64,000 nt of DNA from Kosakonia radicincitans DSM 16656. GTDB taxonomy: Bacteria; Pseudomonadota; Gammaproteobacteria; Enterobacterales; Enterobacteriaceae. The notes under the pieces were generated by a model, which was not told the DNA's origin, ran no database searches, and saw only the letters and a list, made by a program, of their open reading frames with translations. This document shows positions 1-64,000 of the stretch, piece by piece. Where the stretch lies: assembly GCF_000280495.2 (NCBI RefSeq), contig NZ_CP018016.1:1-64000 (forward strand), given 5' to 3'. The translations under genes and the position numbers were made by a program. How positions within the stretch are numbered: position 1 is the stretch's first letter; each line of letters begins with the position of its first letter.

Positions 1-1398
1 GTGTCACTTTCGCTTTGGCAGCAGTGTCTTGCCCGATTGCAGGATGAGTTACCAGCCACAGAATTTAGTATGTGGATACGCCCGTTGCAGGCGGAACTGA
101 GCGATAACACGCTGGCACTGTACGCGCCAAACCGTTTTGTGCTCGATTGGGTAAGAGACAAATATCTTAATAATATCAATGGACTGCTGAATGAGTTCTG
201 CGGCCCGGATGCCCCGCAGCTGCGTTTTGAGGTGGGTTCCCGCCCGGTCAGCCAGTCGCTGAAAGAACCTGCGACAATCGCTGCGCCCGCACAAGCGGCG
301 CAGGTCGTCGTTCAGCGTGCAGCGCCGGCAGCGCGTCCTGGCTGGGACAATGTTCCTGCGCCGGCAGAGCCGACCTATCGTTCCAATGTTAATGTGAAAC
401 ATACCTTTGATAACTTTGTTGAAGGTAAATCCAACCAGCTGGCTCGCGCGGCGGCTCGCCAGGTTGCGGATAACCCCGGTGGTGCCTATAACCCGCTGTT
501 TTTATATGGCGGTACAGGTCTGGGTAAAACGCACTTGCTGCATGCGGTGGGTAACGGCATTGTGGCGCGAAAGCCGAATGCCAAAGTGGTGTATATGCAC
601 TCCGAGCGCTTTGTCCAGGATATGGTAAAAGCCCTGCAAAACAATGCGATCGAAGAGTTTAAACGCTACTACCGCTCCGTTGATGCCCTGCTGATTGACG
701 ATATTCAATTCTTTGCCAATAAAGAACGATCCCAGGAAGAGTTTTTCCACACCTTTAACGCGTTGCTGGAAGGCAATCAGCAGATCATTCTTACATCGGA
801 TCGCTATCCGAAAGAGATCAATGGCGTTGAGGATCGTTTAAAATCTCGCTTTGGCTGGGGCTTAACGGTAGCGATCGAGCCGCCGGAACTGGAAACCCGC
901 GTTGCGATCCTGATGAAAAAAGCAGATGAAAACGATATTCGTCTGCCGGGCGAAGTGGCCTTCTTTATTGCCAAGCGCCTGCGCTCGAACGTGCGTGAGC
1001 TGGAAGGGGCGCTGAACCGCGTGATTGCCAATGCTAACTTCACCGGTCGTGCGATCACTATCGATTTTGTCCGTGAAGCGTTGCGCGATCTGCTGGCGCT
1101 ACAGGAAAAACTGGTCACCATTGATAATATTCAAAAGACAGTGGCCGAGTACTACAAGATCAAGGTTGCGGATCTTCTCTCCAAGCGTCGATCCCGTTCG
1201 GTAGCCCGTCCGCGCCAGATGGCGATGGCGCTGGCAAAGGAGCTGACTAACCATAGCCTGCCGGAAATCGGTGATGCTTTTGGTGGTCGCGACCATACTA
1301 CCGTGCTGCATGCCTGCCGTAAGATTGAGCAGTTGCGTGAAGAAAGCCATGATATCAAAGAAGATTTTTCCAATTTAATCAGAACATTATCTTCGTGA
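1..1398 (+). CDS. dnaA: Chromosomal replication initiator DnaA
   Basis: DnaA binds DnaA boxes at oriC, forms an ATP-dependent filament, melts the origin and loads DnaB. The product is 465 residues (E. coli 467) from a GTG start at base 1. Visible parts are the N-terminal DnaB-contact domain, a variable Ala/Pro-rich linker (about 88-125), the AAA+ module with Walker A GGTGLGKT at 170-177 and Walker B LLIDDI at 230-235, and the C-terminal helix-turn-helix with the signature DHTTVLHA. It is followed after 4 bases by dnaN, the usual operon order. The promoter and the origin side lie before base 1 and cannot be seen. Identification is certain from length, motifs and context. Confidence 0.99.
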
Positions 1399-1402
1399 CG
1401 CT

Positions 1403-2503
1403 ATGAAATTTACCGTTGAACGTGAACATTTATTAAAGCCGCTGCAACAGGTTAGCGGCCCATTGGGCGGTCGCCCGACGTTGCCTATTCTCGGTAATCT
1501 GCTGCTTCAGGTTACTGAAGGCGCGCTGTCGCTGACCGGCACCGATCTTGAAATGGAGATGGTGGCGCGCGTTGCGCTGGTTCAGCCGCATGAACAGGGC
1601 GCAACCACGGTACCGGCGCGTAAATTCTTCGACATCTGTCGCGGTCTGCCGGAAGGGGCGGAAATCGCCGTGCAGCTGGAAGGCGAGCGTATGCTGATCC
1701 GTTCCGGGCGCAGCCGTTTCTCGCTATCCACGCTGCCCGCTGCGGACTTCCCGAATCTGGACGACTGGCAAAGCGAAGTGGAGTTCACGCTGCCGCAGGC
1801 CACGATGAAGCGCCTGATCGAAGCGACACAGTTCTCCATGGCGCATCAGGACGTACGTTACTACTTAAACGGCATGCTGTTTGAAACCGAAGGCGAAGAG
1901 CTGCGTACCGTGGCCACTGACGGCCACCGTCTGGCGGTCTGTTCGATGCCAATTGGCGAATCATTGCCGAACCATTCGGTGATCGTGCCGCGTAAAGGCG
2001 TGATTGAGTTGATGCGTATGCTTGATGGTGGCGATACGCCGCTGCGCGTGCAGATTGGCAGCAACAATATTCGTGCGCACGTCGGTGATTTCATCTTCAC
2101 TTCCAAACTGGTTGATGGCCGTTTTCCGGATTATCGTCGCGTTCTGCCGAAGAATCCTGACAAAACGCTGGAAGCTGGCTGCGATTCGCTCAAGCAGGCA
2201 TTTGCCCGCGCGGCGATCCTCTCCAACGAGAAGTTCCGTGGTGTGCGTCTGTATGTCAGTGAGAACCAGATCAAAATCACCGCCAACAACCCGGAGCAGG
2301 AAGAAGCCGAAGAGTTTCTCGACGTCACCTACGCTGGCAGCGAAATGGAAATCGGCTTTAATGTCAGCTATGTGCTGGACGTACTGAATGCGCTGAAGTG
2401 CGAGAACGTACGTATTCTGCTGACGGATTCAGTTTCCAGCGTGCAGATTGAAGATGCGGCCAGTCAAAGCGCGGCCTATGTCGTCATGCCAATGCGTTTG
2501 TAG
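1403..2503 (+). CDS. dnaN: DNA polymerase III beta sliding clamp
   Basis: The beta clamp dimer encircles DNA and tethers Pol III and other polymerases and repair factors. The product is 366 residues, the same length as the E. coli protein, with three repeated clamp domains and the conserved C-terminal MPMRL that forms part of the client-binding pocket. The ATG lies 4 bases after the dnaA stop, so the two are co-transcribed. Unlike E. coli, where recF overlaps the dnaN stop, 140 bases separate dnaN from recF here (see the spacer entry). Confidence 0.99.
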   Translation: MKFTVEREHLLKPLQQVSGPLGGRPTLPILGNLLLQVTEGALSLTGTDLEMEMVARVALVQPHEQGATTVPARKFFDICRGLPEGAEIAVQLEGERMLIRSGRSRFSLSTLPAADFPNLDDWQSEVEFTLPQATMKRLIEATQFSMAHQDVRYYLNGMLFETEGEELRTVATDGHRLAVCSMPIGESLPNHSVIVPRKGVIELMRMLDGGDTPLRVQIGSNNIRAHVGDFIFTSKLVDGRFPDYRRVLPKNPDKTLEAGCDSLKQAFARAAILSNEKFRGVRLYVSENQIKITANNPEQEEAEEFLDVTYAGSEMEIGFNVSYVLDVLNALKCENVRILLTDSVSSVQIEDAASQSAAYVVMPMRL

Positions 2504-2643
2504 AAAAGTATCGGGCTATCTTACTTGTTATTCTGGCTCCGGGCAGTGCTCGCAATCCTCACGTACTTCAGTACGCTCCGGTTGCTGTGCGCTGGCCGTA
2601 ACCAGACTAACTGCGACGATAACGCCCTGGTGATGAGTAAATC
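2504..2643 (+). repeat. Unusual dnaN-recF spacer with inverted repeat
   Basis: In E. coli recF begins at the dnaN stop codon; here 140 bases intervene. The spacer carries a hairpin with arms CGTAC and GTACG around TTCA (about 2562-2575), flanked by CAATCCTCA and CTCCGGTTG. From memory this resembles a dispersed intergenic element of Enterobacter/Klebsiella genomes, but no second copy occurs in this window. No convincing reading frame is present. It could uncouple recF translation from dnaN. Confidence 0.5.
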
Positions 2644-3717
2644 ATGTCGCTAACCCGATTACTGATCAAAGATTTCCGTAATATTGAGAATGCAGATCTC
2701 GCATTATCTCCCGGCTTTAATTTCCTCGTCGGCGCCAACGGCAGTGGTAAAACCAGCGTGCTGGAAGCTATTTACACGCTCGGTCATGGCCGGGCGTTTC
2801 GCAGTTTGCAAATCGGCCGCGTTATTCGTCATGAGCAGGAATCCTTTGTTTTACATGGGCGATTGCAGGGCGAAGAGCGAGAAACCTCAATTGGTTTGAC
2901 CAAAGATAAGCTCGGCGACAGCAAGGTGCGCATTGACGGCACCGACGGTCACAAAGTCGCTGAACTGGCTCTGCTGATGCCGATGCAGCTCATCACCCCT
3001 GAGGGGTTTACTTTGCTCAACGGCGGCCCCAAATATCGAAGAGCGTTCCTTGACTGGGGTTGTTTTCACAATGAGAGCGGTTTTTTTACCGCCTGGAGCA
3101 ATCTCAAGCGCCTGCTGAAGCAGCGCAACGCCGCATTGCGCCAGGTGAGCCACTATGCGCAGCTTCGTCCGTGGGATAAAGAGTTGATCCCGCTGGCGGA
3201 ACAGCTAAGCCGCTGGCGTGCCGAATACAGTGCCGCCATTGCGGAAGATATGGCAGATACCTGCCGCCAGTTTTTACCGGAGTTCTCCCTCACTTTTTCG
3301 TTTCAGCGCGGGTGGGAAAAGGAGACCGATTACAGTGAGGTGCTGGAGCGCAATTTTGAGCGCGACCGCATGCTGACTTACACCGCTCACGGTCCGCATA
3401 AAGCGGATTTCCGCATCAGGGCGGACGGTGCGCCGGTTGAAGATACGCTGTCTCGCGGGCAGTTAAAACTCCTGATGTGCGCGCTGCGTCTGGCGCAGGG
3501 CGAGTTTTTAACGCGTGAAAGCGGACGACGCTGTTTATACCTGATAGATGATTTTGCCTCCGAACTTGATGACGAGAAGCGCGGCCTGTTAGCCAGCCGG
3601 TTAAAAGCCACGCAGTCACAGGTTTTTGTCAGCGCGATCAGCGCCGAGCACGTAATGGACATGTCGGACAAAAATTCGAAGATGTTCACCGTGGAAAAGG
3701 GTAAAATAACGGATTAA
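2644..3717 (+). CDS. recF: DNA replication and repair protein RecF
   Basis: RecF is an SMC/ABC-like ATPase that works with RecO and RecR to load RecA at single-strand gaps. The product is 357 residues, the usual enterobacterial length. Walker A GANGSGKT is at residues 30-37, the ABC signature LSRGQ lies in the C-terminal third, and the Walker B stretch [12 protein letters not shown] follows it. The ATG at 2644 begins the conserved [13 protein letters not shown]. It sits 140 bases after dnaN rather than overlapping it. gyrB follows after 28 bases. Confidence 0.98.
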
Positions 3718-3727
3718 CCCAAGATAA

Positions 3728-6160
<2,433 letters not shown>

Positions 6161-6180
6161 CGGCTTACAGGCCGAATTGT

Positions 6181-6246
6181 AGGCCGGGTAAACGCAGAGC
6201 CACCCGGCGAAAAGCGCCTGAGGCGCTGCGCTTATCAGGCCTGGAG
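6181..6246 (+). repeat. REP/BIME-like palindromic element
   Basis: Just after gyrB lie GCCGGGT (6183-6189) and its complement ACCCGGC (6202-6208), then GGCGCTGCGCTTATCAGGCC, the typical second half of an enterobacterial REP unit. Such elements act as mRNA 3'-end stabilisers and gyrase-binding sites. Confidence 0.75.
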
Positions 6247-6382
6247 GCTGAATCCTCCGTTTTATGGCGAAAAAGGGGAATCCCGGTTCCCCTTCCTGTC
6301 CCCCTTTTCACCCCGTCGCGCTGCTGTTTTTTGAGCGGAATCGCGTTAGCATGGGTCCTGAAAAATCTCATCTGGGGATCTC

Positions 6383-7195
6383 ATGGCTATAAAACTTATT
6401 GCAATCGATATGGACGGCACGCTGCTGCTGCCGGATCACACCATCTCTCCCGCCGTTAAAAATGCTATCGCCGCTGCGCGCGAGCGCGGTATTAACGTGG
6501 TGCTGACCACGGGCCGACCCTATGCGGGCGTTCACAGCTACATGAAAGAGCTGCATATGGAGCGGGAAGGTGATTATTGCATCACCTACAACGGCGCACT
6601 GGTACAGAACGCCATTGACGGCAGCACGGTAGCGCAAACGACGTTGAGCTATGATGATTACCGCTACCTGGAGAAACTCTCCCGCGAAGTTGGTTCTCAT
6701 TTCCACGCCCTTGATCGCAATACGCTTTACACCGCAAACCGGGACATCAGCTACTACACGGTGCACGAATCTTACGTGGCAACGATTCCGCTGGTGTTCT
6801 GCGAGGCAGAAAAGATGGATCCCGCAACGCAGTTCCTCAAAGTGATGATGATTGATGACCCGGTGATCCTCGATCAGGCTATTGCCCGCATCCCGCAGGA
6901 AGTGAAAGAGAAGTATACCGTGCTGAAAAGTGCGCCGTACTACCTCGAAATACTGGATAAACGAGTCAATAAAGGCACCGGTGTGAAATCCCTTGCCGAG
7001 GCGCTGAATATCAAGCAGGACGAGATCATGGCGATTGGCGATCAGGAAAACGACATCGCAATGATCGAATATGCTGGCGTGGGTGTGGCGATGGATAACG
7101 CCATTCCATCGGTGAAAGAAATCGCGAACTTTGTCACCAAATCCAACCTTGAAGACGGCGTTGCTTACGCCATCGAGAAATTTGCCCTGAACTAA
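6383..7195 (+). CDS. yidA: Sugar phosphatase YidA (HAD, Cof subfamily)
   Basis: YidA is a cytosolic Mg-dependent HAD phosphatase of broad specificity toward sugar phosphates. The product is 270 residues as in E. coli. Motif I DMDGT is at residues 9-13 with the two catalytic aspartates, motif II Thr is in VLTTGRPY, and motif IV GDQENDIAM is near residue 216. The C2-type cap domain lies between. It is a stand-alone gene between gyrB and yidR. The ATG is preceded by a short purine-rich stretch. Confidence 0.96.
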   Translation: MAIKLIAIDMDGTLLLPDHTISPAVKNAIAAARERGINVVLTTGRPYAGVHSYMKELHMEREGDYCITYNGALVQNAIDGSTVAQTTLSYDDYRYLEKLSREVGSHFHALDRNTLYTANRDISYYTVHESYVATIPLVFCEAEKMDPATQFLKVMMIDDPVILDQAIARIPQEVKEKYTVLKSAPYYLEILDKRVNKGTGVKSLAEALNIKQDEIMAIGDQENDIAMIEYAGVGVAMDNAIPSVKEIANFVTKSNLEDGVAYAIEKFALN

Positions 7196-7310
7196 GCGAT
7201 TCTCGCAGGCAGGAGCGCATTGCTCTTGCTTGTGGCTTTCCGAATCGTAGTCATTTCCCCTCGGATCCATTACTCTGAAGCGCTTACTCCGCTTCCGGGT
7301 TTATCCGCTA

Positions 7311-8537
7311 ATGAAACAACTCACCTTCGCTGCGCGTCACCATCAACTGACCAATATTCATAGCTGGACACCAGACAGCCAGTGGCTGGTTTTCGATGTT
7401 CGCCCCTCCGGCGCATCGTTTACCGGGAAAACCATTGAGCGTGTCAATGTGCACAGTGGTGAGGTTGAAGTGCTGTATACGGCAACGGACGGCGCGCATG
7501 TTGGTGTGGTGACGGTCAGCCCACAGGCGGAAAAATATGTTTTTATCCATGGCCCGGAAAACCCTGACGACAACTGGCAGTATGATTTTCACCATCGCCG
7601 GGGCGTTATTACGGAAAAGGGCGTAACGCGGAATCTGGATGCGCTGGATATCACCGCGCCTTACACGCCGGGCGCGCTGCGCGGCGGCACGCACGTGCAT
7701 GTGTTCAGCCCGAATGGTGAAAACGTCAGCTTTACCTATAACGACCACGTTATGCATGCGCTTTCTCCGGCAAAAGATCTGCGTAATGTCGGCGTTGCGG
7801 TGCCGTTTGGCCCGGTAACGCCGCCCTGCACACATCCGCGTGAATATGGCGGCAGCCACTGGTGCGTACTGATCAGCCGCACAACATCCACGCCCGTGCC
7901 GGGCAGCGACGATATCAATCGTGCTTACGAAGAGGGATGGGTTGGCAACGACAGGCTGGCGTTCATCGGCGATACGCTTTCGACAGGCGGTGAAAAAGTG
8001 CCGGAGTTGTTTATTGTCGCGCTGCCTGGCGATGAACAAGGCTGGAAAACCGCAGGTGATGCGCCGCTGGCGGGCAGCGAACAAACTCTGCCCGCGCCGC
8101 CAAAAGGCGTGGTGCAAAAGCGTCTGACATTCACTCACCAACGCCGTTATCCTGGCTTAGTAAATGTGCCGCGCCACTGGGTGCGCAGCAATCCGCAGGC
8201 CACGCAGATTGCGTTTTTGATGCGTGATGAGCGCGGTATTGTGCAGTTGTGGTTGATAAGCCCGGACGGCGGTGAACCGCGCCAGTTAACTTTTACTGCC
8301 GGTGGTATCCAGTCGGCCTTTAACTGGCATCCCTCCGGCGAGGCGCTGGGATTTGTACTGGAAAACCGCATTGCGCTATGCGATGCCGGGCGCGGTGACA
8401 TCACCTTTTTGACATCCGATCACGTAAATCCACCGTCTGCCGATGCCGTGGTGTTTTCACCAGACGGGAAGCTGATCGCCTGGATGGAAGAGGTGGAAGG
8501 CTTCCGCCAGCTGTGGATGACGGAAACCCGACTGTAA
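7311..8537 (+). CDS. yidR: YidR-like DUF3748 beta-propeller protein
   Basis: The 408-residue protein matches the E. coli YidR family (DUF3748) in length and in position next to yidQ and ibpA. It contains repeated TolB/WD-like blades, for example FSPNGENVSFTYNDH and FSPDGKLIAWMEE, typical of six-bladed propellers and oligogalacturonate-lyase-like folds. No signal peptide is visible, so it is probably cytoplasmic. The biochemical role is unknown; a sugar-acid link is only inferred from fold relatives. It ends one base before the convergent yidQ stop. Confidence 0.85.
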   Translation: MKQLTFAARHHQLTNIHSWTPDSQWLVFDVRPSGASFTGKTIERVNVHSGEVEVLYTATDGAHVGVVTVSPQAEKYVFIHGPENPDDNWQYDFHHRRGVITEKGVTRNLDALDITAPYTPGALRGGTHVHVFSPNGENVSFTYNDHVMHALSPAKDLRNVGVAVPFGPVTPPCTHPREYGGSHWCVLISRTTSTPVPGSDDINRAYEEGWVGNDRLAFIGDTLSTGGEKVPELFIVALPGDEQGWKTAGDAPLAGSEQTLPAPPKGVVQKRLTFTHQRRYPGLVNVPRHWVRSNPQATQIAFLMRDERGIVQLWLISPDGGEPRQLTFTAGGIQSAFNWHPSGEALGFVLENRIALCDAGRGDITFLTSDHVNPPSADAVVFSPDGKLIAWMEEVEGFRQLWMTETRL

Positions 8538-8538
8538 A

Positions 8539-8868
8539 TCAGGGAGCAGGCATGGGCGCTGGCGGGATCACCGAGTTGGTCGCCAGGTTTGCCTGTTCGC
8601 TCTTTTCAACCCGTGATTTGATGGAATCATCCTTGCGGAAGAGATCCCACGGCAGCAGTAAGGTGTCCATGACAGCGGTAAAAGGCATATCCAGTACCAC
8701 CAGCGACTTGGTGCCAATGCCAGTTTCATCATCGGAAAGCATGGCCGAACTGGCGCGCGTTCCAGGATAAACCCCTTCTTTGCCGCCCGTATGCGACATG
8801 ACGCTTGAGCAACCTGACAACATCATTCCGTAGAGCAAAACAGAAACTATAAGCGTTGTTTTCATCAT
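8539..8868 (-). CDS. yidQ: YidQ/YceK-family outer-membrane lipoprotein
   Basis: This 109-residue protein has a lipoprotein signal peptide: a hydrophobic stretch (residues 4-17) followed by the lipobox LSGC with Cys20 as the lipidated residue. The rest matches the YceK/YidQ family (YPGTRASSAML, VLDMPFTAVMDTLLLPWDL). The +2 residue after Cys is Ser, which favours outer-membrane sorting. The function is unknown. It is convergent with yidR and divergent from ibpA, as in E. coli. Confidence 0.9.
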   Translation of the reverse strand: MMKTTLIVSVLLYGMMLSGCSSVMSHTGGKEGVYPGTRASSAMLSDDETGIGTKSLVVLDMPFTAVMDTLLLPWDLFRKDDSIKSRVEKSEQANLATNSVIPPAPMPAP

Positions 8869-9045
8869 CGATTAATCATCGTTGTTTGTAGTTTGAATGC
8901 TACTCAGGCGGTTATAGCCTCCCTTTTGGGAAAGGGATAGCATTCGGGTTCCGCTCTGTGGCGGTACTCGCACTTTGTCCTTTTGTGCTGTGATCCCAGT
9001 CTATGCATTGCGCCAGAAAGTGCAAAAAAAAGTCGGTATTCCACC

Positions 9046-9071
9046 CTTGAAATCAGACCCGTCAGCCATAT
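9046..9071 (+). promoter_or_regulatory. Sigma-32 heat-shock promoter of ibpAB
   Basis: A -35 CTTGAA (9046-9051) and a -10 CCATAT (9066-9071), separated by 14 bases, fit the RpoH consensus. The rest of the 311-base gap 8869-9179 holds the upstream region (about 8869-9045) in which I see no other gene or clear site. Confidence 0.85.
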
Positions 9072-9081
9072 TTTAGGAATG

Positions 9082-9179
9082 TAACCAAGAAACACGCCGG
9101 AAGGGTGTTGGGTTACGGTAATGGCCTGTTCCTTGTGGAAGGCATGGAAAAATCTCGCTGATTTCAGGAGCTTTTAAGT
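9082..9179 (+). promoter_or_regulatory. ROSE-type RNA thermometer in ibpA leader
   Basis: The roughly 100-base leader ends with UCGCU (9155-9159), the conserved ROSE anti-Shine-Dalgarno motif, positioned to pair with AGGAG (9166-9170) before the ATG at 9180. Established knowledge: ROSE elements melt at heat-shock temperature and free the ribosome site of ibpA in enterobacteria. Confidence 0.85.
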
Positions 9180-9593
9180 ATGCGTAATTTCGATCTCTCC
9201 CCGCTTTATCGTTCGGCTATTGGTTTTGACCGTCTGTTTAATCTGCTGGAAAACAACCAGAACCAGAGCAATGGCGGTTACCCTCCGTACAACGTTGAAT
9301 TAGTGGATGAAAACCACTACCGCATCGCCATTGCTGTGGCCGGTTTCGCTGAGAGCGAACTGGAAATCACCGCGCAGGACAACCTGCTGGTGGTGAAAGG
9401 CTCCCACAGTGACGAGCAAAAAGAGCGTACTTACCTCTATCAGGGCATTGCTGAGCGCAACTTCGAACGCAAATTCCAGCTGGCGGAAAATATTCACGTC
9501 AATGGCGCCAACCTGGTGAACGGCCTGCTCTATATCGATCTGGAACGCGTGATCCCGGAAGAGAAAAAACCGCGTCGCATCGAAATTAACTAA
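9180..9593 (+). CDS. ibpA: Small heat-shock protein IbpA
   Basis: IbpA is an ATP-independent holdase that co-aggregates with unfolding proteins and hands them to DnaK/ClpB. The product is 137 residues, equal to E. coli, beginning [18 protein letters not shown]. The alpha-crystallin domain spans about 35-125 and the C-terminal IEI motif needed for oligomerisation is present. It is controlled by a sigma-32 promoter and a ROSE thermometer. ibpB follows in the same operon. Confidence 0.99.
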
Positions 9594-9678
9594 TTGTTCC
9601 GGGTTGCCACTGGCGGCCCGGTCCCGACATGCTCGCCGACAGGGGGCATATGTGAGCCATTGCGCTCGCAGGTATTCA

Positions 9679-9704
9679 CTCGCTTCTTAGAAGGAGAAAC
9701 ACTC
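9679..9704 (+). promoter_or_regulatory. Second ROSE-like thermometer before ibpB
   Basis: UCGCU (9680-9684) lies 6 bases before AAGGAG (9691-9696), the same arrangement as in the ibpA leader, within the ibpA-ibpB gap. It could form a short hairpin that masks the ibpB ribosome site. This is inference from sequence; folding was not computed. Confidence 0.6.
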
Positions 9705-10133
9705 ATGCGTAACTATGATTTATCCCCGATTTTTCGTCAGTGGATTGGCTTCGACAAACTGGCTAACGCCCTGCAAAGCACCACTGAACAGCAGTCTTTC
9801 CCTCCTTACAACATTGAGAAAGGCGACGATAACCACTACCGCATCACCCTTGCGCTGGCCGGTTTCCGCCAGGAAGAGCTGGATATTCAGCTGGAAAATA
9901 GCCGCCTGACCATTAAAGGCACGCCGGAAAAACCGGCCAACGAGCCGAAATGGTTGCATCAGGGGTTGGTGATACAGCCGTTCAGCCTGAGCTTTACGCT
10001 GGCCGACTTTATGGAAGTCTCCGGCGCGACCTTTGCCAACGGTTTGCTGCATATCGATCTACTGCGTAACGTGCCGGAAAGCGCGGCGCCGCAACGGATT
10101 GCCATCAGCAATCGACCGGCGTTAAATAGCTAA
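9705..10133 (+). CDS. ibpB: Small heat-shock protein IbpB
   Basis: IbpB partners IbpA on aggregates and promotes their release to DnaK/ClpB. The product is 142 residues, the E. coli length, starting [18 protein letters not shown]. The alpha-crystallin domain and the C-terminal IAI anchoring motif are visible. ATG 9705 is chosen because it is preceded by AAGGAG and gives the conserved N-terminus; an open frame continues further upstream but is not conserved. A terminator follows. Confidence 0.98.
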
Positions 10134-10146
10134 CGGCTGCAGAACA

Positions 10147-10170
10147 AAAGGCTCCGCATACGGAGCCTTT
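10147..10170 (+). terminator. Bidirectional terminator after ibpB
   Basis: AAAGGCTCCG and CGGAGCCTTT form a perfect 10-bp stem with loop CATA. It lies between ibpB and the convergent MFS gene and can serve both strands. Confidence 0.85.
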
Positions 10171-10175
10171 ATTGT

Positions 10176-11438
10176 TTATGCGTGAACGCGCTGCAAAAAA
10201 CGCTGCCGCCAGGGTTTGAGCACGAAAAAGGCCAGCAGCGCGCAGAGAATATCAAGCGTGATGGCGCAGCCAAACACCAGATTCCAGCTTCCCGTTTGCT
10301 GATACATCAGCGCCGCCAGCGGCCCGCCAAAGATGGAACCAATCCCCTGCGAAATATAGAGCCAGCCGTAGTTCGCTGTCGCATGCTGCGTGCCGAAGGT
10401 ATCGGTTAGCGTGGCGGGGAAAAGTGAAAAAATCTCGCCCCAGCCGAAAAAAACCACCCCGGAGAGCAAAACAAACAGCAGCGGATCGTCTTTGCACAAC
10501 AACCACAACGCCATCGCACAGCCTTCCAGGCCAAAAGCGATAAACATCATATTTTCGCGACCGATGCGGTCAGAAATATAGCCGCACACCGGGCGCGTCA
10601 GCCCGTTCATAAAGCGGTCGATGGTCATCGCCAGCGGCAGCGCCGCCACGCCCATTACGGTCACTGCGGTAATACCGAAATCTTCGGCGAAAATCGCCAT
10701 CTGTGAAGTGACCATCAGCCCGGAGGTGGACATCATGGTCATCATCACAAACATCAGCCAGAACAGCGGCTTGCGTAGCATCTCTCCTGGAGAAAAACTT
10801 TTATCACTCATCGCCAGGCTACTGTTGCTCTCCTGCGTGTTGAGTGTTTGCGGCGCGCGTAGCCCCTGGCTGGCAATAAAACCAATGACCGCCATGACCA
10901 GCCCGAACTGCCAGAGCGTGTTTTCCAACCCCTTCGCGGCCAGCGATTGTGTGACCGGAAAGGTGGTCAGAATCGCGCCCATGCCATAGCCCGCCGCCAC
11001 CATCCCTGTGGCAAATCCGCGTTTTTCCGGGAACCAGCGCACCATCAGACCCACCACGCCGATGTAAACAATCCCGGTGCCAAGGCCGCCCAGCACGCCG
11101 TAATAGAGATAAAGTTCGCTCAGGCTACTGATGGTTGAGGTCAGCATCCAGCTTACGCCGCTCAGCACAGTACCAATGGCAATTAACCTGCGCGGGCCGA
11201 ACTTATCGATCAATCGCCCCTGAAAAGGTGAGAAGAAGGTTTGCAAAATGATCAACAGGGAAAAGGTGAGCTGAATTTCCGCCAGCGGAACGTTCAGCTT
11301 TGCCATAAAAGGGCGCGTAAACAGCGCCCAGACATATTGCGGGCTGGAGATGGAGATCATACACAGCAAGCCCAGCGCTAACTGGGTCCACTTTTTCTGG
11401 CTGGTAACCACTACGTGAGTCAGTGTTGTATTTGTCAT
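10176..11438 (-). CDS. MFS carrier of the oxalate/formate antiporter (OFA) type
   Basis: A 420-residue inner-membrane protein with about 12 hydrophobic segments. The start QYVWALFTRPFMAKL, the motif-A-like GRLIDKFGPRR and GYISDRIGRENMM are typical of the OFA family that includes OxlT and E. coli YhjX (pyruvate-responsive). The substrate is likely a small carboxylate, but no adjacent oxalate or formate catabolic gene supports oxalate. ATG 11438 is preferred because GGGGG precedes it; a TTG seven codons upstream has no ribosome site. It is monocistronic and convergent with ibpB. Confidence 0.85.
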   Translation of the reverse strand: MTNTTLTHVVVTSQKKWTQLALGLLCMISISSPQYVWALFTRPFMAKLNVPLAEIQLTFSLLIILQTFFSPFQGRLIDKFGPRRLIAIGTVLSGVSWMLTSTISSLSELYLYYGVLGGLGTGIVYIGVVGLMVRWFPEKRGFATGMVAAGYGMGAILTTFPVTQSLAAKGLENTLWQFGLVMAVIGFIASQGLRAPQTLNTQESNSSLAMSDKSFSPGEMLRKPLFWLMFVMMTMMSTSGLMVTSQMAIFAEDFGITAVTVMGVAALPLAMTIDRFMNGLTRPVCGYISDRIGRENMMFIAFGLEGCAMALWLLCKDDPLLFVLLSGVVFFGWGEIFSLFPATLTDTFGTQHATANYGWLYISQGIGSIFGGPLAALMYQQTGSWNLVFGCAITLDILCALLAFFVLKPWRQRFLQRVHA

Positions 11439-11714
11439 GCCGCCCCCTGTTTTTAACAAAAGTGGGCTTTTGCATTAACCATGCCATAACCTATTGTTGT
11501 GTCTGACATTCCCGGAATGCTTAGCAGGCGCTCGGTTTTTTCCGCCCGTGTCGGTAAAAGGGTGTGCTTTTGTTCAGGGCAACGGTTTTCTGCTGGTGCA
11601 ATCTTCGCCACATTCTGAGGCAAATAAATTCCATACACTGTGTAAGGGGTAACCTATACAGCTATTACGGGTTCTGCCAAACTCCTTGCAGTCATCATGT
11701 ACAGGGAAAAGATC

Positions 11715-13376
11715 ATGAGTGATATTGCCTTAACGGTAAGCGTACTGGCGCTGGTGGCCGTTGTCGGATTGTGGATCGGCAATGTGAAGATCCGCGGTGT
11801 GGGTTTCGGTATTGGCGGTGTGCTGTTTGGCGGGATAATTGTCGGCCACCTTTTAGATAAACTGGGTATCACTATAAGCGGTCAGATACTGCTTTTTGTG
11901 CAGGAATTTGGCCTGATCCTGTTTGTTTATACCATCGGCATCCAGGTGGGCCCGGGGTTCTTCGCTTCTTTACGCGTTTCTGGCCTGCGCCTGAATCTGT
12001 TCGCTGTTTTAATCGTTGTTCTCGGCGGTCTTGTCACCACCATTCTGTATAAACTTTTTGCCATTCCGCTGCCAGTGGTGCTGGGGATTTTTTCCGGTGC
12101 GGTCACCAATACGCCAGCGCTTGGCGCTGGGCAGCAAATCCTGCGTGATTTAGGCATTCCTGGCCCGCAGCTCGACCAGATGGGGATGAGCTACGCCATG
12201 GCGTATCCGTTTGGTATTTGCGGTATTTTGCTCAGTATGTGGCTGCTACGCGTGTTGTTTCGCGTTAATGTCGATGAAGAGGCGCGACAGCACGACGCAA
12301 CGCTCAGCAATGGCACTTCACTGATCCGCACCATCAATATCCGCGTGGAAAACCCGAATCTCAACAATATGGCGATTCAGGACGTTCCCATTCTTAACAG
12401 CGATAAAATCATCTGCTCGCGTCTCAAACGGAATGATTTACTGATGGTGCCCTCGCCGGGCACGCTGATTCAGTCCGGAGATTTGTTGCATCTGGTGGGG
12501 CTTCCGAAGGATCTGCATAACGCGCAGTTGGTGATAGGCAAAGAAGTTGATACCTCTTTGTCGACGCGCGGCACGGATTTGCGCGTCGAACGCGTGGTGG
12601 TAACCAACGAAAAAGTGCTGGGGAAAAAAATCCGCGATCTGCACTTCAAGGAGCGCTACGACGTCGTGATTTCCCGCCTGAACCGCGCCGGTGTGGAGCT
12701 GGTAGCCAGCAGCGATGCCAGCCTGCAATTCGGCGATATCCTTAATCTTGTCGGGCGTCCGGCGGCAATCGAAGCGGTGACTAACGAGGTCGGCAATGCC
12801 CAGCACAAGTTGCAGCAGGTACAAATGCTGCCGGTGTTTATTGGTATTGGGCTTGGCGTTCTGCTGGGATCGTTGCCGTTGTATATACCAGGGTTTCCGG
12901 CAGCGCTGAAGCTGGGTCTCGCGGGCGGGCCGCTGATTATGGCGTTGATTCTTGGGCGAATTGGTACGATCGGCAAGTTGTACTGGTTTATGCCGCCCAG
13001 TGCGAACCTGGCGCTGCGAGAACTGGGCATTGTGCTGTTCTTGTCGGTGGTGGGGCTGAAATCGGGCGGTGATTTTATTGCCACGCTGACCCAGGGCGAT
13101 GGGTTGAAATGGATGTGTTATGGCATTCTTATCACCGCCATTCCGCTGATCACCGTCGGTTTACTGGCGCGAATGCTGGCGAAGATGAACTATCTGACCC
13201 TCTGCGGCATGCTGGCCGGGTCGATGACCGATCCGCCGGCGCTGGCGTTTGCCAACGGCCTGCATGCCACCAGTGGCGCGGCGGCACTCTCGTATGCGAC
13301 GGTTTATCCGCTGGTGATGTTTTTACGTATTATCACCCCACAGCTTCTGGCGGTACTGTTCTGGGGGATGGGTTAA
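11715..13376 (+). CDS. yidE: YidE putative transporter (AspT/YbjL family)
   Basis: A 553-residue inner-membrane protein matching E. coli YidE in length. Two hydrophobic AspT/YidE/YbjL repeats flank two central cytosolic TrkA-C domains (about 195-275 and 280-360, with [11 protein letters not shown] and [18 protein letters not shown]). Such carriers are aspartate:alanine antiporter relatives; the YidE substrate is unknown. ATG 11715 follows AGGGAAAAG and gives the conserved MSDIALTVS. Its last 54 bases are overlapped by the convergent regulator gene. Confidence 0.95.
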
Positions 13377-14090
13377 TGGCGTTCCGGCATGAACACGGCG
13401 CAGGTGGTAATCCACCTGATACTCGCTGGTGTTGCGGAACATCACTGAGTAGTTAAGAAATTCGCCGCTGTCGCTGTAGGAGAGTGAAGTAATACGCAGC
13501 AGCGGCGTTTGTTCCGCCACGTTCAGCAAGCTGGCCACCTGTTTATCGGCCAGCACCGGCGTCAGGCTCTCGTAGTTACCGCTGATGGTGATTCCGCACT
13601 CCTTCTCGATATAATCGAATTTCGACCCCTCCAGATGCCCCAGCGACAGCGTACGGAACAGCTTCACCGGCATATAGCTGTCTTCCAGCATCAGCGGCTT
13701 TCCCTCTACGTAGCGAACCCTCCGTGAGAAGTAGATCCGTTCGTTAATTTGTATGCGCAACTGGCTGGCAATGGCTGGCGGGGCCGGCATCACTTCGAAC
13801 TGCAAAACCTGGCTCTGCACCTCTTTGCCCTGTCGGCGCAGCACTTCTACCAGCCCGGTCAGATTGGTGGTTTCATGGTGAACATCTTTGCGTGCGACAA
13901 ATGTCCCGCTGCCGTGACGGCGTACCACTAATCCCCAGCCCACCAGCAGATCAACCGCCTTGCGAATCGTCATTCGCGCCACGCCAAACTCCAGCGCCAG
14001 CGCCTTTTCGCCCGGTAACGGGCTGCCGATATTGTAATCCGATGAATTGAGCCGCAGGCGTAATCGCTCAGCAATAGATTTGTAGATCAC
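13323..14090 (-). CDS. yidP: GntR/HutC-family repressor YidP
   Basis: This 255-residue regulator has a GntR winged helix at the N-terminus ([20 protein letters not shown]) and a UbiC/UTRA ligand domain (about 85-235). It is divergent from the alpha-glucoside PTS genes, which it probably represses until a sugar phosphate binds UTRA. GTG 14090 is the start, preceded on the minus strand by AGAGAGG. The C-terminal tail ([17 protein letters not shown]) runs 54 bases into the 3' end of yidE and is longer than the 238-residue E. coli protein, so the stop may have drifted. Confidence 0.9.
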
Positions 14091-14165
14091 CTGTAGACCT
14101 CTCTGCCCCCGTCAGCGGGAACATTGCCTCTGAATATGTCCATTTTTTGCCTGAAAAGTAGACCT
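14091..14165. promoter_or_regulatory. Candidate YidP operator repeats
   Basis: GTAGACCT occurs twice (14093-14100 and 14158-14165) in the divergent control region. One copy overlaps the yidP ribosome site. HutC-type regulators bind similar GTAGAC-like half sites; assignment here is inferred from repetition and position only. Confidence 0.4.
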
Positions 14166-14309
14166 GAGCACGTGAAATAAAACCATGAAAGCGATCACGA
14201 ATCGCAGCGGCGCGCCATGTTGGCGCGGCGGCGACTTCTTATGCTGCTCACAGGTCCACAAAAAACCAACAAGGCCTCTACCCCCTACAAGTTGTTACAT
14301 GAGGATTCT

Positions 14310-17248
<2,939 letters not shown>

Positions 17249-17257
17249 TTCTCCTGT

Positions 17258-17283
17258 CCGGCACCGTCAGGGTGCCGGCTTTC
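17258..17283 (+). terminator. Terminator after the alpha-glucoside operon
   Basis: CCGGCACC and GGTGCCGG form an 8-bp stem followed by a short CTTT. The short U run makes termination only moderate. Confidence 0.55.
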
Positions 17284-17411
17284 CATTGCGCGAAAGAGTC
17301 GAAAAGCGTCAGTTTATCCGCTACTTTGAAGGCCTGGCCGGAGCGGTTTTTCCCTTTACCGTTGCAAGAAGGGGTAATGCCGACAAGGTTATCAACGTGG
17401 AAGGAGAACAG

Positions 17412-17759
17412 ATGAAAATTTCCCGCGTCGGTGAAGCGCCGGACTACCGCTTCTCGCTGGCGAATGAGCGCACGTTTCTTGCCTGGATCCGCACTGCTCT
17501 GGGGTTTCTCGCGGCGGGCGTTGGGCTGGACCAGTTAGCGCCGCAGTTTGCCACGCCGCTGATTCGTGAAGTGCTGGCGCTGCTGCTGTGTCTCTTCTCC
17601 GGCGCGCTGGCGCTCTATGGCTATCTGCGCTGGCTGCGCAATGAAAAAGCGATGCGCCTGAAAGAAGATCTGCCCTATACCCGCGTGCTGATGGTAATAA
17701 GCGTGGCGCTGCTGGCGGTTGCGCTGGTGGTGATGGTGCTGGTGTTCTATGCCGGATAA
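17412..17759 (+). CDS. yidH: DUF202 inner-membrane protein YidH
   Basis: A 115-residue protein with three membrane segments, matching E. coli YidH almost throughout (MKISRVGEAPDYRFSLANER). DUF202 proteins are small membrane proteins of unknown function. ATG 17412 follows AAGGAG and sets the E. coli length; the frame is open for a further 300 bases upstream but that stretch overlaps the previous gene. Its end overlaps yidG by 11 bases, indicating coupling. Confidence 0.95.
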   Translation: MKISRVGEAPDYRFSLANERTFLAWIRTALGFLAAGVGLDQLAPQFATPLIREVLALLLCLFSGALALYGYLRWLRNEKAMRLKEDLPYTRVLMVISVALLAVALVVMVLVFYAG

Positions 17760-18099
17760 CCGCAAAGCCCGGCGCGAAACGGATCCTGGTCTGCAACCGG
17801 AACGGACATCGCTGGCATGGTTGCGCACGCTGTTCGGCTACGGCGCGCTGATGGCGCTGGCCGTCAGGCATAACTGGCAACATTCGGGCATGCCTTTCTG
17901 GATCTCGCTCATCATTCTGGCGCTGGCAGCGTTACTGCTCTGGCGCTATACCCATAAGCGTATCTTAATGGACGTCAATAAAAGCGATTTCGCCTTACCC
18001 GGCGCAATACGTGACAAATTATTGATCTCCCTCGCGGTGCTTTCCCTCGCATTACTGTTTGCTGTAACGCATATCCGTCAGCTTATTCTTATCTTGTGA
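17749..18099 (+). CDS. yidG: DUF202 inner-membrane protein YidG
   Basis: A 116-residue partner of YidH with three predicted membrane segments and the DUF202 motif LQPERTSLAWLRT. It begins inside the yidH 3' end and its stop TGA forms part of the ribosome site of the next gene. The pair and the following radical-SAM gene therefore look like one operon. The function is unknown. Confidence 0.94.
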   Translation: MPDNRKARRETDPGLQPERTSLAWLRTLFGYGALMALAVRHNWQHSGMPFWISLIILALAALLLWRYTHKRILMDVNKSDFALPGAIRDKLLISLAVLSLALLFAVTHIRQLILIL

Positions 18100-18109
18100 G
18101 GATGTTTGC

Positions 18110-19231
18110 ATGCCAGGCTGCCACGTTATGGCTAAGCCCGCCAGTTCACGCTGCAACCTTAACTGCCGCTACTGTTTTTACCTCGAAAAACCGCAGCAAA
18201 ATGTTATGGATGACACCACGCTGGAGGCATTTATTCGCCAGCAGATCGACGCCCAGCCGGGCGAAAAAGTGCCGTTTGCCTGGCAGGGCGGCGAACCGAC
18301 GCTCTGCGGGCTGGAATTCTTTCAGCGCGTTGCTGCCCTGCAAAAAAAGCACGCCAATGGCAAACGTATTGAAAACGCCTTCCAGACGAATGGCATTCTG
18401 CTGAATGAGGAGTGGTGCCGTTTTTTTCATGACAACGGCTGGCTGGTGGGCGTTTCCATCGATGGCCCGGCGGATTTGCATGATGCTTACCGTGTGAACC
18501 GCAGCGGCAAACCATCACACCCGAAAGTCCTTAATGCCATTGCGACGCTGAATAAACATCAGGTCGAGTACAACCTGCTGTGCGTCGTCAATAATCTCAA
18601 TAGCCAGCAGCCGCAGCGCCTGTATCGCTATTTACGTGCGCTTGGTACGCCGTTTTTGCAGTTTATTCCGTTGGTGGAGCTGGACGCGCAGGGGCGCTTG
18701 TCTGCCGAATCGGTCAGCGGCGAAGCCTGGGGAAACTTTCTTACCGCGATATTCGACTTGTGGGTGCGGGAAGATATTGGCCGCGTTTACGTGCAGTTAT
18801 TTGACTCCACGCTCGGCGTCTGGAGCGGCTATCCGTCGCAAATGTGCAGCTTAGGCGAGACCTGCGGCCACGCTTTTGCGCTGGAAGCGAACGGCGATCT
18901 CTACCAGTGCGATCACTATGTCTCCCCGGATTACCGGCTGGGCAATCTGCATCAGATCCCGATTAAAACGCTCAACGCCAGCCATGAAGCAGCGGCTTTT
19001 GGGCAGAGTAAAAAAGCCAGCCTCAGCGAAGTCTGCCTGCGTTGTGACATGCTGCGTTTTTGCCGGGGCGACTGCCCGAAGCACCGCATCGTTGAGGGAA
19101 GAAGCGCGCTTTGCCACGGTTATCACCGCTTTTTCAGCCACAGCGCGCCGCATATGCGCGTGATGCGCGATCTGCTGCGCCAACGGCGCTCCCCTGTCGA
19201 ACTGATGGCCTGGCTGCGCCGGAGCGGCTGA
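18110..19231 (+). CDS. Radical SAM/SPASM enzyme of the anSME type
   Basis: A 373-residue protein with the radical SAM motif CNLNCRYC (Cys15, Cys19, Cys22) and a C-terminal SPASM region with the Cys pattern CSLGETCG, CDHY, CLRC, CRGDCP that binds two auxiliary clusters. This is the architecture of anaerobic sulfatase-maturating enzymes, which oxidise Cys or Ser of sulfatases to formylglycine. No sulfatase gene lies in the window; the upstream partners are yidH and yidG. The real substrate may therefore be distant or different. ATG 18110 follows GAGG of the overlapping yidG stop. Confidence 0.88.
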   Translation: MPGCHVMAKPASSRCNLNCRYCFYLEKPQQNVMDDTTLEAFIRQQIDAQPGEKVPFAWQGGEPTLCGLEFFQRVAALQKKHANGKRIENAFQTNGILLNEEWCRFFHDNGWLVGVSIDGPADLHDAYRVNRSGKPSHPKVLNAIATLNKHQVEYNLLCVVNNLNSQQPQRLYRYLRALGTPFLQFIPLVELDAQGRLSAESVSGEAWGNFLTAIFDLWVREDIGRVYVQLFDSTLGVWSGYPSQMCSLGETCGHAFALEANGDLYQCDHYVSPDYRLGNLHQIPIKTLNASHEAAAFGQSKKASLSEVCLRCDMLRFCRGDCPKHRIVEGRSALCHGYHRFFSHSAPHMRVMRDLLRQRRSPVELMAWLRRSG

Positions 19232-19232
19232 T

Positions 19233-20549
19233 TTAGCGGGCTTTCGCCAGATAGTGCGCCATCTCATCGGCGGGCACCATTCCGCCGCCGGTGGCCCATA
19301 CCAGGTGGGTGGCCTGCGCCAGTTGTTCAGGGCTAAAGCCGTGCAGTTGATGATAGCCGCTGTTGCTGCAAATCCGTTGCGGCCCGGACATTCCCGCCAG
19401 CGCTGACGGCTCCAGTTGAATGCCCTCTTCCTGCGCCAGCCAGCCGAGTTGCTGGTAAAGTGTGTTGTCATCAACGGTGTAGAAGCCGTCCAGCAGGCGC
19501 TCCATTGCCCGTCCGACAAAGCCGGAAGCGCGCCCGACCGCCAGACCATCGGCCGCCGTCTGGTTATCAATCCCCAGATCCTGCACCGCAATGCCGTCAT
19601 GCAGCCCGGTATACACGCCCAGCAACATACAGGGAGAATGCGTTGGTTCGGCAAAAATACAGTGTACCGCGTCGCCAAACGCCAGCTTCAGACCAAAGGC
19701 GACACCGCCAGGCCCGCCGCCCACGCCGCACGGCAGATAGACAAACAGCGGATGCGCGTTATCCACCACTTTGCCAAGCCGTGTGAACTGATCTTTCAGG
19801 CGCTGTCCGGCGACGGCATAGCCCAGAAAGAGGGTGCGGGAGTTCTCATCATCAATGAAAAAGCAGTTCGCATCCGCTGCCGCCGCTTTGCGCCCTTGTT
19901 CAACGGCCACGCCGTAATCTTCGGCATACTCCACCACGTTTACGCCGTGGCTGCGCAGTAGCGCTTTTTTCCATGCCCGGGCATCGGCTGACATATGTAC
20001 CGTGACGTGAAAACCAAGCCGCGCGCTGATAATCCCGATCGATAACCCCAGATTTCCCGTGGAGCCAACGGCGATGCTGTACTGGCTGAAGAAACGGGCA
20101 AATTCAGGCGACAACAGTTTGCTGTAATCGTCATCCGGCGTCAGTAATCCGGCGGCGAAAGCCAGTTTTTCCGCGTGGGTCAGTACTTCATAAATGCCGC
20201 CGCGCGCTTTAATAGAACCGGAAATCGGCAAATGGCTGTCTTTTTTCAGCCACAGCTCGCCGGTGATATCCGGACTGAGGCGGCGCTGCATTGCCGGAAT
20301 CGGAACCACGTCAGATTCAATCATGCCGCGGCTTGCCGCCGTTTCCGGGAAAGCCTGCGCAATGAACGGTGCGAAGCGGGCAAGCCGCGCGTGGGCCTCG
20401 CTAACATCCTGTTGTGTCAGGCCAACATGCGGCAAAGCGCGTGCAACGGAGGTACTATTAGGGTTAAACCACTGCGTTTCTTTCAGCGCGATCAACTGCT
20501 CTATAAGCGGAAACTGCTGGATGAGTTTCTGAATGTCGGCGTTTTTCAT
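19233..20549 (-). CDS. dsdA: D-serine ammonia-lyase (dehydratase)
   Basis: DsdA converts D-serine to pyruvate and ammonia with PLP, detoxifying D-serine. The product is 438 residues (E. coli 442). The PLP lysine is Lys114 in SGSIKARGG and the phosphate loop is [10 protein letters not shown]. The usual dsdC regulator and dsdX permease are absent on both sides; the gene is alone, convergent with the radical SAM gene one base away. Expression control is therefore unclear. Confidence 0.96.
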
Positions 20550-20709
20550 CGGTTCGTTTTCGTAAGAATCGGAGCGTTAAAGAAAACAGGAATCCGCTAG
20601 CGGTGCAAGTGGGTCGCGGTTTTGAGAATTTATTACGTTTTGCTGCTACACGTGTAAACGCAAGCATGCTAAATACATGTATTCATCCCTGATTTTCACA
20701 AGGTCAACT

Positions 20710-21798
20710 GTGTTAAAACCACTGATTGCAGTTGTTATGCTGTTGGCGGGAACCTCTGTGTTTGCCGCTGATACTCCGCTGACGGCGGCGCAATATGCGC
20801 AAAAGCTGGGGGTGGGGATGGATGTCGACTGGGCGCGTACCGATCGGGGTATCCGCGAGTTCGACCCGCTGATTGTGCGTGATTTCTACGACGCTGGTAT
20901 CCGCCATGTACGCATTCGCGTTGCCGATAATATGACGGAAGCGCGGCTGATCCACCTGCGTAAACTGGTGGAGGCATGCGAACAGTATGGGGTGATTCCG
21001 GTAATTGCCTATCAGGCAGACAGCTTCAAAGCCGATCCGGACGCCAAAAACGAAGCGCAACTGGTGGCGTGGTGGTCAACGGTAGCGAATTTTTTCGGTA
21101 CCGGGCACCCTATGCTCGGTTTTGATGTGATTTATGAACCGGCTGACAAACTTAACCGCGATTTGCCCGCCCTGAATCGCGCTTATGAAAATGTCGTGCG
21201 CACCCTGCATGATATCGACGCTCAACGCATGATTTTTATTGCCCCGCGTATGCGCGCCGCGCCGGAAGATCTCTCCTCGTTGAAACTGCCGCCACACAGC
21301 CAGAACTATCTGTTGGCCGAGTGGCACATTTTCCCGTGGGGGCCACTGAAAAATAACGGTAAATATCCGTGGACATCGGGCACGGCGGCGGAAAAAGCCG
21401 CCATTCGCGCGCGGATTAATACAGCGGTGCGCTGGCAGCAGAAATCCGGGCATGCCAGCTGGGTTGGCGGCTGGGCGGTAGGCGAATCCATTAAAAATGC
21501 GCCCACCGAATCACAAATGGCTTTCGCCCGTTTTATGGCCTGCGAACTGAATAAGGTGAAAATTCCCTATGCGATCAATACCGATACGCAATTTTATGAC
21601 GGCGAAGAGGGCGCATGGCGGCCAGGGCCGGAGCCGTTATTGAAAATGATGATTGCGCCGGAGTGCGACAAGCCCGACGCGAGGCCGGGCCATCATGAGG
21701 TTAAATCACCGGTTCATGGCGAGAAAAACGCGTCGCCAGCGGCAGCCAGCACAACAGAATTAAAAGCCCCGCCAGCGTCATCAGCATCCCAAGGCTAA
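20710..21798 (+). CDS. Secreted GH5-like (cellulase-fold) protein
   Basis: A protein of about 362 residues with a signal peptide (LKPLIAVVMLLAGTSVFA, cut before ADTP) and a GH5-like barrel. Candidate catalytic glutamates are Glu143 in VIYEP and Glu259 in WAVGES; AEWHIFPWG sits where GH5 has its HxY motif. The normally invariant Asn before the acid/base Glu is Tyr here, so activity is uncertain. GTG 20710 is chosen because AAGG precedes it and it gives a clean signal peptide; ATG 20677 is the alternative. The C-terminal 98 bases lie antisense over the emrD end and look low-complexity. Confidence 0.7.
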   Translation: MLKPLIAVVMLLAGTSVFAADTPLTAAQYAQKLGVGMDVDWARTDRGIREFDPLIVRDFYDAGIRHVRIRVADNMTEARLIHLRKLVEACEQYGVIPVIAYQADSFKADPDAKNEAQLVAWWSTVANFFGTGHPMLGFDVIYEPADKLNRDLPALNRAYENVVRTLHDIDAQRMIFIAPRMRAAPEDLSSLKLPPHSQNYLLAEWHIFPWGPLKNNGKYPWTSGTAAEKAAIRARINTAVRWQQKSGHASWVGGWAVGESIKNAPTESQMAFARFMACELNKVKIPYAINTDTQFYDGEEGAWRPGPEPLLKMMIAPECDKPDARPGHHEVKSPVHGEKNASPAAASTTELKAPPASSASQG

Positions 21799-22885
21799 AC
21801 TGGCCGTTCTGCGGCAGTTGTGAAGAGAGCCACGCCAGGCCGCCAGAGCCGATGTTCTGCAACCCGCCAACCAGCGCGCCCGCGGTGCCCGCCAGAAACG
21901 GGAATGGCTCCATTGCGCCGCTGGTCGCCAGCGGGAACAGCATTCCGGCGCCGAAGAAAAACAGCGCGGCGGGCACGATCAGCGTCCAGATATTCATCAC
22001 CCCGACAATGCCCGGGAGCCACATCATCAGACCGGCCGCCAGGCAGCAGATCACCGACTGCCACATCAACGAAGTAAAGCGCTTGTTCTGCCGCCCGGCA
22101 AACCACGCGCCGAAAAAGGCCGCTGGCACTGGCAGAATAAACAGGACGCTGACCGTCATGCTGTTCAGGCCCAGCACGCCGCCCATCAATACGCCCGAGC
22201 TGGCTTCAAAGACCGCAATCCCGGCCAGACCGCCAATCAACATCAGCAGGTAACAGTTAAATGCGCCGTTGCCGAACAGGGTTTTGTAGCTGGCCAGCAG
22301 GCGGATGCGCGGCGCGTCTTTTGGCCGGGTTTCCGGCATCCAGCGCGCCATACTCCAGGCGACGACCAGGCACAGCACCAGCAAAAAGATAAAACAGGCG
22401 CGCCAGCTAAACAGCGTATTCAGCACACCGCCGATCAGCGGCGCAAGCAGCGGACTAACCAAAATCCCCATATTCAACAAACTGTTGGCGTGACGCAGTT
22501 CCGTACCGGCATACAGATCGCGCGGCAGCGTTCGCGCCATCACGCCGCCCACGCCGGTGCCAATGCCCTGTAAGGCGCTGGCCAGAATTAACATCGACAG
22601 GCTGTGCGTGGTAATGGCGATCAGCGTCGCCAGCAAAAAGATGCTCATTCCGGCCAGGATCACCGGGCGGCGACCGACTCTGTCCGCCAGCGGGCCATAG
22701 AAGAGCTGAGAGACACCGTAAGTCAGCAGATATGCAGCCATGACGCTTTGTACCGCGCCTTCGCGAACATTCAGGGTGAGCGCCATATCCGCTATCGCCG
22801 GGATATAGATGGTTTGCGCCATCTGCCCGACAGCCACCAGAAGCACCAGCATCAATAACAAATTGACGTTTCTCTGCCTTTTCAT
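21701..22885 (-). CDS. emrD: Multidrug efflux MFS transporter EmrD
   Basis: EmrD is a 12-helix proton-driven exporter of amphipathic compounds and uncouplers. The product is 394 residues, the E. coli length, starting MKRQRNVNLLLMLVLLVAVG, with motif A YGPLADRVGRRPVI. It lies next to the tisB/ilvB region as in E. coli. The 177-base gap upstream (22886-23062) holds its promoter region; I see no gene there. Confidence 0.97.
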   Translation of the reverse strand: MKRQRNVNLLLMLVLLVAVGQMAQTIYIPAIADMALTLNVREGAVQSVMAAYLLTYGVSQLFYGPLADRVGRRPVILAGMSIFLLATLIAITTHSLSMLILASALQGIGTGVGGVMARTLPRDLYAGTELRHANSLLNMGILVSPLLAPLIGGVLNTLFSWRACFIFLLVLCLVVAWSMARWMPETRPKDAPRIRLLASYKTLFGNGAFNCYLLMLIGGLAGIAVFEASSGVLMGGVLGLNSMTVSVLFILPVPAAFFGAWFAGRQNKRFTSLMWQSVICCLAAGLMMWLPGIVGVMNIWTLIVPAALFFFGAGMLFPLATSGAMEPFPFLAGTAGALVGGLQNIGSGGLAWLSSQLPQNGQFSLGMLMTLAGLLILLCWLPLATRFSRHEPVI

Positions 22886-23062
22886 GTCGATGATTACTTT
22901 TAAAAAATGGAGGATTAAAGAATATATGGCTGCAATACAGCCTTAATGCCGGAGAAATCTAGCACAGCCAGATGACAGAACCACAATTATCCGGTGCAAA
23001 GACAGGAGGGAGACAGGCAGGTTTTATAGACAACATTCGGCAACTTTTGTTGCCAGTAAGTT

Positions 23063-23896
23063 TCAGGAAAGGCGCAGCAGTATCGCACCGGCGGCAATGC
23101 CACAGGCGGCAACAATCCGCAGCCCGGCAACCTGCTCTTTGAGAAGAACAAACGCAATCAGAGCGCCGAACAGAATTGAGGTTTCGCGCAGCGCAGCGAC
23201 GACCGCCAGCGGCGCTTGCGTCATCGCCCACAGCGCCAGGCCGTAAGAGCCCATGGTGCCGATGCCGCCGGGAATGCCCTTTTTCCAGTTGGCGACCAGA
23301 TAACGCGTCACCTCTTGCCGCCGCGCCAGCATCGCCCACAACAACAGGCAAAAACCGTTAAGGAAGAAGGTCCATAATGTGTAGCCCAGCGCAGAACCGG
23401 CAAGACGAACGCCGGTGCCATCGACCAGCGTGTAACCCGCGATGAACCCCGAATTAATCAGCGCCAGCCAGATCCCTTTGCGTGACTGCGTGCGTCCGTT
23501 AAACGCCATCGCCAGTATCGACAGGCAGATCACGGCAATACCGCCCCACGCCACGCCAGAAAGCGAATCGCCGAGGATCAGTACGCTGATAAGCGCCACC
23601 AGCAGGGGCGCGGTGCCGCGCATCAGCGGATAGGTCTGGCTCATATCCGAAACCTGGTACGTTTTTGCCACCAGCACGGTGTAAACCACCTGCAACGCGC
23701 ACGAGACGGCGAGATAAGGCACGCTGGCGAGCGTCGGCTGTGGCGAGAAAGGTAACAAAATCAGCGCGATCAGCGCGGCGGAACCGCTGACGGCAATTGC
23801 CGAATAGAGTTTGTCGCTGCCGGATTTCACAATGGCATTCCAGCTGGCATGAAGCAGAGCGGCAAATAGCAAAATGCAGAAAACGGAGAGTGTCAT
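23063..23896 (-). CDS. EamA/DMT-family membrane transporter
   Basis: A 277-residue protein with about ten hydrophobic helices and two EamA repeats, typical of metabolite exporters of the drug/metabolite superfamily. Signature stretches are HASWNAIVKSGSDK and LMRGTAPLLVALISVL. The substrate is unknown. ATG 23896 is chosen as it begins at the first helix; ATG 23935 would add 13 residues. It is not part of the E. coli emrD-tisB interval as I recall it. Confidence 0.82.
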   Translation of the reverse strand: MTLSVFCILLFAALLHASWNAIVKSGSDKLYSAIAVSGSAALIALILLPFSPQPTLASVPYLAVSCALQVVYTVLVAKTYQVSDMSQTYPLMRGTAPLLVALISVLILGDSLSGVAWGGIAVICLSILAMAFNGRTQSRKGIWLALINSGFIAGYTLVDGTGVRLAGSALGYTLWTFFLNGFCLLLWAMLARRQEVTRYLVANWKKGIPGGIGTMGSYGLALWAMTQAPLAVVAALRETSILFGALIAFVLLKEQVAGLRIVAACGIAAGAILLRLS

Positions 23897-23968
23897 GGTG
23901 GCCCGGGCGAGTGAGTTGTCAACAAAATGTAACATGCCGCCCGCAGCGGATACCAGATTAGCGGTGTT

Positions 23969-23996
23969 AAAGAGGGGCGGTTGCCCGCCCCTCTTT
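23969..23996 (-). terminator. Terminator of the tisB transcript (bidirectional)
   Basis: A perfect 12-bp stem AAAGAGGGGCGG/CCGCCCCTCTTT with a TTGC loop lies just past the tisB stop. It has T runs on both strands. Confidence 0.85.
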
Positions 23997-24015
23997 GGTG
24001 CGGCTTGAACCTGAA

Positions 24016-24105
24016 TTAACGCAGGAATTTCAGGACAGCTTCAAGCAGTTGCAACAAAGCAACAATGAGTTTCAGGATCAGAATAAACAGTTCCATTCCG
24101 CTCAT
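24016..24105 (-). CDS. tisB: SOS-induced toxic membrane peptide TisB
   Basis: A 29-residue hydrophobic peptide, below the usual gene-finding length. It starts MSGMELFILILKLIVALLQL and ends with KFLR, matching the E. coli TisB core LILKLIVAALQLLDAVLKYL in length and sequence. TisB inserts into the inner membrane, dissipates the proton motive force and promotes persistence after DNA damage. ATG 24105 has GAGGAG upstream. A consensus LexA box lies 200 bases upstream and the IstR antitoxin gene is divergent, as in E. coli. Confidence 0.92.
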   Translation of the reverse strand: MSGMELFILILKLIVALLQLLEAVLKFLR

Positions 24106-24170
24106 ACGCGTCTCCTCTGGTTCAGGAGCACCGGCTGGCTTACCTTTCCGCTGCCTGTTGTCAGCCGTGT

Positions 24171-24195
24171 TGTTGGCGTAACGCAGTGTGCTCGC
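24171..24195 (-). promoter_or_regulatory. IstR target site in the tisB leader
   Basis: This stretch repeats the 5' end of IstR almost exactly (14 identical bases CGTAACGCAGTGTG, with one mismatch just outside), so the leftward tisB mRNA is complementary to IstR here. In E. coli pairing at the upstream standby site blocks tisB translation. Confidence 0.85.
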
Positions 24196-24301
24196 TTAGG
24201 GGTTAAGGCGCTGACGGCACCACCCGTTTCAGCCAGGACTTGTTTGCGCCGTAGAATTGCGGCCCCTGCACACTGATTAGCAAGGTCAGTATATATTAAC
24301 A

Positions 24302-24317
24302 CTGTTTATATATACAG
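24302..24317. promoter_or_regulatory. LexA (SOS) box of tisB
   Basis: CTGT (24302-24305), eight A/T bases, ACAG (24314-24317): a full match to CTGT-N8-ACAG. It controls the leftward tisB promoter. Confidence 0.92.
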
Positions 24318-24378
24318 TATTTATTGGACGAAATTTTGACCTTGATCCATACTCAATGCGGGAAAAAACGCCTGAAAA

Positions 24379-24407
24379 TTGCGCGGCGGCCTGTTTCCGC
24401 GTATAGT
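24379..24407 (+). promoter_or_regulatory. istR-1 promoter
   Basis: TTGCGC (24379-24384), a 17-base spacer and TATAGT (24402-24407) place the start near 24414, where the IstR-1-like RNA begins. Confidence 0.75.
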
Positions 24408-24413
24408 TCCACT

Positions 24414-24489
24414 GTTGACGTAACGCAGTGTGTTTGCGGCCACCAACCGCAAAAAACTGTATAAAAACCTCGCTCCGGCGGGGTTTTTT
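24414..24489 (+). ncRNA. istR: IstR-1 antitoxin small RNA
   Basis: About 76 bases, divergent from tisB. The 5' end GUUGACGUAACGCAGUGUG carries the antisense segment for the tisB leader. A GCGG/CCGC hairpin follows and the 3' end is the terminator CCUCGC-UCCG-GCGGGG with a six-base U run. Length and layout match the 75-base E. coli IstR-1. It holds tisB silent until SOS induction outruns it. Confidence 0.9.
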
Positions 24490-24618
24490 GTTTTCAGCGG
24501 CTGCATAACCAAACGTGATCCGCCGCGCAGTTTTCTGCGGGTGCGTAAAAAGCAGTTGTCGGCGACGAAATCCTGTGTTTGTATAAATCCTGTTAATTAC
24601 ATGACAGACAGGTCCCTA

Positions 24619-24717
24619 ATGAACGCTTCCACAATGTCGATGAACCTACTAAAAACCGCGCATAACGCCGCGGTGGTCGTCGTGCGTGTGGTGGTGGTCG
24701 TCGGCAATGCGCCGTAG
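24619..24717 (+). CDS. ivbL: ilvBN leader peptide IvbL
   Basis: A 32-residue attenuation peptide whose end AAVVVVRVVVVVGNAP is rich in Val codons, as in E. coli IvbL (32 residues). Ribosome stalling at these codons when valyl- or leucyl-tRNA is scarce prevents the downstream terminator and turns on ilvBN. ATG 24619 gives the family length; other in-frame ATGs exist upstream (24601) and downstream. Confidence 0.95.
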   Translation: MNASTMSMNLLKTAHNAAVVVVRVVVVVGNAP

Positions 24718-24740
24718 GGTCCGGAACAACACACGATTCC

Positions 24741-24773
24741 AAAACCCCGCCGGCGCAAACCGGCGGGGTTTTT
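24741..24773 (+). terminator. ilvBN attenuator
   Basis: AAAACCCCGCCGG pairs with CCGGCGGGGTTTT across a six-base loop, followed by further T residues. It lies between ivbL and ilvB as the attenuation terminator. Confidence 0.92.
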
Positions 24774-24820
24774 CGTTTAACCCCCTCCGGAAAGCTGGCC
24801 CAGAAGAAAAGGACTGGAGC

Positions 24821-26509
24821 ATGGCAAGTTCGGGCAGCACATCACAACCCACGCGCTACACTGGCGCGCAACTGATTGTTCATTTACTGGAACGACAGGG
24901 CATCACCACGGTAACCGGCATTCCTGGCGGTACGGTTCTGCCGCTGTACGACGCGCTCAGCCAGAGCAAACAGATTCGCCATGTGCTGGCGCGCCACGAG
25001 CAGGGCGCAGGTTTTATTGCGCAGGGCATGGCGCGTACGCAGGGTAAACCGGCGGTATGTCTGGCCTGTAGCGGGCCGGGTGCGACCAACCTGGTGACCG
25101 CCATCGCCGATGCGCGCCTCGACTCCATCCCGCTGGTTTGCATTACCGGCCAGGTACCCGCCTCGATGATCGGCACCGATGCGTTTCAGGAAGTGGACAC
25201 TTACGGCATCTCTATCCCCATCACCAAACACAACTACCTGGTGCGTGACATCGCCGAACTGCCGCAGGTAATTTGCGATGCGTTTCGCATTGCGCAGTCC
25301 GGCCGCCCTGGCCCGGTGTGGATAGATATTCCTAAAGATGTGCAGACGGCGGAAATCACCCTGAGCGAACTGCCGGAACCTGGCTACAAAACCCCGGCCC
25401 CGGCCTGGAATGCGCAGGCGGTGCGCGAAGCCGCAGAGATGATCAATGCCGCGCAGCGTCCGGTGCTCTATCTCGGTGGCGGGGTAATCAATGCGCCGCA
25501 GCAGATTCGTCATCTGGCGGAGAAAGCCAACCTGCCGACCACCATGACGCTGATGGCGCTCGGCATGCTGCCGAAGCAACACCCGCTGTCGCTGGGCATG
25601 CTGGGGATGCATGGCGCACGCAGCACCAACTTTATCCTGCAAGAGGCGGATTTACTGGTGGTGCTTGGGGCGCGTTTTGATGACCGGGCAATTGGTAAAA
25701 CAGAGCAGTTCTGCCCGAATGCCAAAATTATCCATGTCGATATCGACCGCGCGGAGCTGGGCAAAGTGAAGCAGGCGCATGTAGCGATCCAGGGCGATGT
25801 CGGCGAAGTGCTTGACGCGCTGATCCCGCACGTTGAGGCGCACTCCCGCCACGCCTGGCGTAACACGGTTGAGCAACTGCAACGCGAGTTTCCGGGCGCC
25901 ATTCCGCAGGGCGGCGATCCGCTGAGCCACTACGGTCTGATCAACGCCGTTGCGGCTTGCGTTGATGATAACGCCATTATTACGACCGATGTGGGCCAGC
26001 ACCAGATGTGGACGGCACAGGCGTACCCGCTTAACCGCCCGCGTCAGTGGCTGACTTCCGGCGGCCTGGGCACCATGGGTTTTGGTCTCCCTGCCGCCAT
26101 TGGTGCCGCGCTGGCGAACCCGGATCGCAAAGTTATCTGCTTCTCCGGCGATGGCAGCCTGATGATGAACATTCAGGAAATGGCCACCGCCGCAGAGAAT
26201 AACCTCGATGTGAAGATAGTGTTGATGAACAACGAAGCACTGGGGTTGGTTCACCAGCAGCAGAGCCTGTTTTATAAATCTGGCGTGTTTGCGGCAACCT
26301 ATCCGGGGATGGTTAATTTTATGCAGATCGCCGCAGGTTTCGGCCTGCAAACGTGTGATTTAAACGCCGCAGCCGATCCGCAGGCCGCGTTGCAGGAGAT
26401 CATCGCCCGTCCTGGCCCGGCGTTGATCCATGTCCGTATCGACCCGCAAGAAAAAGTTTATCCGATGGTACCGCCGGGCGCGGCAAATACAGAAATGGTG
26501 GGGGAATAA
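24821..26509 (+). CDS. ilvB: Acetolactate synthase I, large subunit
   Basis: IlvB condenses pyruvate with pyruvate or 2-oxobutyrate in valine, leucine and isoleucine synthesis, using TPP, FAD and Mg2+. The product is 562 residues, as in E. coli. The TPP glutamate lies in LARHEQGAG, and the Mg/TPP motif GDGSLMMN is in the C-terminal domain. ATG 24821 gives the conserved MASSGSTS; an open frame continues upstream through the leader but is not coding. ilvN follows 3 bases after the stop. Confidence 0.98.
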   Translation: MASSGSTSQPTRYTGAQLIVHLLERQGITTVTGIPGGTVLPLYDALSQSKQIRHVLARHEQGAGFIAQGMARTQGKPAVCLACSGPGATNLVTAIADARLDSIPLVCITGQVPASMIGTDAFQEVDTYGISIPITKHNYLVRDIAELPQVICDAFRIAQSGRPGPVWIDIPKDVQTAEITLSELPEPGYKTPAPAWNAQAVREAAEMINAAQRPVLYLGGGVINAPQQIRHLAEKANLPTTMTLMALGMLPKQHPLSLGMLGMHGARSTNFILQEADLLVVLGARFDDRAIGKTEQFCPNAKIIHVDIDRAELGKVKQAHVAIQGDVGEVLDALIPHVEAHSRHAWRNTVEQLQREFPGAIPQGGDPLSHYGLINAVAACVDDNAIITTDVGQHQMWTAQAYPLNRPRQWLTSGGLGTMGFGLPAAIGAALANPDRKVICFSGDGSLMMNIQEMATAAENNLDVKIVLMNNEALGLVHQQQSLFYKSGVFAATYPGMVNFMQIAAGFGLQTCDLNAAADPQAALQEIIARPGPALIHVRIDPQEKVYPMVPPGAANTEMVGE

Positions 26510-26512
26510 GCC

Positions 26513-26797
26513 ATGCAAACAACTGATAACGTCATTCTCGAACTCACCGTGCGTAACCATCCGGGCGTCATGACGCATGTTTGCGGGCTGTTCGCGCGCC
26601 GAGCATTCAACGTGGAAGGTATTCTCTGTTTACCGCTACAAAATGGCGAACAGAGCCGCATCTGGCTACAGGTTGCCAACGACCAGCGGCTGGAGCAGAT
26701 GATAAGCCAGATCGACAAACTGGAAGATGTGGTGCAAATCATCCGTCACCAGAGCGATCCGGGCGTGTTTAACAAACTGGGGCTGTTCTTCGAGTAA
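26513..26797 (+). CDS. ilvN: Acetolactate synthase I, regulatory subunit
   Basis: IlvN activates IlvB and confers valine feedback inhibition. The 94-residue product (E. coli 96) has one ACT domain ([28 protein letters not shown]). It is co-transcribed with ilvB and followed by a terminator. Confidence 0.97.
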
Positions 26798-26822
26798 TCG
26801 CGCTATTTATGCGAAGCGCCCG

Positions 26823-26860
26823 GTAAGCCGATAATTAACTGTCGGCTTACGGCTGTTTTT
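26823..26860 (+). terminator. Terminator after ilvBN
   Basis: GTAAGCCGA (26823-26831) pairs with TCGGCTTAC (26842-26850), followed by GGCTGTTTTT. Confidence 0.8.
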
Positions 26861-26923
26861 ACGGCTGTGCGTCAGAGGGGATTTCCCCGTATGATGAGCC
26901 TCTTTTACGCACCGGGAGCAGGT

Positions 26924-27376
26924 ATGATTTGGTTGATGTTGGCAACGCTGGTGGTTGTTTTTGTGATTGGCTTCAGAGTGTTAACCTCTGATTCCCGGCG
27001 GGCGATCCGCCGTCTCACCGACCGGCTTAACATTCAACCCGTTCCGGTGGAATCGATGATGGATCAGATGGGCAAAACGGCGGGCAATGAGTACTTAAGT
27101 TACCTGGCGCGCCCGGATGAAGCACATTTGCAAAATGCGGCGCAGGTGCTGCTGATCTGGCAGGTTTCCATTGTCGATAGCAGCGAACAGAACCTGCAAT
27201 ACTGGCACCGGCTGATGCAAAAAGCGCGGCTTGCCGCGCCGATAACCGATGCGCAGGTGCGTCTGGCACTCGGGTTTTTACGCGAGCTGGAGCCGGATAC
27301 CATCGAACTGAACAACTTCCAACTGCGTTATAACGCCCAGTTTATCCCGCAAGAGGGCGTCCACTGGCTGCACTGA
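26924..27376 (+). CDS. yicN: DUF1198 protein YicN
   Basis: A 150-residue protein with one N-terminal membrane helix (MIWLMLATLVVVFVIGF) and a cytoplasmic domain; it matches E. coli YicN in length and ending EGVHWLH. The function is unknown. ATG 26924 is preceded by GGGAG; an upstream in-frame start at 26867 is not conserved. Confidence 0.93.
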   Translation: MIWLMLATLVVVFVIGFRVLTSDSRRAIRRLTDRLNIQPVPVESMMDQMGKTAGNEYLSYLARPDEAHLQNAAQVLLIWQVSIVDSSEQNLQYWHRLMQKARLAAPITDAQVRLALGFLRELEPDTIELNNFQLRYNAQFIPQEGVHWLH

Positions 27377-27474
27377 TCCCCATCATAAAATGAGTTGCCG
27401 AATTGTTAATTGCGTCACAGATGATGAATGTTACACTGCGCGACCTTCACGACGAATAACTAAGCAGGTGACAA

Positions 27475-28653
27475 ATGAGTGAGCAAACTGTGGCGCAACC
27501 GGACGCGGTAACCCGTCCTAACTGGTCAGCCGTTTTCGCGGTGGCTTTTTGCGTTGCCTGTCTGATCACCGTGGAGTTTTTACCGGTGAGCCTGCTGACG
27601 CCAATGGCGCTGGATTTGGGCGTTTCCGAAGGCGTGGCCGGGCAAACGGTCACGGTAACCGCGTTTGTGGCTATGTTTGCCAGCCTGTTTATTACGACGG
27701 TGATCCGCGCCGCCGACAGGCGTTATGTGGTGATCGCCTTTGCGGTACTGCTGACCCTCTCTTGCCTGCTGGTCTCCTTTGCTACTAACTTTACGCTGCT
27801 GCTGGCAGGCCGCGCCTGTCTGGGGCTGGCGCTCGGCGGTTTCTGGGCGATGTCGGCTTCGCTGACCATACGTCTGGTGCCGATGCGTACCGTGCCGAAA
27901 GCGTTGTCGGTGATTTTTGGCGCAGTGTCGATTGCGTTGGTGATCGCCGCGCCGCTGGGCAGTTTCCTCGGCGGCATTATCGGCTGGCGCAATGTCTTTA
28001 ACGGTGCGGCGTTGATGGGAGCGATCTGCATTCTCTGGGTGTGGCGGGCGTTGCCGTCGCTGCCGGGCAAAACCGAACATCACGAGAATATGTTTGGCCT
28101 GCTCAAACGCCCTGGTGTACTGGCGGGCATGATCGCCATCTTTATGGTCTTCGCCGGGCAGTTCTCGTTCTTTACCTATATTCGTCCGGTATATATGAAC
28201 CTGGCCGGGTTTAGCGTCGATGGCTTAACGCTGGTGCTGCTGAGCTTTGGTATCGCCAGCTTTGTCGGGACGTCCTTCTCTTCGGTGGTGATGAAGCGTT
28301 CGGTCAAAATGGCGCTCGCCCTTGCACCGCTGACGCTGGCTGTCAGTGCGCTGGTACTGATTTTGTGGGGCAGCGATAAAGTCGTTGCTGCGGGGATCGC
28401 CATCGTCTGGGGGCTGGGTTTTGCGCTGGTGCCGGTGGGTTGGTCAACCTGGATCACCCGCACGCTTGCCGATCAGGCGGAAAAAGCCGGTTCCATTCAG
28501 GTGGCGGTGATTCAGCTTGCCAATACCTGCGGTGCGGCGATTGGTGGTTTCGCGCTGGACCATTATGGTTTGCTGTCGCCGCTGGTGCTCTCTGGCAGCC
28601 TGATGCTGCTGACCGCGCTGCTGGTGGCGGCGAAGGTGCGGGTAAAAGCGTAA
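27475..28653 (+). CDS. nepI: Purine ribonucleoside efflux pump NepI
   Basis: A 392-residue 12-helix MFS carrier (E. coli 396). NepI exports inosine, guanosine and 6-mercaptopurine by proton antiport. Conserved stretches include [28 protein letters not shown] and [10 protein letters not shown]. It lies between yicN and yicL as in E. coli. ATG 27475 follows AGCAGGTGAC. Confidence 0.95.
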
Positions 28654-28667
28654 ACGCCACAATTCGC

Positions 28668-28746
28668 CAGGTGGCGCTGCGCTTACCCGGTCAGAGTGTT
28701 CGCGTATTGCACAGCGCGTAGGCCTGATAAGGCGTTGCCGCCATCG
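28668..28746 (+). repeat. REP/BIME-like element after nepI
   Basis: Two oppositely oriented REP-type units are visible: GGTGGCGCTGCGCTTACCCG and GTAGGCCTGATAAGGCG. It separates the convergent nepI and yicL. Confidence 0.7.
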
Positions 28747-28753
28747 GAGAATG

Positions 28754-29668
28754 TCACGCCGAGGCGCTGGCGAGCCGCATTTTGCGGCGCGAATCCCAGG
28801 AGATCAGCAGTACCGACGAGACAATCAACAGCGTGCCAAGCCAGTCCGGTAAAGAGAAAGCAACGCCAAGCAGTACCACCGAGAGCAGTGCGCTGCTCAG
28901 CGGTTCCGCGCAGCTCAGAATGCTGGCCTTCGAGCCGCCAATCATCTGCGCGCCTTTCAGATAGAGGCTAAAGGTGAGCGCCGTGCCGATCACCACCAGA
29001 TAGAAGAACGCCATCAGCAGGTGCCCATCTACCGCCACACTTTCCGCTTGCCCGCCAAAAAACGGCGCCAGCATCAGCCCTGCCAGCAACATACTCCAGC
29101 CGACAATCGGCAGTGTGCCGTACCGGGCGATCAGCGCCGAGGGATAAGTGGTATAGAACGCGGCGGAAAACGCCGAAACGATCCCCCACAGCAGCGCTTG
29201 CGGTGAGATAGACAGCGACGTCAGATTGCCGTGCGTCACCAGCAGGAAAGTCCCCATCAGTGAGGTGAAAATCGCCGTAACAACCGGCGTGGTGGGGCGT
29301 GCTTTACGCACCAGCGCAAGCCAGGTCACGATGATCGTGGGCGATAAAAATTGCAGTACCGTGGCGGTAGCGGCGTTGGATTTTTCGATGGTCAGCAAAA
29401 AGGTCAGTTGTACGGTCAGCGCGCCAAACAGTGAGAAGATCAGCAGGCTGATGGCATCTTTACGGTTTTTCAGGATGGCGAAAATTTTATCGCCGTGCAC
29501 AAAAGAGAGCGTAAGCAAAATGATGCCGGTAAACAGCAGCCGCGTCATGGTTAACCACGGTGACGGGATATGACTTTTCTCCATGATGTACTGCGCGCAA
29601 ACCCCGGAACTGCCCCATAACACCGCGGCTGCCAGTACATAAAGCATCCCTTTTTTTGTGGAACCCAT
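28754..29668 (-). CDS. yicL: EamA-family transporter YicL
   Basis: A 304-residue, ten-helix DMT-superfamily carrier with two EamA repeats (E. coli YicL 307). Conserved stretches are [20 protein letters not shown] and [15 protein letters not shown]. The substrate is unknown. It is convergent with nepI, as in E. coli. Confidence 0.93.
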
Positions 29669-29740
29669 CTTTTAACCCAACTCTGTCATGCTGATTGCTT
29701 ATTGATAAGGCGCGCATCATAACACATGTACAGAGATTAA

Positions 29741-29773
29741 CCGGAGGCGGCTGAGGGTGACCGCCTCCGGTTT
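29741..29773 (-). terminator. Terminator of the beta-glucoside operon
   Basis: A perfect 10-bp stem CCGGAGGCGG/CCGCCTCCGG with a 10-base loop lies just past the porin stop. T residues follow on both strands. Confidence 0.8.
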
Positions 29774-29777
29774 TACA

Positions 29778-31157
29778 TCAGAACCAGGCTTCCCACATTG
29801 CGCCGACGTTAAACGAATCGAGCGTACTGTCGTCGGTGCCATTGACCCGCGCGGTACGTTTGTTATCCACTTCGCCGCCGGTTACGTAGAAGCGCAGCAT
29901 CGGGCGGAATTCCGGCCCCATCGCAATTGAGATGTTCTGCGACAGCGTCAGTTTCCAGCCGTGGTTATCGCCGCCATTGTCATAGTCGACGCGCTGATAA
30001 CCGGCTTCCAGCCAGGTTGAATGGACATCGTTCCACCAGTGCATCGGACGAATAATCGCGCCATAGTTGCGGCGGTTATCGGCTTTGTTGGCACTGTTAT
30101 CGTAATCGTGGAAGGCCAGCAGGTATTCCACCTGGGTTTGCTGGCTGAACTTGTAGTTGCCTTCGAAGCTGGCGTAAATCGCTGTCAGATCGTCGGTTTT
30201 GTTGAATACGCTGTTGTCCGCGTTATCGGAATAACGGGCAATCACTTTGTTCACACCGTGGTCATAGGTGTGGCTCAGCACCACGCCGCCCTGCCAGGCG
30301 CGCAGGCGGTCTTCGCTTTCGATCGCTTTGGAATCAAAGCCGTAGTTGGCATAGATCTCCAGATCGAGCGGGCCGACCTTCATGCCGTGAATTTTCGAGG
30401 TGACGGCATAGTTACCCTTATCCCCAACGTTCGAACTGCCCGTACAGGTGATGCGTGATGGGTTGGCTTCATCCTCCAGTACTTCCGGGCTACAGGATTC
30501 CACGGCCGCCACGGCAGCTACGTCAAACTGTACGCCGCCAATATCGAAGTTTTTCACCCCGGCGCCCTGACCATCATGGTTCATCCAGAAGTAGTCGTTG
30601 ATGCCCTGTTGCGGACGCTGGTGGAAGTCGCGCCCCGCCCAGAAGTAAGCATTCGGGTTCGAGGCCAGCAGGTTGGTTACCCCGGCATAGGCTTTTTTCA
30701 GGTTAACTTCATCACCCCAGTGATCGAACATGACGTTAACGTCCCAGATCGCGCCATTATCGCCTCTGAATGCCTTGGAGAGCTGGAACTCGCCGCCGTT
30801 GCCTTCGTTACCCAGACGACCAATGGCGGAGGCGCCATTATAGGAACCATCGACGCCGACATATTTCTGATCGCCAGACTGGAAGTGCGCGCCGTAGCGG
30901 GCATAGCCGCTGAATTTCACGCCGTAAGGAATGGCTTTATCCGGCTCCTGGGCGGTGGTTTGTGGTTCAACAATGACATCTGCTTTTTTATTGATGGCGG
31001 CATCCATTTTGGCCTGCCGTTCCGCCAGCGCTTTATCGACCGCTTTGGCGACAATGGCATCGATTTGCTCTTGCGTAAATTCTTGTGCGAAGGCGGAGCC
31101 AGAGCAAAGGGTGGCCGTAACCGCCAGCGCCACTGGAAGTATTTTATTTATTCTCAT
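29778..31157 (-). CDS. LamB-type carbohydrate-selective porin
   Basis: A 459-residue outer-membrane protein: signal peptide ending GSAFA before QEF, an N-terminal coiled coil (about 27-60, AIVAKAVDKALAERQAKMDAA) as in ScrY and BglH, and an 18-strand maltoporin barrel starting YGVKFSGYARYGAHF and ending with the terminal aromatic WEAWF. It lets glucosides into the periplasm for the PTS permease encoded in the same leftward operon, in which it is the last gene, 146 bases after the EIIA gene. Confidence 0.92.
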   Translation of the reverse strand: MRINKILPVALAVTATLCSGSAFAQEFTQEQIDAIVAKAVDKALAERQAKMDAAINKKADVIVEPQTTAQEPDKAIPYGVKFSGYARYGAHFQSGDQKYVGVDGSYNGASAIGRLGNEGNGGEFQLSKAFRGDNGAIWDVNVMFDHWGDEVNLKKAYAGVTNLLASNPNAYFWAGRDFHQRPQQGINDYFWMNHDGQGAGVKNFDIGGVQFDVAAVAAVESCSPEVLEDEANPSRITCTGSSNVGDKGNYAVTSKIHGMKVGPLDLEIYANYGFDSKAIESEDRLRAWQGGVVLSHTYDHGVNKVIARYSDNADNSVFNKTDDLTAIYASFEGNYKFSQQTQVEYLLAFHDYDNSANKADNRRNYGAIIRPMHWWNDVHSTWLEAGYQRVDYDNGGDNHGWKLTLSQNISIAMGPEFRPMLRFYVTGGEVDNKRTARVNGTDDSTLDSFNVGAMWEAWF

Positions 31158-31303
31158 GGTTATCTCAATTTAGTAAGTTATTCGCAGACAATAGTTACCC
31201 TGCGCTGGCAGGGTAAAAATATTGCCATCACCAAAAACTAATATTTATTTTGTAGAGTCGGGTACAGATTAATTAAGATTTACCGTAATCAATTCTCCAT
31301 TTA

Positions 31304-31621
31304 TTACTGTCGATATAATGAATGCAGTTGAATAATTTCTTCAGATAATTCGCGGGCCAGTAATGACGTCATTAAATGATCCTGGGCATGCACCATAATT
31401 AACGTCATTGGCTGACGGCCTTCACCGGCATCCTGCTCAATCAATTGCGTCTGCATTTTGTGCGCCTGGCGCGAATAACCATCGGCCTCGCGCAGCAGGC
31501 TGCGGGCTTCTTCAATATTGCCCTCCCTGGCCGAGCGCAGTGCCTCAAAGCACAAGCTACGCGACTGTCCGGCGTTGACGATAATTTCCATTACCGCTTC
31601 TTCAAGTGCGACCATAATCAT
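31304..31621 (-). CDS. PTS lactose/cellobiose-type EIIA
   Basis: A 105-residue EIIA of the Lac/Chb family. The phosphorylated residue is His78 in MVHAQDHLMTS, with Asp81 and His82 forming the conserved metal and phosphate site. It relays phosphate from HPr to the EIIB of the same operon. Its ATG overlaps the stop of the upstream phospho-glucosidase gene by one base, so translation is coupled. Confidence 0.93.
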   Translation of the reverse strand: MIMVALEEAVMEIIVNAGQSRSLCFEALRSAREGNIEEARSLLREADGYSRQAHKMQTQLIEQDAGEGRQPMTLIMVHAQDHLMTSLLARELSEEIIQLHSLYRQ

Positions 31622-33009
31622 TATTCCTGAGTAAAACCATTAAGCGCGGCGGTGGCGGCAAACCACTCTCCACTTTTCTTAATAGTGCGTTGCTGAGTTG
31701 CCAGATCTAATTGCACAAAACCGTAGCGGTTTTTATATGCGTTACACCATGACCAGTTATCAATAAATGTCCACATATGGTAACCAAGACAATTACAGCC
31801 TTCGCTGATTCCTTTATGTAGCCATTTCAGGTGATCGCGAACAAAGGTAATACGATAACTATCGTTAATTTGTCCGTTTTCAATAAAGCGTTCTTCATTC
31901 TCGACGCCCATACCGTTTTCAGAAATAAAACAGCGTGGGTTGCCATAATTCAGACGCAGATTGGTGAGAATATCGTAAATACCTGGCTCGTAAATTTCCC
32001 ACCCGCGATACGGGTTCATTTTACGGCCTGGCATTTCGTAATAATCAAACAACCACTCTGGCATAAATGGCGCATCGGGATTGACCGCACTGTCCCGGCA
32101 CTTTACCCGCCGCGGCTGGTAATAGTTGATGCCGAGCAGGTCGATTTTCCCTTCTGCAATCAGCGAGATATCTTCCGGCTGGCAGGCGGGGAGCTGATCG
32201 TACTCTTTGAGCAGCGCCACCAGGTCAGCGGGATACTCGCCGCGCAGTACCGGGTCGAGAAAACTGCGGTTAAACAGCAAATCCGCGTGGTGTGCCGCTT
32301 TCACATCCGCAGGATGTTGCGAGCGCGGATAAGACGGCGTCAGGTTCAGCACAATGCCGATGTCGCCGGAGTGGTGCCCGGCGCGAAACGCTCTGACAGC
32401 GCTGGCATGAGCCAGTACCGTGTGGTACGCCACCGTCGCCGCGCGTTTGAAATCCACCACGTTCGGGTAATGGAAATCGTACAGATAGCCGCCTTCGACC
32501 GGAACGATCGGCTCGTTAAAGGTAAACCAGTGCTGCACCCGATCGCCGAACAGCTCAAAGCAGATTTGCGCGTAGCGGCTAAAAGCCTCAACCACTTCAC
32601 GGCTTTCCCAGCCGCCTTTCTCCTGCATCACCATCGGCATGTCGAAGTGAAACAGCGTGATAAACGGCGTAATTCCCTGCGCCAGTAGTTCGTCGATGAC
32701 GTCGTTGTACCAGGCGACAGCCTGCGGATTCACTTCACCGGTTCCATCCGGGATCAGGCGCGACCAGCTCAGCGAAGTACGAAAACTGTTGTGATTAAGC
32801 TGCTTCAACAGCGCGATATCTTGCCGCCAGTGGCGGTAAAACGTCGAGGTTTCCTGCGGCCCAACCTGCTGGTGAAAACGCCACGGTTCGCGAGCAAACC
32901 ACGTATCCCAGGTAGTGGCGCTTTTACCGCCTTGCTGGCTTTCCCCTTCGGTTTGCAGTGCCGAGCAGGCGCTGCCCCACCAGAAGTTTGCGGGAAAAAC
33001 GTATTTCAT
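31621..33009 (-). CDS. 6-phospho-beta-glucosidase, GH family 1
   Basis: It splits phosphorylated beta-glucosides (cellobiose, arbutin or salicin type) made by the adjacent PTS. The product is 462 residues. The acid/base is Glu166 in TFNEP and the nucleophile is Glu364 in ISENGMG. It is similar in layout to AscB/BglA/CasB proteins. It lies third in a leftward operon EIIB-EIIC-GH1-EIIA-porin. Preferred sugar cannot be told from sequence. Confidence 0.95.
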   Translation of the reverse strand: MKYVFPANFWWGSACSALQTEGESQQGGKSATTWDTWFAREPWRFHQQVGPQETSTFYRHWRQDIALLKQLNHNSFRTSLSWSRLIPDGTGEVNPQAVAWYNDVIDELLAQGITPFITLFHFDMPMVMQEKGGWESREVVEAFSRYAQICFELFGDRVQHWFTFNEPIVPVEGGYLYDFHYPNVVDFKRAATVAYHTVLAHASAVRAFRAGHHSGDIGIVLNLTPSYPRSQHPADVKAAHHADLLFNRSFLDPVLRGEYPADLVALLKEYDQLPACQPEDISLIAEGKIDLLGINYYQPRRVKCRDSAVNPDAPFMPEWLFDYYEMPGRKMNPYRGWEIYEPGIYDILTNLRLNYGNPRCFISENGMGVENEERFIENGQINDSYRITFVRDHLKWLHKGISEGCNCLGYHMWTFIDNWSWCNAYKNRYGFVQLDLATQQRTIKKSGEWFAATAALNGFTQE

Positions 33010-33021
33010 TACCGACTCCTT

Positions 33022-34350
33022 TTAGTTACTGCGGACGGTTTCCGTCATCGGTGCGCTGGTCTGCGCTTTTTGTTCTTCTGCTTTCATCAGCGAGTGTTCA
33101 TACGCCCGCAGGAATGGCAGATACATCAGGGCAGACATCACCATACAAATCAGGCACATCACCACCGGGCTAAAGGCCCAGTTCGCCGCCCATGAGGCAC
33201 CGATTGGCGCGGGTGTTGTCCACGGCGTCAGCGAAACCACCTGTGCCAGCAGGCCCATTTTGGTCGCGGTGTAAGCCAGCACGGCGTTAACCAACGGCAC
33301 GCAGACAAACGGCACAAACAGCATCGGGTTCATGATGATGGGCGCACCGAAAAGAATCGGTTCGTTGATGTTGAAGAAGCTTGGCACAACGCCCATTTTG
33401 CCAATGGTGCGCAGATGTGCGACGCGGCTGCGCAGCAGCAGGAACGCCAACGGTAAGGTCGAACCCACGCCGCCAATCAGCAGATAGTGATCCCAGAAGC
33501 CTTGCAGATAGACGTGCGGCAGCGCAGCGCCCGCTGCCAGCGCGGCCTGGTTGGCAGAGAGGTTGGCCATCCAGAACGGGTTCATAATGCCGGTGACAAT
33601 CAGCGAACCGTGAATACCGGCGAACCAGAAGATTTGGCACAGCAGCACGGAGAGCAGAATGGCGGGCAGGGAATCAGAGGCGGAAACCAGCGGCTCCAGC
33701 AGGTGCATAATCGCCTGCGGCAGGATCATCCCGGTTTGCGCTTCGATAAACAGGTTCAGCGGGTGCAGCGTACCAATGATCACCACCACCGGAATCAAAA
33801 TCTCAAACGAACGCGCCACGCCGGTTGGAACCTCTTTCGGCAGGCGGATGGTGATGTTGTGCTGTTTGAGCCAGGCGTAAACGCGCGACGAGTAGATGGC
33901 GGTCAGCAAGGCGGTAAAAATGCCCTGGCCGGAGAGATACTGGGTGGAGATTTTGCCGTCCGCATACGGCGCGGCAACCAGCAGAAACGCCATAAACGCC
34001 AGCAGGCCGGTCATCACCGGGTCGAGGTTAAACTGGCGACCGAGGCTGGCGCCAACCCCAACGGAGATAAAAAACGTCATCACCCCCATGCTGAGGTTAA
34101 ACGGCAGCATCAGTTGCGCGCGGTATTCGGTAGAGAAATCGAGCCAGGCGCGGGCGAAACCGACGGTGGTGTCGGCGGAAAACGGTGGGAAGATAAACAC
34201 CAGCATAAAGGAGCCGATGATCATAAACGGCAGCGCAGCGGTAAAACCGTCGCGGATGGCGATAACGTACTTCTGCTGTCCAAGACGACCGGCCAGCGGC
34301 GTAATGGATTGCTCAATAATCGTAATCATTGATTGATATAAGGAACTCAT
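33022..34350 (-). CDS. PTS cellobiose-type EIIC permease
   Basis: A 442-residue EIIC of the Lac/Chb family with about ten membrane segments. The conserved NINEPILFGAPIIMNP motif that forms the sugar site is present. It transports beta-glucosides with the separately encoded EIIB and EIIA. A gap of 12 bases separates it from the EIIB gene upstream and 12 from the glucosidase gene downstream. Confidence 0.95.
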   Translation of the reverse strand: MSSLYQSMITIIEQSITPLAGRLGQQKYVIAIRDGFTAALPFMIIGSFMLVFIFPPFSADTTVGFARAWLDFSTEYRAQLMLPFNLSMGVMTFFISVGVGASLGRQFNLDPVMTGLLAFMAFLLVAAPYADGKISTQYLSGQGIFTALLTAIYSSRVYAWLKQHNITIRLPKEVPTGVARSFEILIPVVVIIGTLHPLNLFIEAQTGMILPQAIMHLLEPLVSASDSLPAILLSVLLCQIFWFAGIHGSLIVTGIMNPFWMANLSANQAALAAGAALPHVYLQGFWDHYLLIGGVGSTLPLAFLLLRSRVAHLRTIGKMGVVPSFFNINEPILFGAPIIMNPMLFVPFVCVPLVNAVLAYTATKMGLLAQVVSLTPWTTPAPIGASWAANWAFSPVVMCLICMVMSALMYLPFLRAYEHSLMKAEEQKAQTSAPMTETVRSN

Positions 34351-34362
34351 AAGAACACCTTT

Positions 34363-34677
34363 TTAATGCGCCGCTTCAATCAGCGACAAAGCGTAGTCCA
34401 GTACCTCATTACCGCGTTGCATGCCGTAATCCATCGGATTGATGGGTTGAACCGGAATGCCGTGTGCGGCGGCCTTTTCTGACAGTGTATTTAACATGTA
34501 CTTAACCTGCGGTCCGAGAAGCACGACCTGATAACGCGGAAATTGTGTGTCGAATTCCGCGACGCCGTACGCGTCGATCTCCACTGGCAGCTCCCGTTCC
34601 TTCGCCGCCTCAAGCATTTTTCTCACCAACAAGCTGGTGGACATCCCGGCAGAGCAGCACAACATAATCCTGAACAT
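34363..34677 (-). CDS. PTS cellobiose-type EIIB
   Basis: A 104-residue EIIB of the Lac/Chb family. The phosphocysteine is Cys8 in the P-loop CSAGMSTS. It is the first gene of the leftward operon and lies opposite the LacI-type regulator across a 296-base control region. Confidence 0.94.
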   Translation of the reverse strand: MFRIMLCCSAGMSTSLLVRKMLEAAKERELPVEIDAYGVAEFDTQFPRYQVVLLGPQVKYMLNTLSEKAAAHGIPVQPINPMDYGMQRGNEVLDYALSLIEAAH

Positions 34678-34730
34678 CGTTAACCATCCTCGAAGTGTAA
34701 AAAGTTATTGCGGGGATGATTGGATATCAT

Positions 34731-34748
34731 ATGGAAACCGGTTTCCAT
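34731..34748. promoter_or_regulatory. LacI-type operator O1 of the PTS operon
   Basis: ATGGAAACCGGTTTCCAT is a perfect 18-base palindrome with the central CG typical of LacI/GalR sites. It sits about 55 bases before the EIIB start, where bound repressor would block leftward transcription. Confidence 0.85.
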
Positions 34749-34763
34749 TTTTTCTCCACAGAA

Positions 34764-34781
34764 GTGTGATAGCTATCAACA
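34764..34781. promoter_or_regulatory. CRP-cAMP site
   Basis: TGTGA-N6-TCAAC (34765-34780) differs from the consensus TGTGA-N6-TCACA at two bases. Its position between the operators suits catabolite control of the PTS operon. Confidence 0.7.
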
Positions 34782-34856
34782 TCTGCTACCCATAAGGCTT
34801 TTTTATTGGATTTACATCACGGAATTTTGCGCTTCGTTGATAGCAAAAGAGGTGAA

Positions 34857-34875
34857 ATGGAAAATCGGTTTCCAT
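34857..34875. promoter_or_regulatory. LacI-type operator O2
   Basis: ATGGAAAATCGGTTTCCAT repeats the half sites of O1 with one extra central base. It overlaps the predicted -35 of the regulator gene, whose -10 TATACT is at 34892-34897, pointing to autorepression. A further half site GGGAAACCG follows at 34882-34890. Confidence 0.75.
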
Positions 34876-34973
34876 CAAAAAGGGAAACCGTTATACTGCG
34901 AGTGGTTATAGATTGAACCGATTTTGCAGGACGAATTTTCAGGCGCAGGCTACGCGCTGTTCAGGGGAGAAAG

Positions 34974-35930
34974 ATTTCTACAATCAACGATGTATCACGT
35001 TTAGCTGGGGTCTCCAAAGCCACAGTCTCACGGGTGTTGAGTGGTTCGCGCGGCGTTAAGGAAGCCAGTCGCCTCGCGGTACTGAAAGCGGTCGAAGAGC
35101 TGAATTATCGGCCCAATGTTATCGCCCAGTCATTGCTCAGCCAGTCGACAGGCTGCATCGGGGTGATTTGCGCCCAGGAGAATATTAACCAGACCACCGG
35201 TTACCTGTATGCGCTGGAAAAACATCTCAGCCAGAATCAGAAACATTTGCTGTTGCGATTCGCCAATACCAAAGCCGGGGTGATGAGCGCGCTGGATGAA
35301 CTGACCTGCGGGCTGTGCGACGATGTATTGATTATCGGCGCGCGTTTCCCTCTGAAAATTGAAGATGAAAATGTGATTCTGGTCGATTGCGAAGAGTCCA
35401 TCGATTCCACGCCCAACAGCATTCAATTTGATCACGCTTTTGCGGCGGAAACCGCCTGCAACTACCTGATTAGCCAGGGCCGCCGACAAATTGCGCTTAT
35501 CCATCCCGATACCGCTGCGGCCGAGCAGGTGTTGCACGGCTACAAGCTGGCGCTGGAAAACAATTTCCTGCCGTTTAACCGCAACCTGGTTTTTATGGAT
35601 GACACCAGTTCATCGGTGGCGTTGCAGGTGCTGCTCAATAATGCCACCACGCTGAATTTTAACGCGCTACTGGTGGCTGACGAGCAGGAAGCGCAGCGCG
35701 TGATCCCGCAACTGCAAGCGTTTAATAAATCGGTGCCGGGCGACATTATGGTCTTCAGCCTTGCTGGCTCTTTGCATTTACCGGGGATCCCGACCATCCC
35801 GGCGATTGAATATTCAATGGATGCGATGGCGGCGCGCATTGTGGCATGGCTGAATGAGAAAACGCAGAGCGTGCTGGGTTCGTACCGCGTGCGCGGCGAT
35901 TTAATTATTCCTGACGTCGGTAAGCGCTAA
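34974..35930 (+). CDS. LacI-family repressor of the beta-glucoside operon, ATT start
   Basis: A 318-residue regulator with a LacI helix-turn-helix (TINDVSRLAGVSKATVSRVL), hinge region and periplasmic-binding-type core. It is similar in type to AscG/CasR. There is no in-frame ATG, GTG or TTG until 35034, which would cut away the DNA-binding helices; the only start giving a complete domain is ATT 34974, preceded by AGGGGAGA. Rare ATT starts are known for infC and pcnB. It lies divergent to the PTS operon with shared operators. Confidence 0.85.
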   Translation: MSTINDVSRLAGVSKATVSRVLSGSRGVKEASRLAVLKAVEELNYRPNVIAQSLLSQSTGCIGVICAQENINQTTGYLYALEKHLSQNQKHLLLRFANTKAGVMSALDELTCGLCDDVLIIGARFPLKIEDENVILVDCEESIDSTPNSIQFDHAFAAETACNYLISQGRRQIALIHPDTAAAEQVLHGYKLALENNFLPFNRNLVFMDDTSSSVALQVLLNNATTLNFNALLVADEQEAQRVIPQLQAFNKSVPGDIMVFSLAGSLHLPGIPTIPAIEYSMDAMAARIVAWLNEKTQSVLGSYRVRGDLIIPDVGKR

Positions 35931-35935
35931 TAAAT

Positions 35936-35963
35936 AAAAAGCCTCCATGCGGAGGCTTTTTTA
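35936..35963. terminator. Bidirectional terminator between lacI-type gene and fabV
   Basis: AAAAGCCTCC and GGAGGCTTTT form a perfect 10-bp stem with loop ATGC, with A/T tails on both sides. It ends both convergent genes. Confidence 0.88.
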
Positions 35964-35978
35964 ATGGCATTTCAGACG

Positions 35979-37172
35979 TTACGCAAGGCTATATTCTTTA
36001 ACCAGCGTGTGAATATCCAGTTCATCCGAATAATCCACACCCGCCATGCCAAAGCCGTTCAGTTCGTGAAACTCCTGCAAATAACCGGCAAAATCGCCAA
36101 TGACCATAAAGTTATCCGCAGTCACCTGTTTTCTGAGTAATTCCACCGCGTTTTGCACATCCGGGCGAAGTTCATAATCATCCATGCGAATCAACCGTTG
36201 AGCATCGGTAGTCACCTTGCCAAGAGGGGGATAAAGATGATCCAGCATCAGCCGGTGCATTTGCTCAATACAGGTTTCATGTAACCGTTTCTGTTTCATG
36301 ACTTTATACAACAGGGTGATATACAGCGGAAACACAGGAATAAACGCGCTGGCCTTGGTGACCAGCGCTTTACAAATAACCGCATAAGCATTGCCGCTGA
36401 TACGTTGCAACTGCGCATTAATTTCATCGGCGGTATTATGTAAATGCGCTTTTGCGGCACCCAAAGAGCCCTCTTTATAAAGCGGCCAGGTTGATTCCGG
36501 GCCAATATACGAATAGGCAACCGTTTTAAACCCTGCGGCTAATACATCAGCTTGTTCCAGCATGGTGATCCAGCGCTGCCAGTCTTCGCCACCCATCACT
36601 TTTACTGTATCGGCAAGCTGCTGTTCGGTAACAGGTTCCAGCGTCTGTTCTACCATGCGCTGACTTTCCAGTTCAAAACCAGGGCCGGAGAAAGCCTGGC
36701 CGCGAACGCCCAGCGTTGAGTGATAACGCGTACCGTCAGGATGAAGGCGTATGCCAGACGCAACGGAATACACCACCAGATCGATTTTCCCGCCAAATTC
36801 TTGCTGGATAAAATCAATCACGTTTTGCCGCGTGGTATCGGAAAAAGCATCGGCAATAAAATCTTTCGCGATCAGCCCTTTCTCACTCGCCCGTCGCTGA
36901 AACAGAACGTTGTTATACCAGCCCGCGCTGCCTGCGCCTTTTTCACCGGGACCCTTTTCAAACGAGACGCCAATGGTGTCGGCGCTGCCGCCAAAAGCCA
37001 GCGCAATACGAGAAGCCAGCCCATAACCGGAGGAGGCGCCAATCACCAGAACCTTTTTAGGCCCATAGATCTCGCCGTGTGATTCGACATAGGCAATCTG
37101 TTTATCAATGGCTTTCAGCAGCCCTTCCGGGTGGCAGTTTTTAGCCACATTACCCTGAATAATCGGTTTCAT
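35979..37172 (-). CDS. fabV: Trans-2-enoyl-CoA/ACP reductase FabV (Ter type)
   Basis: FabV/Ter enzymes reduce crotonyl-CoA or enoyl-ACP irreversibly with NADH. The product is 397 residues, the family length. The Rossmann motif GASSGYG is at 45-51 and the catalytic pair Tyr232-x8-Lys241 lies in YKEGSLGAAK, matching the FabV signature. It is the second gene of a leftward pair, 16 bases after maoC. Together with the divergent thiolase-phaB-ptb-buk genes it completes a route to butyrate, replacing Bcd/Etf. As a FabI substitute it could also lower triclosan sensitivity. Confidence 0.95.
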   Translation of the reverse strand: MKPIIQGNVAKNCHPEGLLKAIDKQIAYVESHGEIYGPKKVLVIGASSGYGLASRIALAFGGSADTIGVSFEKGPGEKGAGSAGWYNNVLFQRRASEKGLIAKDFIADAFSDTTRQNVIDFIQQEFGGKIDLVVYSVASGIRLHPDGTRYHSTLGVRGQAFSGPGFELESQRMVEQTLEPVTEQQLADTVKVMGGEDWQRWITMLEQADVLAAGFKTVAYSYIGPESTWPLYKEGSLGAAKAHLHNTADEINAQLQRISGNAYAVICKALVTKASAFIPVFPLYITLLYKVMKQKRLHETCIEQMHRLMLDHLYPPLGKVTTDAQRLIRMDDYELRPDVQNAVELLRKQVTADNFMVIGDFAGYLQEFHELNGFGMAGVDYSDELDIHTLVKEYSLA

Positions 37173-37188
37173 AATGTGTTATCTCCGG

Positions 37189-37611
37189 TCAGTGTTTTAC
37201 GGCGGGAGATAACACAAGTGCTTCTCCTTTAATGACAACATCGCCATGCTGATTTGTGCAGGTGGTTTTCAGACTGACCCGTTTTTTCTCCGTATCAATA
37301 GCAATAATTTCCACGGTTGCTGTCACCGTATCGCCAATAAAAGTTGGTTTGGTAAATTTAAGATCCTGCGCCAAATAAATAGAGCCTTTACCGGGGAGTT
37401 TATTTGCAATAACTGCAGAAATTAAACCGCTTACCAGAATTCCGTGAACAACACGCTGGCCAAATATGCTTTTTTTACCCGCGGCATCGTCAAGATGCAC
37501 TGGGTTCATGTCACCTGAGGCCTCTGCAAAATTCATCACGTCTTCTTCAGTGAGTTTTTTTGTAAATTGCGCTTTTTGCCCTGTTTGTAAACATTCGGCT
37601 CTTTCTGTCAT
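37189..37611 (-). CDS. MaoC-type (R)-specific enoyl-CoA hydratase (PhaJ-like)
   Basis: A single hot-dog domain of 140 residues with the hydratase-2 motif FAEASGDMNPVHLDD; Asp34 and His39 are the catalytic pair (Asp31/His36 in Aeromonas PhaJ). It interconverts (R)-3-hydroxybutyryl-CoA and crotonyl-CoA. The R stereochemistry fits the PhaB-type reductase encoded divergently. It is the first gene of the leftward operon with fabV. Function in dehydration rather than PHA supply is inferred from the absence of phaC. Confidence 0.9.
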   Translation of the reverse strand: MTERAECLQTGQKAQFTKKLTEEDVMNFAEASGDMNPVHLDDAAGKKSIFGQRVVHGILVSGLISAVIANKLPGKGSIYLAQDLKFTKPTFIGDTVTATVEIIAIDTEKKRVSLKTTCTNQHGDVVIKGEALVLSPAVKH

Positions 37612-37742
37612 TTTTAAAAACCTCCATTTAAATATATCATGTAAATATCCTTTTTTGAGCGGTGATAAGAATTATCAAATTTAAATACTATCGATCTTGA
37701 AACCGCCTTATTTATATAAAATTCATAGTAAGCATTGAATAA

Positions 37743-37812
37743 ATTGTATGGGTCAGCTTTTACTCAAACATTGACATTAATCAAAGTACCCTTTCACCTA
37801 ATTAGGATAAAA
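37743..37812. promoter_or_regulatory. FNR-like box between divergent promoters
   Basis: TTGACATTAATCAA (37771-37784) matches the FNR consensus TTGAT-N4-ATCAA except one base. Rightward, a -10-like GATAAA (37806-37811) puts the start near 37818-37819; leftward, TACAAT (37748 to 37743) puts the start near 37736. Both starts lie about 41.5 bases from the box centre, the class II FNR position, so one dimer could activate both operons without oxygen. The 236-base gap 37612-37847 holds no gene. Confidence 0.7.
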
Positions 37813-37847
37813 ATTCTCGTAGTTTAATTAAGCGAAAGGCTAAAATA

Positions 37848-39035
37848 ATGAAGGATACTGATATTGTTATACTTGGCGCAGCAAGGACAGCTATTGGCTC
37901 GCTTAATGGTTCCCTTGCCAATATATCCTCACCTAAACTGGGATCTATAGTGATTAAATCACTTCTTGAAAAGTCTCATATTCCGGTAAAAGAAGTGGAT
38001 GAGGTTATCATTGGTCAGGTTTTAACGGCGGGGTGTGGGCAAAATCCAGCGCGACAAACATTAATTCATTCCGGTATTTCACAGGATGTTCCCGCGCTGA
38101 CAATTAATAAAGTTTGTGGCTCAGGAATGAAAGCATTACAGCTTGCATATCAGTCATTAAAGTGCGGTGAAGCTGAGCTGATTATTGCGGGCGGGCAGGA
38201 AAATATGAGTCAGTCCCCGCATATTCTTCCTCACTCCCGTAATGGAATGAAAATGGGTAACTGGGAAATGCAGGACAGCATGGTTAATGATGGATTATGG
38301 GATGCATTCCATGATTATCACATGGGGATGACTGCGGAAAATATCGCGGAGAAATATGGTATTACGCGTGAAGAGCAGGATGAATTTGCGCTGGCCTCGC
38401 AACGTAAAGCCGCTGCTGCCCTTGAGGCTTCCCGTTTTGTCAGTGAGATTGTGCCGGTTGTTATTATCAAACCCGGTAAAGAGACCATCGTAGTTGAAAA
38501 AGATGAATTTCCGCGTCCACAAACCACGCGTGAAGGGCTGGCAAAACTACGCCCGGCTTTCAAGAAAGAGGGAACCGTAACCGCCGGCAACGCTTCCGGG
38601 GTAAATGATGGCGCGGCCATGGTTATTTTGGCTACCGCGAAAAAAGCCAGAGAACTGGGTATTACACCGCTTGGCCGAATCGTTGAATTTGCAACCTCAG
38701 GTGTTGCTCCGGAAATAATGGGAACCGGGCCGATTGAAGCTTCCCGAAATGTACTTAAAAAATCAAACTGGCAGGTCAGCAACCTTGATCTTATTGAAGC
38801 CAATGAAGCGTTTGCGGCGCAGGCTATCGCGGTTAACCGTGAAATGGGCTGGGATCTGACGAAAGTGAATGTTAATGGCGGCGCCATTGCTCTCGGTCAC
38901 CCTATTGGCGCGTCTGGTGCCCGTATTTTTGTGTCGTTAATTCATGAAATGCAGCGCCGAAAAAGTAAAAAAGGTCTGGCGACATTATGCATTGGCGGCG
39001 GCATGGGCATTGCTGTCACGGTTGAGATGGATTAA
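37848..39035 (+). CDS. Acetyl-CoA C-acetyltransferase (thiolase)
   Basis: A 395-residue biosynthetic thiolase that condenses two acetyl-CoA to acetoacetyl-CoA. The nucleophile is Cys90 in KVCGSGMKAL; His350 in GGAIALGHPIG and Cys381 in CIGGGMG complete the site, matching PhaA/AtoB. It is the first gene of the rightward operon, 40 bases before phaB. The DNA is visibly more AT-rich than flanking core genes, suggesting transfer. Confidence 0.95.
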   Translation: MKDTDIVILGAARTAIGSLNGSLANISSPKLGSIVIKSLLEKSHIPVKEVDEVIIGQVLTAGCGQNPARQTLIHSGISQDVPALTINKVCGSGMKALQLAYQSLKCGEAELIIAGGQENMSQSPHILPHSRNGMKMGNWEMQDSMVNDGLWDAFHDYHMGMTAENIAEKYGITREEQDEFALASQRKAAAALEASRFVSEIVPVVIIKPGKETIVVEKDEFPRPQTTREGLAKLRPAFKKEGTVTAGNASGVNDGAAMVILATAKKARELGITPLGRIVEFATSGVAPEIMGTGPIEASRNVLKKSNWQVSNLDLIEANEAFAAQAIAVNREMGWDLTKVNVNGGAIALGHPIGASGARIFVSLIHEMQRRKSKKGLATLCIGGGMGIAVTVEMD

Positions 39036-39075
39036 CGCGGCGATCCGGAATTTTATTTGATACAGGAAACAGGTC

Positions 39076-39816
39076 ATGGAAGAAAAAATTGCACTGGTAA
39101 CGGGCGGAATTCGGGGTATTGGTGAAAAAATTAGCCTGCGATTTCTTAAAGAAGGTTACCAGGTCGTTGCGTTTGATAATGATGCCAGTCGGCTGAACGA
39201 CTGGGCGGAAACGCAAAAAGCAGCAGGCTTTGAAAAAATCGATACGGTTGTTTGTGATGTCAGTAATTATGAACAATGTCAGTCTGCCGTTGCCTCGGTA
39301 TTGAATAAATACGGCCACATTGATGTGCTGGTCAATAATGCCGGTATTACCCGTGATGCAACATTCAAGAAAATGGATAAATCCCAGTGGGATGCAGTAA
39401 TTCAGGTTAACCTGAATAGCATGTTTAATATGACCAAACCGGTGATTGACAATATGTTAGCCAATCAACGTGGTCGCATAATTAACATGTCATCCATTAA
39501 CGGTCAGAAAGGGCAGTTTGGTCAGGCTAATTATTCTGCGGCTAAAGCAGGCGTTCACGGTTTTACCAAAGCGCTGGCGCAGGAAGTTGCGCGTAAAAAC
39601 ATTACCGTAAACACCATTTCTCCAGGATATATCAATACGGAAATGATGCAGGCGATTCCGGATGATGTGCTGGAAAGTATTAAAGCGCAAATTCCGGTTG
39701 GCCGTCTTGGTGAAGCCGATGAAATCGCAGAGCTTGTGTTATATCTCTGTGGTGATAAATCGGGTTATATCACCGGCTCTAATATTGCCATTAATGGCGG
39801 CCAGCATATGTGTTAA
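39076..39816 (+). CDS. phaB: Acetoacetyl-CoA reductase, PhaB type
   Basis: A 246-residue short-chain dehydrogenase giving (R)-3-hydroxybutyryl-CoA. It has TGGIRGIG (9-16), NNAG (87-90), Ser140 and Tyr153-x3-Lys157, and the PhaB hallmark SINGQKGQFGQANYSAAKAG. Asp34 at the end of strand 2 suggests NADH rather than NADPH use, which would suit fermentation; this is inference. No PHA synthase is nearby. Confidence 0.92.
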   Translation: MEEKIALVTGGIRGIGEKISLRFLKEGYQVVAFDNDASRLNDWAETQKAAGFEKIDTVVCDVSNYEQCQSAVASVLNKYGHIDVLVNNAGITRDATFKKMDKSQWDAVIQVNLNSMFNMTKPVIDNMLANQRGRIINMSSINGQKGQFGQANYSAAKAGVHGFTKALAQEVARKNITVNTISPGYINTEMMQAIPDDVLESIKAQIPVGRLGEADEIAELVLYLCGDKSGYITGSNIAINGGQHMC

Positions 39817-39838
39817 CAGGTAAGTGATTGCCGAATTT

Positions 39839-39873
39839 CAGCAGGTATGATGGCTCATACCTGCTGAGCTTTT
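39839..39873 (+). terminator. Hairpin between phaB and ptb
   Basis: CAGCAGGTATGA and TCATACCTGCTG form a perfect 12-bp stem with loop TGGC, followed by AGCTTTT. It may partly terminate or stabilise the upstream message, giving more thiolase/PhaB than Ptb/Buk. Confidence 0.7.
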
Positions 39874-39897
39874 AGTGAGTATTCAGGATATTCCATT

Positions 39898-40788
39898 ATG
39901 CTAAAGCAGCTAGATTCATTTTTAGAGTTAGCCAAAAGAAAAAGTCAGAAAACCATTGCAGTAGCTGCTGCGGAGGATGCTTTTGCACTCGATGCAATCA
40001 GGATGATCGTCGTGCAGGGGTTAGGTCGCGCTATTTTAGTCGGTTGCCGCGAAAAAATCGTCACCATTGCCGGGCGTCTGGATTTTGATATCAGAGAAGT
40101 TGAAGTCATTGATCTTCCCGATAAAACGCAAGCGTGTAATAAAGCTGTGGAGTTGGTGAAGTCAGGAAAGGCCGATATTTTAATGAAAGGCCTGGTCGAC
40201 AGCCCTGTTTATCTGCGGGCAATCCTCAATAAGACCTTCGGGATTGCTGAATCCAGCCTGGTCACGCAGATGGCTTTTATTCAGAGTCCTTTTTATAGAA
40301 AATTATTCGCTATTACTGATGCCGGAATTAATATTTCCCCGACAAAACAGGATAAAAAAATCATGGTTACGCAGTCGGTGGATTTACTCCACCGGCTGGA
40401 CATCAGTAATCCGAAGGTTGCCCTCATAGCTGCCGTGGAACATGCCACGCCTGCAATCCAGGCAACGATAGATGCAGCGGAATTAAGCGAAGAACATTTT
40501 GATAATTGCATCGTTGAAGGGCCGCTCTCTGTTGATCTGGCGTTTAGCCACGATTCCTGCCGGCATAAAGGGCTGGATACGCAGGTCGGCGGTGATGTTG
40601 ATTTAATCGTGCTGCCCGATGTTAACAGCGCGAATGTCTTCTATAAGACCGTCATGCAGCTCGGCAGCGGTTCAAGCGCCAGCGTCCTGACCGGCACTTC
40701 GGCTCCCGTCGTATTTACTTCGCGTTCGGACACGGCCACCACGAAGTATTTTTCTATTGCCTGCGCGATAGCTCAGTGTAAGGACTAG
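39898..40788 (+). CDS. ptb: Phosphate butyryltransferase
   Basis: Ptb turns butyryl-CoA and phosphate into butyryl-phosphate. The 296-residue product belongs to the PTA/PTB family, with LMKGLVDSPVYLRAIL, AITDAGINISP and LPDVNSANVFYK. Its pairing with butyrate kinase 2 bases downstream distinguishes it from phosphotransacetylase. Other acyl-CoA, including 3-hydroxybutyryl-CoA, could be accepted. Confidence 0.93.
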   Translation: MLKQLDSFLELAKRKSQKTIAVAAAEDAFALDAIRMIVVQGLGRAILVGCREKIVTIAGRLDFDIREVEVIDLPDKTQACNKAVELVKSGKADILMKGLVDSPVYLRAILNKTFGIAESSLVTQMAFIQSPFYRKLFAITDAGINISPTKQDKKIMVTQSVDLLHRLDISNPKVALIAAVEHATPAIQATIDAAELSEEHFDNCIVEGPLSVDLAFSHDSCRHKGLDTQVGGDVDLIVLPDVNSANVFYKTVMQLGSGSSASVLTGTSAPVVFTSRSDTATTKYFSIACAIAQCKD

Positions 40789-40790
40789 TT

Positions 40791-41861
40791 ATGTATATTC
40801 TGGTCATTAATCCTGGATCAACCTCAACCAAGCTGGCGATTTATAACAACAGAACGCAACTGGTTTGCCGGACATATAACCATAATGAAGCTGAGTTAGG
40901 TCCGTATTCAAATATCCTGGAACAAAAACAATTCCGCAAAGAAATTATTCTTGGCATGTTGCATGAACACGGTTTCAGAACCAAAGATATGGATCTGTTT
41001 GTCGGGCGCGGCGGGCTGGTCCGCTATCTTGAAAGTGGTGTTTACCGTATTAACGACGCCTATTTACATGATGCAAGCGTGGGTCTTAACGGTGAGCATG
41101 CTTCAAATCTCGGCGCTATTCTGGCCTGGGAACTGGCAAAAGACGCTGAGAAAGAGAATATGGCTTATACCGTTGATCCGGTGGTGGTGGATGAGTGTGA
41201 TCCTGTTGCTAAAATCTCCGGCATGCCGGAAATATCGCGGGTCGGCGCTTTTCATGCCCTTAATCAGAAAGCGGTTGCTCATCGTTACGCCATTCAGGTG
41301 GAAAAACCTTATGCCAGCCTGAATTTAATTGTTGCGCACCTCGGCGGCGGTATCAGCGTCGGCGCTCATCGCGATGGCCGGATTGTTGATGTGAATTCCG
41401 CATTAGGCGGCGATGGACCGTTCTCGCCGGAACGCGTGGGTCGTCTCCCTTGCCTGGCTTTATTAAACCTCTGTTTTTCTGGTGAATATACCTATGATTC
41501 GCTGAAGAAAAAGCTCATTGGTGAAGGCGGTGTGTTTGGCTATTTAGGCACGAAAGACATTCGCGATGTTGAGCAGCTAATCAGCGATGGAAATCAAAAA
41601 GCGTTAGAGGTGCTTGAGGCGATGGCTTACCAGGTCGCAAAAGAGATCGCCTCATGCGCGGCTGTTCTCGCGGGCCGCGTCGATGCCATTATTCTCACCG
41701 GAGGCGTTGCCCGGAGCGGCAGAGTGATTAATGACATTCGTAAACGCATCGGCTTTATTACCCCTGAAATTATCGTTTACCCCGGCGAGGATGAATTATT
41801 TGCTCTGGTTGACGGAGCACTGTCGGCAATAGAAGGCCGAAGAGAATTACTGGAATATTAA
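40791..41861 (+). CDS. buk: Butyrate kinase
   Basis: Buk makes ATP and butyrate from butyryl-phosphate. The 356-residue ASKHA-fold protein has INPGSTSTKLAIY at the N-terminus, HLGGGISVGAHRDGRI, and GDGPFSPERVGRLP, all typical of butyrate kinase. It follows ptb by 2 bases. With the upstream genes it closes a pathway from acetyl-CoA to butyrate that consumes two reductant pairs and yields one ATP. Confidence 0.95.
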   Translation: MYILVINPGSTSTKLAIYNNRTQLVCRTYNHNEAELGPYSNILEQKQFRKEIILGMLHEHGFRTKDMDLFVGRGGLVRYLESGVYRINDAYLHDASVGLNGEHASNLGAILAWELAKDAEKENMAYTVDPVVVDECDPVAKISGMPEISRVGAFHALNQKAVAHRYAIQVEKPYASLNLIVAHLGGGISVGAHRDGRIVDVNSALGGDGPFSPERVGRLPCLALLNLCFSGEYTYDSLKKKLIGEGGVFGYLGTKDIRDVEQLISDGNQKALEVLEAMAYQVAKEIASCAAVLAGRVDAIILTGGVARSGRVINDIRKRIGFITPEIIVYPGEDELFALVDGALSAIEGRRELLEY

Positions 41862-41873
41862 TAGGAGAATATT

Positions 41874-42074
41874 ATGTTAGATAAAAGTAATACAACACTG
41901 ACTCCTGACAGAACAACACTGGTCGAGTCAAATGGCTGTGTTTATCTTTCTTTCGCATTCAATGATAAGAAAGACAATATGTTAATTAAACTTGGTTTGT
42001 TTGAAGTTAATTATCTTGCCGATGAGTTTGATGAATTAAATCAAAGGATCCTTATTAGCTCTGAATATAATTAG
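41874..42074 (+). CDS. Small acidic protein of unknown function
   Basis: A 66-residue AT-rich reading frame 12 bases after buk, with AGGAGAATATT before its ATG. The protein is acidic with alternating hydrophobic stretches (CVYLSFAFND, MLIKLGLFEVNYLADEF) and no membrane helix. I do not recognise it. Its coupling to buk suggests a role with the pathway, for example an accessory subunit or regulator, but nothing in the sequence shows it. Confidence 0.65.
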   Translation: MLDKSNTTLTPDRTTLVESNGCVYLSFAFNDKKDNMLIKLGLFEVNYLADEFDELNQRILISSEYN

Positions 42075-42148
42075 CCAACACGCTAATCACAAAATTCTGT
42101 GCTACGGACGTTATTCCTCAGTAACGTAAATAAGCAGGCATGCAGCCA

Positions 42149-42189
42149 CAGGCAAACAGGAAGCGCTTCTTTCTGTTTGCCTGTTTTTT
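42149..42189 (+). terminator. Terminator of the butyrate operon
   Basis: CAGGCAAACAG (42149-42159) pairs with CTGTTTGCCTG (42173-42183), followed by six T. The remainder of the 393-base gap 42075-42467 shows only the repeats listed next. Confidence 0.92.
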
Positions 42190-42316
42190 CAGGCGCGCAC
42201 TTTCATGGTGATAAAACGACCAGAGTTGTGGAAATCACGCCTTTACTACCGGGGATGGTTTTGACCGGGCTTTGCGGGTTCCTCAATTCGTCGGCACAAT
42301 GCGGTTTGTAAGCTGC

Positions 42317-42370
42317 TTAGCAAACTTATGACATTGATTTGCCATAAATTTGCTAATGACAATTTGCTAT
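42317..42370. promoter_or_regulatory. Repeated ATTTGC motifs upstream of the ABC operon
   Basis: ATTTGC occurs at 42337, 42348 and 42362, and TTAGCAAA (42317-42324) is the exact inverse of TTTGCTAA (42349-42356). The cluster lies about 100 bases before the binding-protein start and may be an operator; no regulator can be named. Confidence 0.4.
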
Positions 42371-42467
42371 AAGCCAGATTTTTTCGTTGTTAGACAGGGT
42401 GCGGTGCGGCTTTTATCGTTCGTCATGATTTGTAAATTCCACGCAATCATTTGATGAGGGAGCAATT

Positions 42468-44171
42468 TTGTCCAGCTTACTGAATAGCTTAAAAACAAAA
42501 CCCACGCGCTTTACTCTGGCGCTGAAAATCGCGTTACTCAGCAGTGTGGTGGCTTTCTCTTCAGCCTCTTTCGCCGATGAACCCTTAAAAGAGGGTATTA
42601 CGCCAGCCACTGATGCCAGCCAAATTCCGGCGGCGGCTAAGCTGCGTAAAGACACGGTGGTGGCAGGCATCTCTGAACCGCAGGGTATTTTTAACCCCTA
42701 TTTCTTTGTTAACGGCTGGGACGAAAACGTCACCAACGTGATTTTCTCACGCCTGATCGACTGGGATAGCCACGGCAATCTGGTGCCTGGCCTGGCGGAA
42801 AGCTGGAGCGTCAGCCCGGACAACAAGGTCTACACCATTAAGCTGCGCCCGAACCTGACTTTCAGCGACGGTTCGCCGCTGACTGCCGAAGACGTGGCGT
42901 TTACCCTGACCGTGCTGTATGACCCGAAATATGATGGCGATACTGACATCACCCTCGCCAATATTGCGGGCGGCGCGGAGTATAAAGCCGGAAAAGCCGA
43001 TAGCGTCAGCGGCCTGAAAGTGATCGACCCGCTGACCTTACAGGTCACCACCACGCAGCCAGGCGCGACTACGCTGGCGAAAATCGGCGGCCCGGTGCTG
43101 TCGAAAGCGTATTACGGTAAAGAGTATCAGCGCGGTAACCTCGATTATCTGCGCACGTTGCACGGTAAACCGCTGGGTAACGGGCCATATGTCTATGAAA
43201 AATACATTCCGGGCCAGGAGATTCGTTTCCACGCCAACACCCATTTCTACCGTGGCACACCGCCAACGCCGCGCTTTATCTATCGCGTAACCAACCCATC
43301 CACCAACTTCCAGTTGTTCCAGACCGGCGAAACCGATTACGACTCGTTCACTTCGCGCCCGGATGATATCGAACAACTGAAAATGCTGGGCTTCGCCAAT
43401 ATCAACCTGTTTGGCTCCAGCGACTACAGCAAAGTGGAGTTCAACGTGCGCCGCCCGGCGTTGCAGGACGTGAAAGTGCGCCAGGCGCTGATTTACGGCC
43501 TTGACCGCCAGAAGCTGATCGATGTGGTTTATCAGGGCTACGGCAAAGTGGCGATTGAACCTATTGCCCCGATTTCATGGGCGTATAACACCGACGGCGT
43601 GAACCCGTACAAATTCGACCCGGCACAGGCGAAGAAACTACTCGATGAAGCGGGCTGGAAACCGGGGCCGGATGGCATCCGCGTGAAAGACGGTAAACGT
43701 CTGGAGCTGACGCTGCTGGTGAGCAAGAAAGTGCTGAACGATGCGCTGATCCCCATTGCCAAAGAGAACTGGCAGCAGATTGGCGTGCTGCTGAAACCGC
43801 AGGTGGTGGATTTCAACGCCCTGATGGCGCAGCGTAAAGCGGGCAACTATGACCTGGCCTCTTTCAGCACCAGCACGCTCAACGATCCGCATGATGGCGT
43901 GTGGGATTACTACAGCACGGAAGCGAAAGAGTCCGGCTATAACAATCCGCAGGTTGATAAGCTGATCAACGAAGGTAATGCGGTGCTCGATGTGGAAAAA
44001 CGCAAACCGATTTATCACCAGCTGTATAAAGTGCTGGCGGACGATCCACCGGCGATTCTGCTGGGTAACCGCGAGATTTTGTCGGCCAGCAGCGCCCGCG
44101 TCACCGGCTTTAAGCCGGATATTTACAACGGACTGACCGGTAGCCTGCCGGATGTGAAAATCGTCAAGTAA
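42468..44171 (+). CDS. ABC importer substrate-binding protein, family 5
   Basis: A 567-residue periplasmic binding protein of the peptide/nickel/opine class (SBP_bac_5), with a signal peptide ending SSASFA before DEP and the family stretch LIDWDSHGNLVPGLAESWSV. It delivers its ligand, probably a peptide or related compound, to the two permeases that follow. Start TTG 42468 has GAGGGA seven bases upstream, and no in-frame ATG occurs nearby. It heads a five-gene operon. Confidence 0.9.
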   Translation: MSSLLNSLKTKPTRFTLALKIALLSSVVAFSSASFADEPLKEGITPATDASQIPAAAKLRKDTVVAGISEPQGIFNPYFFVNGWDENVTNVIFSRLIDWDSHGNLVPGLAESWSVSPDNKVYTIKLRPNLTFSDGSPLTAEDVAFTLTVLYDPKYDGDTDITLANIAGGAEYKAGKADSVSGLKVIDPLTLQVTTTQPGATTLAKIGGPVLSKAYYGKEYQRGNLDYLRTLHGKPLGNGPYVYEKYIPGQEIRFHANTHFYRGTPPTPRFIYRVTNPSTNFQLFQTGETDYDSFTSRPDDIEQLKMLGFANINLFGSSDYSKVEFNVRRPALQDVKVRQALIYGLDRQKLIDVVYQGYGKVAIEPIAPISWAYNTDGVNPYKFDPAQAKKLLDEAGWKPGPDGIRVKDGKRLELTLLVSKKVLNDALIPIAKENWQQIGVLLKPQVVDFNALMAQRKAGNYDLASFSTSTLNDPHDGVWDYYSTEAKESGYNNPQVDKLINEGNAVLDVEKRKPIYHQLYKVLADDPPAILLGNREILSASSARVTGFKPDIYNGLTGSLPDVKIVK

Positions 44172-44216
44172 CACCAACAACTGCCGGGGCTCCCCGGCAG
44201 TTGTCATGAGAAAGCT

Positions 44217-45176
44217 ATGCGAAATTTTATCCTCAGGCGACTGCTGCAAACCCTGCCAATGCTGCTGCTCGCATCACTGATTATTTTTATGCTGTTCGCG
44301 AAAACGCCGGGCGACTTTATCGACGGTAACATTACCCTCACCGCCGCCCGCGCCGCCGAACTGAAAGCCATTTATGGCCTCGATCAACCGCTCTTCACCC
44401 GCTATCTGCACTGGCTCGGCCAGTTGCTGCGCGGCGATTTGGGGTTCTCGCTGCAATACCAAATCCCGGTGAGCCAGCTACTTAACCAGTACATCTGGAA
44501 CTCGTTCCTGCTGGCAAGCGTTGCGCTGGTGTTTTACTGGGGCATCGGGCTGGCGGTGGGCATTGCCTCAGCGCTGAAACCCAATTCGCTGTTCGATCAT
44601 CTGGTCAGCGTGGTGGTATTCGCCGCCATGTCATTCCCGACCTTTTTCCTCTGCCTGTTGCTGATTAAGTGGTTCGCGGTCGATCTGCACTGGTTGCCGG
44701 TGGGCGGCATGACCAACACCGGCAGCGACGATAGCGGCTGGGCGTGGGTGATGCAGGTTGCGGCGCATCTGGTGTTGCCGGTCATGGCGCTGGTGATGTT
44801 GCAGGCGGGCAGCCTGACGCGCTATTTCCGCGCCAGTATGCTGGACGTGGTGAAGATGGATTTTATCCGCACCGCGCGCGCCAAAGGTCTGCGCGAACGC
44901 ACAGTGATCCTCAAACACGCGCTGCGCAATGCGCTACTGCCGATCATCACCCTGCTCGGTTTTGAGCTGCCAGGGTTGTTTTCCGGCGCGATCATCACCG
45001 AAAAGGTGTTTAACTGGCCGGGTGCGGGGCATATCCATATTGATTCGCTGGCCGCCCGAGATTATCCGGTGCTGATGGGGTTCACTCTGTTTCTGGCGGT
45101 ATTAACCATTGTTGGCAACCTGATTGCCGATGTGCTGTACGCGTGGGCCGACCCGCGTATTCGCGTGAGGTCGTGA
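44217..45176 (+). CDS. ABC importer permease, DppB/OppB type
   Basis: A 319-residue inner-membrane permease with about six helices, the N-terminal MRNFILRRLLQTLPMLLL typical of DppB/OppB proteins, and the EAA-type loop (ARAKGLRERTVILKHALRNA) that contacts the ATPases. Its stop overlaps the next start (TGATG). Confidence 0.93.
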   Translation: MRNFILRRLLQTLPMLLLASLIIFMLFAKTPGDFIDGNITLTAARAAELKAIYGLDQPLFTRYLHWLGQLLRGDLGFSLQYQIPVSQLLNQYIWNSFLLASVALVFYWGIGLAVGIASALKPNSLFDHLVSVVVFAAMSFPTFFLCLLLIKWFAVDLHWLPVGGMTNTGSDDSGWAWVMQVAAHLVLPVMALVMLQAGSLTRYFRASMLDVVKMDFIRTARAKGLRERTVILKHALRNALLPIITLLGFELPGLFSGAIITEKVFNWPGAGHIHIDSLAARDYPVLMGFTLFLAVLTIVGNLIADVLYAWADPRIRVRS

Positions 45177-46123
45177 TGTTCGGTTCCCTTTTCTCAACCA
45201 ATCGCCGCCTGCGCAAGGCGGAAATTCCGGCGCTGGCGCAGGCCACGCCCTCTCCGTGGCGCCAGGCGTGGAAAGCGCTGCGCCACAATCATATCGCGAT
45301 GCTGTGCCTGGTTCTGCTGGTGGTCATGACCATCTGGTGCGTGCTGGGGCCGGTGTGGTCGCCGTGGAAAGATGACGCCACCGACGCGCTGATGATCAAC
45401 AAACCGCCTGGCGCAGAGCACTGGCTGGGCACCGATTTTCTTGGCCGCGACATCTATACCCGTCTGCTGCTTGCCGGGCGTATCTCGCTGATTATTGGCC
45501 TGCTGACCATGCTGCTTTCGGTGGCGCTGGGCTACCTGCTGGGCGCGATCTCCGGTTATGCCGGCGGCTGGACGGACAAACTGATTATGCGCCTCGCGGA
45601 TCTGGTGATGACGATTCCCAGCCTGCCGCTGCTGATTGTCGCCGGAGCGATGTTGTCAGAGCTCGATTTCTCGTCCGATTCGCGCATCTATATGGTGGTG
45701 GTGATGCTCAGCCTGCTGGAGTGGCCGAAGCTGGCGCGACTGGTGCGCGGGCAAATCCTCTCGCTGCGCGAACGCGATTTTATGCTGGCGACCCAGGTAT
45801 TGGGCCTCTCTTCGCGCCGCCGCCTGTTCGGCCATCTGTTGCCGAACACTATTCCCATTCTGGTGGTGATGGCGACGATGGCGGTGGCGAATGCCATCCT
45901 GATGGAATCTGCGCTCAGCTATCTCGGCCTTGGCGTCGTACCGCCAACGCCCTCATGGGGCAATATGATGGATGCGGCCAACAGCCTGATCGACTTTCAG
46001 CGTCGCCCGTGGCTATGGATGCCGCCGGGTATCGCCATTTTTCTGACCGTCATCGCCATTAACGTGCTGGGTGATGGCCTGCGCGATGCGCTGGATCCGA
46101 AAATGAAACGGAGCCTGAAATGA
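45176..46123 (+). CDS. ABC importer permease, DppC/OppC type
   Basis: A 315-residue permease with an N-terminal OppC-N segment and the EAA loop. ATG 45176 is chosen because it overlaps the previous stop by one base; an in-frame upstream start would run far into the previous gene. The following ATPase gene overlaps by 4 bases. Confidence 0.93.
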   Translation: MFGSLFSTNRRLRKAEIPALAQATPSPWRQAWKALRHNHIAMLCLVLLVVMTIWCVLGPVWSPWKDDATDALMINKPPGAEHWLGTDFLGRDIYTRLLLAGRISLIIGLLTMLLSVALGYLLGAISGYAGGWTDKLIMRLADLVMTIPSLPLLIVAGAMLSELDFSSDSRIYMVVVMLSLLEWPKLARLVRGQILSLRERDFMLATQVLGLSSRRRLFGHLLPNTIPILVVMATMAVANAILMESALSYLGLGVVPPTPSWGNMMDAANSLIDFQRRPWLWMPPGIAIFLTVIAINVLGDGLRDALDPKMKRSLK

Positions 46124-47100
46124 GCGAGCCGCTAATTACCTTTAATAACTTATCCATCTCCTTCGCCAGCGAGCAGGGGCGCGTGCGCGCTGTACAGGAT
46201 GTCTCATTTGCCATTCAGGCCGGGCAAACTATTGGCGTGGTGGGTGAATCCGGCTGCGGCAAAAGCGTTACCGCCATGTCGCTGATGGGGCTGTTACCGC
46301 CGCAGGTTGCGCGTATCGACGGCGGAGAAATCCGCTTTCAGGGCACCGATCTGCTGCGCCTGAAGCCGTCAAAAATGGCCGATCTGCGTGGTAATCAGTT
46401 AGCGATGATCTTTCAGGAGCCGATGACGGCGCTCAACCCGGTGCTGACCATTGGCGAGCAGCTCTGTGAACCGCTGATTCGCCATCGTGGTGAAACGCCA
46501 AAAGCGGCCTGGGCGCATGCCACGCAATTGATCGCCGATGTCGGGCTGGCGCGGGCGGAGAGCCTGATGAGCAGCTATCCGCACCAGCTTTCCGGCGGTA
46601 TGTTGCAGCGCATCATGATTGCCATGGCGCTAAGCTGCCAGCCGAAACTGCTGATTGCCGACGAGCCCACCACGGCGCTGGATGTCACCGTACAGGCGCA
46701 AATCCTGCGTTTACTGCGTGACCAGGCGCGGGCGCAGCAGATGGCGCTGATGCTGATCACCCATGATTTGGGCGTTATCGCGCAGATGGCGGAACACGTC
46801 GTGGTAATGTACGCCGGGCGCATCGTTGAGCACGGTCCGACCGCCGATGTGCTGCGCAACCCACTGCACCCTTATACCAAAGGGCTGATCGCGTCGCGCC
46901 CTGTTCCGGGCGAGCGCCGACGCCGCCTCTATTCCATTCCCGGCCAGGTGCCGGATCTGGCCGAGCTGCCGCCGTACTGCGCGTTCTTCGATCGCTGCGA
47001 ACGTGCCACGGCGCAGTGCCGCGCGGGTATTCCGCCGCTGATCGGGCAAACGCGGCAAGCCGCATGTATTCACAGTGAGTTAGCGGAGCCGGTCGCATGA
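46120..47100 (+). CDS. ABC importer ATPase, DppD/OppD type
   Basis: A 326-residue ATPase with Walker A GESGCGKS, signature LSGGMLQR, Walker [13 protein letters not shown] and the C-terminal oligopeptide/dipeptide extension with Cys-rich CAFFDRC...C that binds an iron-sulfur cluster in some relatives. The start overlaps the previous stop (ATGA). Confidence 0.95.
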
Positions 47101-48074
47101 GCCAACAATATGTGATTGAAGTGGATGGTCTGAAAAAGCACTTCCCGCTGCGCGACGGGCTGTTTGGTCAGGAAACCGGACAGCTACGCGCCGTGGACGG
47201 CGTCAGTTTTAACATTCGACCCGGCACCATTTTTGGCCTGGTGGGCGAATCCGGCAGCGGTAAAACCACCGTCGGACGCACGCTGCTGGGGCTGTATGAC
47301 AAAACGGCGGGTAGCGTGAAGTATCGCGGTCAGGAGTTGCAGGATCTGACGCCGAAACAGATGCGCGCGCTGCGCCCGAAAATCCAGCTGGTGTTTCAGG
47401 ATCCTTACAGCTCGCTGAATCCGCGCATTCGCATTGGCGATGTGATTGGCGAAGCGATGCTGGAACACAAGCTGTGCAGCAAAGCGGAACTGCGCGATAA
47501 AGTGCTGGAGGTGATGAAAATCTGTGGCCTGGCCCCGCAGCATTACAATCGCTTTCCCCATGAGTTCTCCGGCGGCCAGCGCCAGCGTATCGGCATTGCC
47601 CGCGCGCTGATCCTCAACCCGGATTTTATTATTGCCGACGAACCCATCTCGGCGCTGGATGTCTCCATCCAGGCGCAAATCATTAATCTGTTCTCCGATT
47701 TGCGCGATGAGCATGGCGTCACCTTCCTGTTTATTTCTCACGATCTCGGTGTCGTGGAGCATTTGTGTGATGACGTGGCGGTGATGTATCTGGGGAAACT
47801 GGTGGAAACCGCTAGCCGCGATGCGTTGTTCAGCCAGCCGCTGCACCCTTACACCCAGGCGCTGCTGGCGGCGGTGCCAACGCTCGACCCGGAAAGCGAA
47901 CCCGTGGCGGTGGTGCAGGGGGAAATCCCCGATCCGTCGCGCCCGCCTTCCGGCTGCCGCTTCTCTTCACGCTGCCCGCAGGCAACGGAACGCTGTCGTA
48001 CTGAAATCCCGGAACTGCGTGAAGTGCGCCCCGGCCATCAGGTGGCGTGCCACTGGGTGGAGTCGTGGCAATAA
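47097..48074 (+). CDS. ABC importer ATPase, DppF/OppF type
   Basis: A 325-residue ATPase with Walker A GESGSGKT, signature SGGQRQR, Walker [12 protein letters not shown] and the C-terminal Cys motif [14 protein letters not shown]. It forms the heterodimeric motor with the preceding ATPase. The start overlaps the previous stop by 4 bases. Convergent with the following gene. Confidence 0.95.
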
Positions 48075-48096
48075 AAAAGGGAGGCTTCCGCCTCCC
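48074..48096 (-). terminator. Terminator for the AhpD-like gene
   Basis: GGGAGGC/GCCTCCC with loop GGAA, read leftward, is followed by six T. Rightward it lacks a T run. Confidence 0.82.
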
Positions 48097-48103
48097 GGAT
48101 TGA

Positions 48104-48640
48104 TCAATTCACTTTCGGAAAATCCACCACCGTATCATTGACGCGGTTAATCATATTGGTGAACAGAATCGCGCTGACGGCGCTGATGGTTTCCACCACC
48201 TGGCGATCGTCGAAACCGGCATTGCGAAAGGCGGCAACGGTATCGTCAGCCAGTGTGCCGCGCGTGGTGACCAGCGTTTGCACGAATTTCACCAGCGCAT
48301 CAATGTGCGCATCCTGCGGGTATTCGCCGCGACGCAACTGCCGGGTCTGCTCTTCGCTGTAACCTGCACCTTTTGCTGCCAGTGTGTGGGCGGCCAGGCA
48401 ATAATCACAGCCGCTTGCTTCGCTGACGGCAAGGTTAATGGCTTCACGCTCTTTGGCGCTCAGGCTGCTTTTCGTCAGCATGGCATTATGTTGCAGCGCC
48501 TGGCCCAGCGCCTCCGGCGAGTGGCTGCCGATAGTCAGATAAGCATTCGGCACTTTGCCCATTGCGCGTTTGATGGCAGTAAATAATTCTGCGGCTTTAC
48601 CGGTGGCTTCTTCAGCCTGAATGTGGGTTAAACGGCTCAT
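48104..48640 (-). CDS. AhpD/carboxymuconolactone decarboxylase-like protein
   Basis: A 178-residue protein of the CMD/AhpD family. Cys78 and Cys81 with His85 in SGCDYCLAAHT form the peroxidase-type redox site. Such proteins reduce peroxides or act as thiol-disulfide partners. ATG 48640 is chosen for its conserved start and an upstream GGAGCAA; the frame is open further upstream. It is divergent from a cupin-AraC regulator that probably controls it. Confidence 0.88.
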   Translation of the reverse strand: MSRLTHIQAEEATGKAAELFTAIKRAMGKVPNAYLTIGSHSPEALGQALQHNAMLTKSSLSAKEREAINLAVSEASGCDYCLAAHTLAAKGAGYSEEQTRQLRRGEYPQDAHIDALVKFVQTLVTTRGTLADDTVAAFRNAGFDDRQVVETISAVSAILFTNMINRVNDTVVDFPKVN

Positions 48641-48765
48641 GATTTGCTCCTGTTCAGTGTTAAATGAGGGCCGCTGTGGCGGCGTTGGGCTTATGTTAGG
48701 CTGCGCGGACGGTGTAGAATGCGCCAAATCGTCTCTGTTTTTTGTCTTATCGTCTCAGGGGAAAG

Positions 48766-49671
48766 ATGGATACTCTCAGCCAGATGCTCACCCTGCTTGC
48801 GCCGGTCTGTGCGGTGAATCTTCACTGCCGTTTCGCCGGGCGCTGGCAGGCCGATCACGTTCAACTTGCGCCCGGCGCGGTGCCCTGGCATGTGATCCTG
48901 AAAGGGGAAGCACGGCTGAATGTGGCGGGGAAAATCTATGATGTGCGCGCAGGAGATGTGCTGCTGCTGCCGCACGGCTCGCCGCATCTGTTGCAGGGGC
49001 TGATTGACTGGGGACACCTTGCGCCAGTGGCCAGCCAGTACAACGGCACGCTGACGGAGGTTGTGGCGGAAGGTGAAGGCAGCGCGGTGGAAGTGTTATG
49101 CGGCGAGTTCGATTTTGGCCCGCACAGCGGCTGGCTGTTTGCCCATGAAGTCGATGTTGTCCATTTGCATACCGACGGGCAGCAGGATTTTCCGGAGCTG
49201 CAAACCCTGCTGGCGATGCTGGTGCGTGAAAGCCTGAGTAACCAGCCCGGCGGGGCGAAGATGGTACAAAGCCTGGCGATGTCGTTTTTAACGATGCTGC
49301 TGCGCATTTTACTGGCTGCGCAGGAGCCGCCAGCCGGGCTGTTGCGGTTGATGAGCGATCCGCGCCTCGCGCCTGCGGTACTGGCGGTACTGGCCGAACC
49401 AGCGCAGCCGTGGACGCTGGAGACGCTGGCACAGCGTTGCTTTCTCTCCCGCGCAACTTTCGCCCGCCATTTTTCCCGCTGTTATCACCTGACGCCACAA
49501 AGTTGGCTGACGCAAATCCGCCTTGCGCAGGCCGCGCGTTTGTTGCACCAGCAGCGTGGTCTGACGGTCGATGTCATTGCAGAACGTTGCGGGTTTCTCT
49601 CCCTCTCTTCGTTTTCCCGTGCGTTTAAGCAACGTTACCAGCAAACACCTGCACAATACCGGCGAACATAG
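48766..49671 (+). CDS. Cupin-AraC family transcriptional regulator
   Basis: A 301-residue regulator with an N-terminal cupin-type sensor (about 15-165; VRAGDVLLLPHGSPHLL) and two C-terminal AraC helix-turn-helix motifs (CFLSRATFARHFSRCYHLTP; CGFLSLSSFSRAFKQRY). ATG 48766 follows AGGGGAAAG. It lies head to head with the AhpD-like gene. This pairing resembles RclR/YqhC-type redox or chlorine-stress circuits; the signal is unknown. Confidence 0.88.
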   Translation: MDTLSQMLTLLAPVCAVNLHCRFAGRWQADHVQLAPGAVPWHVILKGEARLNVAGKIYDVRAGDVLLLPHGSPHLLQGLIDWGHLAPVASQYNGTLTEVVAEGEGSAVEVLCGEFDFGPHSGWLFAHEVDVVHLHTDGQQDFPELQTLLAMLVRESLSNQPGGAKMVQSLAMSFLTMLLRILLAAQEPPAGLLRLMSDPRLAPAVLAVLAEPAQPWTLETLAQRCFLSRATFARHFSRCYHLTPQSWLTQIRLAQAARLLHQQRGLTVDVIAERCGFLSLSSFSRAFKQRYQQTPAQYRRT

Positions 49672-49778
49672 CTCACATATTCATGGCAGAAAAAGGTGAA
49701 CAGGACGATGTGATGAAAATCATCATGGATGAACTGTTGGTGATTTCCGGGTTGTATTAAACCCGGTTTACGTTGCAG

Positions 49779-49804
49779 GCCCGGTAAGCGTCGCGCTACC
49801 GGGC
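49779..49804. repeat. REP-like palindrome
   Basis: GCCCGGTA (49779-49786) and TACCGGGC (49797-49804) form an 8-bp hairpin around a GCGTCGCG core, typical of REP units, between convergent genes. Confidence 0.75.
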
Positions 49805-49813
49805 ATAGCGGGG

Positions 49814-50467
49814 TTAGATAAAGGTGAAGATTTCGTCGCGCGGCAGGCGGGATTTCGGCAGGGCGGCGTTGAAGTCTTTATCGCTGCGCACGCCGAGCGA
49901 GACCAGCACCACGCTGGTCAGCCCTTTTTCACGCAGGCCCAGCGACAGATCCAGCGCGCGCTGGTCAAAACCTTCCATTGGCGTGGCGTCAATGCCAAGC
50001 ATTGCCGCGCCCAGCAGCAGGCCGCCTAACGCCAGGTACACCTGTTTCTCCATCCACTGCGGCAGATCGCGCAGTTCGTAGCGATGCATATCGACGTAAG
50101 AACGGCGGCTTTTATCCTGGCCCGCCTGCGCGCCTTCTGCGACAAAGCGGCCATCTTTCTGCTCCTGCGCGAGAACGTTTTGCAGGTGTTTGTCGTCAAT
50201 ATCACTGCGGATGCACAGCGCAATCACATGAGAGGCGTTCAGGACTTTCGGCTCGTTATAGGCAAAAGCGCCGGTGGTGGATTTAGCAATGGCTTCACGC
50301 CCTTGCGCCGTGGAGGCGACAACAAAGTGCCACGGCTGCGAGTTAACGGAGGAGGGGCTGTTTTGCAGCACGTTCAGCAGCGTTTCGATTTTATCCTGCG
50401 GCAGCGTCTGGCCGGGTTCGAATGCTTTTACGGTATGGCGGGCAACGACGGCATCATCAAGGGTCAT
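49814..50467 (-). CDS. NfsB-like oxygen-insensitive nitroreductase
   Basis: A 217-residue flavoprotein matching NfsB in length and in stretches such as SPSSVNSQPWHFVVAS, EGFD and FNAALPKSRLP. It uses FMN and NAD(P)H to reduce nitroaromatics or quinones by two electrons. It is divergent from a LysR regulator that probably controls it. It is likely a paralogue rather than NfsB itself, since the genomic position differs from E. coli nfsB. Confidence 0.88.
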   Translation of the reverse strand: MTLDDAVVARHTVKAFEPGQTLPQDKIETLLNVLQNSPSSVNSQPWHFVVASTAQGREAIAKSTTGAFAYNEPKVLNASHVIALCIRSDIDDKHLQNVLAQEQKDGRFVAEGAQAGQDKSRRSYVDMHRYELRDLPQWMEKQVYLALGGLLLGAAMLGIDATPMEGFDQRALDLSLGLREKGLTSVVLVSLGVRSDKDFNAALPKSRLPRDEIFTFI

Positions 50468-50656
50468 TTTTTCTCTCCTGGTGAAAATATGAACAAATCA
50501 GGGACGGTACTGTTGATTGCAGCGAGCATAAACGCAAAACATAACCAGATAAATCGGTGTAAAAAGGCAGCACTTTCACTCGAGGAGTGAAAATAACATT
50601 TCCCGCCACAGGGTTTTCTGGCAAAACAGAAGGGTTTTTGCGCTACGGGAGCCACC

Positions 50657-51592
50657 ATGATTCGCCTGGAAGATGTCACGCTGTTTGTTCGCTCGGCCAT
50701 GCTGGGCAGTTTTTCCAATGCTGCGCGGGAAGCCGGATTACTGCCGGGCCAGGTCAGCGCCGCCGTCAACCGGCTAGAGCGCGATCTGGATAAGCGCCTG
50801 TTTGTGCGCTCAACGCGCAGCCTGCGTCTGACCGCGGAAGGAGAAAAATATCTGCCCTTCGCCCAGGAGATGCTGGAAGTGGTGCAGGCGGGCGCTGAAA
50901 GCTTGCACAGCGGCGATAACGAGATCCGTGGCGAATTGCGCGTTGCCGTTCCTTCGGACATTGGCCGCAATGTCTTGCTGCCGTTGATCACCCGTTTTTG
51001 CCAGCAGTACCCGAAAATTTCGCTGCGCCTGTCGCTTTCCGATCAGGTAAGCGATGTCTTTCGCGATCCGGTGGACATCGCCATTCGCTACGGCGTGCTG
51101 GATAACAGCAGCTATGTCGCGCTGCCGGTGGCCGAGGATAATCGACGGGTGCTGGCCGCTTCCCCTGATTATCTGGCACAACACGGTCGCCCCAAAACGC
51201 TGGATGAAGTGGTGAATCACCACTGTCTGTTATTCACCATGAACAACCAGGTGTATGACAAATGGAGCTTTCCGGAAAACGGCATGCGGCGTCAGCTTAT
51301 TGTTAAAAGCCGTATGTTGTGTGATGACGCGGATATTGCCCGCCGCTGGGCGCTGGACGGAATGGGCATCGTCTATAAATCATGGATCGACATCAGCGCG
51401 GATGTGCTGGCAGGCCGGCTGGAGGTGTTGTTACCGCAACATGCTGGCGAAGCCGCGCCGCTGAATCTGGTGTGCCCGCACCGCAAACAGTTCAACCCGG
51501 CCATTCGCCACCTGCATAGCGTACTGCGCGAAAATCTGCGACCGATCACCGCGTTATTGCAGACGCATCCGGTGTTTAAACCGCACGGATGA
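50657..51592 (+). CDS. LysR-family regulator
   Basis: A 311-residue LysR protein: winged helix at 1-60 (FSNAAREAGLLPGQVSAAVNRLERDL) and an effector-binding domain of the class often near oxidoreductases. It lies between a divergent nitroreductase and a codirectional aldo/keto reductase 80 bases downstream, its likely targets. The effector is unknown. Confidence 0.92.
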   Translation: MIRLEDVTLFVRSAMLGSFSNAAREAGLLPGQVSAAVNRLERDLDKRLFVRSTRSLRLTAEGEKYLPFAQEMLEVVQAGAESLHSGDNEIRGELRVAVPSDIGRNVLLPLITRFCQQYPKISLRLSLSDQVSDVFRDPVDIAIRYGVLDNSSYVALPVAEDNRRVLAASPDYLAQHGRPKTLDEVVNHHCLLFTMNNQVYDKWSFPENGMRRQLIVKSRMLCDDADIARRWALDGMGIVYKSWIDISADVLAGRLEVLLPQHAGEAAPLNLVCPHRKQFNPAIRHLHSVLRENLRPITALLQTHPVFKPHG

Positions 51593-51671
51593 CCAAAAAA
51601 CGCACGGCTCAGCAGGCCAGGATTAAAGTCTTTGCGTAAACAGATACGCTATTTCACGGAGGTATGAGCAA

Positions 51672-52625
51672 ATGGCTTTACGTTCACTGGGTACAACTGG
51701 CTTGCAGATCCCCGCACTGGTTTTTGGCGGCAATGTTTTCGGCTGGACGGTAGATGAAAAGCAGAGCTTCAGCCTGCTGGACGCGCTTTTCGAACGCGGC
51801 TTTACCGCGATTGATACCGCGGATGTCTATTCGGCATGGGCACCGGGCAACAAAGGCGGCGAATCAGAAACCATTATCGGCAAATGGCTGGCGGCGCATC
51901 CGGGCGCGCGCGATAAAGTGACACTCTTTACCAAAGTGGGAGCCGATCTGCGCGAACCGGGTAAAAAAGGGCTTTCCGCCCGCTGGATAGCGCAGGCGGT
52001 TGAGGATTCACTGCGCCGTCTGCAAACCGACTATATCGATCTCTACTTTTCGCACTGGCCGGATAACGACACGCCGTATGAGGAAACCCTTGGCGCGTAT
52101 GAGAAGCTGCTGAAAGCGGGGAAAATCCGCGCCGTCGGCGCGTCGAACCTCAATGCGGAGCAGCTGGCGGAATCGCTAAAAGTGGCGGATGCGAAAGGGT
52201 TGCCGCGCTACCAGGTGTTGCAACCGGAATACAACCTCTACGATCGTTCCGGTTTTGAAGGCGCGTTGCAGAACTTAACGGTGCGGGAGAATATCGGCGT
52301 GGTGACTTACTACAGTCTCGCTTCCGGTTTCCTCTCCGGGAAATACCGCAGCGAAAAAGATCTCAGCCAGAGCCAGCGCGGGCAGGGCATTGCCAAATAC
52401 CTGAATCCACGCGGTTTCGCCATTATTGATGCGCTGGAAACCATTGCTGCAAAACATAACGTAAAACCGGCCGAAGTCGCGCTTGCCTGGCTGATTAACC
52501 AGCCGGGCGTCACCGCGCCGATCGCCAGCGCCACCAACGTTGCCCACGTTGAAAGCTTTGTCACTGCCGTAACGTTAAACCTCTCTGCTGATGAACTGGC
52601 AACCCTGACCAAAGCGGGTGACTGA
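51672..52625 (+). CDS. Aldo/keto reductase
   Basis: A 317-residue TIM-barrel oxidoreductase. The catalytic tetrad is visible: Asp and Tyr in DTADVYSAW, Lys in LFTKVGAD, His in YFSHWPDN. It uses NADPH to reduce aldehydes or ketones; it resembles the YajO/YghZ-like group. GGAGG lies before ATG 51672. Probably in the regulon of the upstream LysR protein. Confidence 0.93.
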   Translation: MALRSLGTTGLQIPALVFGGNVFGWTVDEKQSFSLLDALFERGFTAIDTADVYSAWAPGNKGGESETIIGKWLAAHPGARDKVTLFTKVGADLREPGKKGLSARWIAQAVEDSLRRLQTDYIDLYFSHWPDNDTPYEETLGAYEKLLKAGKIRAVGASNLNAEQLAESLKVADAKGLPRYQVLQPEYNLYDRSGFEGALQNLTVRENIGVVTYYSLASGFLSGKYRSEKDLSQSQRGQGIAKYLNPRGFAIIDALETIAAKHNVKPAEVALAWLINQPGVTAPIASATNVAHVESFVTAVTLNLSADELATLTKAGD

Positions 52626-52674
52626 TCCTCAGAGGCCCGGCGATGGAAAGTGTGCCGGGCCGTGACCTCTTATC

Positions 52675-53445
52675 TCAAAGCTGATTCACCTGCGCCCGCC
52701 TACCCAGTGCCATACAGATCATCGGCAGCGGCAGCGTGACGATCAGCAGCAGCCACAGCAGGGTATAAACGGAATCGACGCCGTCGTTTTGCAGGTTGGT
52801 GTAGAGCTTGACCGGAATACCCTGCGGAAAGTAAGCGAAGATCATCACAATGCCGAACTCGCCAACCGCCCGCACCCAGGCCAGCGCAATAGCCGAGGCC
52901 AGCCCTGGCATCGCCATTGGCAGCGCCAGATAGCGAAAGCGCTGCCAGCCGCCCGCGCCAAGCGTCTGCCCGGCTTCAAGAATCGTTTTCGGTACGGTGC
53001 TGAAGGCGCTGCGCGCCACCACAATAAAGTAGGGAAGCGCGCCGTAAAGCTGTGCCAGCACAAAGGCGGCAGGATTGTTGACCAGCGTCATGCCGACCTG
53101 CGACAGCCACTGACCAAACAGGCCGTACGGCCCCCATGCGGAAACCAGCAGAATACCCATCGACAGCGGCGGCGTCAGCAGCGGAATCATTACCAGCAGC
53201 TCGGCGATCAGACGTTTGCGCCCGGTAGCTCGCGCCAGCCACCAGGCCACCGGCAGTCCGATCAGGATAATCAGGCACAGCGCCAGCAGCCCAAGGCCGA
53301 GCGACACGGCAATCGCATTGTCATCCCGCCAGGCAAGCCGGAAGTGGCCCCACGGCGTTTCATGCAGCAGGGTAACAAACGGAATGCACAACAGCAGCAA
53401 TGCGGGAAGCGACAACCAGCCCGCCATACGCCCGGCCTGGCGCAT
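52675..53445 (-). CDS. Molybdate/tungstate-type ABC permease
   Basis: A 256-residue inner-membrane permease of the ModB/CysT class with about six helices and the EAA-like loop QTLGAGGWQRFRYLALPMAMPG. It pairs with the binding protein upstream (stop and start overlap at 53445). No ATPase gene follows: the next gene downstream is a convergent aldo/keto reductase. It would need an ATPase from elsewhere. Confidence 0.87.
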   Translation of the reverse strand: MRQAGRMAGWLSLPALLLLCIPFVTLLHETPWGHFRLAWRDDNAIAVSLGLGLLALCLIILIGLPVAWWLARATGRKRLIAELLVMIPLLTPPLSMGILLVSAWGPYGLFGQWLSQVGMTLVNNPAAFVLAQLYGALPYFIVVARSAFSTVPKTILEAGQTLGAGGWQRFRYLALPMAMPGLASAIALAWVRAVGEFGIVMIFAYFPQGIPVKLYTNLQNDGVDSVYTLLWLLLIVTLPLPMICMALGRRAQVNQL

Positions 53446-54374
53446 CAGCGGTACAGCGCGTTGCCTTTCGGCGCGGCGTAACCATATTGATTCAAGATCT
53501 GCTGCCCCTGCGCGCTTTGCATAAATTCAACGAATTTCTTCGCCTGATCGGTGCCGTTTGGCGCGTTCTTCAGTACTGCCGCGTAAAACACCATCGGCTG
53601 CGTGTGCAGGGTTTGATCTTTGCCAGCGCTGTCTTTAATGGTGAAGCTGACAGTGTCATACCACTGTTTCGCCAGCGCCGGGTTACTCAGGTTGATCTCA
53701 TCCGGCAGCGCAACATACGGCAGATGGGCGGAACGTACTTCGCTTTCGTAACCGGCTGCGGCATCAATCTGGCCGCTCTCGAGGCGCGCCAGCAGGCCGC
53801 CTTCCTGGTGAGTCTGTTCCGGGTTTTGCAGGTCGCCCAGCACTTTCTGCGCGATGCCCGGCTGGTGGTAATATTTTTCCGCCAGCAGAAGGGTAAAGAC
53901 AATGTTCTGCCCTTTCGGATCGACATACGGATCGGTGCGGCCGAAGTGAATATCTTTCTGCGCCAGCAGCTTCAGCCAGCCGGCATCATGATGTTTACTG
54001 GAGTCGGCAAACTGCGCGGCATATTTCCCTTTCGGGCTGTACGCTATCACCATGCTGGTGCTGGCGACCGGGACGGCATCATCGATTAAGCCTGCATCTT
54101 TCAGGATCTGCATGGGGCCAGGGTTGATGGAGACAAACACGTCCGCCGTCAGTTTATGGCTCGCCAGCAAACGCGCCATCCCGTAAGCGCCCTGTCCCTG
54201 GCCCTGCCAGGCACCGTTTTCCGCTTTCGCAAACACCGGTCCCAGCCCCTGATCCATCACTTTGCCCATCGAACCGGCATAAGTGACGCGAATATCTTTT
54301 GCCAGAACGGGCGTAGCGCTCAACACTGCCAGCGCTATCACCGCTGCACACTTGCCTGTCATCGTTTTCATCAT
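53445..54374 (-). CDS. Molybdate/tungstate-type periplasmic binding protein
   Basis: A 309-residue binding protein with a signal peptide (cut after VLA, before KDIRV) and the ModA/WtpA-like fold (YAGSMGKVMDQGLGPVF, FGRTDPYVDPKGQN). The upstream ModE-like box supports an oxyanion such as molybdate or tungstate. Start ATG 54374 or the adjacent ATG 54371. It is followed by its permease with a one-base overlap. Confidence 0.87.
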   Translation of the reverse strand: MMKTMTGKCAAVIALAVLSATPVLAKDIRVTYAGSMGKVMDQGLGPVFAKAENGAWQGQGQGAYGMARLLASHKLTADVFVSINPGPMQILKDAGLIDDAVPVASTSMVIAYSPKGKYAAQFADSSKHHDAGWLKLLAQKDIHFGRTDPYVDPKGQNIVFTLLLAEKYYHQPGIAQKVLGDLQNPEQTHQEGGLLARLESGQIDAAAGYESEVRSAHLPYVALPDEINLSNPALAKQWYDTVSFTIKDSAGKDQTLHTQPMVFYAAVLKNAPNGTDQAKKFVEFMQSAQGQQILNQYGYAAPKGNALYR

Positions 54375-54380
54375 GCTTCT

Positions 54381-54404
54381 CGTTATATACCAAAGTAAAT
54401 AACG
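54381..54404. promoter_or_regulatory. ModE-like box
   Basis: CGTTATAT (54381-54388) and TAAATAACG (54396-54404) are spaced as in the E. coli modA operator (CGTTATAT-N7-TACATAACG). It lies just before the binding-protein gene, predicting repression when molybdate is plentiful. The rest of 54405-54709 shows no clear gene or site. Confidence 0.82.
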
Positions 54405-54709
54405 ATTATCTTTTCCGCACGGGGAATGAACAACGTAAGTGGCCGATTCGTTGATGTTTTGTTGAAGTTAGCGAAGCGGCAGGCGGCAATTACTGTACAC
54501 TGACATCTCCTGTCAGCGAGGACGTTTATCTTTCCCTTAATAGAATCAGGGGATTGCATAGCACGCGGAAATTTCATTTTAGTTTTCCTGTTTTCTGCCG
54601 TTAATCCCTATGAACAAAAACAAGGTTTTACCTGAAACTTCGGGCCGTGGCGCGATGGTCAGGCTGTACTTTTAACGTCTTGTGAGACTTTATTCCGGAA
54701 CCCGCAGCA

Positions 54710-55591
54710 ATGAAGGAAAGTCACGACAGAAAACACGACCCGTTGATTGAGCGGCTGTGCGAAATTTTCGCTGCGCTCTATCAGGGCAAAACCATCGATA
54801 AGGCGTGGCTGTGCGATAAATTCGGCATAACGGAACGCACGGCTTACCGCGACCTTGCGCGGCTGGGACATATCCTCGATCAGGTTTCGCCAGGACGCTA
54901 TAAACTCAGCGCCCACCTTCTTCCGACATTACACAGCGGTCATCTGGCGGAATTCGCTGACTTTACCGGCGTGGCGCATCTCTTTCCGCGCCAGGACGGA
55001 CAATCGCTGCGTAACAGCATGAAACAGCGCAGCAATATCTCCTTTCACGCACCGAGCAGCCGGCAAAATCAGCAGCTCGAGCCGCTGCTTAACCAGTTAA
55101 ATCAGGCCATTAGCCAGCGCACAGAAGTGGAATATCGCTACCGCGACAAAGCCCGGCGCGCGCAGCCTTACCGGCTGATTAACCAATACGGCTTGTGGTA
55201 CCTGGCGGCCATAGAAAAAGGGCAGTTAAAGGCGTTCGAAGTGGCGCGTATTGAGCGGCTAACCAGCACCGACCAGCGCTTTGAGCTGCTCGCTGAGGTG
55301 GTCGCCGAGCTGGAAAATCATGTCGGTATTCGCTTTGGCTCGCGGGTGGAGACGGTACTGCGCGTATCGGCGCATGCCGCGGAGTATGTCACCCGCCGGG
55401 CGCTGTTCCCCGCGCAACGCATTATTGAACACCACGACGATGGCAGCCTGACGCTCTCTACGGCGATCAGCGATCCGCATACGCTTTTTCGCTGGCTGCG
55501 CTACTGGCTGCCGGACATCGGCATTCTTTCGCCCGCCTCGCTGCGCGAGCAATTTGAACAGGATTTACATACCCGTTTTCACGCCGTATAG
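54710..55591 (+). CDS. HTH-WYL transcriptional regulator
   Basis: A 293-residue regulator: an N-terminal winged helix (DKFGITERTAYRDLARLG, 36-53) and a C-terminal WYL domain with the Trp-Tyr-Leu at 163-165 and FEVARIERL. WYL proteins (BrxR/CapW relatives) often control defence operons, sensing nucleic acid or nucleotide ligands. It is 32 bases before the AAA+ gene and probably regulates the operon. GGAACCCGCAGC precedes ATG 54710. Confidence 0.9.
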   Translation: MKESHDRKHDPLIERLCEIFAALYQGKTIDKAWLCDKFGITERTAYRDLARLGHILDQVSPGRYKLSAHLLPTLHSGHLAEFADFTGVAHLFPRQDGQSLRNSMKQRSNISFHAPSSRQNQQLEPLLNQLNQAISQRTEVEYRYRDKARRAQPYRLINQYGLWYLAAIEKGQLKAFEVARIERLTSTDQRFELLAEVVAELENHVGIRFGSRVETVLRVSAHAAEYVTRRALFPAQRIIEHHDDGSLTLSTAISDPHTLFRWLRYWLPDIGILSPASLREQFEQDLHTRFHAV

Positions 55592-55623
55592 CGGCCGCGA
55601 CGTTATCAAGGACAGGGACTTAT

Positions 55624-56601
55624 ATGTTTGGTTCGCGTAAACCGAAACCGTTAACACAGAGAGGCGATAGTATGACATCCGGACGCATCAGCCCGCAGTT
55701 CTCCCGGCAACGGGAAAAAGCCGATGATGAGGATAAATCACTTTTCGCTCCAGCGATTGCGCCGCGTTTTACGCTGGAAAGCGATGTCGCCCTGGCGGCG
55801 GAAGTAATTGAACAATTGGATGAAGCGAAAGCCAAAATCGAGCACTACCAGCAGATCTACCTTGACTGGGGGTTCTCTGCCGTTGACCCGCAAGGAAAAG
55901 GTATTGTCCTTAATTTTTACGGCCCGCCAGGCACCGGAAAAACCCTGACCGCCGAGGCGCTGGCCGGTTCGCTGGCGCGCAATATCATGCTGGTGAGCAT
56001 TACTGATCTGGAAAGCAAATTTATGGGCGAAACGGCGAAGAATATTGCTGCGCTTTTTCGCCAGGCCGAACGCGAAAATGCCGTGTTGTTCTTTGACGAA
56101 GCCGACACGCTGCTTGGTAAACGCCTCTCTTCTGTCACGCAGGGTATTGATAATGAGGTCAATGCCATGCGTTCCACCTTGCTTATCGAACTGGAAAAAC
56201 ACGCGGGTATCGTGATTTTCGCCACCAACTTTGTGAAAAATTACGATAGCGCCTTCCTGAGCCGCATCACCCATCATATCGGCTTTACCCTGCCCGGCGA
56301 GCCTGAGCGCCAGCGCATCTGGGCCAAACTGCTGGTGGCGACCATTCCTCTGGCGGACGACCGAGAAACCCTGATCGCGCAGGCGGTTGCCCTTTCCGAT
56401 GGCCTTTCCGGGCGCGATATGCGCAATGCGATGCGGCTGGCATTGCCGAAAGCCGTTCGCAGCCCGCAACAACAACTGGCGCTGGCGCATATTGAAAGCG
56501 CGCTGACGCAGATCCGCGAAGCGTATCGCGCGATCGCCTCTTCTGCATCACACATACCTCCACACATTGACACAGCAAGAAAAATGCTCGGCGTGAGCTA
56601 A
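55624..56601 (+). CDS. AAA+ ATPase of the ZorAB-like operon
   Basis: A 325-residue cytosolic AAA+ protein with Walker A GPPGTGKT (100-107), Walker B VLFFDEAD (154-161), sensor 1 IVIFATN and arginine-finger region SRITHHIGF, followed by a small helical lid. The N-terminal 45 residues are charged and probably flexible. It resembles SpoVK/FtsH-like clade ATPases, not the SNF2 helicase ZorD. ATG 55624 follows GGACAGGGA; ATG 55672 is possible. First effector-type gene of the operon. Confidence 0.9.
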   Translation: MFGSRKPKPLTQRGDSMTSGRISPQFSRQREKADDEDKSLFAPAIAPRFTLESDVALAAEVIEQLDEAKAKIEHYQQIYLDWGFSAVDPQGKGIVLNFYGPPGTGKTLTAEALAGSLARNIMLVSITDLESKFMGETAKNIAALFRQAERENAVLFFDEADTLLGKRLSSVTQGIDNEVNAMRSTLLIELEKHAGIVIFATNFVKNYDSAFLSRITHHIGFTLPGEPERQRIWAKLLVATIPLADDRETLIAQAVALSDGLSGRDMRNAMRLALPKAVRSPQQQLALAHIESALTQIREAYRAIASSASHIPPHIDTARKMLGVS

Positions 56602-56614
56602 GGGATTAAAAATA

Positions 56615-57880
56615 ATGGGTTGGTTAGATTCTGTATGCGATTTTGCTTCCTCTGTGGTTTCCTCGGTTGGCAGCTTTGTTTCGTCGGCGGTGAGCAAGGC
56701 GAAAGAGTACGTCAGTAGCGCCATTGGCTGGATGGCGGAAAAAGCGGAAGGTTTTGTCGGTAAAGTCAGCCAGATGTGGACGCGCATTAAACCGCACATC
56801 AGCAAAGGCCGCACCTTCCTGAAGATGGTAGGCGCGTACTTTACGCATCCCTGGGTCAAAACAGCGCTGGCATTGCTGGATAAAGGGCTGGCGTGGCTGG
56901 AGAAAGCCGATAAACACCCGCTGGTGCGTCGCGCGCAGAAAGCGATTCAATGGGTGATTGACTGGTGCAAAGGCGCGCGTCAGCAGCAGCTCGATAAAGC
57001 CGCGCTGGAAGAGGCTCGCCGCCATGCAGAAGCGCTGGCCGAAGCGGAACGTGAACTGCACGGTGAAGAGAAATCCGCCGTTTCCGCCATTGCGATGCTG
57101 AACAACTACATGATTGCCAAAGCGGAAGTGGACATCGCCCTTGAGCGCGACGATTTGCAGGACTTTGAATACTACCTGCGCCTGCGCGCGGTACAGAAAC
57201 TGCTGGCGTTTTACGAAAGCCGTATGGAATCCGTTACCCGCGTGGAAGAGATTGATGATGACCTGCTGTTTATCATTTTCGCCGCTAACCGTCTGATTCA
57301 ACAGGATGCGGAGTTCAGCGAAGAGCACACACTGCAACTGGATGCACTGACGACTCGTCAGTTCGGTAAGCCGATCATTCCGTTTATCTTCGAAGAGATG
57401 ATCATCGCCTGGGAGAAAAGCCGTCAGTTACTGGAGGCGGACTGGGAACGCGATAGCAAGGTGCTCTCCCGCAGCCGCATGCTGCGCGATCGCCTGTTGC
57501 GCGCCCAGAACAATGAAACGCTGAGCGCGGAAGATATGGCTATGCTCAACGACTTGCAGATTTCCCTGCCGCGCGAAGAACAAGAATTGAATGCACTGGA
57601 AGATACCTTGCAGGCGCGTCGCTGTTACGTGAATGCGGCCGAAGGCTTCCTGCAAATGCTGGAAAAAGACGAACAGCAACTGATTGATGAAGGAAATGAA
57701 TTTCTGCTGGAGCGCGGCGCGGAAGTGGGGCGTCTGCTGATTCAGTGTTCACAGGACAACCGCCCGTGGTCGGCGCTCTCGACGGAAGAACAGTATCTGA
57801 TCAACGACTTTGCGCTCATCTTTGCCAACGATTGCGAGCAACGTACCGAAAAAGGGCTGATGGTTGAGGTGATGGCATGA
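56615..57880 (+). CDS. Helical protein of unknown function in ZorAB-like operon
   Basis: A 421-residue protein I do not recognise. The N-terminus is an amphipathic Ser/Val repeat (FASSVVSSVGSFVSSAVSKA) that could lie on a membrane; the rest is predicted helical and acidic with long charged coiled-coil-like segments (ARRHAEALAEAERELHGEE). It begins 13 bases after the AAA+ gene and its stop overlaps the ZorA-like gene by 4 bases, so it belongs to the same machine. It could link the ATPase to the channel. Confidence 0.85.
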   Translation: MGWLDSVCDFASSVVSSVGSFVSSAVSKAKEYVSSAIGWMAEKAEGFVGKVSQMWTRIKPHISKGRTFLKMVGAYFTHPWVKTALALLDKGLAWLEKADKHPLVRRAQKAIQWVIDWCKGARQQQLDKAALEEARRHAEALAEAERELHGEEKSAVSAIAMLNNYMIAKAEVDIALERDDLQDFEYYLRLRAVQKLLAFYESRMESVTRVEEIDDDLLFIIFAANRLIQQDAEFSEEHTLQLDALTTRQFGKPIIPFIFEEMIIAWEKSRQLLEADWERDSKVLSRSRMLRDRLLRAQNNETLSAEDMAMLNDLQISLPREEQELNALEDTLQARRCYVNAAEGFLQMLEKDEQQLIDEGNEFLLERGAEVGRLLIQCSQDNRPWSALSTEEQYLINDFALIFANDCEQRTEKGLMVEVMA

Positions 57881-59631
57881 ACCTGCTGGCAGAGGTCGGC
57901 CATTTCCTGATTCCCGGTCTGGATGTGTTACAGCTTTTCTTCTTTTTGGTGATGGTAGCTGGCGTGGCGATGACTATTCGCAGCGTGAAACGTCGGGCGA
58001 AAGAGGCGAACTGGCAAACATTATGGGATGGTCAGACGCAGGGAAAAATGAATTCCGGGCTGGGTTCCGCCGCTGAACTTAGCCAGTCGGTGGCGACGAA
58101 AGCGGAGAAGATCGCCGCCATTATGCCGGGGATGCTGTTAATTGTCGGCCTGTTGGGCACGTTTCTTGGCCTTGGGCTGGCGCTGGATAAAGCCTCCGGC
58201 ATTCTGCATAACACCGGCAACAGCATTGGCGCAATGGATAGCGCCATGGGCGATCTGATGAATATGATGCAGGGGCTGGGGGTGAAATTTAAAACCTCCA
58301 CCTGGGGGATTATCGCCTTTATTGTCCTGAAGTGGTGGGAAACCCATAACGGCTATGAAGAGCGCCGCTTAAGCTGGTGCATGGCCCGGTTGCAGCAGGC
58401 GATTGATGAGAGCCGCGAAGCGGAAGAGGCCGCGCGCCGCGAGCAACTTCAACAACAGCAGCAGGCACAAATAACGGCGACTGACACGCTCGTTGCGGCA
58501 TTCGCGCAGGAAACCCGAACGCTGCGCGATGCGTTTGTGCAGCAGGTAAAACAGGGCGAAGAAGCCGAAGCGCAGCGCCACGCGCAGCAACAGCAGGCGC
58601 AGATAACGGCCACCGAAAGTCTCGTCGCGGCGCTGACGCAGCAAACTCAGACATTACGCGATGAGTTTGTTCAGCAGGCGAAACGCGCCGAAGAGTACGA
58701 AACGCAGCGCCATACGCATCAACTGGCGACATTGACGGAAATTGCCGATATCAACGGGCAATCCCGCAGCCTGCTGGAGAGCTATACGCGCAGCAGCCAG
58801 CAGAACCTGGAGGCGCTGCAACAGGCGGCTGGCGCGATGAGTAACGCTTCGCAGAAAGTGGCGGATTCCGCGGAAAGCCTGCAAGGAGTTGTTTCCACGC
58901 TGGGCGAGGATTTAAGCAGCGTGATGAATGATATCCGCAGCGAGCTTTCTGCTGTGGTGACAGAGATGAACAGCGACTTTACCCGCAACGTACAGCAGAT
59001 GAGCGAGATGCTGTCTGCTTCCACCCGCCAGCTAAGCGCCACCATGGAAACCATCGAACGCTCTCTCAAAGCGGCGATTGGCGAGATGGGCGATGCCTTC
59101 AGCAGCAATATGACGGAGATGGCCAGCCAGCTTACCTCGGCGACCTCCGTGATCAGCCTGTCGGTCGATACCATGTCGGCGCGTATTGATAGCACCATGA
59201 CGGAGCTGAGCGAGAAAACCAATGAGGCGGCGAAAGTACAGAGCCGGGTGATGAACGACTTCTCCATCACCAGTGAAAACCTCAACATTGAAGTGCAGGA
59301 GATGACGCAATACATCAAGCGGGTCACCAAAGAGATCCAGACCAGCCTGATGGCCGTCTCCGTCAGCAACCAGCGGCTGGAGTCGCTGCCGAAGCGCTTT
59401 AATGACTCGCAAGCCGCGCTGGAAAACGCCTGTAAGGTCATCGTTACGCTGCATGAGAAGCTGGAAGACCTGTGTGACGTTACGACGAAACAGCTCGCCA
59501 GCCAGTTGCCATCGGCAGAAAAAGAGGCGCTTATTGCCGCGGTGATGGATATGCAGCGTAAGCTCGCGACATTGCTGACCGAAGCGCAACACTACAGGCT
59601 GAATCCGCTGCCTGAAAGCGCAGAGGCGTAA
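57877..59631 (+). CDS. ZorA-like MotA/TolQ/ExbB proton-channel protein
   Basis: A 584-residue inner-membrane protein: membrane segments near 13-34, 83-103 and 141-154, the MotA/TolQ signatures GLLGTFLGL and KFKTSTWGI, then a cytoplasmic tail of about 420 residues predicted as coiled coil. This is the ZorA plan, where a pentamer with a long tail surrounds ZorB. The tail has a 44-residue tandem duplication (from residues 199 and 243). Its ATG overlaps the previous stop. Confidence 0.9.
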   Translation: MNLLAEVGHFLIPGLDVLQLFFFLVMVAGVAMTIRSVKRRAKEANWQTLWDGQTQGKMNSGLGSAAELSQSVATKAEKIAAIMPGMLLIVGLLGTFLGLGLALDKASGILHNTGNSIGAMDSAMGDLMNMMQGLGVKFKTSTWGIIAFIVLKWWETHNGYEERRLSWCMARLQQAIDESREAEEAARREQLQQQQQAQITATDTLVAAFAQETRTLRDAFVQQVKQGEEAEAQRHAQQQQAQITATESLVAALTQQTQTLRDEFVQQAKRAEEYETQRHTHQLATLTEIADINGQSRSLLESYTRSSQQNLEALQQAAGAMSNASQKVADSAESLQGVVSTLGEDLSSVMNDIRSELSAVVTEMNSDFTRNVQQMSEMLSASTRQLSATMETIERSLKAAIGEMGDAFSSNMTEMASQLTSATSVISLSVDTMSARIDSTMTELSEKTNEAAKVQSRVMNDFSITSENLNIEVQEMTQYIKRVTKEIQTSLMAVSVSNQRLESLPKRFNDSQAALENACKVIVTLHEKLEDLCDVTTKQLASQLPSAEKEALIAAVMDMQRKLATLLTEAQHYRLNPLPESAEA

Positions 59632-59639
59632 ATCAGCCG

Positions 59640-60326
59640 ATGAAAGATAAACCAAATGAGTGGGTCTCTATCTCGGATCTGATGGCGGGCGTGATGGCCG
59701 TGGTCATGCTGATGCTGGTGTTATCGGTGCTGCAAAATAAAGTGGCGGAAGTGAAGCGCGAGCAGGAGAAAAACAGCGGCCTGGCGGCAGCGCAGCAGAA
59801 GCTGAACACCCTGATGCACAGCATGCAAAAGGAGATGGCCGATCGTGGTGAAGAGATGCTGGTGGGGTTTGATATGGCCAGCGGCAAAATCACCCTGCGC
59901 GACAAAATCTTCGCCAAAGGCAGCGCCTGTATCACCGATCAGGCAAAAGATGCGCTGGCGCGCCTGGCCCCGCGGATTGCTGAGTTTGTTGGCAGCGCGG
60001 CGAATACCCAGGTGTTTGTGGAAGGGCATACCGACAACTTGCAGGTCAGCAATCCGGTCACCGATATTTCCCGTTTCTGTACCGTTTATGACGACAACTA
60101 CACGCTCTCCGCCGCCCGTGCGCGGGAAGCGCGCAAGCTGCTGGTCACCTCGCTGGATGAACAACAATCGCGGCGCGTGATTGTCGCCGGTTTTGGCGAT
60201 TCACAGCCGCTCAGCGGCATTTCGCCTGATGATGAGCGCAACCGCCGCGTTGAAGTGCAATTTCTCACCCATGCTGCCGCACGTCAGGACAGCACTACCA
60301 CAGAGTCAATAACCGATGGCAAATAA
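59640..60326 (+). CDS. ZorB-like MotB/OmpA-domain protein
   Basis: A 228-residue protein with one N-terminal membrane helix (ISDLMAGVMAVVMLMLVL) carrying Asp13, the expected proton-binding residue, and a C-terminal OmpA peptidoglycan-binding domain (VFVEGHTDN, GDSQP, ERNRRVEVQF). It is the partner of the preceding channel gene, 8 bases away, giving a MotAB-type motor as in Zorya. Confidence 0.92.
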   Translation: MKDKPNEWVSISDLMAGVMAVVMLMLVLSVLQNKVAEVKREQEKNSGLAAAQQKLNTLMHSMQKEMADRGEEMLVGFDMASGKITLRDKIFAKGSACITDQAKDALARLAPRIAEFVGSAANTQVFVEGHTDNLQVSNPVTDISRFCTVYDDNYTLSAARAREARKLLVTSLDEQQSRRVIVAGFGDSQPLSGISPDDERNRRVEVQFLTHAAARQDSTTTESITDGK

Positions 60327-61056
60327 CTACAGGCAGGATACAGACCTGGAGCTTCTGCGCTATGCAGACCAGGAGATGCTGGGCGTACTGGTGAACTATT
60401 TAACCACCGACAAAGATGGTTCCACGCGCTACACCGAGTCATTAACCGGCGATGAGGCATTCAAGGCCGCAAACGGCGATTTTCGCCAGGTTTGGCAGCT
60501 TATTGGGGCTGAATTGCAGCATTTTGGCGGCGATTCTCTGATGAATTTCATTCGCCGCAACGGCGTGCCGTACAAAGAGATCCTGACCGATGTGTGTAAA
60601 AAAATCGGCGTGAAAACGGATTTCTCCGCCGACACGGTAGAAATCGAGAAAGCGATGCTGGCGAAATTGTTTGAGGATTCCTGGGAAAACATGAGTGAAG
60701 CCGAACGCGCCAGCGTGCGCGCGCAGTTGAAAATCAACGGCAATCTGGCGGGCGGCGCGGCGCTGTCCGCCATTATCGCGGCGATTCGCCTCGGCGGATT
60801 TATGTCTTACCAGGTGTCGTTGATTGTGGCCAATGCTGTCGCCAGAGCGCTGCTGGGACGCGGGCTGGCGCTGGCGGCCAATGCGGGACTGGTGCGGGCG
60901 ATCGGTATTTTTGCCGGTCCAGTGGGGATGGCGATCTCCGCGCTGCTCACGCTACCGGCGCTGACCGGCCCGGCCTACCGCGTTACGTTGCCGGCGGTGG
61001 TACAAATTGCGGCGATGCGCCAGCAGCTTCTGAAACCTGAAGAGGACATTTTTTGA
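60316..61056 (+). CDS. YaaW/UPF0174-family protein
   Basis: A 246-residue protein related to E. coli YaaW: it shares WQLIGAELQHFGGDS, the Ala/Gly-rich hydrophobic centre and AYRVTLPAVVQIAAMR. The family function is unknown. It overlaps the ZorB-like gene by 11 bases, so it belongs to the operon. The hydrophobic helices at about 145-225 suggest membrane association. It may be the effector of the system. Confidence 0.85.
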   Translation: MANNYRQDTDLELLRYADQEMLGVLVNYLTTDKDGSTRYTESLTGDEAFKAANGDFRQVWQLIGAELQHFGGDSLMNFIRRNGVPYKEILTDVCKKIGVKTDFSADTVEIEKAMLAKLFEDSWENMSEAERASVRAQLKINGNLAGGAALSAIIAAIRLGGFMSYQVSLIVANAVARALLGRGLALAANAGLVRAIGIFAGPVGMAISALLTLPALTGPAYRVTLPAVVQIAAMRQQLLKPEEDIF

Positions 61057-61937
61057 TGGATACCATATTTACGTTTGACTGGCTTAAGGTCTATCCGGAC
61101 GTACTGGAGGCGCTGCAAAACGGGAAAGCGGTGCTGCGCGACGGCGTGGCGTACTGGACGGAACTGGCGGAAAAATCAGGGATTGCGCAGCATATGCCGC
61201 TCAAACAGATCCCTTTTAACCCGGAATCCATCACCGAACTGAAACAGCTGGTACAGATGGCGCAAGCCACGCAACTGGCGGCGATCGGCCTTTCGACAGG
61301 CATTGTTGTCGGCGCAATTGTGGTGCAAACCCTGTATCTGGCGAAAAAAATCGACAAGCTACAGCAGAGCATTGACGTGATCTCCGCCGATATTCATGCG
61401 CAGAACGTCATCTTTTATATGGAAAAACTGTCGCGCTATTTTGGCGTGGTGGAATCGGCCCGCGTGCTGCTGCTGGATAAAGCGCTGGTGGAGGAGACCA
61501 AAGACGTAGCGGCAAGCCTGCTGGCGCAGTTGGCCTGCGAGCGTAATGAAGTGTTGTCGCTGATTGATAATCTGCTCTCGTTCGCCGATGAGCTGACCGA
61601 TCGCCACCTTGAGCAGGTGCTGGATTTTATCACCCTGATGATGGATATCCTGCCGAAAGCGATCTACATCGAAAGTCAGCTTTGCGACCGCTACGGCAAA
61701 TTCCGTCTGGCCGAACACCTGATGCGTGAGAATGCACAGCGCTACCGCGCCACGCTGGAAGAGTACCGCCAGTGGTGTAACCGTAAAGCGAAACAGGCGA
61801 TCAGTGGTAAAGCGAACCCGGAAGCGCTGGCCTTCCATAACAAAAAAACGGAGCTTAGCGAGCTGTTTAACTCGCCGGATAACCCGCTGTTGCTGAGTGA
61901 GTTGCAGCGTTTTACGCCAGAATTGTTGCCACGTTAA
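61056..61937 (+). CDS. Helical protein of unknown function, last gene of ZorAB-like operon
   Basis: A 293-residue protein I do not recognise. It has one hydrophobic segment (LAAIGLSTGIVVGAIVVQTLYL, about 73-94) between an N-terminal helical part and a longer helical C-terminal part. ATG 61056 overlaps the previous stop (TGATG). Like the 421-residue protein it is probably a structural component of the complex. No catalytic motif seen. Confidence 0.82.
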   Translation: MDTIFTFDWLKVYPDVLEALQNGKAVLRDGVAYWTELAEKSGIAQHMPLKQIPFNPESITELKQLVQMAQATQLAAIGLSTGIVVGAIVVQTLYLAKKIDKLQQSIDVISADIHAQNVIFYMEKLSRYFGVVESARVLLLDKALVEETKDVAASLLAQLACERNEVLSLIDNLLSFADELTDRHLEQVLDFITLMMDILPKAIYIESQLCDRYGKFRLAEHLMRENAQRYRATLEEYRQWCNRKAKQAISGKANPEALAFHNKKTELSELFNSPDNPLLLSELQRFTPELLPR

Positions 61938-61967
61938 ACCGGCGCAGGCACGTCCTGCGCCACGGTT

Positions 61968-62057
61968 TTACAGCGCTTGTCGCGCCGGGCGGAAGAGAAT
62001 TTCGTTGATATCCACATCGTCGGCGATCACCACCACGTTGTTTTCAACGCTATTCAT
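61968..62057 (-). pseudogene. 3' fragment of a short-chain dehydrogenase gene
   Basis: The leftward reading ending in DDVDINEILFRPARQAL and stop (61968) looks like the C-terminus of an SDR oxidoreductase. Only about 30 codons remain before the frame meets the cupin gene in another frame. It lies at the right edge of the ZorAB-like operon and may mark an insertion or deletion junction. Confidence 0.55.
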
Positions 62058-62067
62058 GGCTTCTTCG

Positions 62068-62463
62068 TTAGCCGCGATATTGCTCGTCGGTAACCTGTTC
62101 AAGCCAGGTCACCGGGCTGCCATTTAACGACTCGGCGATGGCGATATGTGTCATCGCTGTATCCGCTGTCGCGCCGTGCCAGTGTTTAACATCCTCCGGG
62201 ATCCAGACGATATCGCCCTGGTTCATCTCCTGAATGGCTTCGCCTTCGCACTGGATCCAGCCTTTACCGTGGGTGACGATCAACGTCTGGCCGAGCGGAT
62301 GGGTATGCCACGCGGTGCGCGCGCCCGGTTCAAACGTCACCGTTGCGCCGCCCACACGGGCAGGTTCTTCGGCCTTAAACGGCGCGTCGATACGAACATG
62401 GCCAGTGAAATATTCCTTTGGGCCTTGCGCAGAAGGAACGGAAGCATTGCGGATGATCTTCAT
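62068..62463 (-). CDS. Small Mn-type cupin protein
   Basis: A 131-residue single-domain cupin with metal ligands in WHTHPLGQT and the later HWHG. It resembles the cupin hydroxynitrile-lyase/oxidase-like group often found next to SDR and AhpD-like genes. The true reaction is unknown. It is leftward and ends just before the SDR fragment. Confidence 0.85.
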
Positions 62464-62627
62464 GGTCTTCTCCAGTGTGGGTCTTATCGTTAAGTTTACT
62501 CACCGGGCGGAAAATCGGTGGAGGCTGGCGTGACCGCTGCCCCGCACGTTTTCCGGGAACAGCGATCATAGCCCTGCCGATTACCTGCGACTATTGGGAG
62601 AAATCGGCATGAGCTTATGAGCCAGGG

Positions 62628-63794
62628 TCATGAATGGCGGCGCAGTACCATCGCCGCGCTGGCGAGCGTGAAGAGCGCCATGATCCACACCATTGTCCAT
62701 GGCGTGCCGTCGCGAAACCACGTCAGCAGCAGTGATGAAATGATGCCGCTGCCGTACTGCAAGGAACCCATTAACGCGGCGGCTGACCCGGCAATGGCAG
62801 GCACCGCATCAAGCGCCGCAGCAGTAGAAGTCGCGGCGATGATGCCGTTCATTGAGAAGAACAGGAAGACACAGACAACGACCGCAGCAATGCCACCCAG
62901 TTGCAGCTTCACCACCAGCGCCAGCGCAACGGCTGCAACAGCGGCACCGGCTACGGCGATTTTCAGCAGTCTTTCCAGCGGATGGCGCTGCACCAGCCGC
63001 CGGTTCACCATACTCATCCCCATCAGCCCCACAATATTGATGGCGAACAGCCAGCCGTAATATTGCGGATCGATACCGTAATAGCGGATATAGACAAACG
63101 GCGACCCGGTAATAAACGCATACGCGGAAACGTAGAAAAAGGTCAGGCACAGCGTAAAACGCATAAAGGTACGATTGCGCAACAGCGAGAAATAGTTGGT
63201 AAATGCGCCCGCCAGCGAGGTGTTGACCCGTTTTTCCGGCGGCAGGGTTTCCGGCAGCGCATAGAGAGAGAAGAACATCAGCCCGCCAATCACCGCCAGC
63301 AGCCAGAAAATGGCGTGCCAACTGGTGATCTTAATGATTTGCCCACCCGTCAGCGGCCCGATAATCGGGGCGATAGCCATAATGATGGTCAGCGTCGAGA
63401 GCATCTGCGCGGCGCGGGTGCGGGCGAACAGATCGCGGATCATCGCCCGCGCCAGCATCGGCCCGGTACAGGCGCCAAAGGCCTGAAACACGCGCCAGAA
63501 GACAATTTGCTGAATGTCCGTCGACAGGGCGCAGCCAGCGGAACCGATAATAAACAGCAGCATACCGATAAACAGCGGTCGACGGCGGCCAATGGCGTCG
63601 CTGATCGGTCCCCATACCAGTTGTGCCAGCGCGAAGCCGATTAAAAAACCGGTAATGGTTAGTTCGATATCCCCTTGCAGCTCGCTGGCCATCAGCGGCA
63701 TGGCGGGCAGATAGATATCTGTCGACAGAGAAGTAAAGGCCATCAGCGCGCTGAGGATCGCGAGGAACAGCGGCCCGTGTATCTTGTTGCTCAT
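62628..63794 (-). CDS. Bcr/CflA-family multidrug MFS exporter
   Basis: A 388-residue 12-helix MFS exporter with the Bcr/CflA stretches STDIYLPAMPLMA, WGPISDAIGRRRPL and FQAFGACTGPMLARAMIRDLF. Such carriers export drugs such as bicyclomycin and chloramphenicol and some amino acids. ATG 63794 follows AGGAT; an upstream in-frame start adds 12 residues without ribosome site. Confidence 0.9.
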   Translation of the reverse strand: MSNKIHGPLFLAILSALMAFTSLSTDIYLPAMPLMASELQGDIELTITGFLIGFALAQLVWGPISDAIGRRRPLFIGMLLFIIGSAGCALSTDIQQIVFWRVFQAFGACTGPMLARAMIRDLFARTRAAQMLSTLTIIMAIAPIIGPLTGGQIIKITSWHAIFWLLAVIGGLMFFSLYALPETLPPEKRVNTSLAGAFTNYFSLLRNRTFMRFTLCLTFFYVSAYAFITGSPFVYIRYYGIDPQYYGWLFAINIVGLMGMSMVNRRLVQRHPLERLLKIAVAGAAVAAVALALVVKLQLGGIAAVVVCVFLFFSMNGIIAATSTAAALDAVPAIAGSAAALMGSLQYGSGIISSLLLTWFRDGTPWTMVWIMALFTLASAAMVLRRHS

Positions 63795-63904
63795 AGGATC
63801 CTGATTCAGTAACGAGGAGGGTGCCGACAAAGGCGGAACGTTATCTTAATCAGAGCGACACAAATGATGATGTCATTAAATCATAATGACGTTATGAGGG
63901 AGAT

Positions 63905-64000
63905 TCATGAATGGCGCTCGCTGGCCGTCATGGTAAAGATCACCGGCTGCGCGCTGTCGTTGGCATAGTGGTGCGGGATATCCGTTTGCGCCACGGCGTG
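63905..64000 (-). CDS. 3' end of a cupin-type gene (partial)
   Basis: The leftward frame entering at the window edge ends ...HAVAQTDIPHHYANDS...ASERHS and stop at 63905. The pattern IPHHYxNDS with a downstream short beta strand is typical of the C-terminus of a cupin domain, as in XRE-cupin regulators. Only about 31 residues are visible, so the family cannot be fixed. Confidence 0.6.
   Translation of the reverse strand, partial: HAVAQTDIPHHYANDSAQPVIFTMTASERHS

Follow-up and report, generated by a model that had tools for sequence, protein, structure and literature searches.

Butyrate formation is usually ascribed to strict anaerobes, and Kosakonia is a readily grown facultative anaerobe. 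The locus at 35979-42074 of the window (the whole 64,000-nucleotide stretch of Kosakonia radicincitans DSM 16656 DNA analysed here) raises the question of whether such an organism carries a native gene set for butyrate fermentation. The analysis presented below indicates that the locus is probably a horizontally acquired fermentation cassette, which would make butyrate without oxygen through an NADH-linked (R)-3-hydroxybutyryl-CoA route that dispenses with Bcd/Etf.

Gene content and acquisition of the locus

The six genes named in a first-pass annotation of the sequence were all found at these positions with uninterrupted open reading frames. As that annotation had proposed, they form two divergent units, which are separated by a 236-bp intergenic region: fabV/ter and maoC/phaJ on the minus strand, and thiolase (thl), phaB, ptb and buk on the plus strand. 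The plus-strand unit ends with a 66-aa ORF 3' of buk, which lies inside the annotated interval and had been left unnamed. The features of the locus are:

35936..35961, minus strand: terminator-like hairpin between lacI and the end of fabV, probably serving both
35964..42337, no strand: inserted segment
35979..37172, minus strand: FabV/TER-family NAD(P)H enoyl reductase (NCBIfam NF010177, 527 bits, cut-off 403)
37189..37611, minus strand: MaoC/PhaJ-type (R)-specific enoyl-CoA hydratase (PF01575)
37771..37784, plus strand: FNR-like box TTGACATTAATCAA (9 of 10 consensus positions), 63 bp 5' of the thiolase ATG
37848..39035, plus strand: acetyl-CoA C-acetyltransferase (thiolase), opening the plus-strand unit (TIGR01930, 488 bits, cut-off 241)
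39076..39816, plus strand: PhaB-type acetoacetyl-CoA reductase of the SDR family (TIGR01829, 354 bits, cut-off 302)
39837..39868, plus strand: intercistronic hairpin between phaB and ptb
39898..40788, plus strand: phosphate butyryltransferase-like protein (Ptb; best NCBIfam model PRK05805, 288 bits, below its cut-off of 399)
40791..41861, plus strand: butyrate kinase (Buk; TIGR02707, 468 bits, cut-off 289), starting 2 bases past ptb
41874..42074, plus strand: 66-aa ORF, the last of its unit
42148..42184, plus strand: strong terminator-like hairpin closing the plus-strand unit

The cassette had been described as an AT-rich, acquired insert, and both parts of that description hold. Its GC content is 46.0%, versus 55.7% elsewhere in the window, and one Kosakonia genome (G008) presents an empty site, to which the alignment breaks off at 35963 and picks up at 42338; elsewhere, the cassette occupies differing chromosomal sites. 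The lacI-side counterpart of the hairpin at 35936..35961 is found at the empty site, and the LacI-type regulator adjoining the cassette stands beside sugar genes. As judged by eye, hairpins of differing sequence occur at the equivalent place between phaB and ptb in L136 and L140; as a class, terminator-like sites are not enriched over shuffled sequence (7 versus 8.4). Cassette genes are under purifying selection, with dN/dS values of 0.03-0.12 against two close relatives (G004 and G010), a range that includes maoC and fabV. Because the arrangement is retained in 8 further genomes, with gene frames free of stops over their full or nearly full length, it is not due to chance.

Predicted enzyme functions and pathway

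The thiolase contains the catalytic Cys/His/Cys motifs (NKVCGSG, GHPIGASG, CIGGGMG), and its best model, PRK05656, matches at 598 bits, under a cut-off of 688. The window reductase scores 201 bits against the PhaB equivalog NF042966, under the cut-off of 436; in the alignment, 9/9 six-gene loci have an Asp at the end of beta2, a position occupied by different residues in two solved PhaBs. This Asp suggests NADH use, and it is missing from the Scandinavium PhaB discussed below. The closest solved relatives of the MaoC protein are the (R)-specific enoyl-CoA hydratases 5cpg and 1iq6, and its SGD-NP-H-D motif is kept in all nine loci, as are Tyr232 and Lys241 of the FabV/TER protein, which we take to be the Tyr-X8-Lys motif of that family. 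Among NCBIfam models, the MaoC protein matches the PRK08190 family best (137 bits, under the cut-off of 282); for Ptb this family ranks fourth (223 bits, again under 282). The closest solved relative of Ptb is the Ptb 7vg9; since the protein remains under the curated cut-offs of both PRK05805 and TIGR02706 (271 bits, cut-off 410.5), it is classified as Ptb-like only. Buk is homologous to Buk2 (1x9j) along its length. The 66-aa ORF looks like a real gene: an ORF of 65-67 aa lies 3' of buk in all nine six-gene loci, with the G128 and G401 versions merely 19-21% identical, its dN/dS is about 0.2 against the same two relatives, and 18 homologues were found at E <= 0.01, one of them (P0241) from K. 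sacchari. Its structural model, a strand-strand-strand-helix fold, is of low confidence (mean pLDDT 69.6, pTM 0.42).

From these assignments we infer enzyme substrates, NADH use, anaerobic expression and product. Thiolase would condense two acetyl-CoA into acetoacetyl-CoA, which PhaB would reduce with NADH to (R)-3-hydroxybutyryl-CoA; MaoC/PhaJ would dehydrate this to crotonyl-CoA, to be reduced to butyryl-CoA by FabV/TER at the expense of a second NADH, and Ptb and Buk would then convert butyryl-CoA via butyryl-phosphate into butyrate and ATP. Each butyrate formed would thus re-oxidise two NADH and yield one ATP, and together with pyruvate formate-lyase the cassette would balance glycolysis, the stoichiometry being glucose to butyrate plus 2 formate, with 3 ATP.

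Anaerobic expression is suggested by the FNR-like box, through which FNR would switch on the plus-strand unit. All 7 Kosakonia loci have a similar box 60-63 bp 5' of thl, and the intergenic regions of two Kosakonia lineages (236 versus about 525 bp) align poorly outside it. None of five other loci (G128, G401, Scandinavium, G079 and G710) has a box with at least 9 matches. By count, FNR-like boxes are not enriched in the window (4 versus 2.1 expected), and L136 has 4 versus 0.9 expected; when single intergenic regions were shuffled, the best match was equalled in 0 to 32 of 300 cases.

Distribution of the cassette and of related gene settings

The locus is not unique to its host strain. The co-location survey that the first-pass annotation had proposed recovered the six genes and the small ORF, with their divergent layout unchanged, at nine loci of two genera: the cassette is present in 7/15 Kosakonia genomes and in 2/6 genomes of a second genus in the family (that of G128). 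Its flanks differ between L136-L139, L140/L162 and a plasmid. Neither PLSDB nor the complete E. coli genomes yielded a near match to the cassette, and a plasmid or E. coli origin was rejected on that ground.

Parts of the gene set occur in other combinations. A Scandinavium plasmid carries thl-phaB-ptb-buk alone: the 18 kb read around these genes contain neither a maoC nor a fabV match. The product of this set might be (R)-3-hydroxybutyrate. Two other genomes present the arrangement thl-ptb-buk-adc-acs, the product of which might be acetone; further relatives of the Buk of this type come from Aeromonas salmonicida, Dongshaea marina, Klebsiella aerogenes and Scandinavium sp. V105_16. A distant DNA search returned 176 plasmid records; of the 20 that were listed, one, the Scandinavium plasmid, matches over thl, phaB, ptb and buk, and the remainder match over parts of thl, phaB or fabV. 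Searching plasmids with the Buk protein returned 19 records, with Scandinavium alone at 60% or above. When GTDB contigs were scanned with Buk, 581 matches were obtained, of which the best 80 were kept. All 80 lie at or below 55%, and Scandinavium and others at 58-65% are absent from them, so the scan is not exhaustive. The genus of G710, in which 9/99 genomes have a Buk at E 1e-50, includes other genomes with ptb-buk pairs whose Buk matches at about 43-51%, in other gene settings (L160, L161, L176 and L177 were read); G193 (L143) likewise has a ptb-buk pair in another setting, with Buk at 39%. With three of these pairs as outgroups, the five six-gene loci entered in a Buk tree form one subclade (99/99) apart from the Scandinavium Buk, and the different gene settings around ptb-buk fall apart from each other.

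These observations point, with slightly less than even confidence on our part, to a mobile thiolase-Ptb-Buk core shared by enterobacteria and vibrio-like bacteria and fitted with exchangeable modules. PhaB, MaoC and FabV/TER would direct this core to butyrate, PhaB alone to (R)-3-hydroxybutyrate, and acetoacetate decarboxylase with acetate-CoA ligase to acetone, Ptb-Buk acting in the last case on acetoacetyl-CoA and conserving ATP, a route known from engineering. If true, nature would be using the loose Ptb-Buk specificity that engineers exploit.

Alternative products and roles

The first-pass annotation had itself named (R)-3-hydroxybutyrate as an alternative product, formed by Ptb-Buk acting directly on (R)-3-hydroxybutyryl-CoA, with MaoC-FabV serving another end or a minor branch. 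This alternative has gained weight from the Scandinavium plasmid, since Ptb-Buk in a locus where maoC and fabV are missing does not imply specificity for butyryl-CoA, and from the finding that clostridial Ptb-Buk release 3-hydroxybutyrate in E. coli in the R form only, as described in the part of PMC7147478 consulted. We nonetheless regard it as unlikely to be the main product, because maoC and fabV are open over their length in all nine loci of Kosakonia and the G128 genus and are under purifying selection, because the Buk of the five loci entered in the tree is set apart from that of Scandinavium, and because stopping at (R)-3-hydroxybutyrate would consume just one of the two NADH.

It is less probable still that the cassette runs in the assimilating direction, with Buk and Ptb activating butyrate or a similar acid for degradation to acetyl-CoA. 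The reactions of Ptb, Buk, PhaB, MaoC and thiolase can run both ways, but enoyl reductases of this family work in the reducing direction, no acyl-CoA dehydrogenase is encoded among the cassette genes, the neighbouring regulator is of the LacI type beside sugar genes, and an FNR-like element lies 5' of thl.

The NCBIfam name of the enoyl reductase and its score over the equivalog cut-off would also fit a backup or inhibitor-tolerant enoyl-ACP reductase next to an unrelated C4 pathway, a role we consider quite improbable. The protein is the sole FabV-family match in the host genome. Fatty acid synthesis should not depend on it, since a separate FabI, 95% identical to that of E. coli, is encoded there; moreover, each of the nine six-gene loci has fabV joined to maoC. 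The protein matches K. sacchari FabV at 81%, similar to its genus mates. In a FabV tree that has long branches and was rooted at its midpoint, it stands apart from three solved FabVs, on the C. acetobutylicum Ter side (99/94), with T. denticola Ter joining FabV. Ter-diagnostic residues that had seemed clear by eye proved mixed once counted (4 Ter and 3 FabV residues at the 12 positions separating the three solved FabVs from two Ters), and that claim was dropped. The protein differs from a typical housekeeping FabV without being clearly a Ter.

The similarity of thl and phaB to phaA and phaB would fit a cassette left over from a PHA pathway whose synthase was lost. This reading was rejected as scarcely credible, given that PhaC_N (PF07167) has no match in the host genome (1/14 control genomes, Caulobacter, does match), that no further PHA gene occurs among the cassette ORFs, and that the ptb-buk pair is acid-forming and maintained by selection.

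With FabI present and no PHA synthase detected, a housekeeping or PHB role is disfavoured. The (R)-route originally claimed for this locus, complete from acetyl-CoA to butyrate, is thus supported by the gene families, the kept catalytic motifs, purifying selection, the empty site, the lack of a detected PhaC, the separate FabI and the FNR-like box, with butyrate as its predicted product.

Comparison with known systems

The first-pass annotation knew of no described native butyrate operon of this composition in Enterobacteriaceae. As regards composition this stands, in that no earlier description of the gene set or of module swapping was found in the literature searched. Butyrate synthesis itself, however, had already been predicted in one K. 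sacchari genome, of the same genus and with the same predicted product, in a 2022 survey that reports butyrate formation in 1 of 636 Proteobacteria genomes; in the portion of it consulted, the acetyl-CoA route is given as Thl-Hbd-Crt plus Bcd-EtfAB, and the text gives no gene composition for Kosakonia (PMC9403272). If true, a native and possibly oxygen-controlled butyrate cassette in a facultative anaerobe would alter functional predictions made from taxonomy.

The classical clostridial pathway (Thl, Hbd, Crt, Bcd-EtfAB, Ptb-Buk) has the same start, the same intermediates barring stereochemistry, and the same ATP-yielding Ptb-Buk end. Its thiolase and terminal Ptb-Buk have counterparts here (Ptb by homology, below the curated cut-off), whereas Hbd, Crt and Bcd-EtfAB are not among the six cassette genes. 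PhaB and MaoC, acting on the R-isomer, take the place of Hbd/Crt, which use the S-isomer, and a single FabV/TER protein instead of Bcd-EtfAB would entail no electron bifurcation; both differences agree with what had been claimed for the set. If this reading is true, an (R)-route that dispenses with Bcd/Etf could be tested directly in Kosakonia. The PRK08190 family, the best model for MaoC, is a MaoC-phosphotransacylase fusion, and here the two are separate genes in different units.

Engineered parallels exist in the reverse beta-oxidation and (R)-3-hydroxybutyrate pathways built in E. coli. PhaB-PhaJ-Ter sets are listed in PMC9118988, and thiolase-PhaB-Ptb-Buk for (R)-3-hydroxybutyrate in PMC7147478. 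These pathways (PhaA/BktB, PhaB, PhaJ, Ter; Ptb-Buk) use the same enzyme types, combined artificially; unlike them, the cassette described here is natural, under selection and mobile, and in Kosakonia it is preceded by an FNR-like box.

The six-gene cassette

As the first-pass annotation had proposed, six genes in two divergent units were assigned to the families of a butyrate pathway, and their frames and catalytic motifs are intact across nine loci. The window features are as follows.

35979-37172, minus strand: fabV/ter, above the curated cut-off
37189-37611, minus strand: maoC/phaJ (PF01575); closest relatives of solved structure: (R)-specific enoyl-CoA hydratases
37848-39035, plus strand: thiolase gene (thl), above a curated cut-off
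39076-39816, plus strand: phaB, above a curated cut-off
39898-40788, plus strand: ptb, a clear homologue of phosphate butyryltransferases, below curated limits
40791-41861, plus strand: buk, above the curated cut-off
41874-42074, plus strand: 66-residue open reading frame ending the buk unit

Intergenic gaps in the plus-strand unit range from 2 to 81 bases, and purine-rich stretches, possibly ribosome-binding, were noted by eye ahead of the cassette genes. Of the catalytic motifs of these enzymes, NKVCGSG, GHPIGASG and CIGGGMG were found intact in the thiolases of all six loci checked, and SGD-NP-H-D (MaoC), Tyr-x3-Lys (PhaB) and Tyr-X8-Lys (FabV) in all nine six-gene loci. The dN/dS values of the six genes are 0.03-0.12 against the close relatives G004 and G010; comparisons with K. 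sacchari and G128, where dS was mostly high or not computable, were left out of the selection argument. The cassette finding is real, and butyrate formation by the (R)-route is its best available reading.

Terminator-like hairpins lie 3' of both units, although sites of this kind, taken together, show no enrichment there. A strong hairpin also separates phaB from ptb (39837-39868), and hairpins of unrelated sequence were seen by eye in the corresponding position of L136 and L140 (loci of G009 and of the G128 genus); this recurrence suggests a conserved uneven expression of the two operon halves.

Every six-gene locus, nine in all, has a version of the terminal small open reading frame, whose product is a fast-evolving protein (dN/dS of about 0.2 against G004 and G010). 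Its homologues number 18 at an E-value of 0.01 or better, the five named ones all being from Kosakonia, and its low-confidence model (pLDDT 69.6, pTM 0.42) comprises three strands and a C-terminal helix.

Distribution and acquisition

A genome survey of the kind suggested in the first-pass annotation located the six genes together in nine loci, in Kosakonia and the G128 genus, so that the cassette is not unique to the strain. Buk was found at 76-100% identity in 7 of 15 Kosakonia genomes, the other eight yielding only acetate-kinase-type matches of about 30%. Each of the six Kosakonia loci other than the window's own retains this divergent arrangement of all six genes, with stop-free frames and the small open reading frame. 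Genus-level searches covered the genera of the window genome, G128, G079 and G710. Two of six genomes in the G128 genus encode Buk, each within the six-gene cassette and followed by a 65-residue reading frame, compared with one of six in the G079 genus and 9 of 99 in the G710 genus (G710 at 59%, the remainder at 42-51%). In the family sample, Buk was detected at E < 1e-70 in 6 of 392 genomes: the window genome, G009, G128 (65%), G055 (61%), G079 (58%) and G193 (39%, in a different gene setting). In the order sample the count was 5 of 394 with an E-value no higher than 1e-50, identity being 43-44% for two; in the class sample, 3 of 369 genomes reached 1e-95, namely the window genome and two at 48-49%. 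Given these counts, the distribution of the cassette is patchy.

The earlier claim of acquisition holds: the cassette is AT-richer than the remaining window (46.0% versus 55.7% GC), its site is empty in G008, and several other sites are occupied elsewhere. In G008, 185 unaligned bases separate lacI and its terminator from the region 5' of a substrate-binding-protein gene; at this point the window holds 35964-42337. This neighbour gene was found in 10 of 14 Kosakonia genomes searched; three carry the cassette ahead of it, one (G008) has the empty site, and for the remaining six the roughly 1.4 kb read upstream had no match to the window. The G008 cassette itself lies at a site shared by L136-L139 (G009, G011, G008 and G007), alike over 15-17 kb. 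By eye, its neighbours resemble umuC at one end and smrA, ogt and fnr at the opposite end. A third site, adjoining dkgA, is common to G128 and G401, and the Scandinavium goeteborgense plasmid pSg66741_1 carries a cassette relative with insertion-sequence genes some kb away on both sides.

The stretch preceding the oligopeptide-type substrate-binding-protein gene (window 42338; L181, L183-L187) differs between Kosakonia genomes and is perhaps an insertion hot spot. In the window genome (6,122,453 bases, 3 contigs), the first 20 kb of the large plasmid (L163, contig 2, 290 kb) match plasmids of Citrobacter freundii and Klebsiella aerogenes at 100% identity. The LacI-type regulator (approximately 34977-35930) adjoins PTS and beta-glucosidase genes; its start is either unusual or misread, since by eye the helix-turn-helix region extends in frame to the 5' side of the first start codon listed, with no ATG, GTG or TTG there.

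Reductases and redox balance

The window genome encodes one FabV-family protein, which should not be needed for fatty acid synthesis because the genome also has a FabI with 95% identity to the E. coli enzyme. The FabVs of genus mates are 80-81% identical to it, as is the K. sacchari protein P0126. In a tree of 41 proteins, 21 relatives at 59% identity or more, gene context having been read for three, form one clade (100/99) adjoining Aeromonas, Vibrio and Photobacterium relatives named FabV or trans-2-enoyl-CoA reductase by their sources. A 99/94 split places this clade on the side of C. acetobutylicum Ter, away from three solved FabVs, and T. denticola Ter on the opposite side; the Ter branches are long. 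At 12 positions separating three FabVs from two Ters, the window protein has four Ter and three FabV residues, and sequence alone does not decide between a CoA and an ACP substrate.

In short-chain dehydrogenases/reductases, an Asp where the second strand ends favours NADH. PhaB has this Asp in all nine six-gene loci (AFDND, AVDTD, AIDTD, AVDID), versus YSPNN and GCGPN in two solved PhaBs and VATNP in the Scandinavium PhaB. With an NADH-using reductase, conversion of glucose to butyrate and two formate would, as stoichiometry, be redox-balanced and yield three ATP.

A putative FNR box in Kosakonia

Scored against the FNR consensus, an FNR-like box (37771-37784) matching 9 of 10 positions lies 63 bp 5' of the thiolase ATG. 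In the K. sacchari lineage, whose intergenic region is twice as long and otherwise aligns poorly, a box with 9 or 10 of 10 matches lies at 60 bp, and position thus agrees in two lineages and 7 of 7 Kosakonia loci. The case for the box is this positional agreement, as the count alone is not significant: four boxes versus 2.1 expected in the window, and four versus 0.9 in L136, a number that 3 of 200 shuffles also had. When single intergenic regions were shuffled, 0 to 32 of 300 shuffles equalled the best match, and no box with at least 9 matches was found in the five loci outside Kosakonia. FNR control is therefore a prediction limited to Kosakonia.

Possible module exchange around Ptb-Buk

In a midpoint-rooted Buk tree of 36 rows, the same Buk clade (100/100) includes Ptb-Buk relatives that occur in three gene settings. 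In nine loci, Ptb-Buk accompanies PhaB, MaoC and FabV/TER. On the Scandinavium plasmid (L141/L144), thl-phaB-ptb-buk follows a winged-helix gene with distant similarity to IprA, and the stretch read contains no maoC and no fabV. The third setting, co-directional thl-ptb-buk-adc-acs, was found in the enterobacterium G079 (L142 3891-9987) and in G710 (L159 6729-12886), whose two large contigs (3.57 and 1.87 Mb) suggest a vibrio. The G079 products are supported by PF06314 (271 bits) and NF002614 (365, cut-off 150) for acetoacetate decarboxylase-type ADC and by NF001208 (947, cut-off 657) for acetate-CoA ligase; G710 matches the window at 65% (thl), 51% (ptb) and 59% (buk), and G079 at 69% (adc) and 53% (acs). 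This gene order suggests acetone formation with ATP gain in both organisms.

The five butyrate-type rows entered in the Buk tree group in a single subclade (99/99). A second subclade (100/98) unites the two acetone-type rows, G079 and G710, whose gene context was read, with Aeromonas salmonicida, Dongshaea marina, Klebsiella aerogenes and Scandinavium sp. V105_16. One JGI genome may hold Buks of both types (P0004, P0019) and a FabV relative (P0142).

Other ptb-buk pairs, with about 43% Buk identity, occur in the G710 genus (L160, L161, L177); by eye, those of L160 and L161 adjoin an aldehyde-dehydrogenase-like gene, and the L177 sequence ends before that side. In L176 (G813), ptb-buk lies beside genes resembling, by eye, indolepyruvate-ferredoxin oxidoreductase, a setting that suggests amino acid fermentation.

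Comparison with known systems

The first-pass annotation knew of no described native butyrate operon of this composition in Enterobacteriaceae. In a search of titles and abstract starts, with subscription journals mostly absent, we found no description of the six-gene operon, no butyrate measurement from Kosakonia and no thl-ptb-buk-adc-acs operon outside clostridia; nor did we find the (R)-route gene combination, its FNR-like box, its mobility or the proposed exchange of product modules around Ptb-Buk. Butyrate as a product is already predicted once for Kosakonia: the portion of PMC9403272 available reports butyrate synthesis in a single Proteobacteria genome of 636, that of Kosakonia sacchari. 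The acetyl-CoA route in that portion is Thl-Hbd-Crt with Bcd-EtfAB, in contrast to the composition described here, and it gives no gene detail on Kosakonia. According to the available parts of the respective sources, ptb-buk is absent from E. coli (PMC6626047), and Ptb-Buk (PMC7147478) and PhaB-PhaJ-Ter (PMC9118988) have been used in engineered pathways. The thl-phaB-ptb-buk set of Scandinavium goeteborgense is a natural parallel to the set engineered for (R)-3-hydroxybutyrate.
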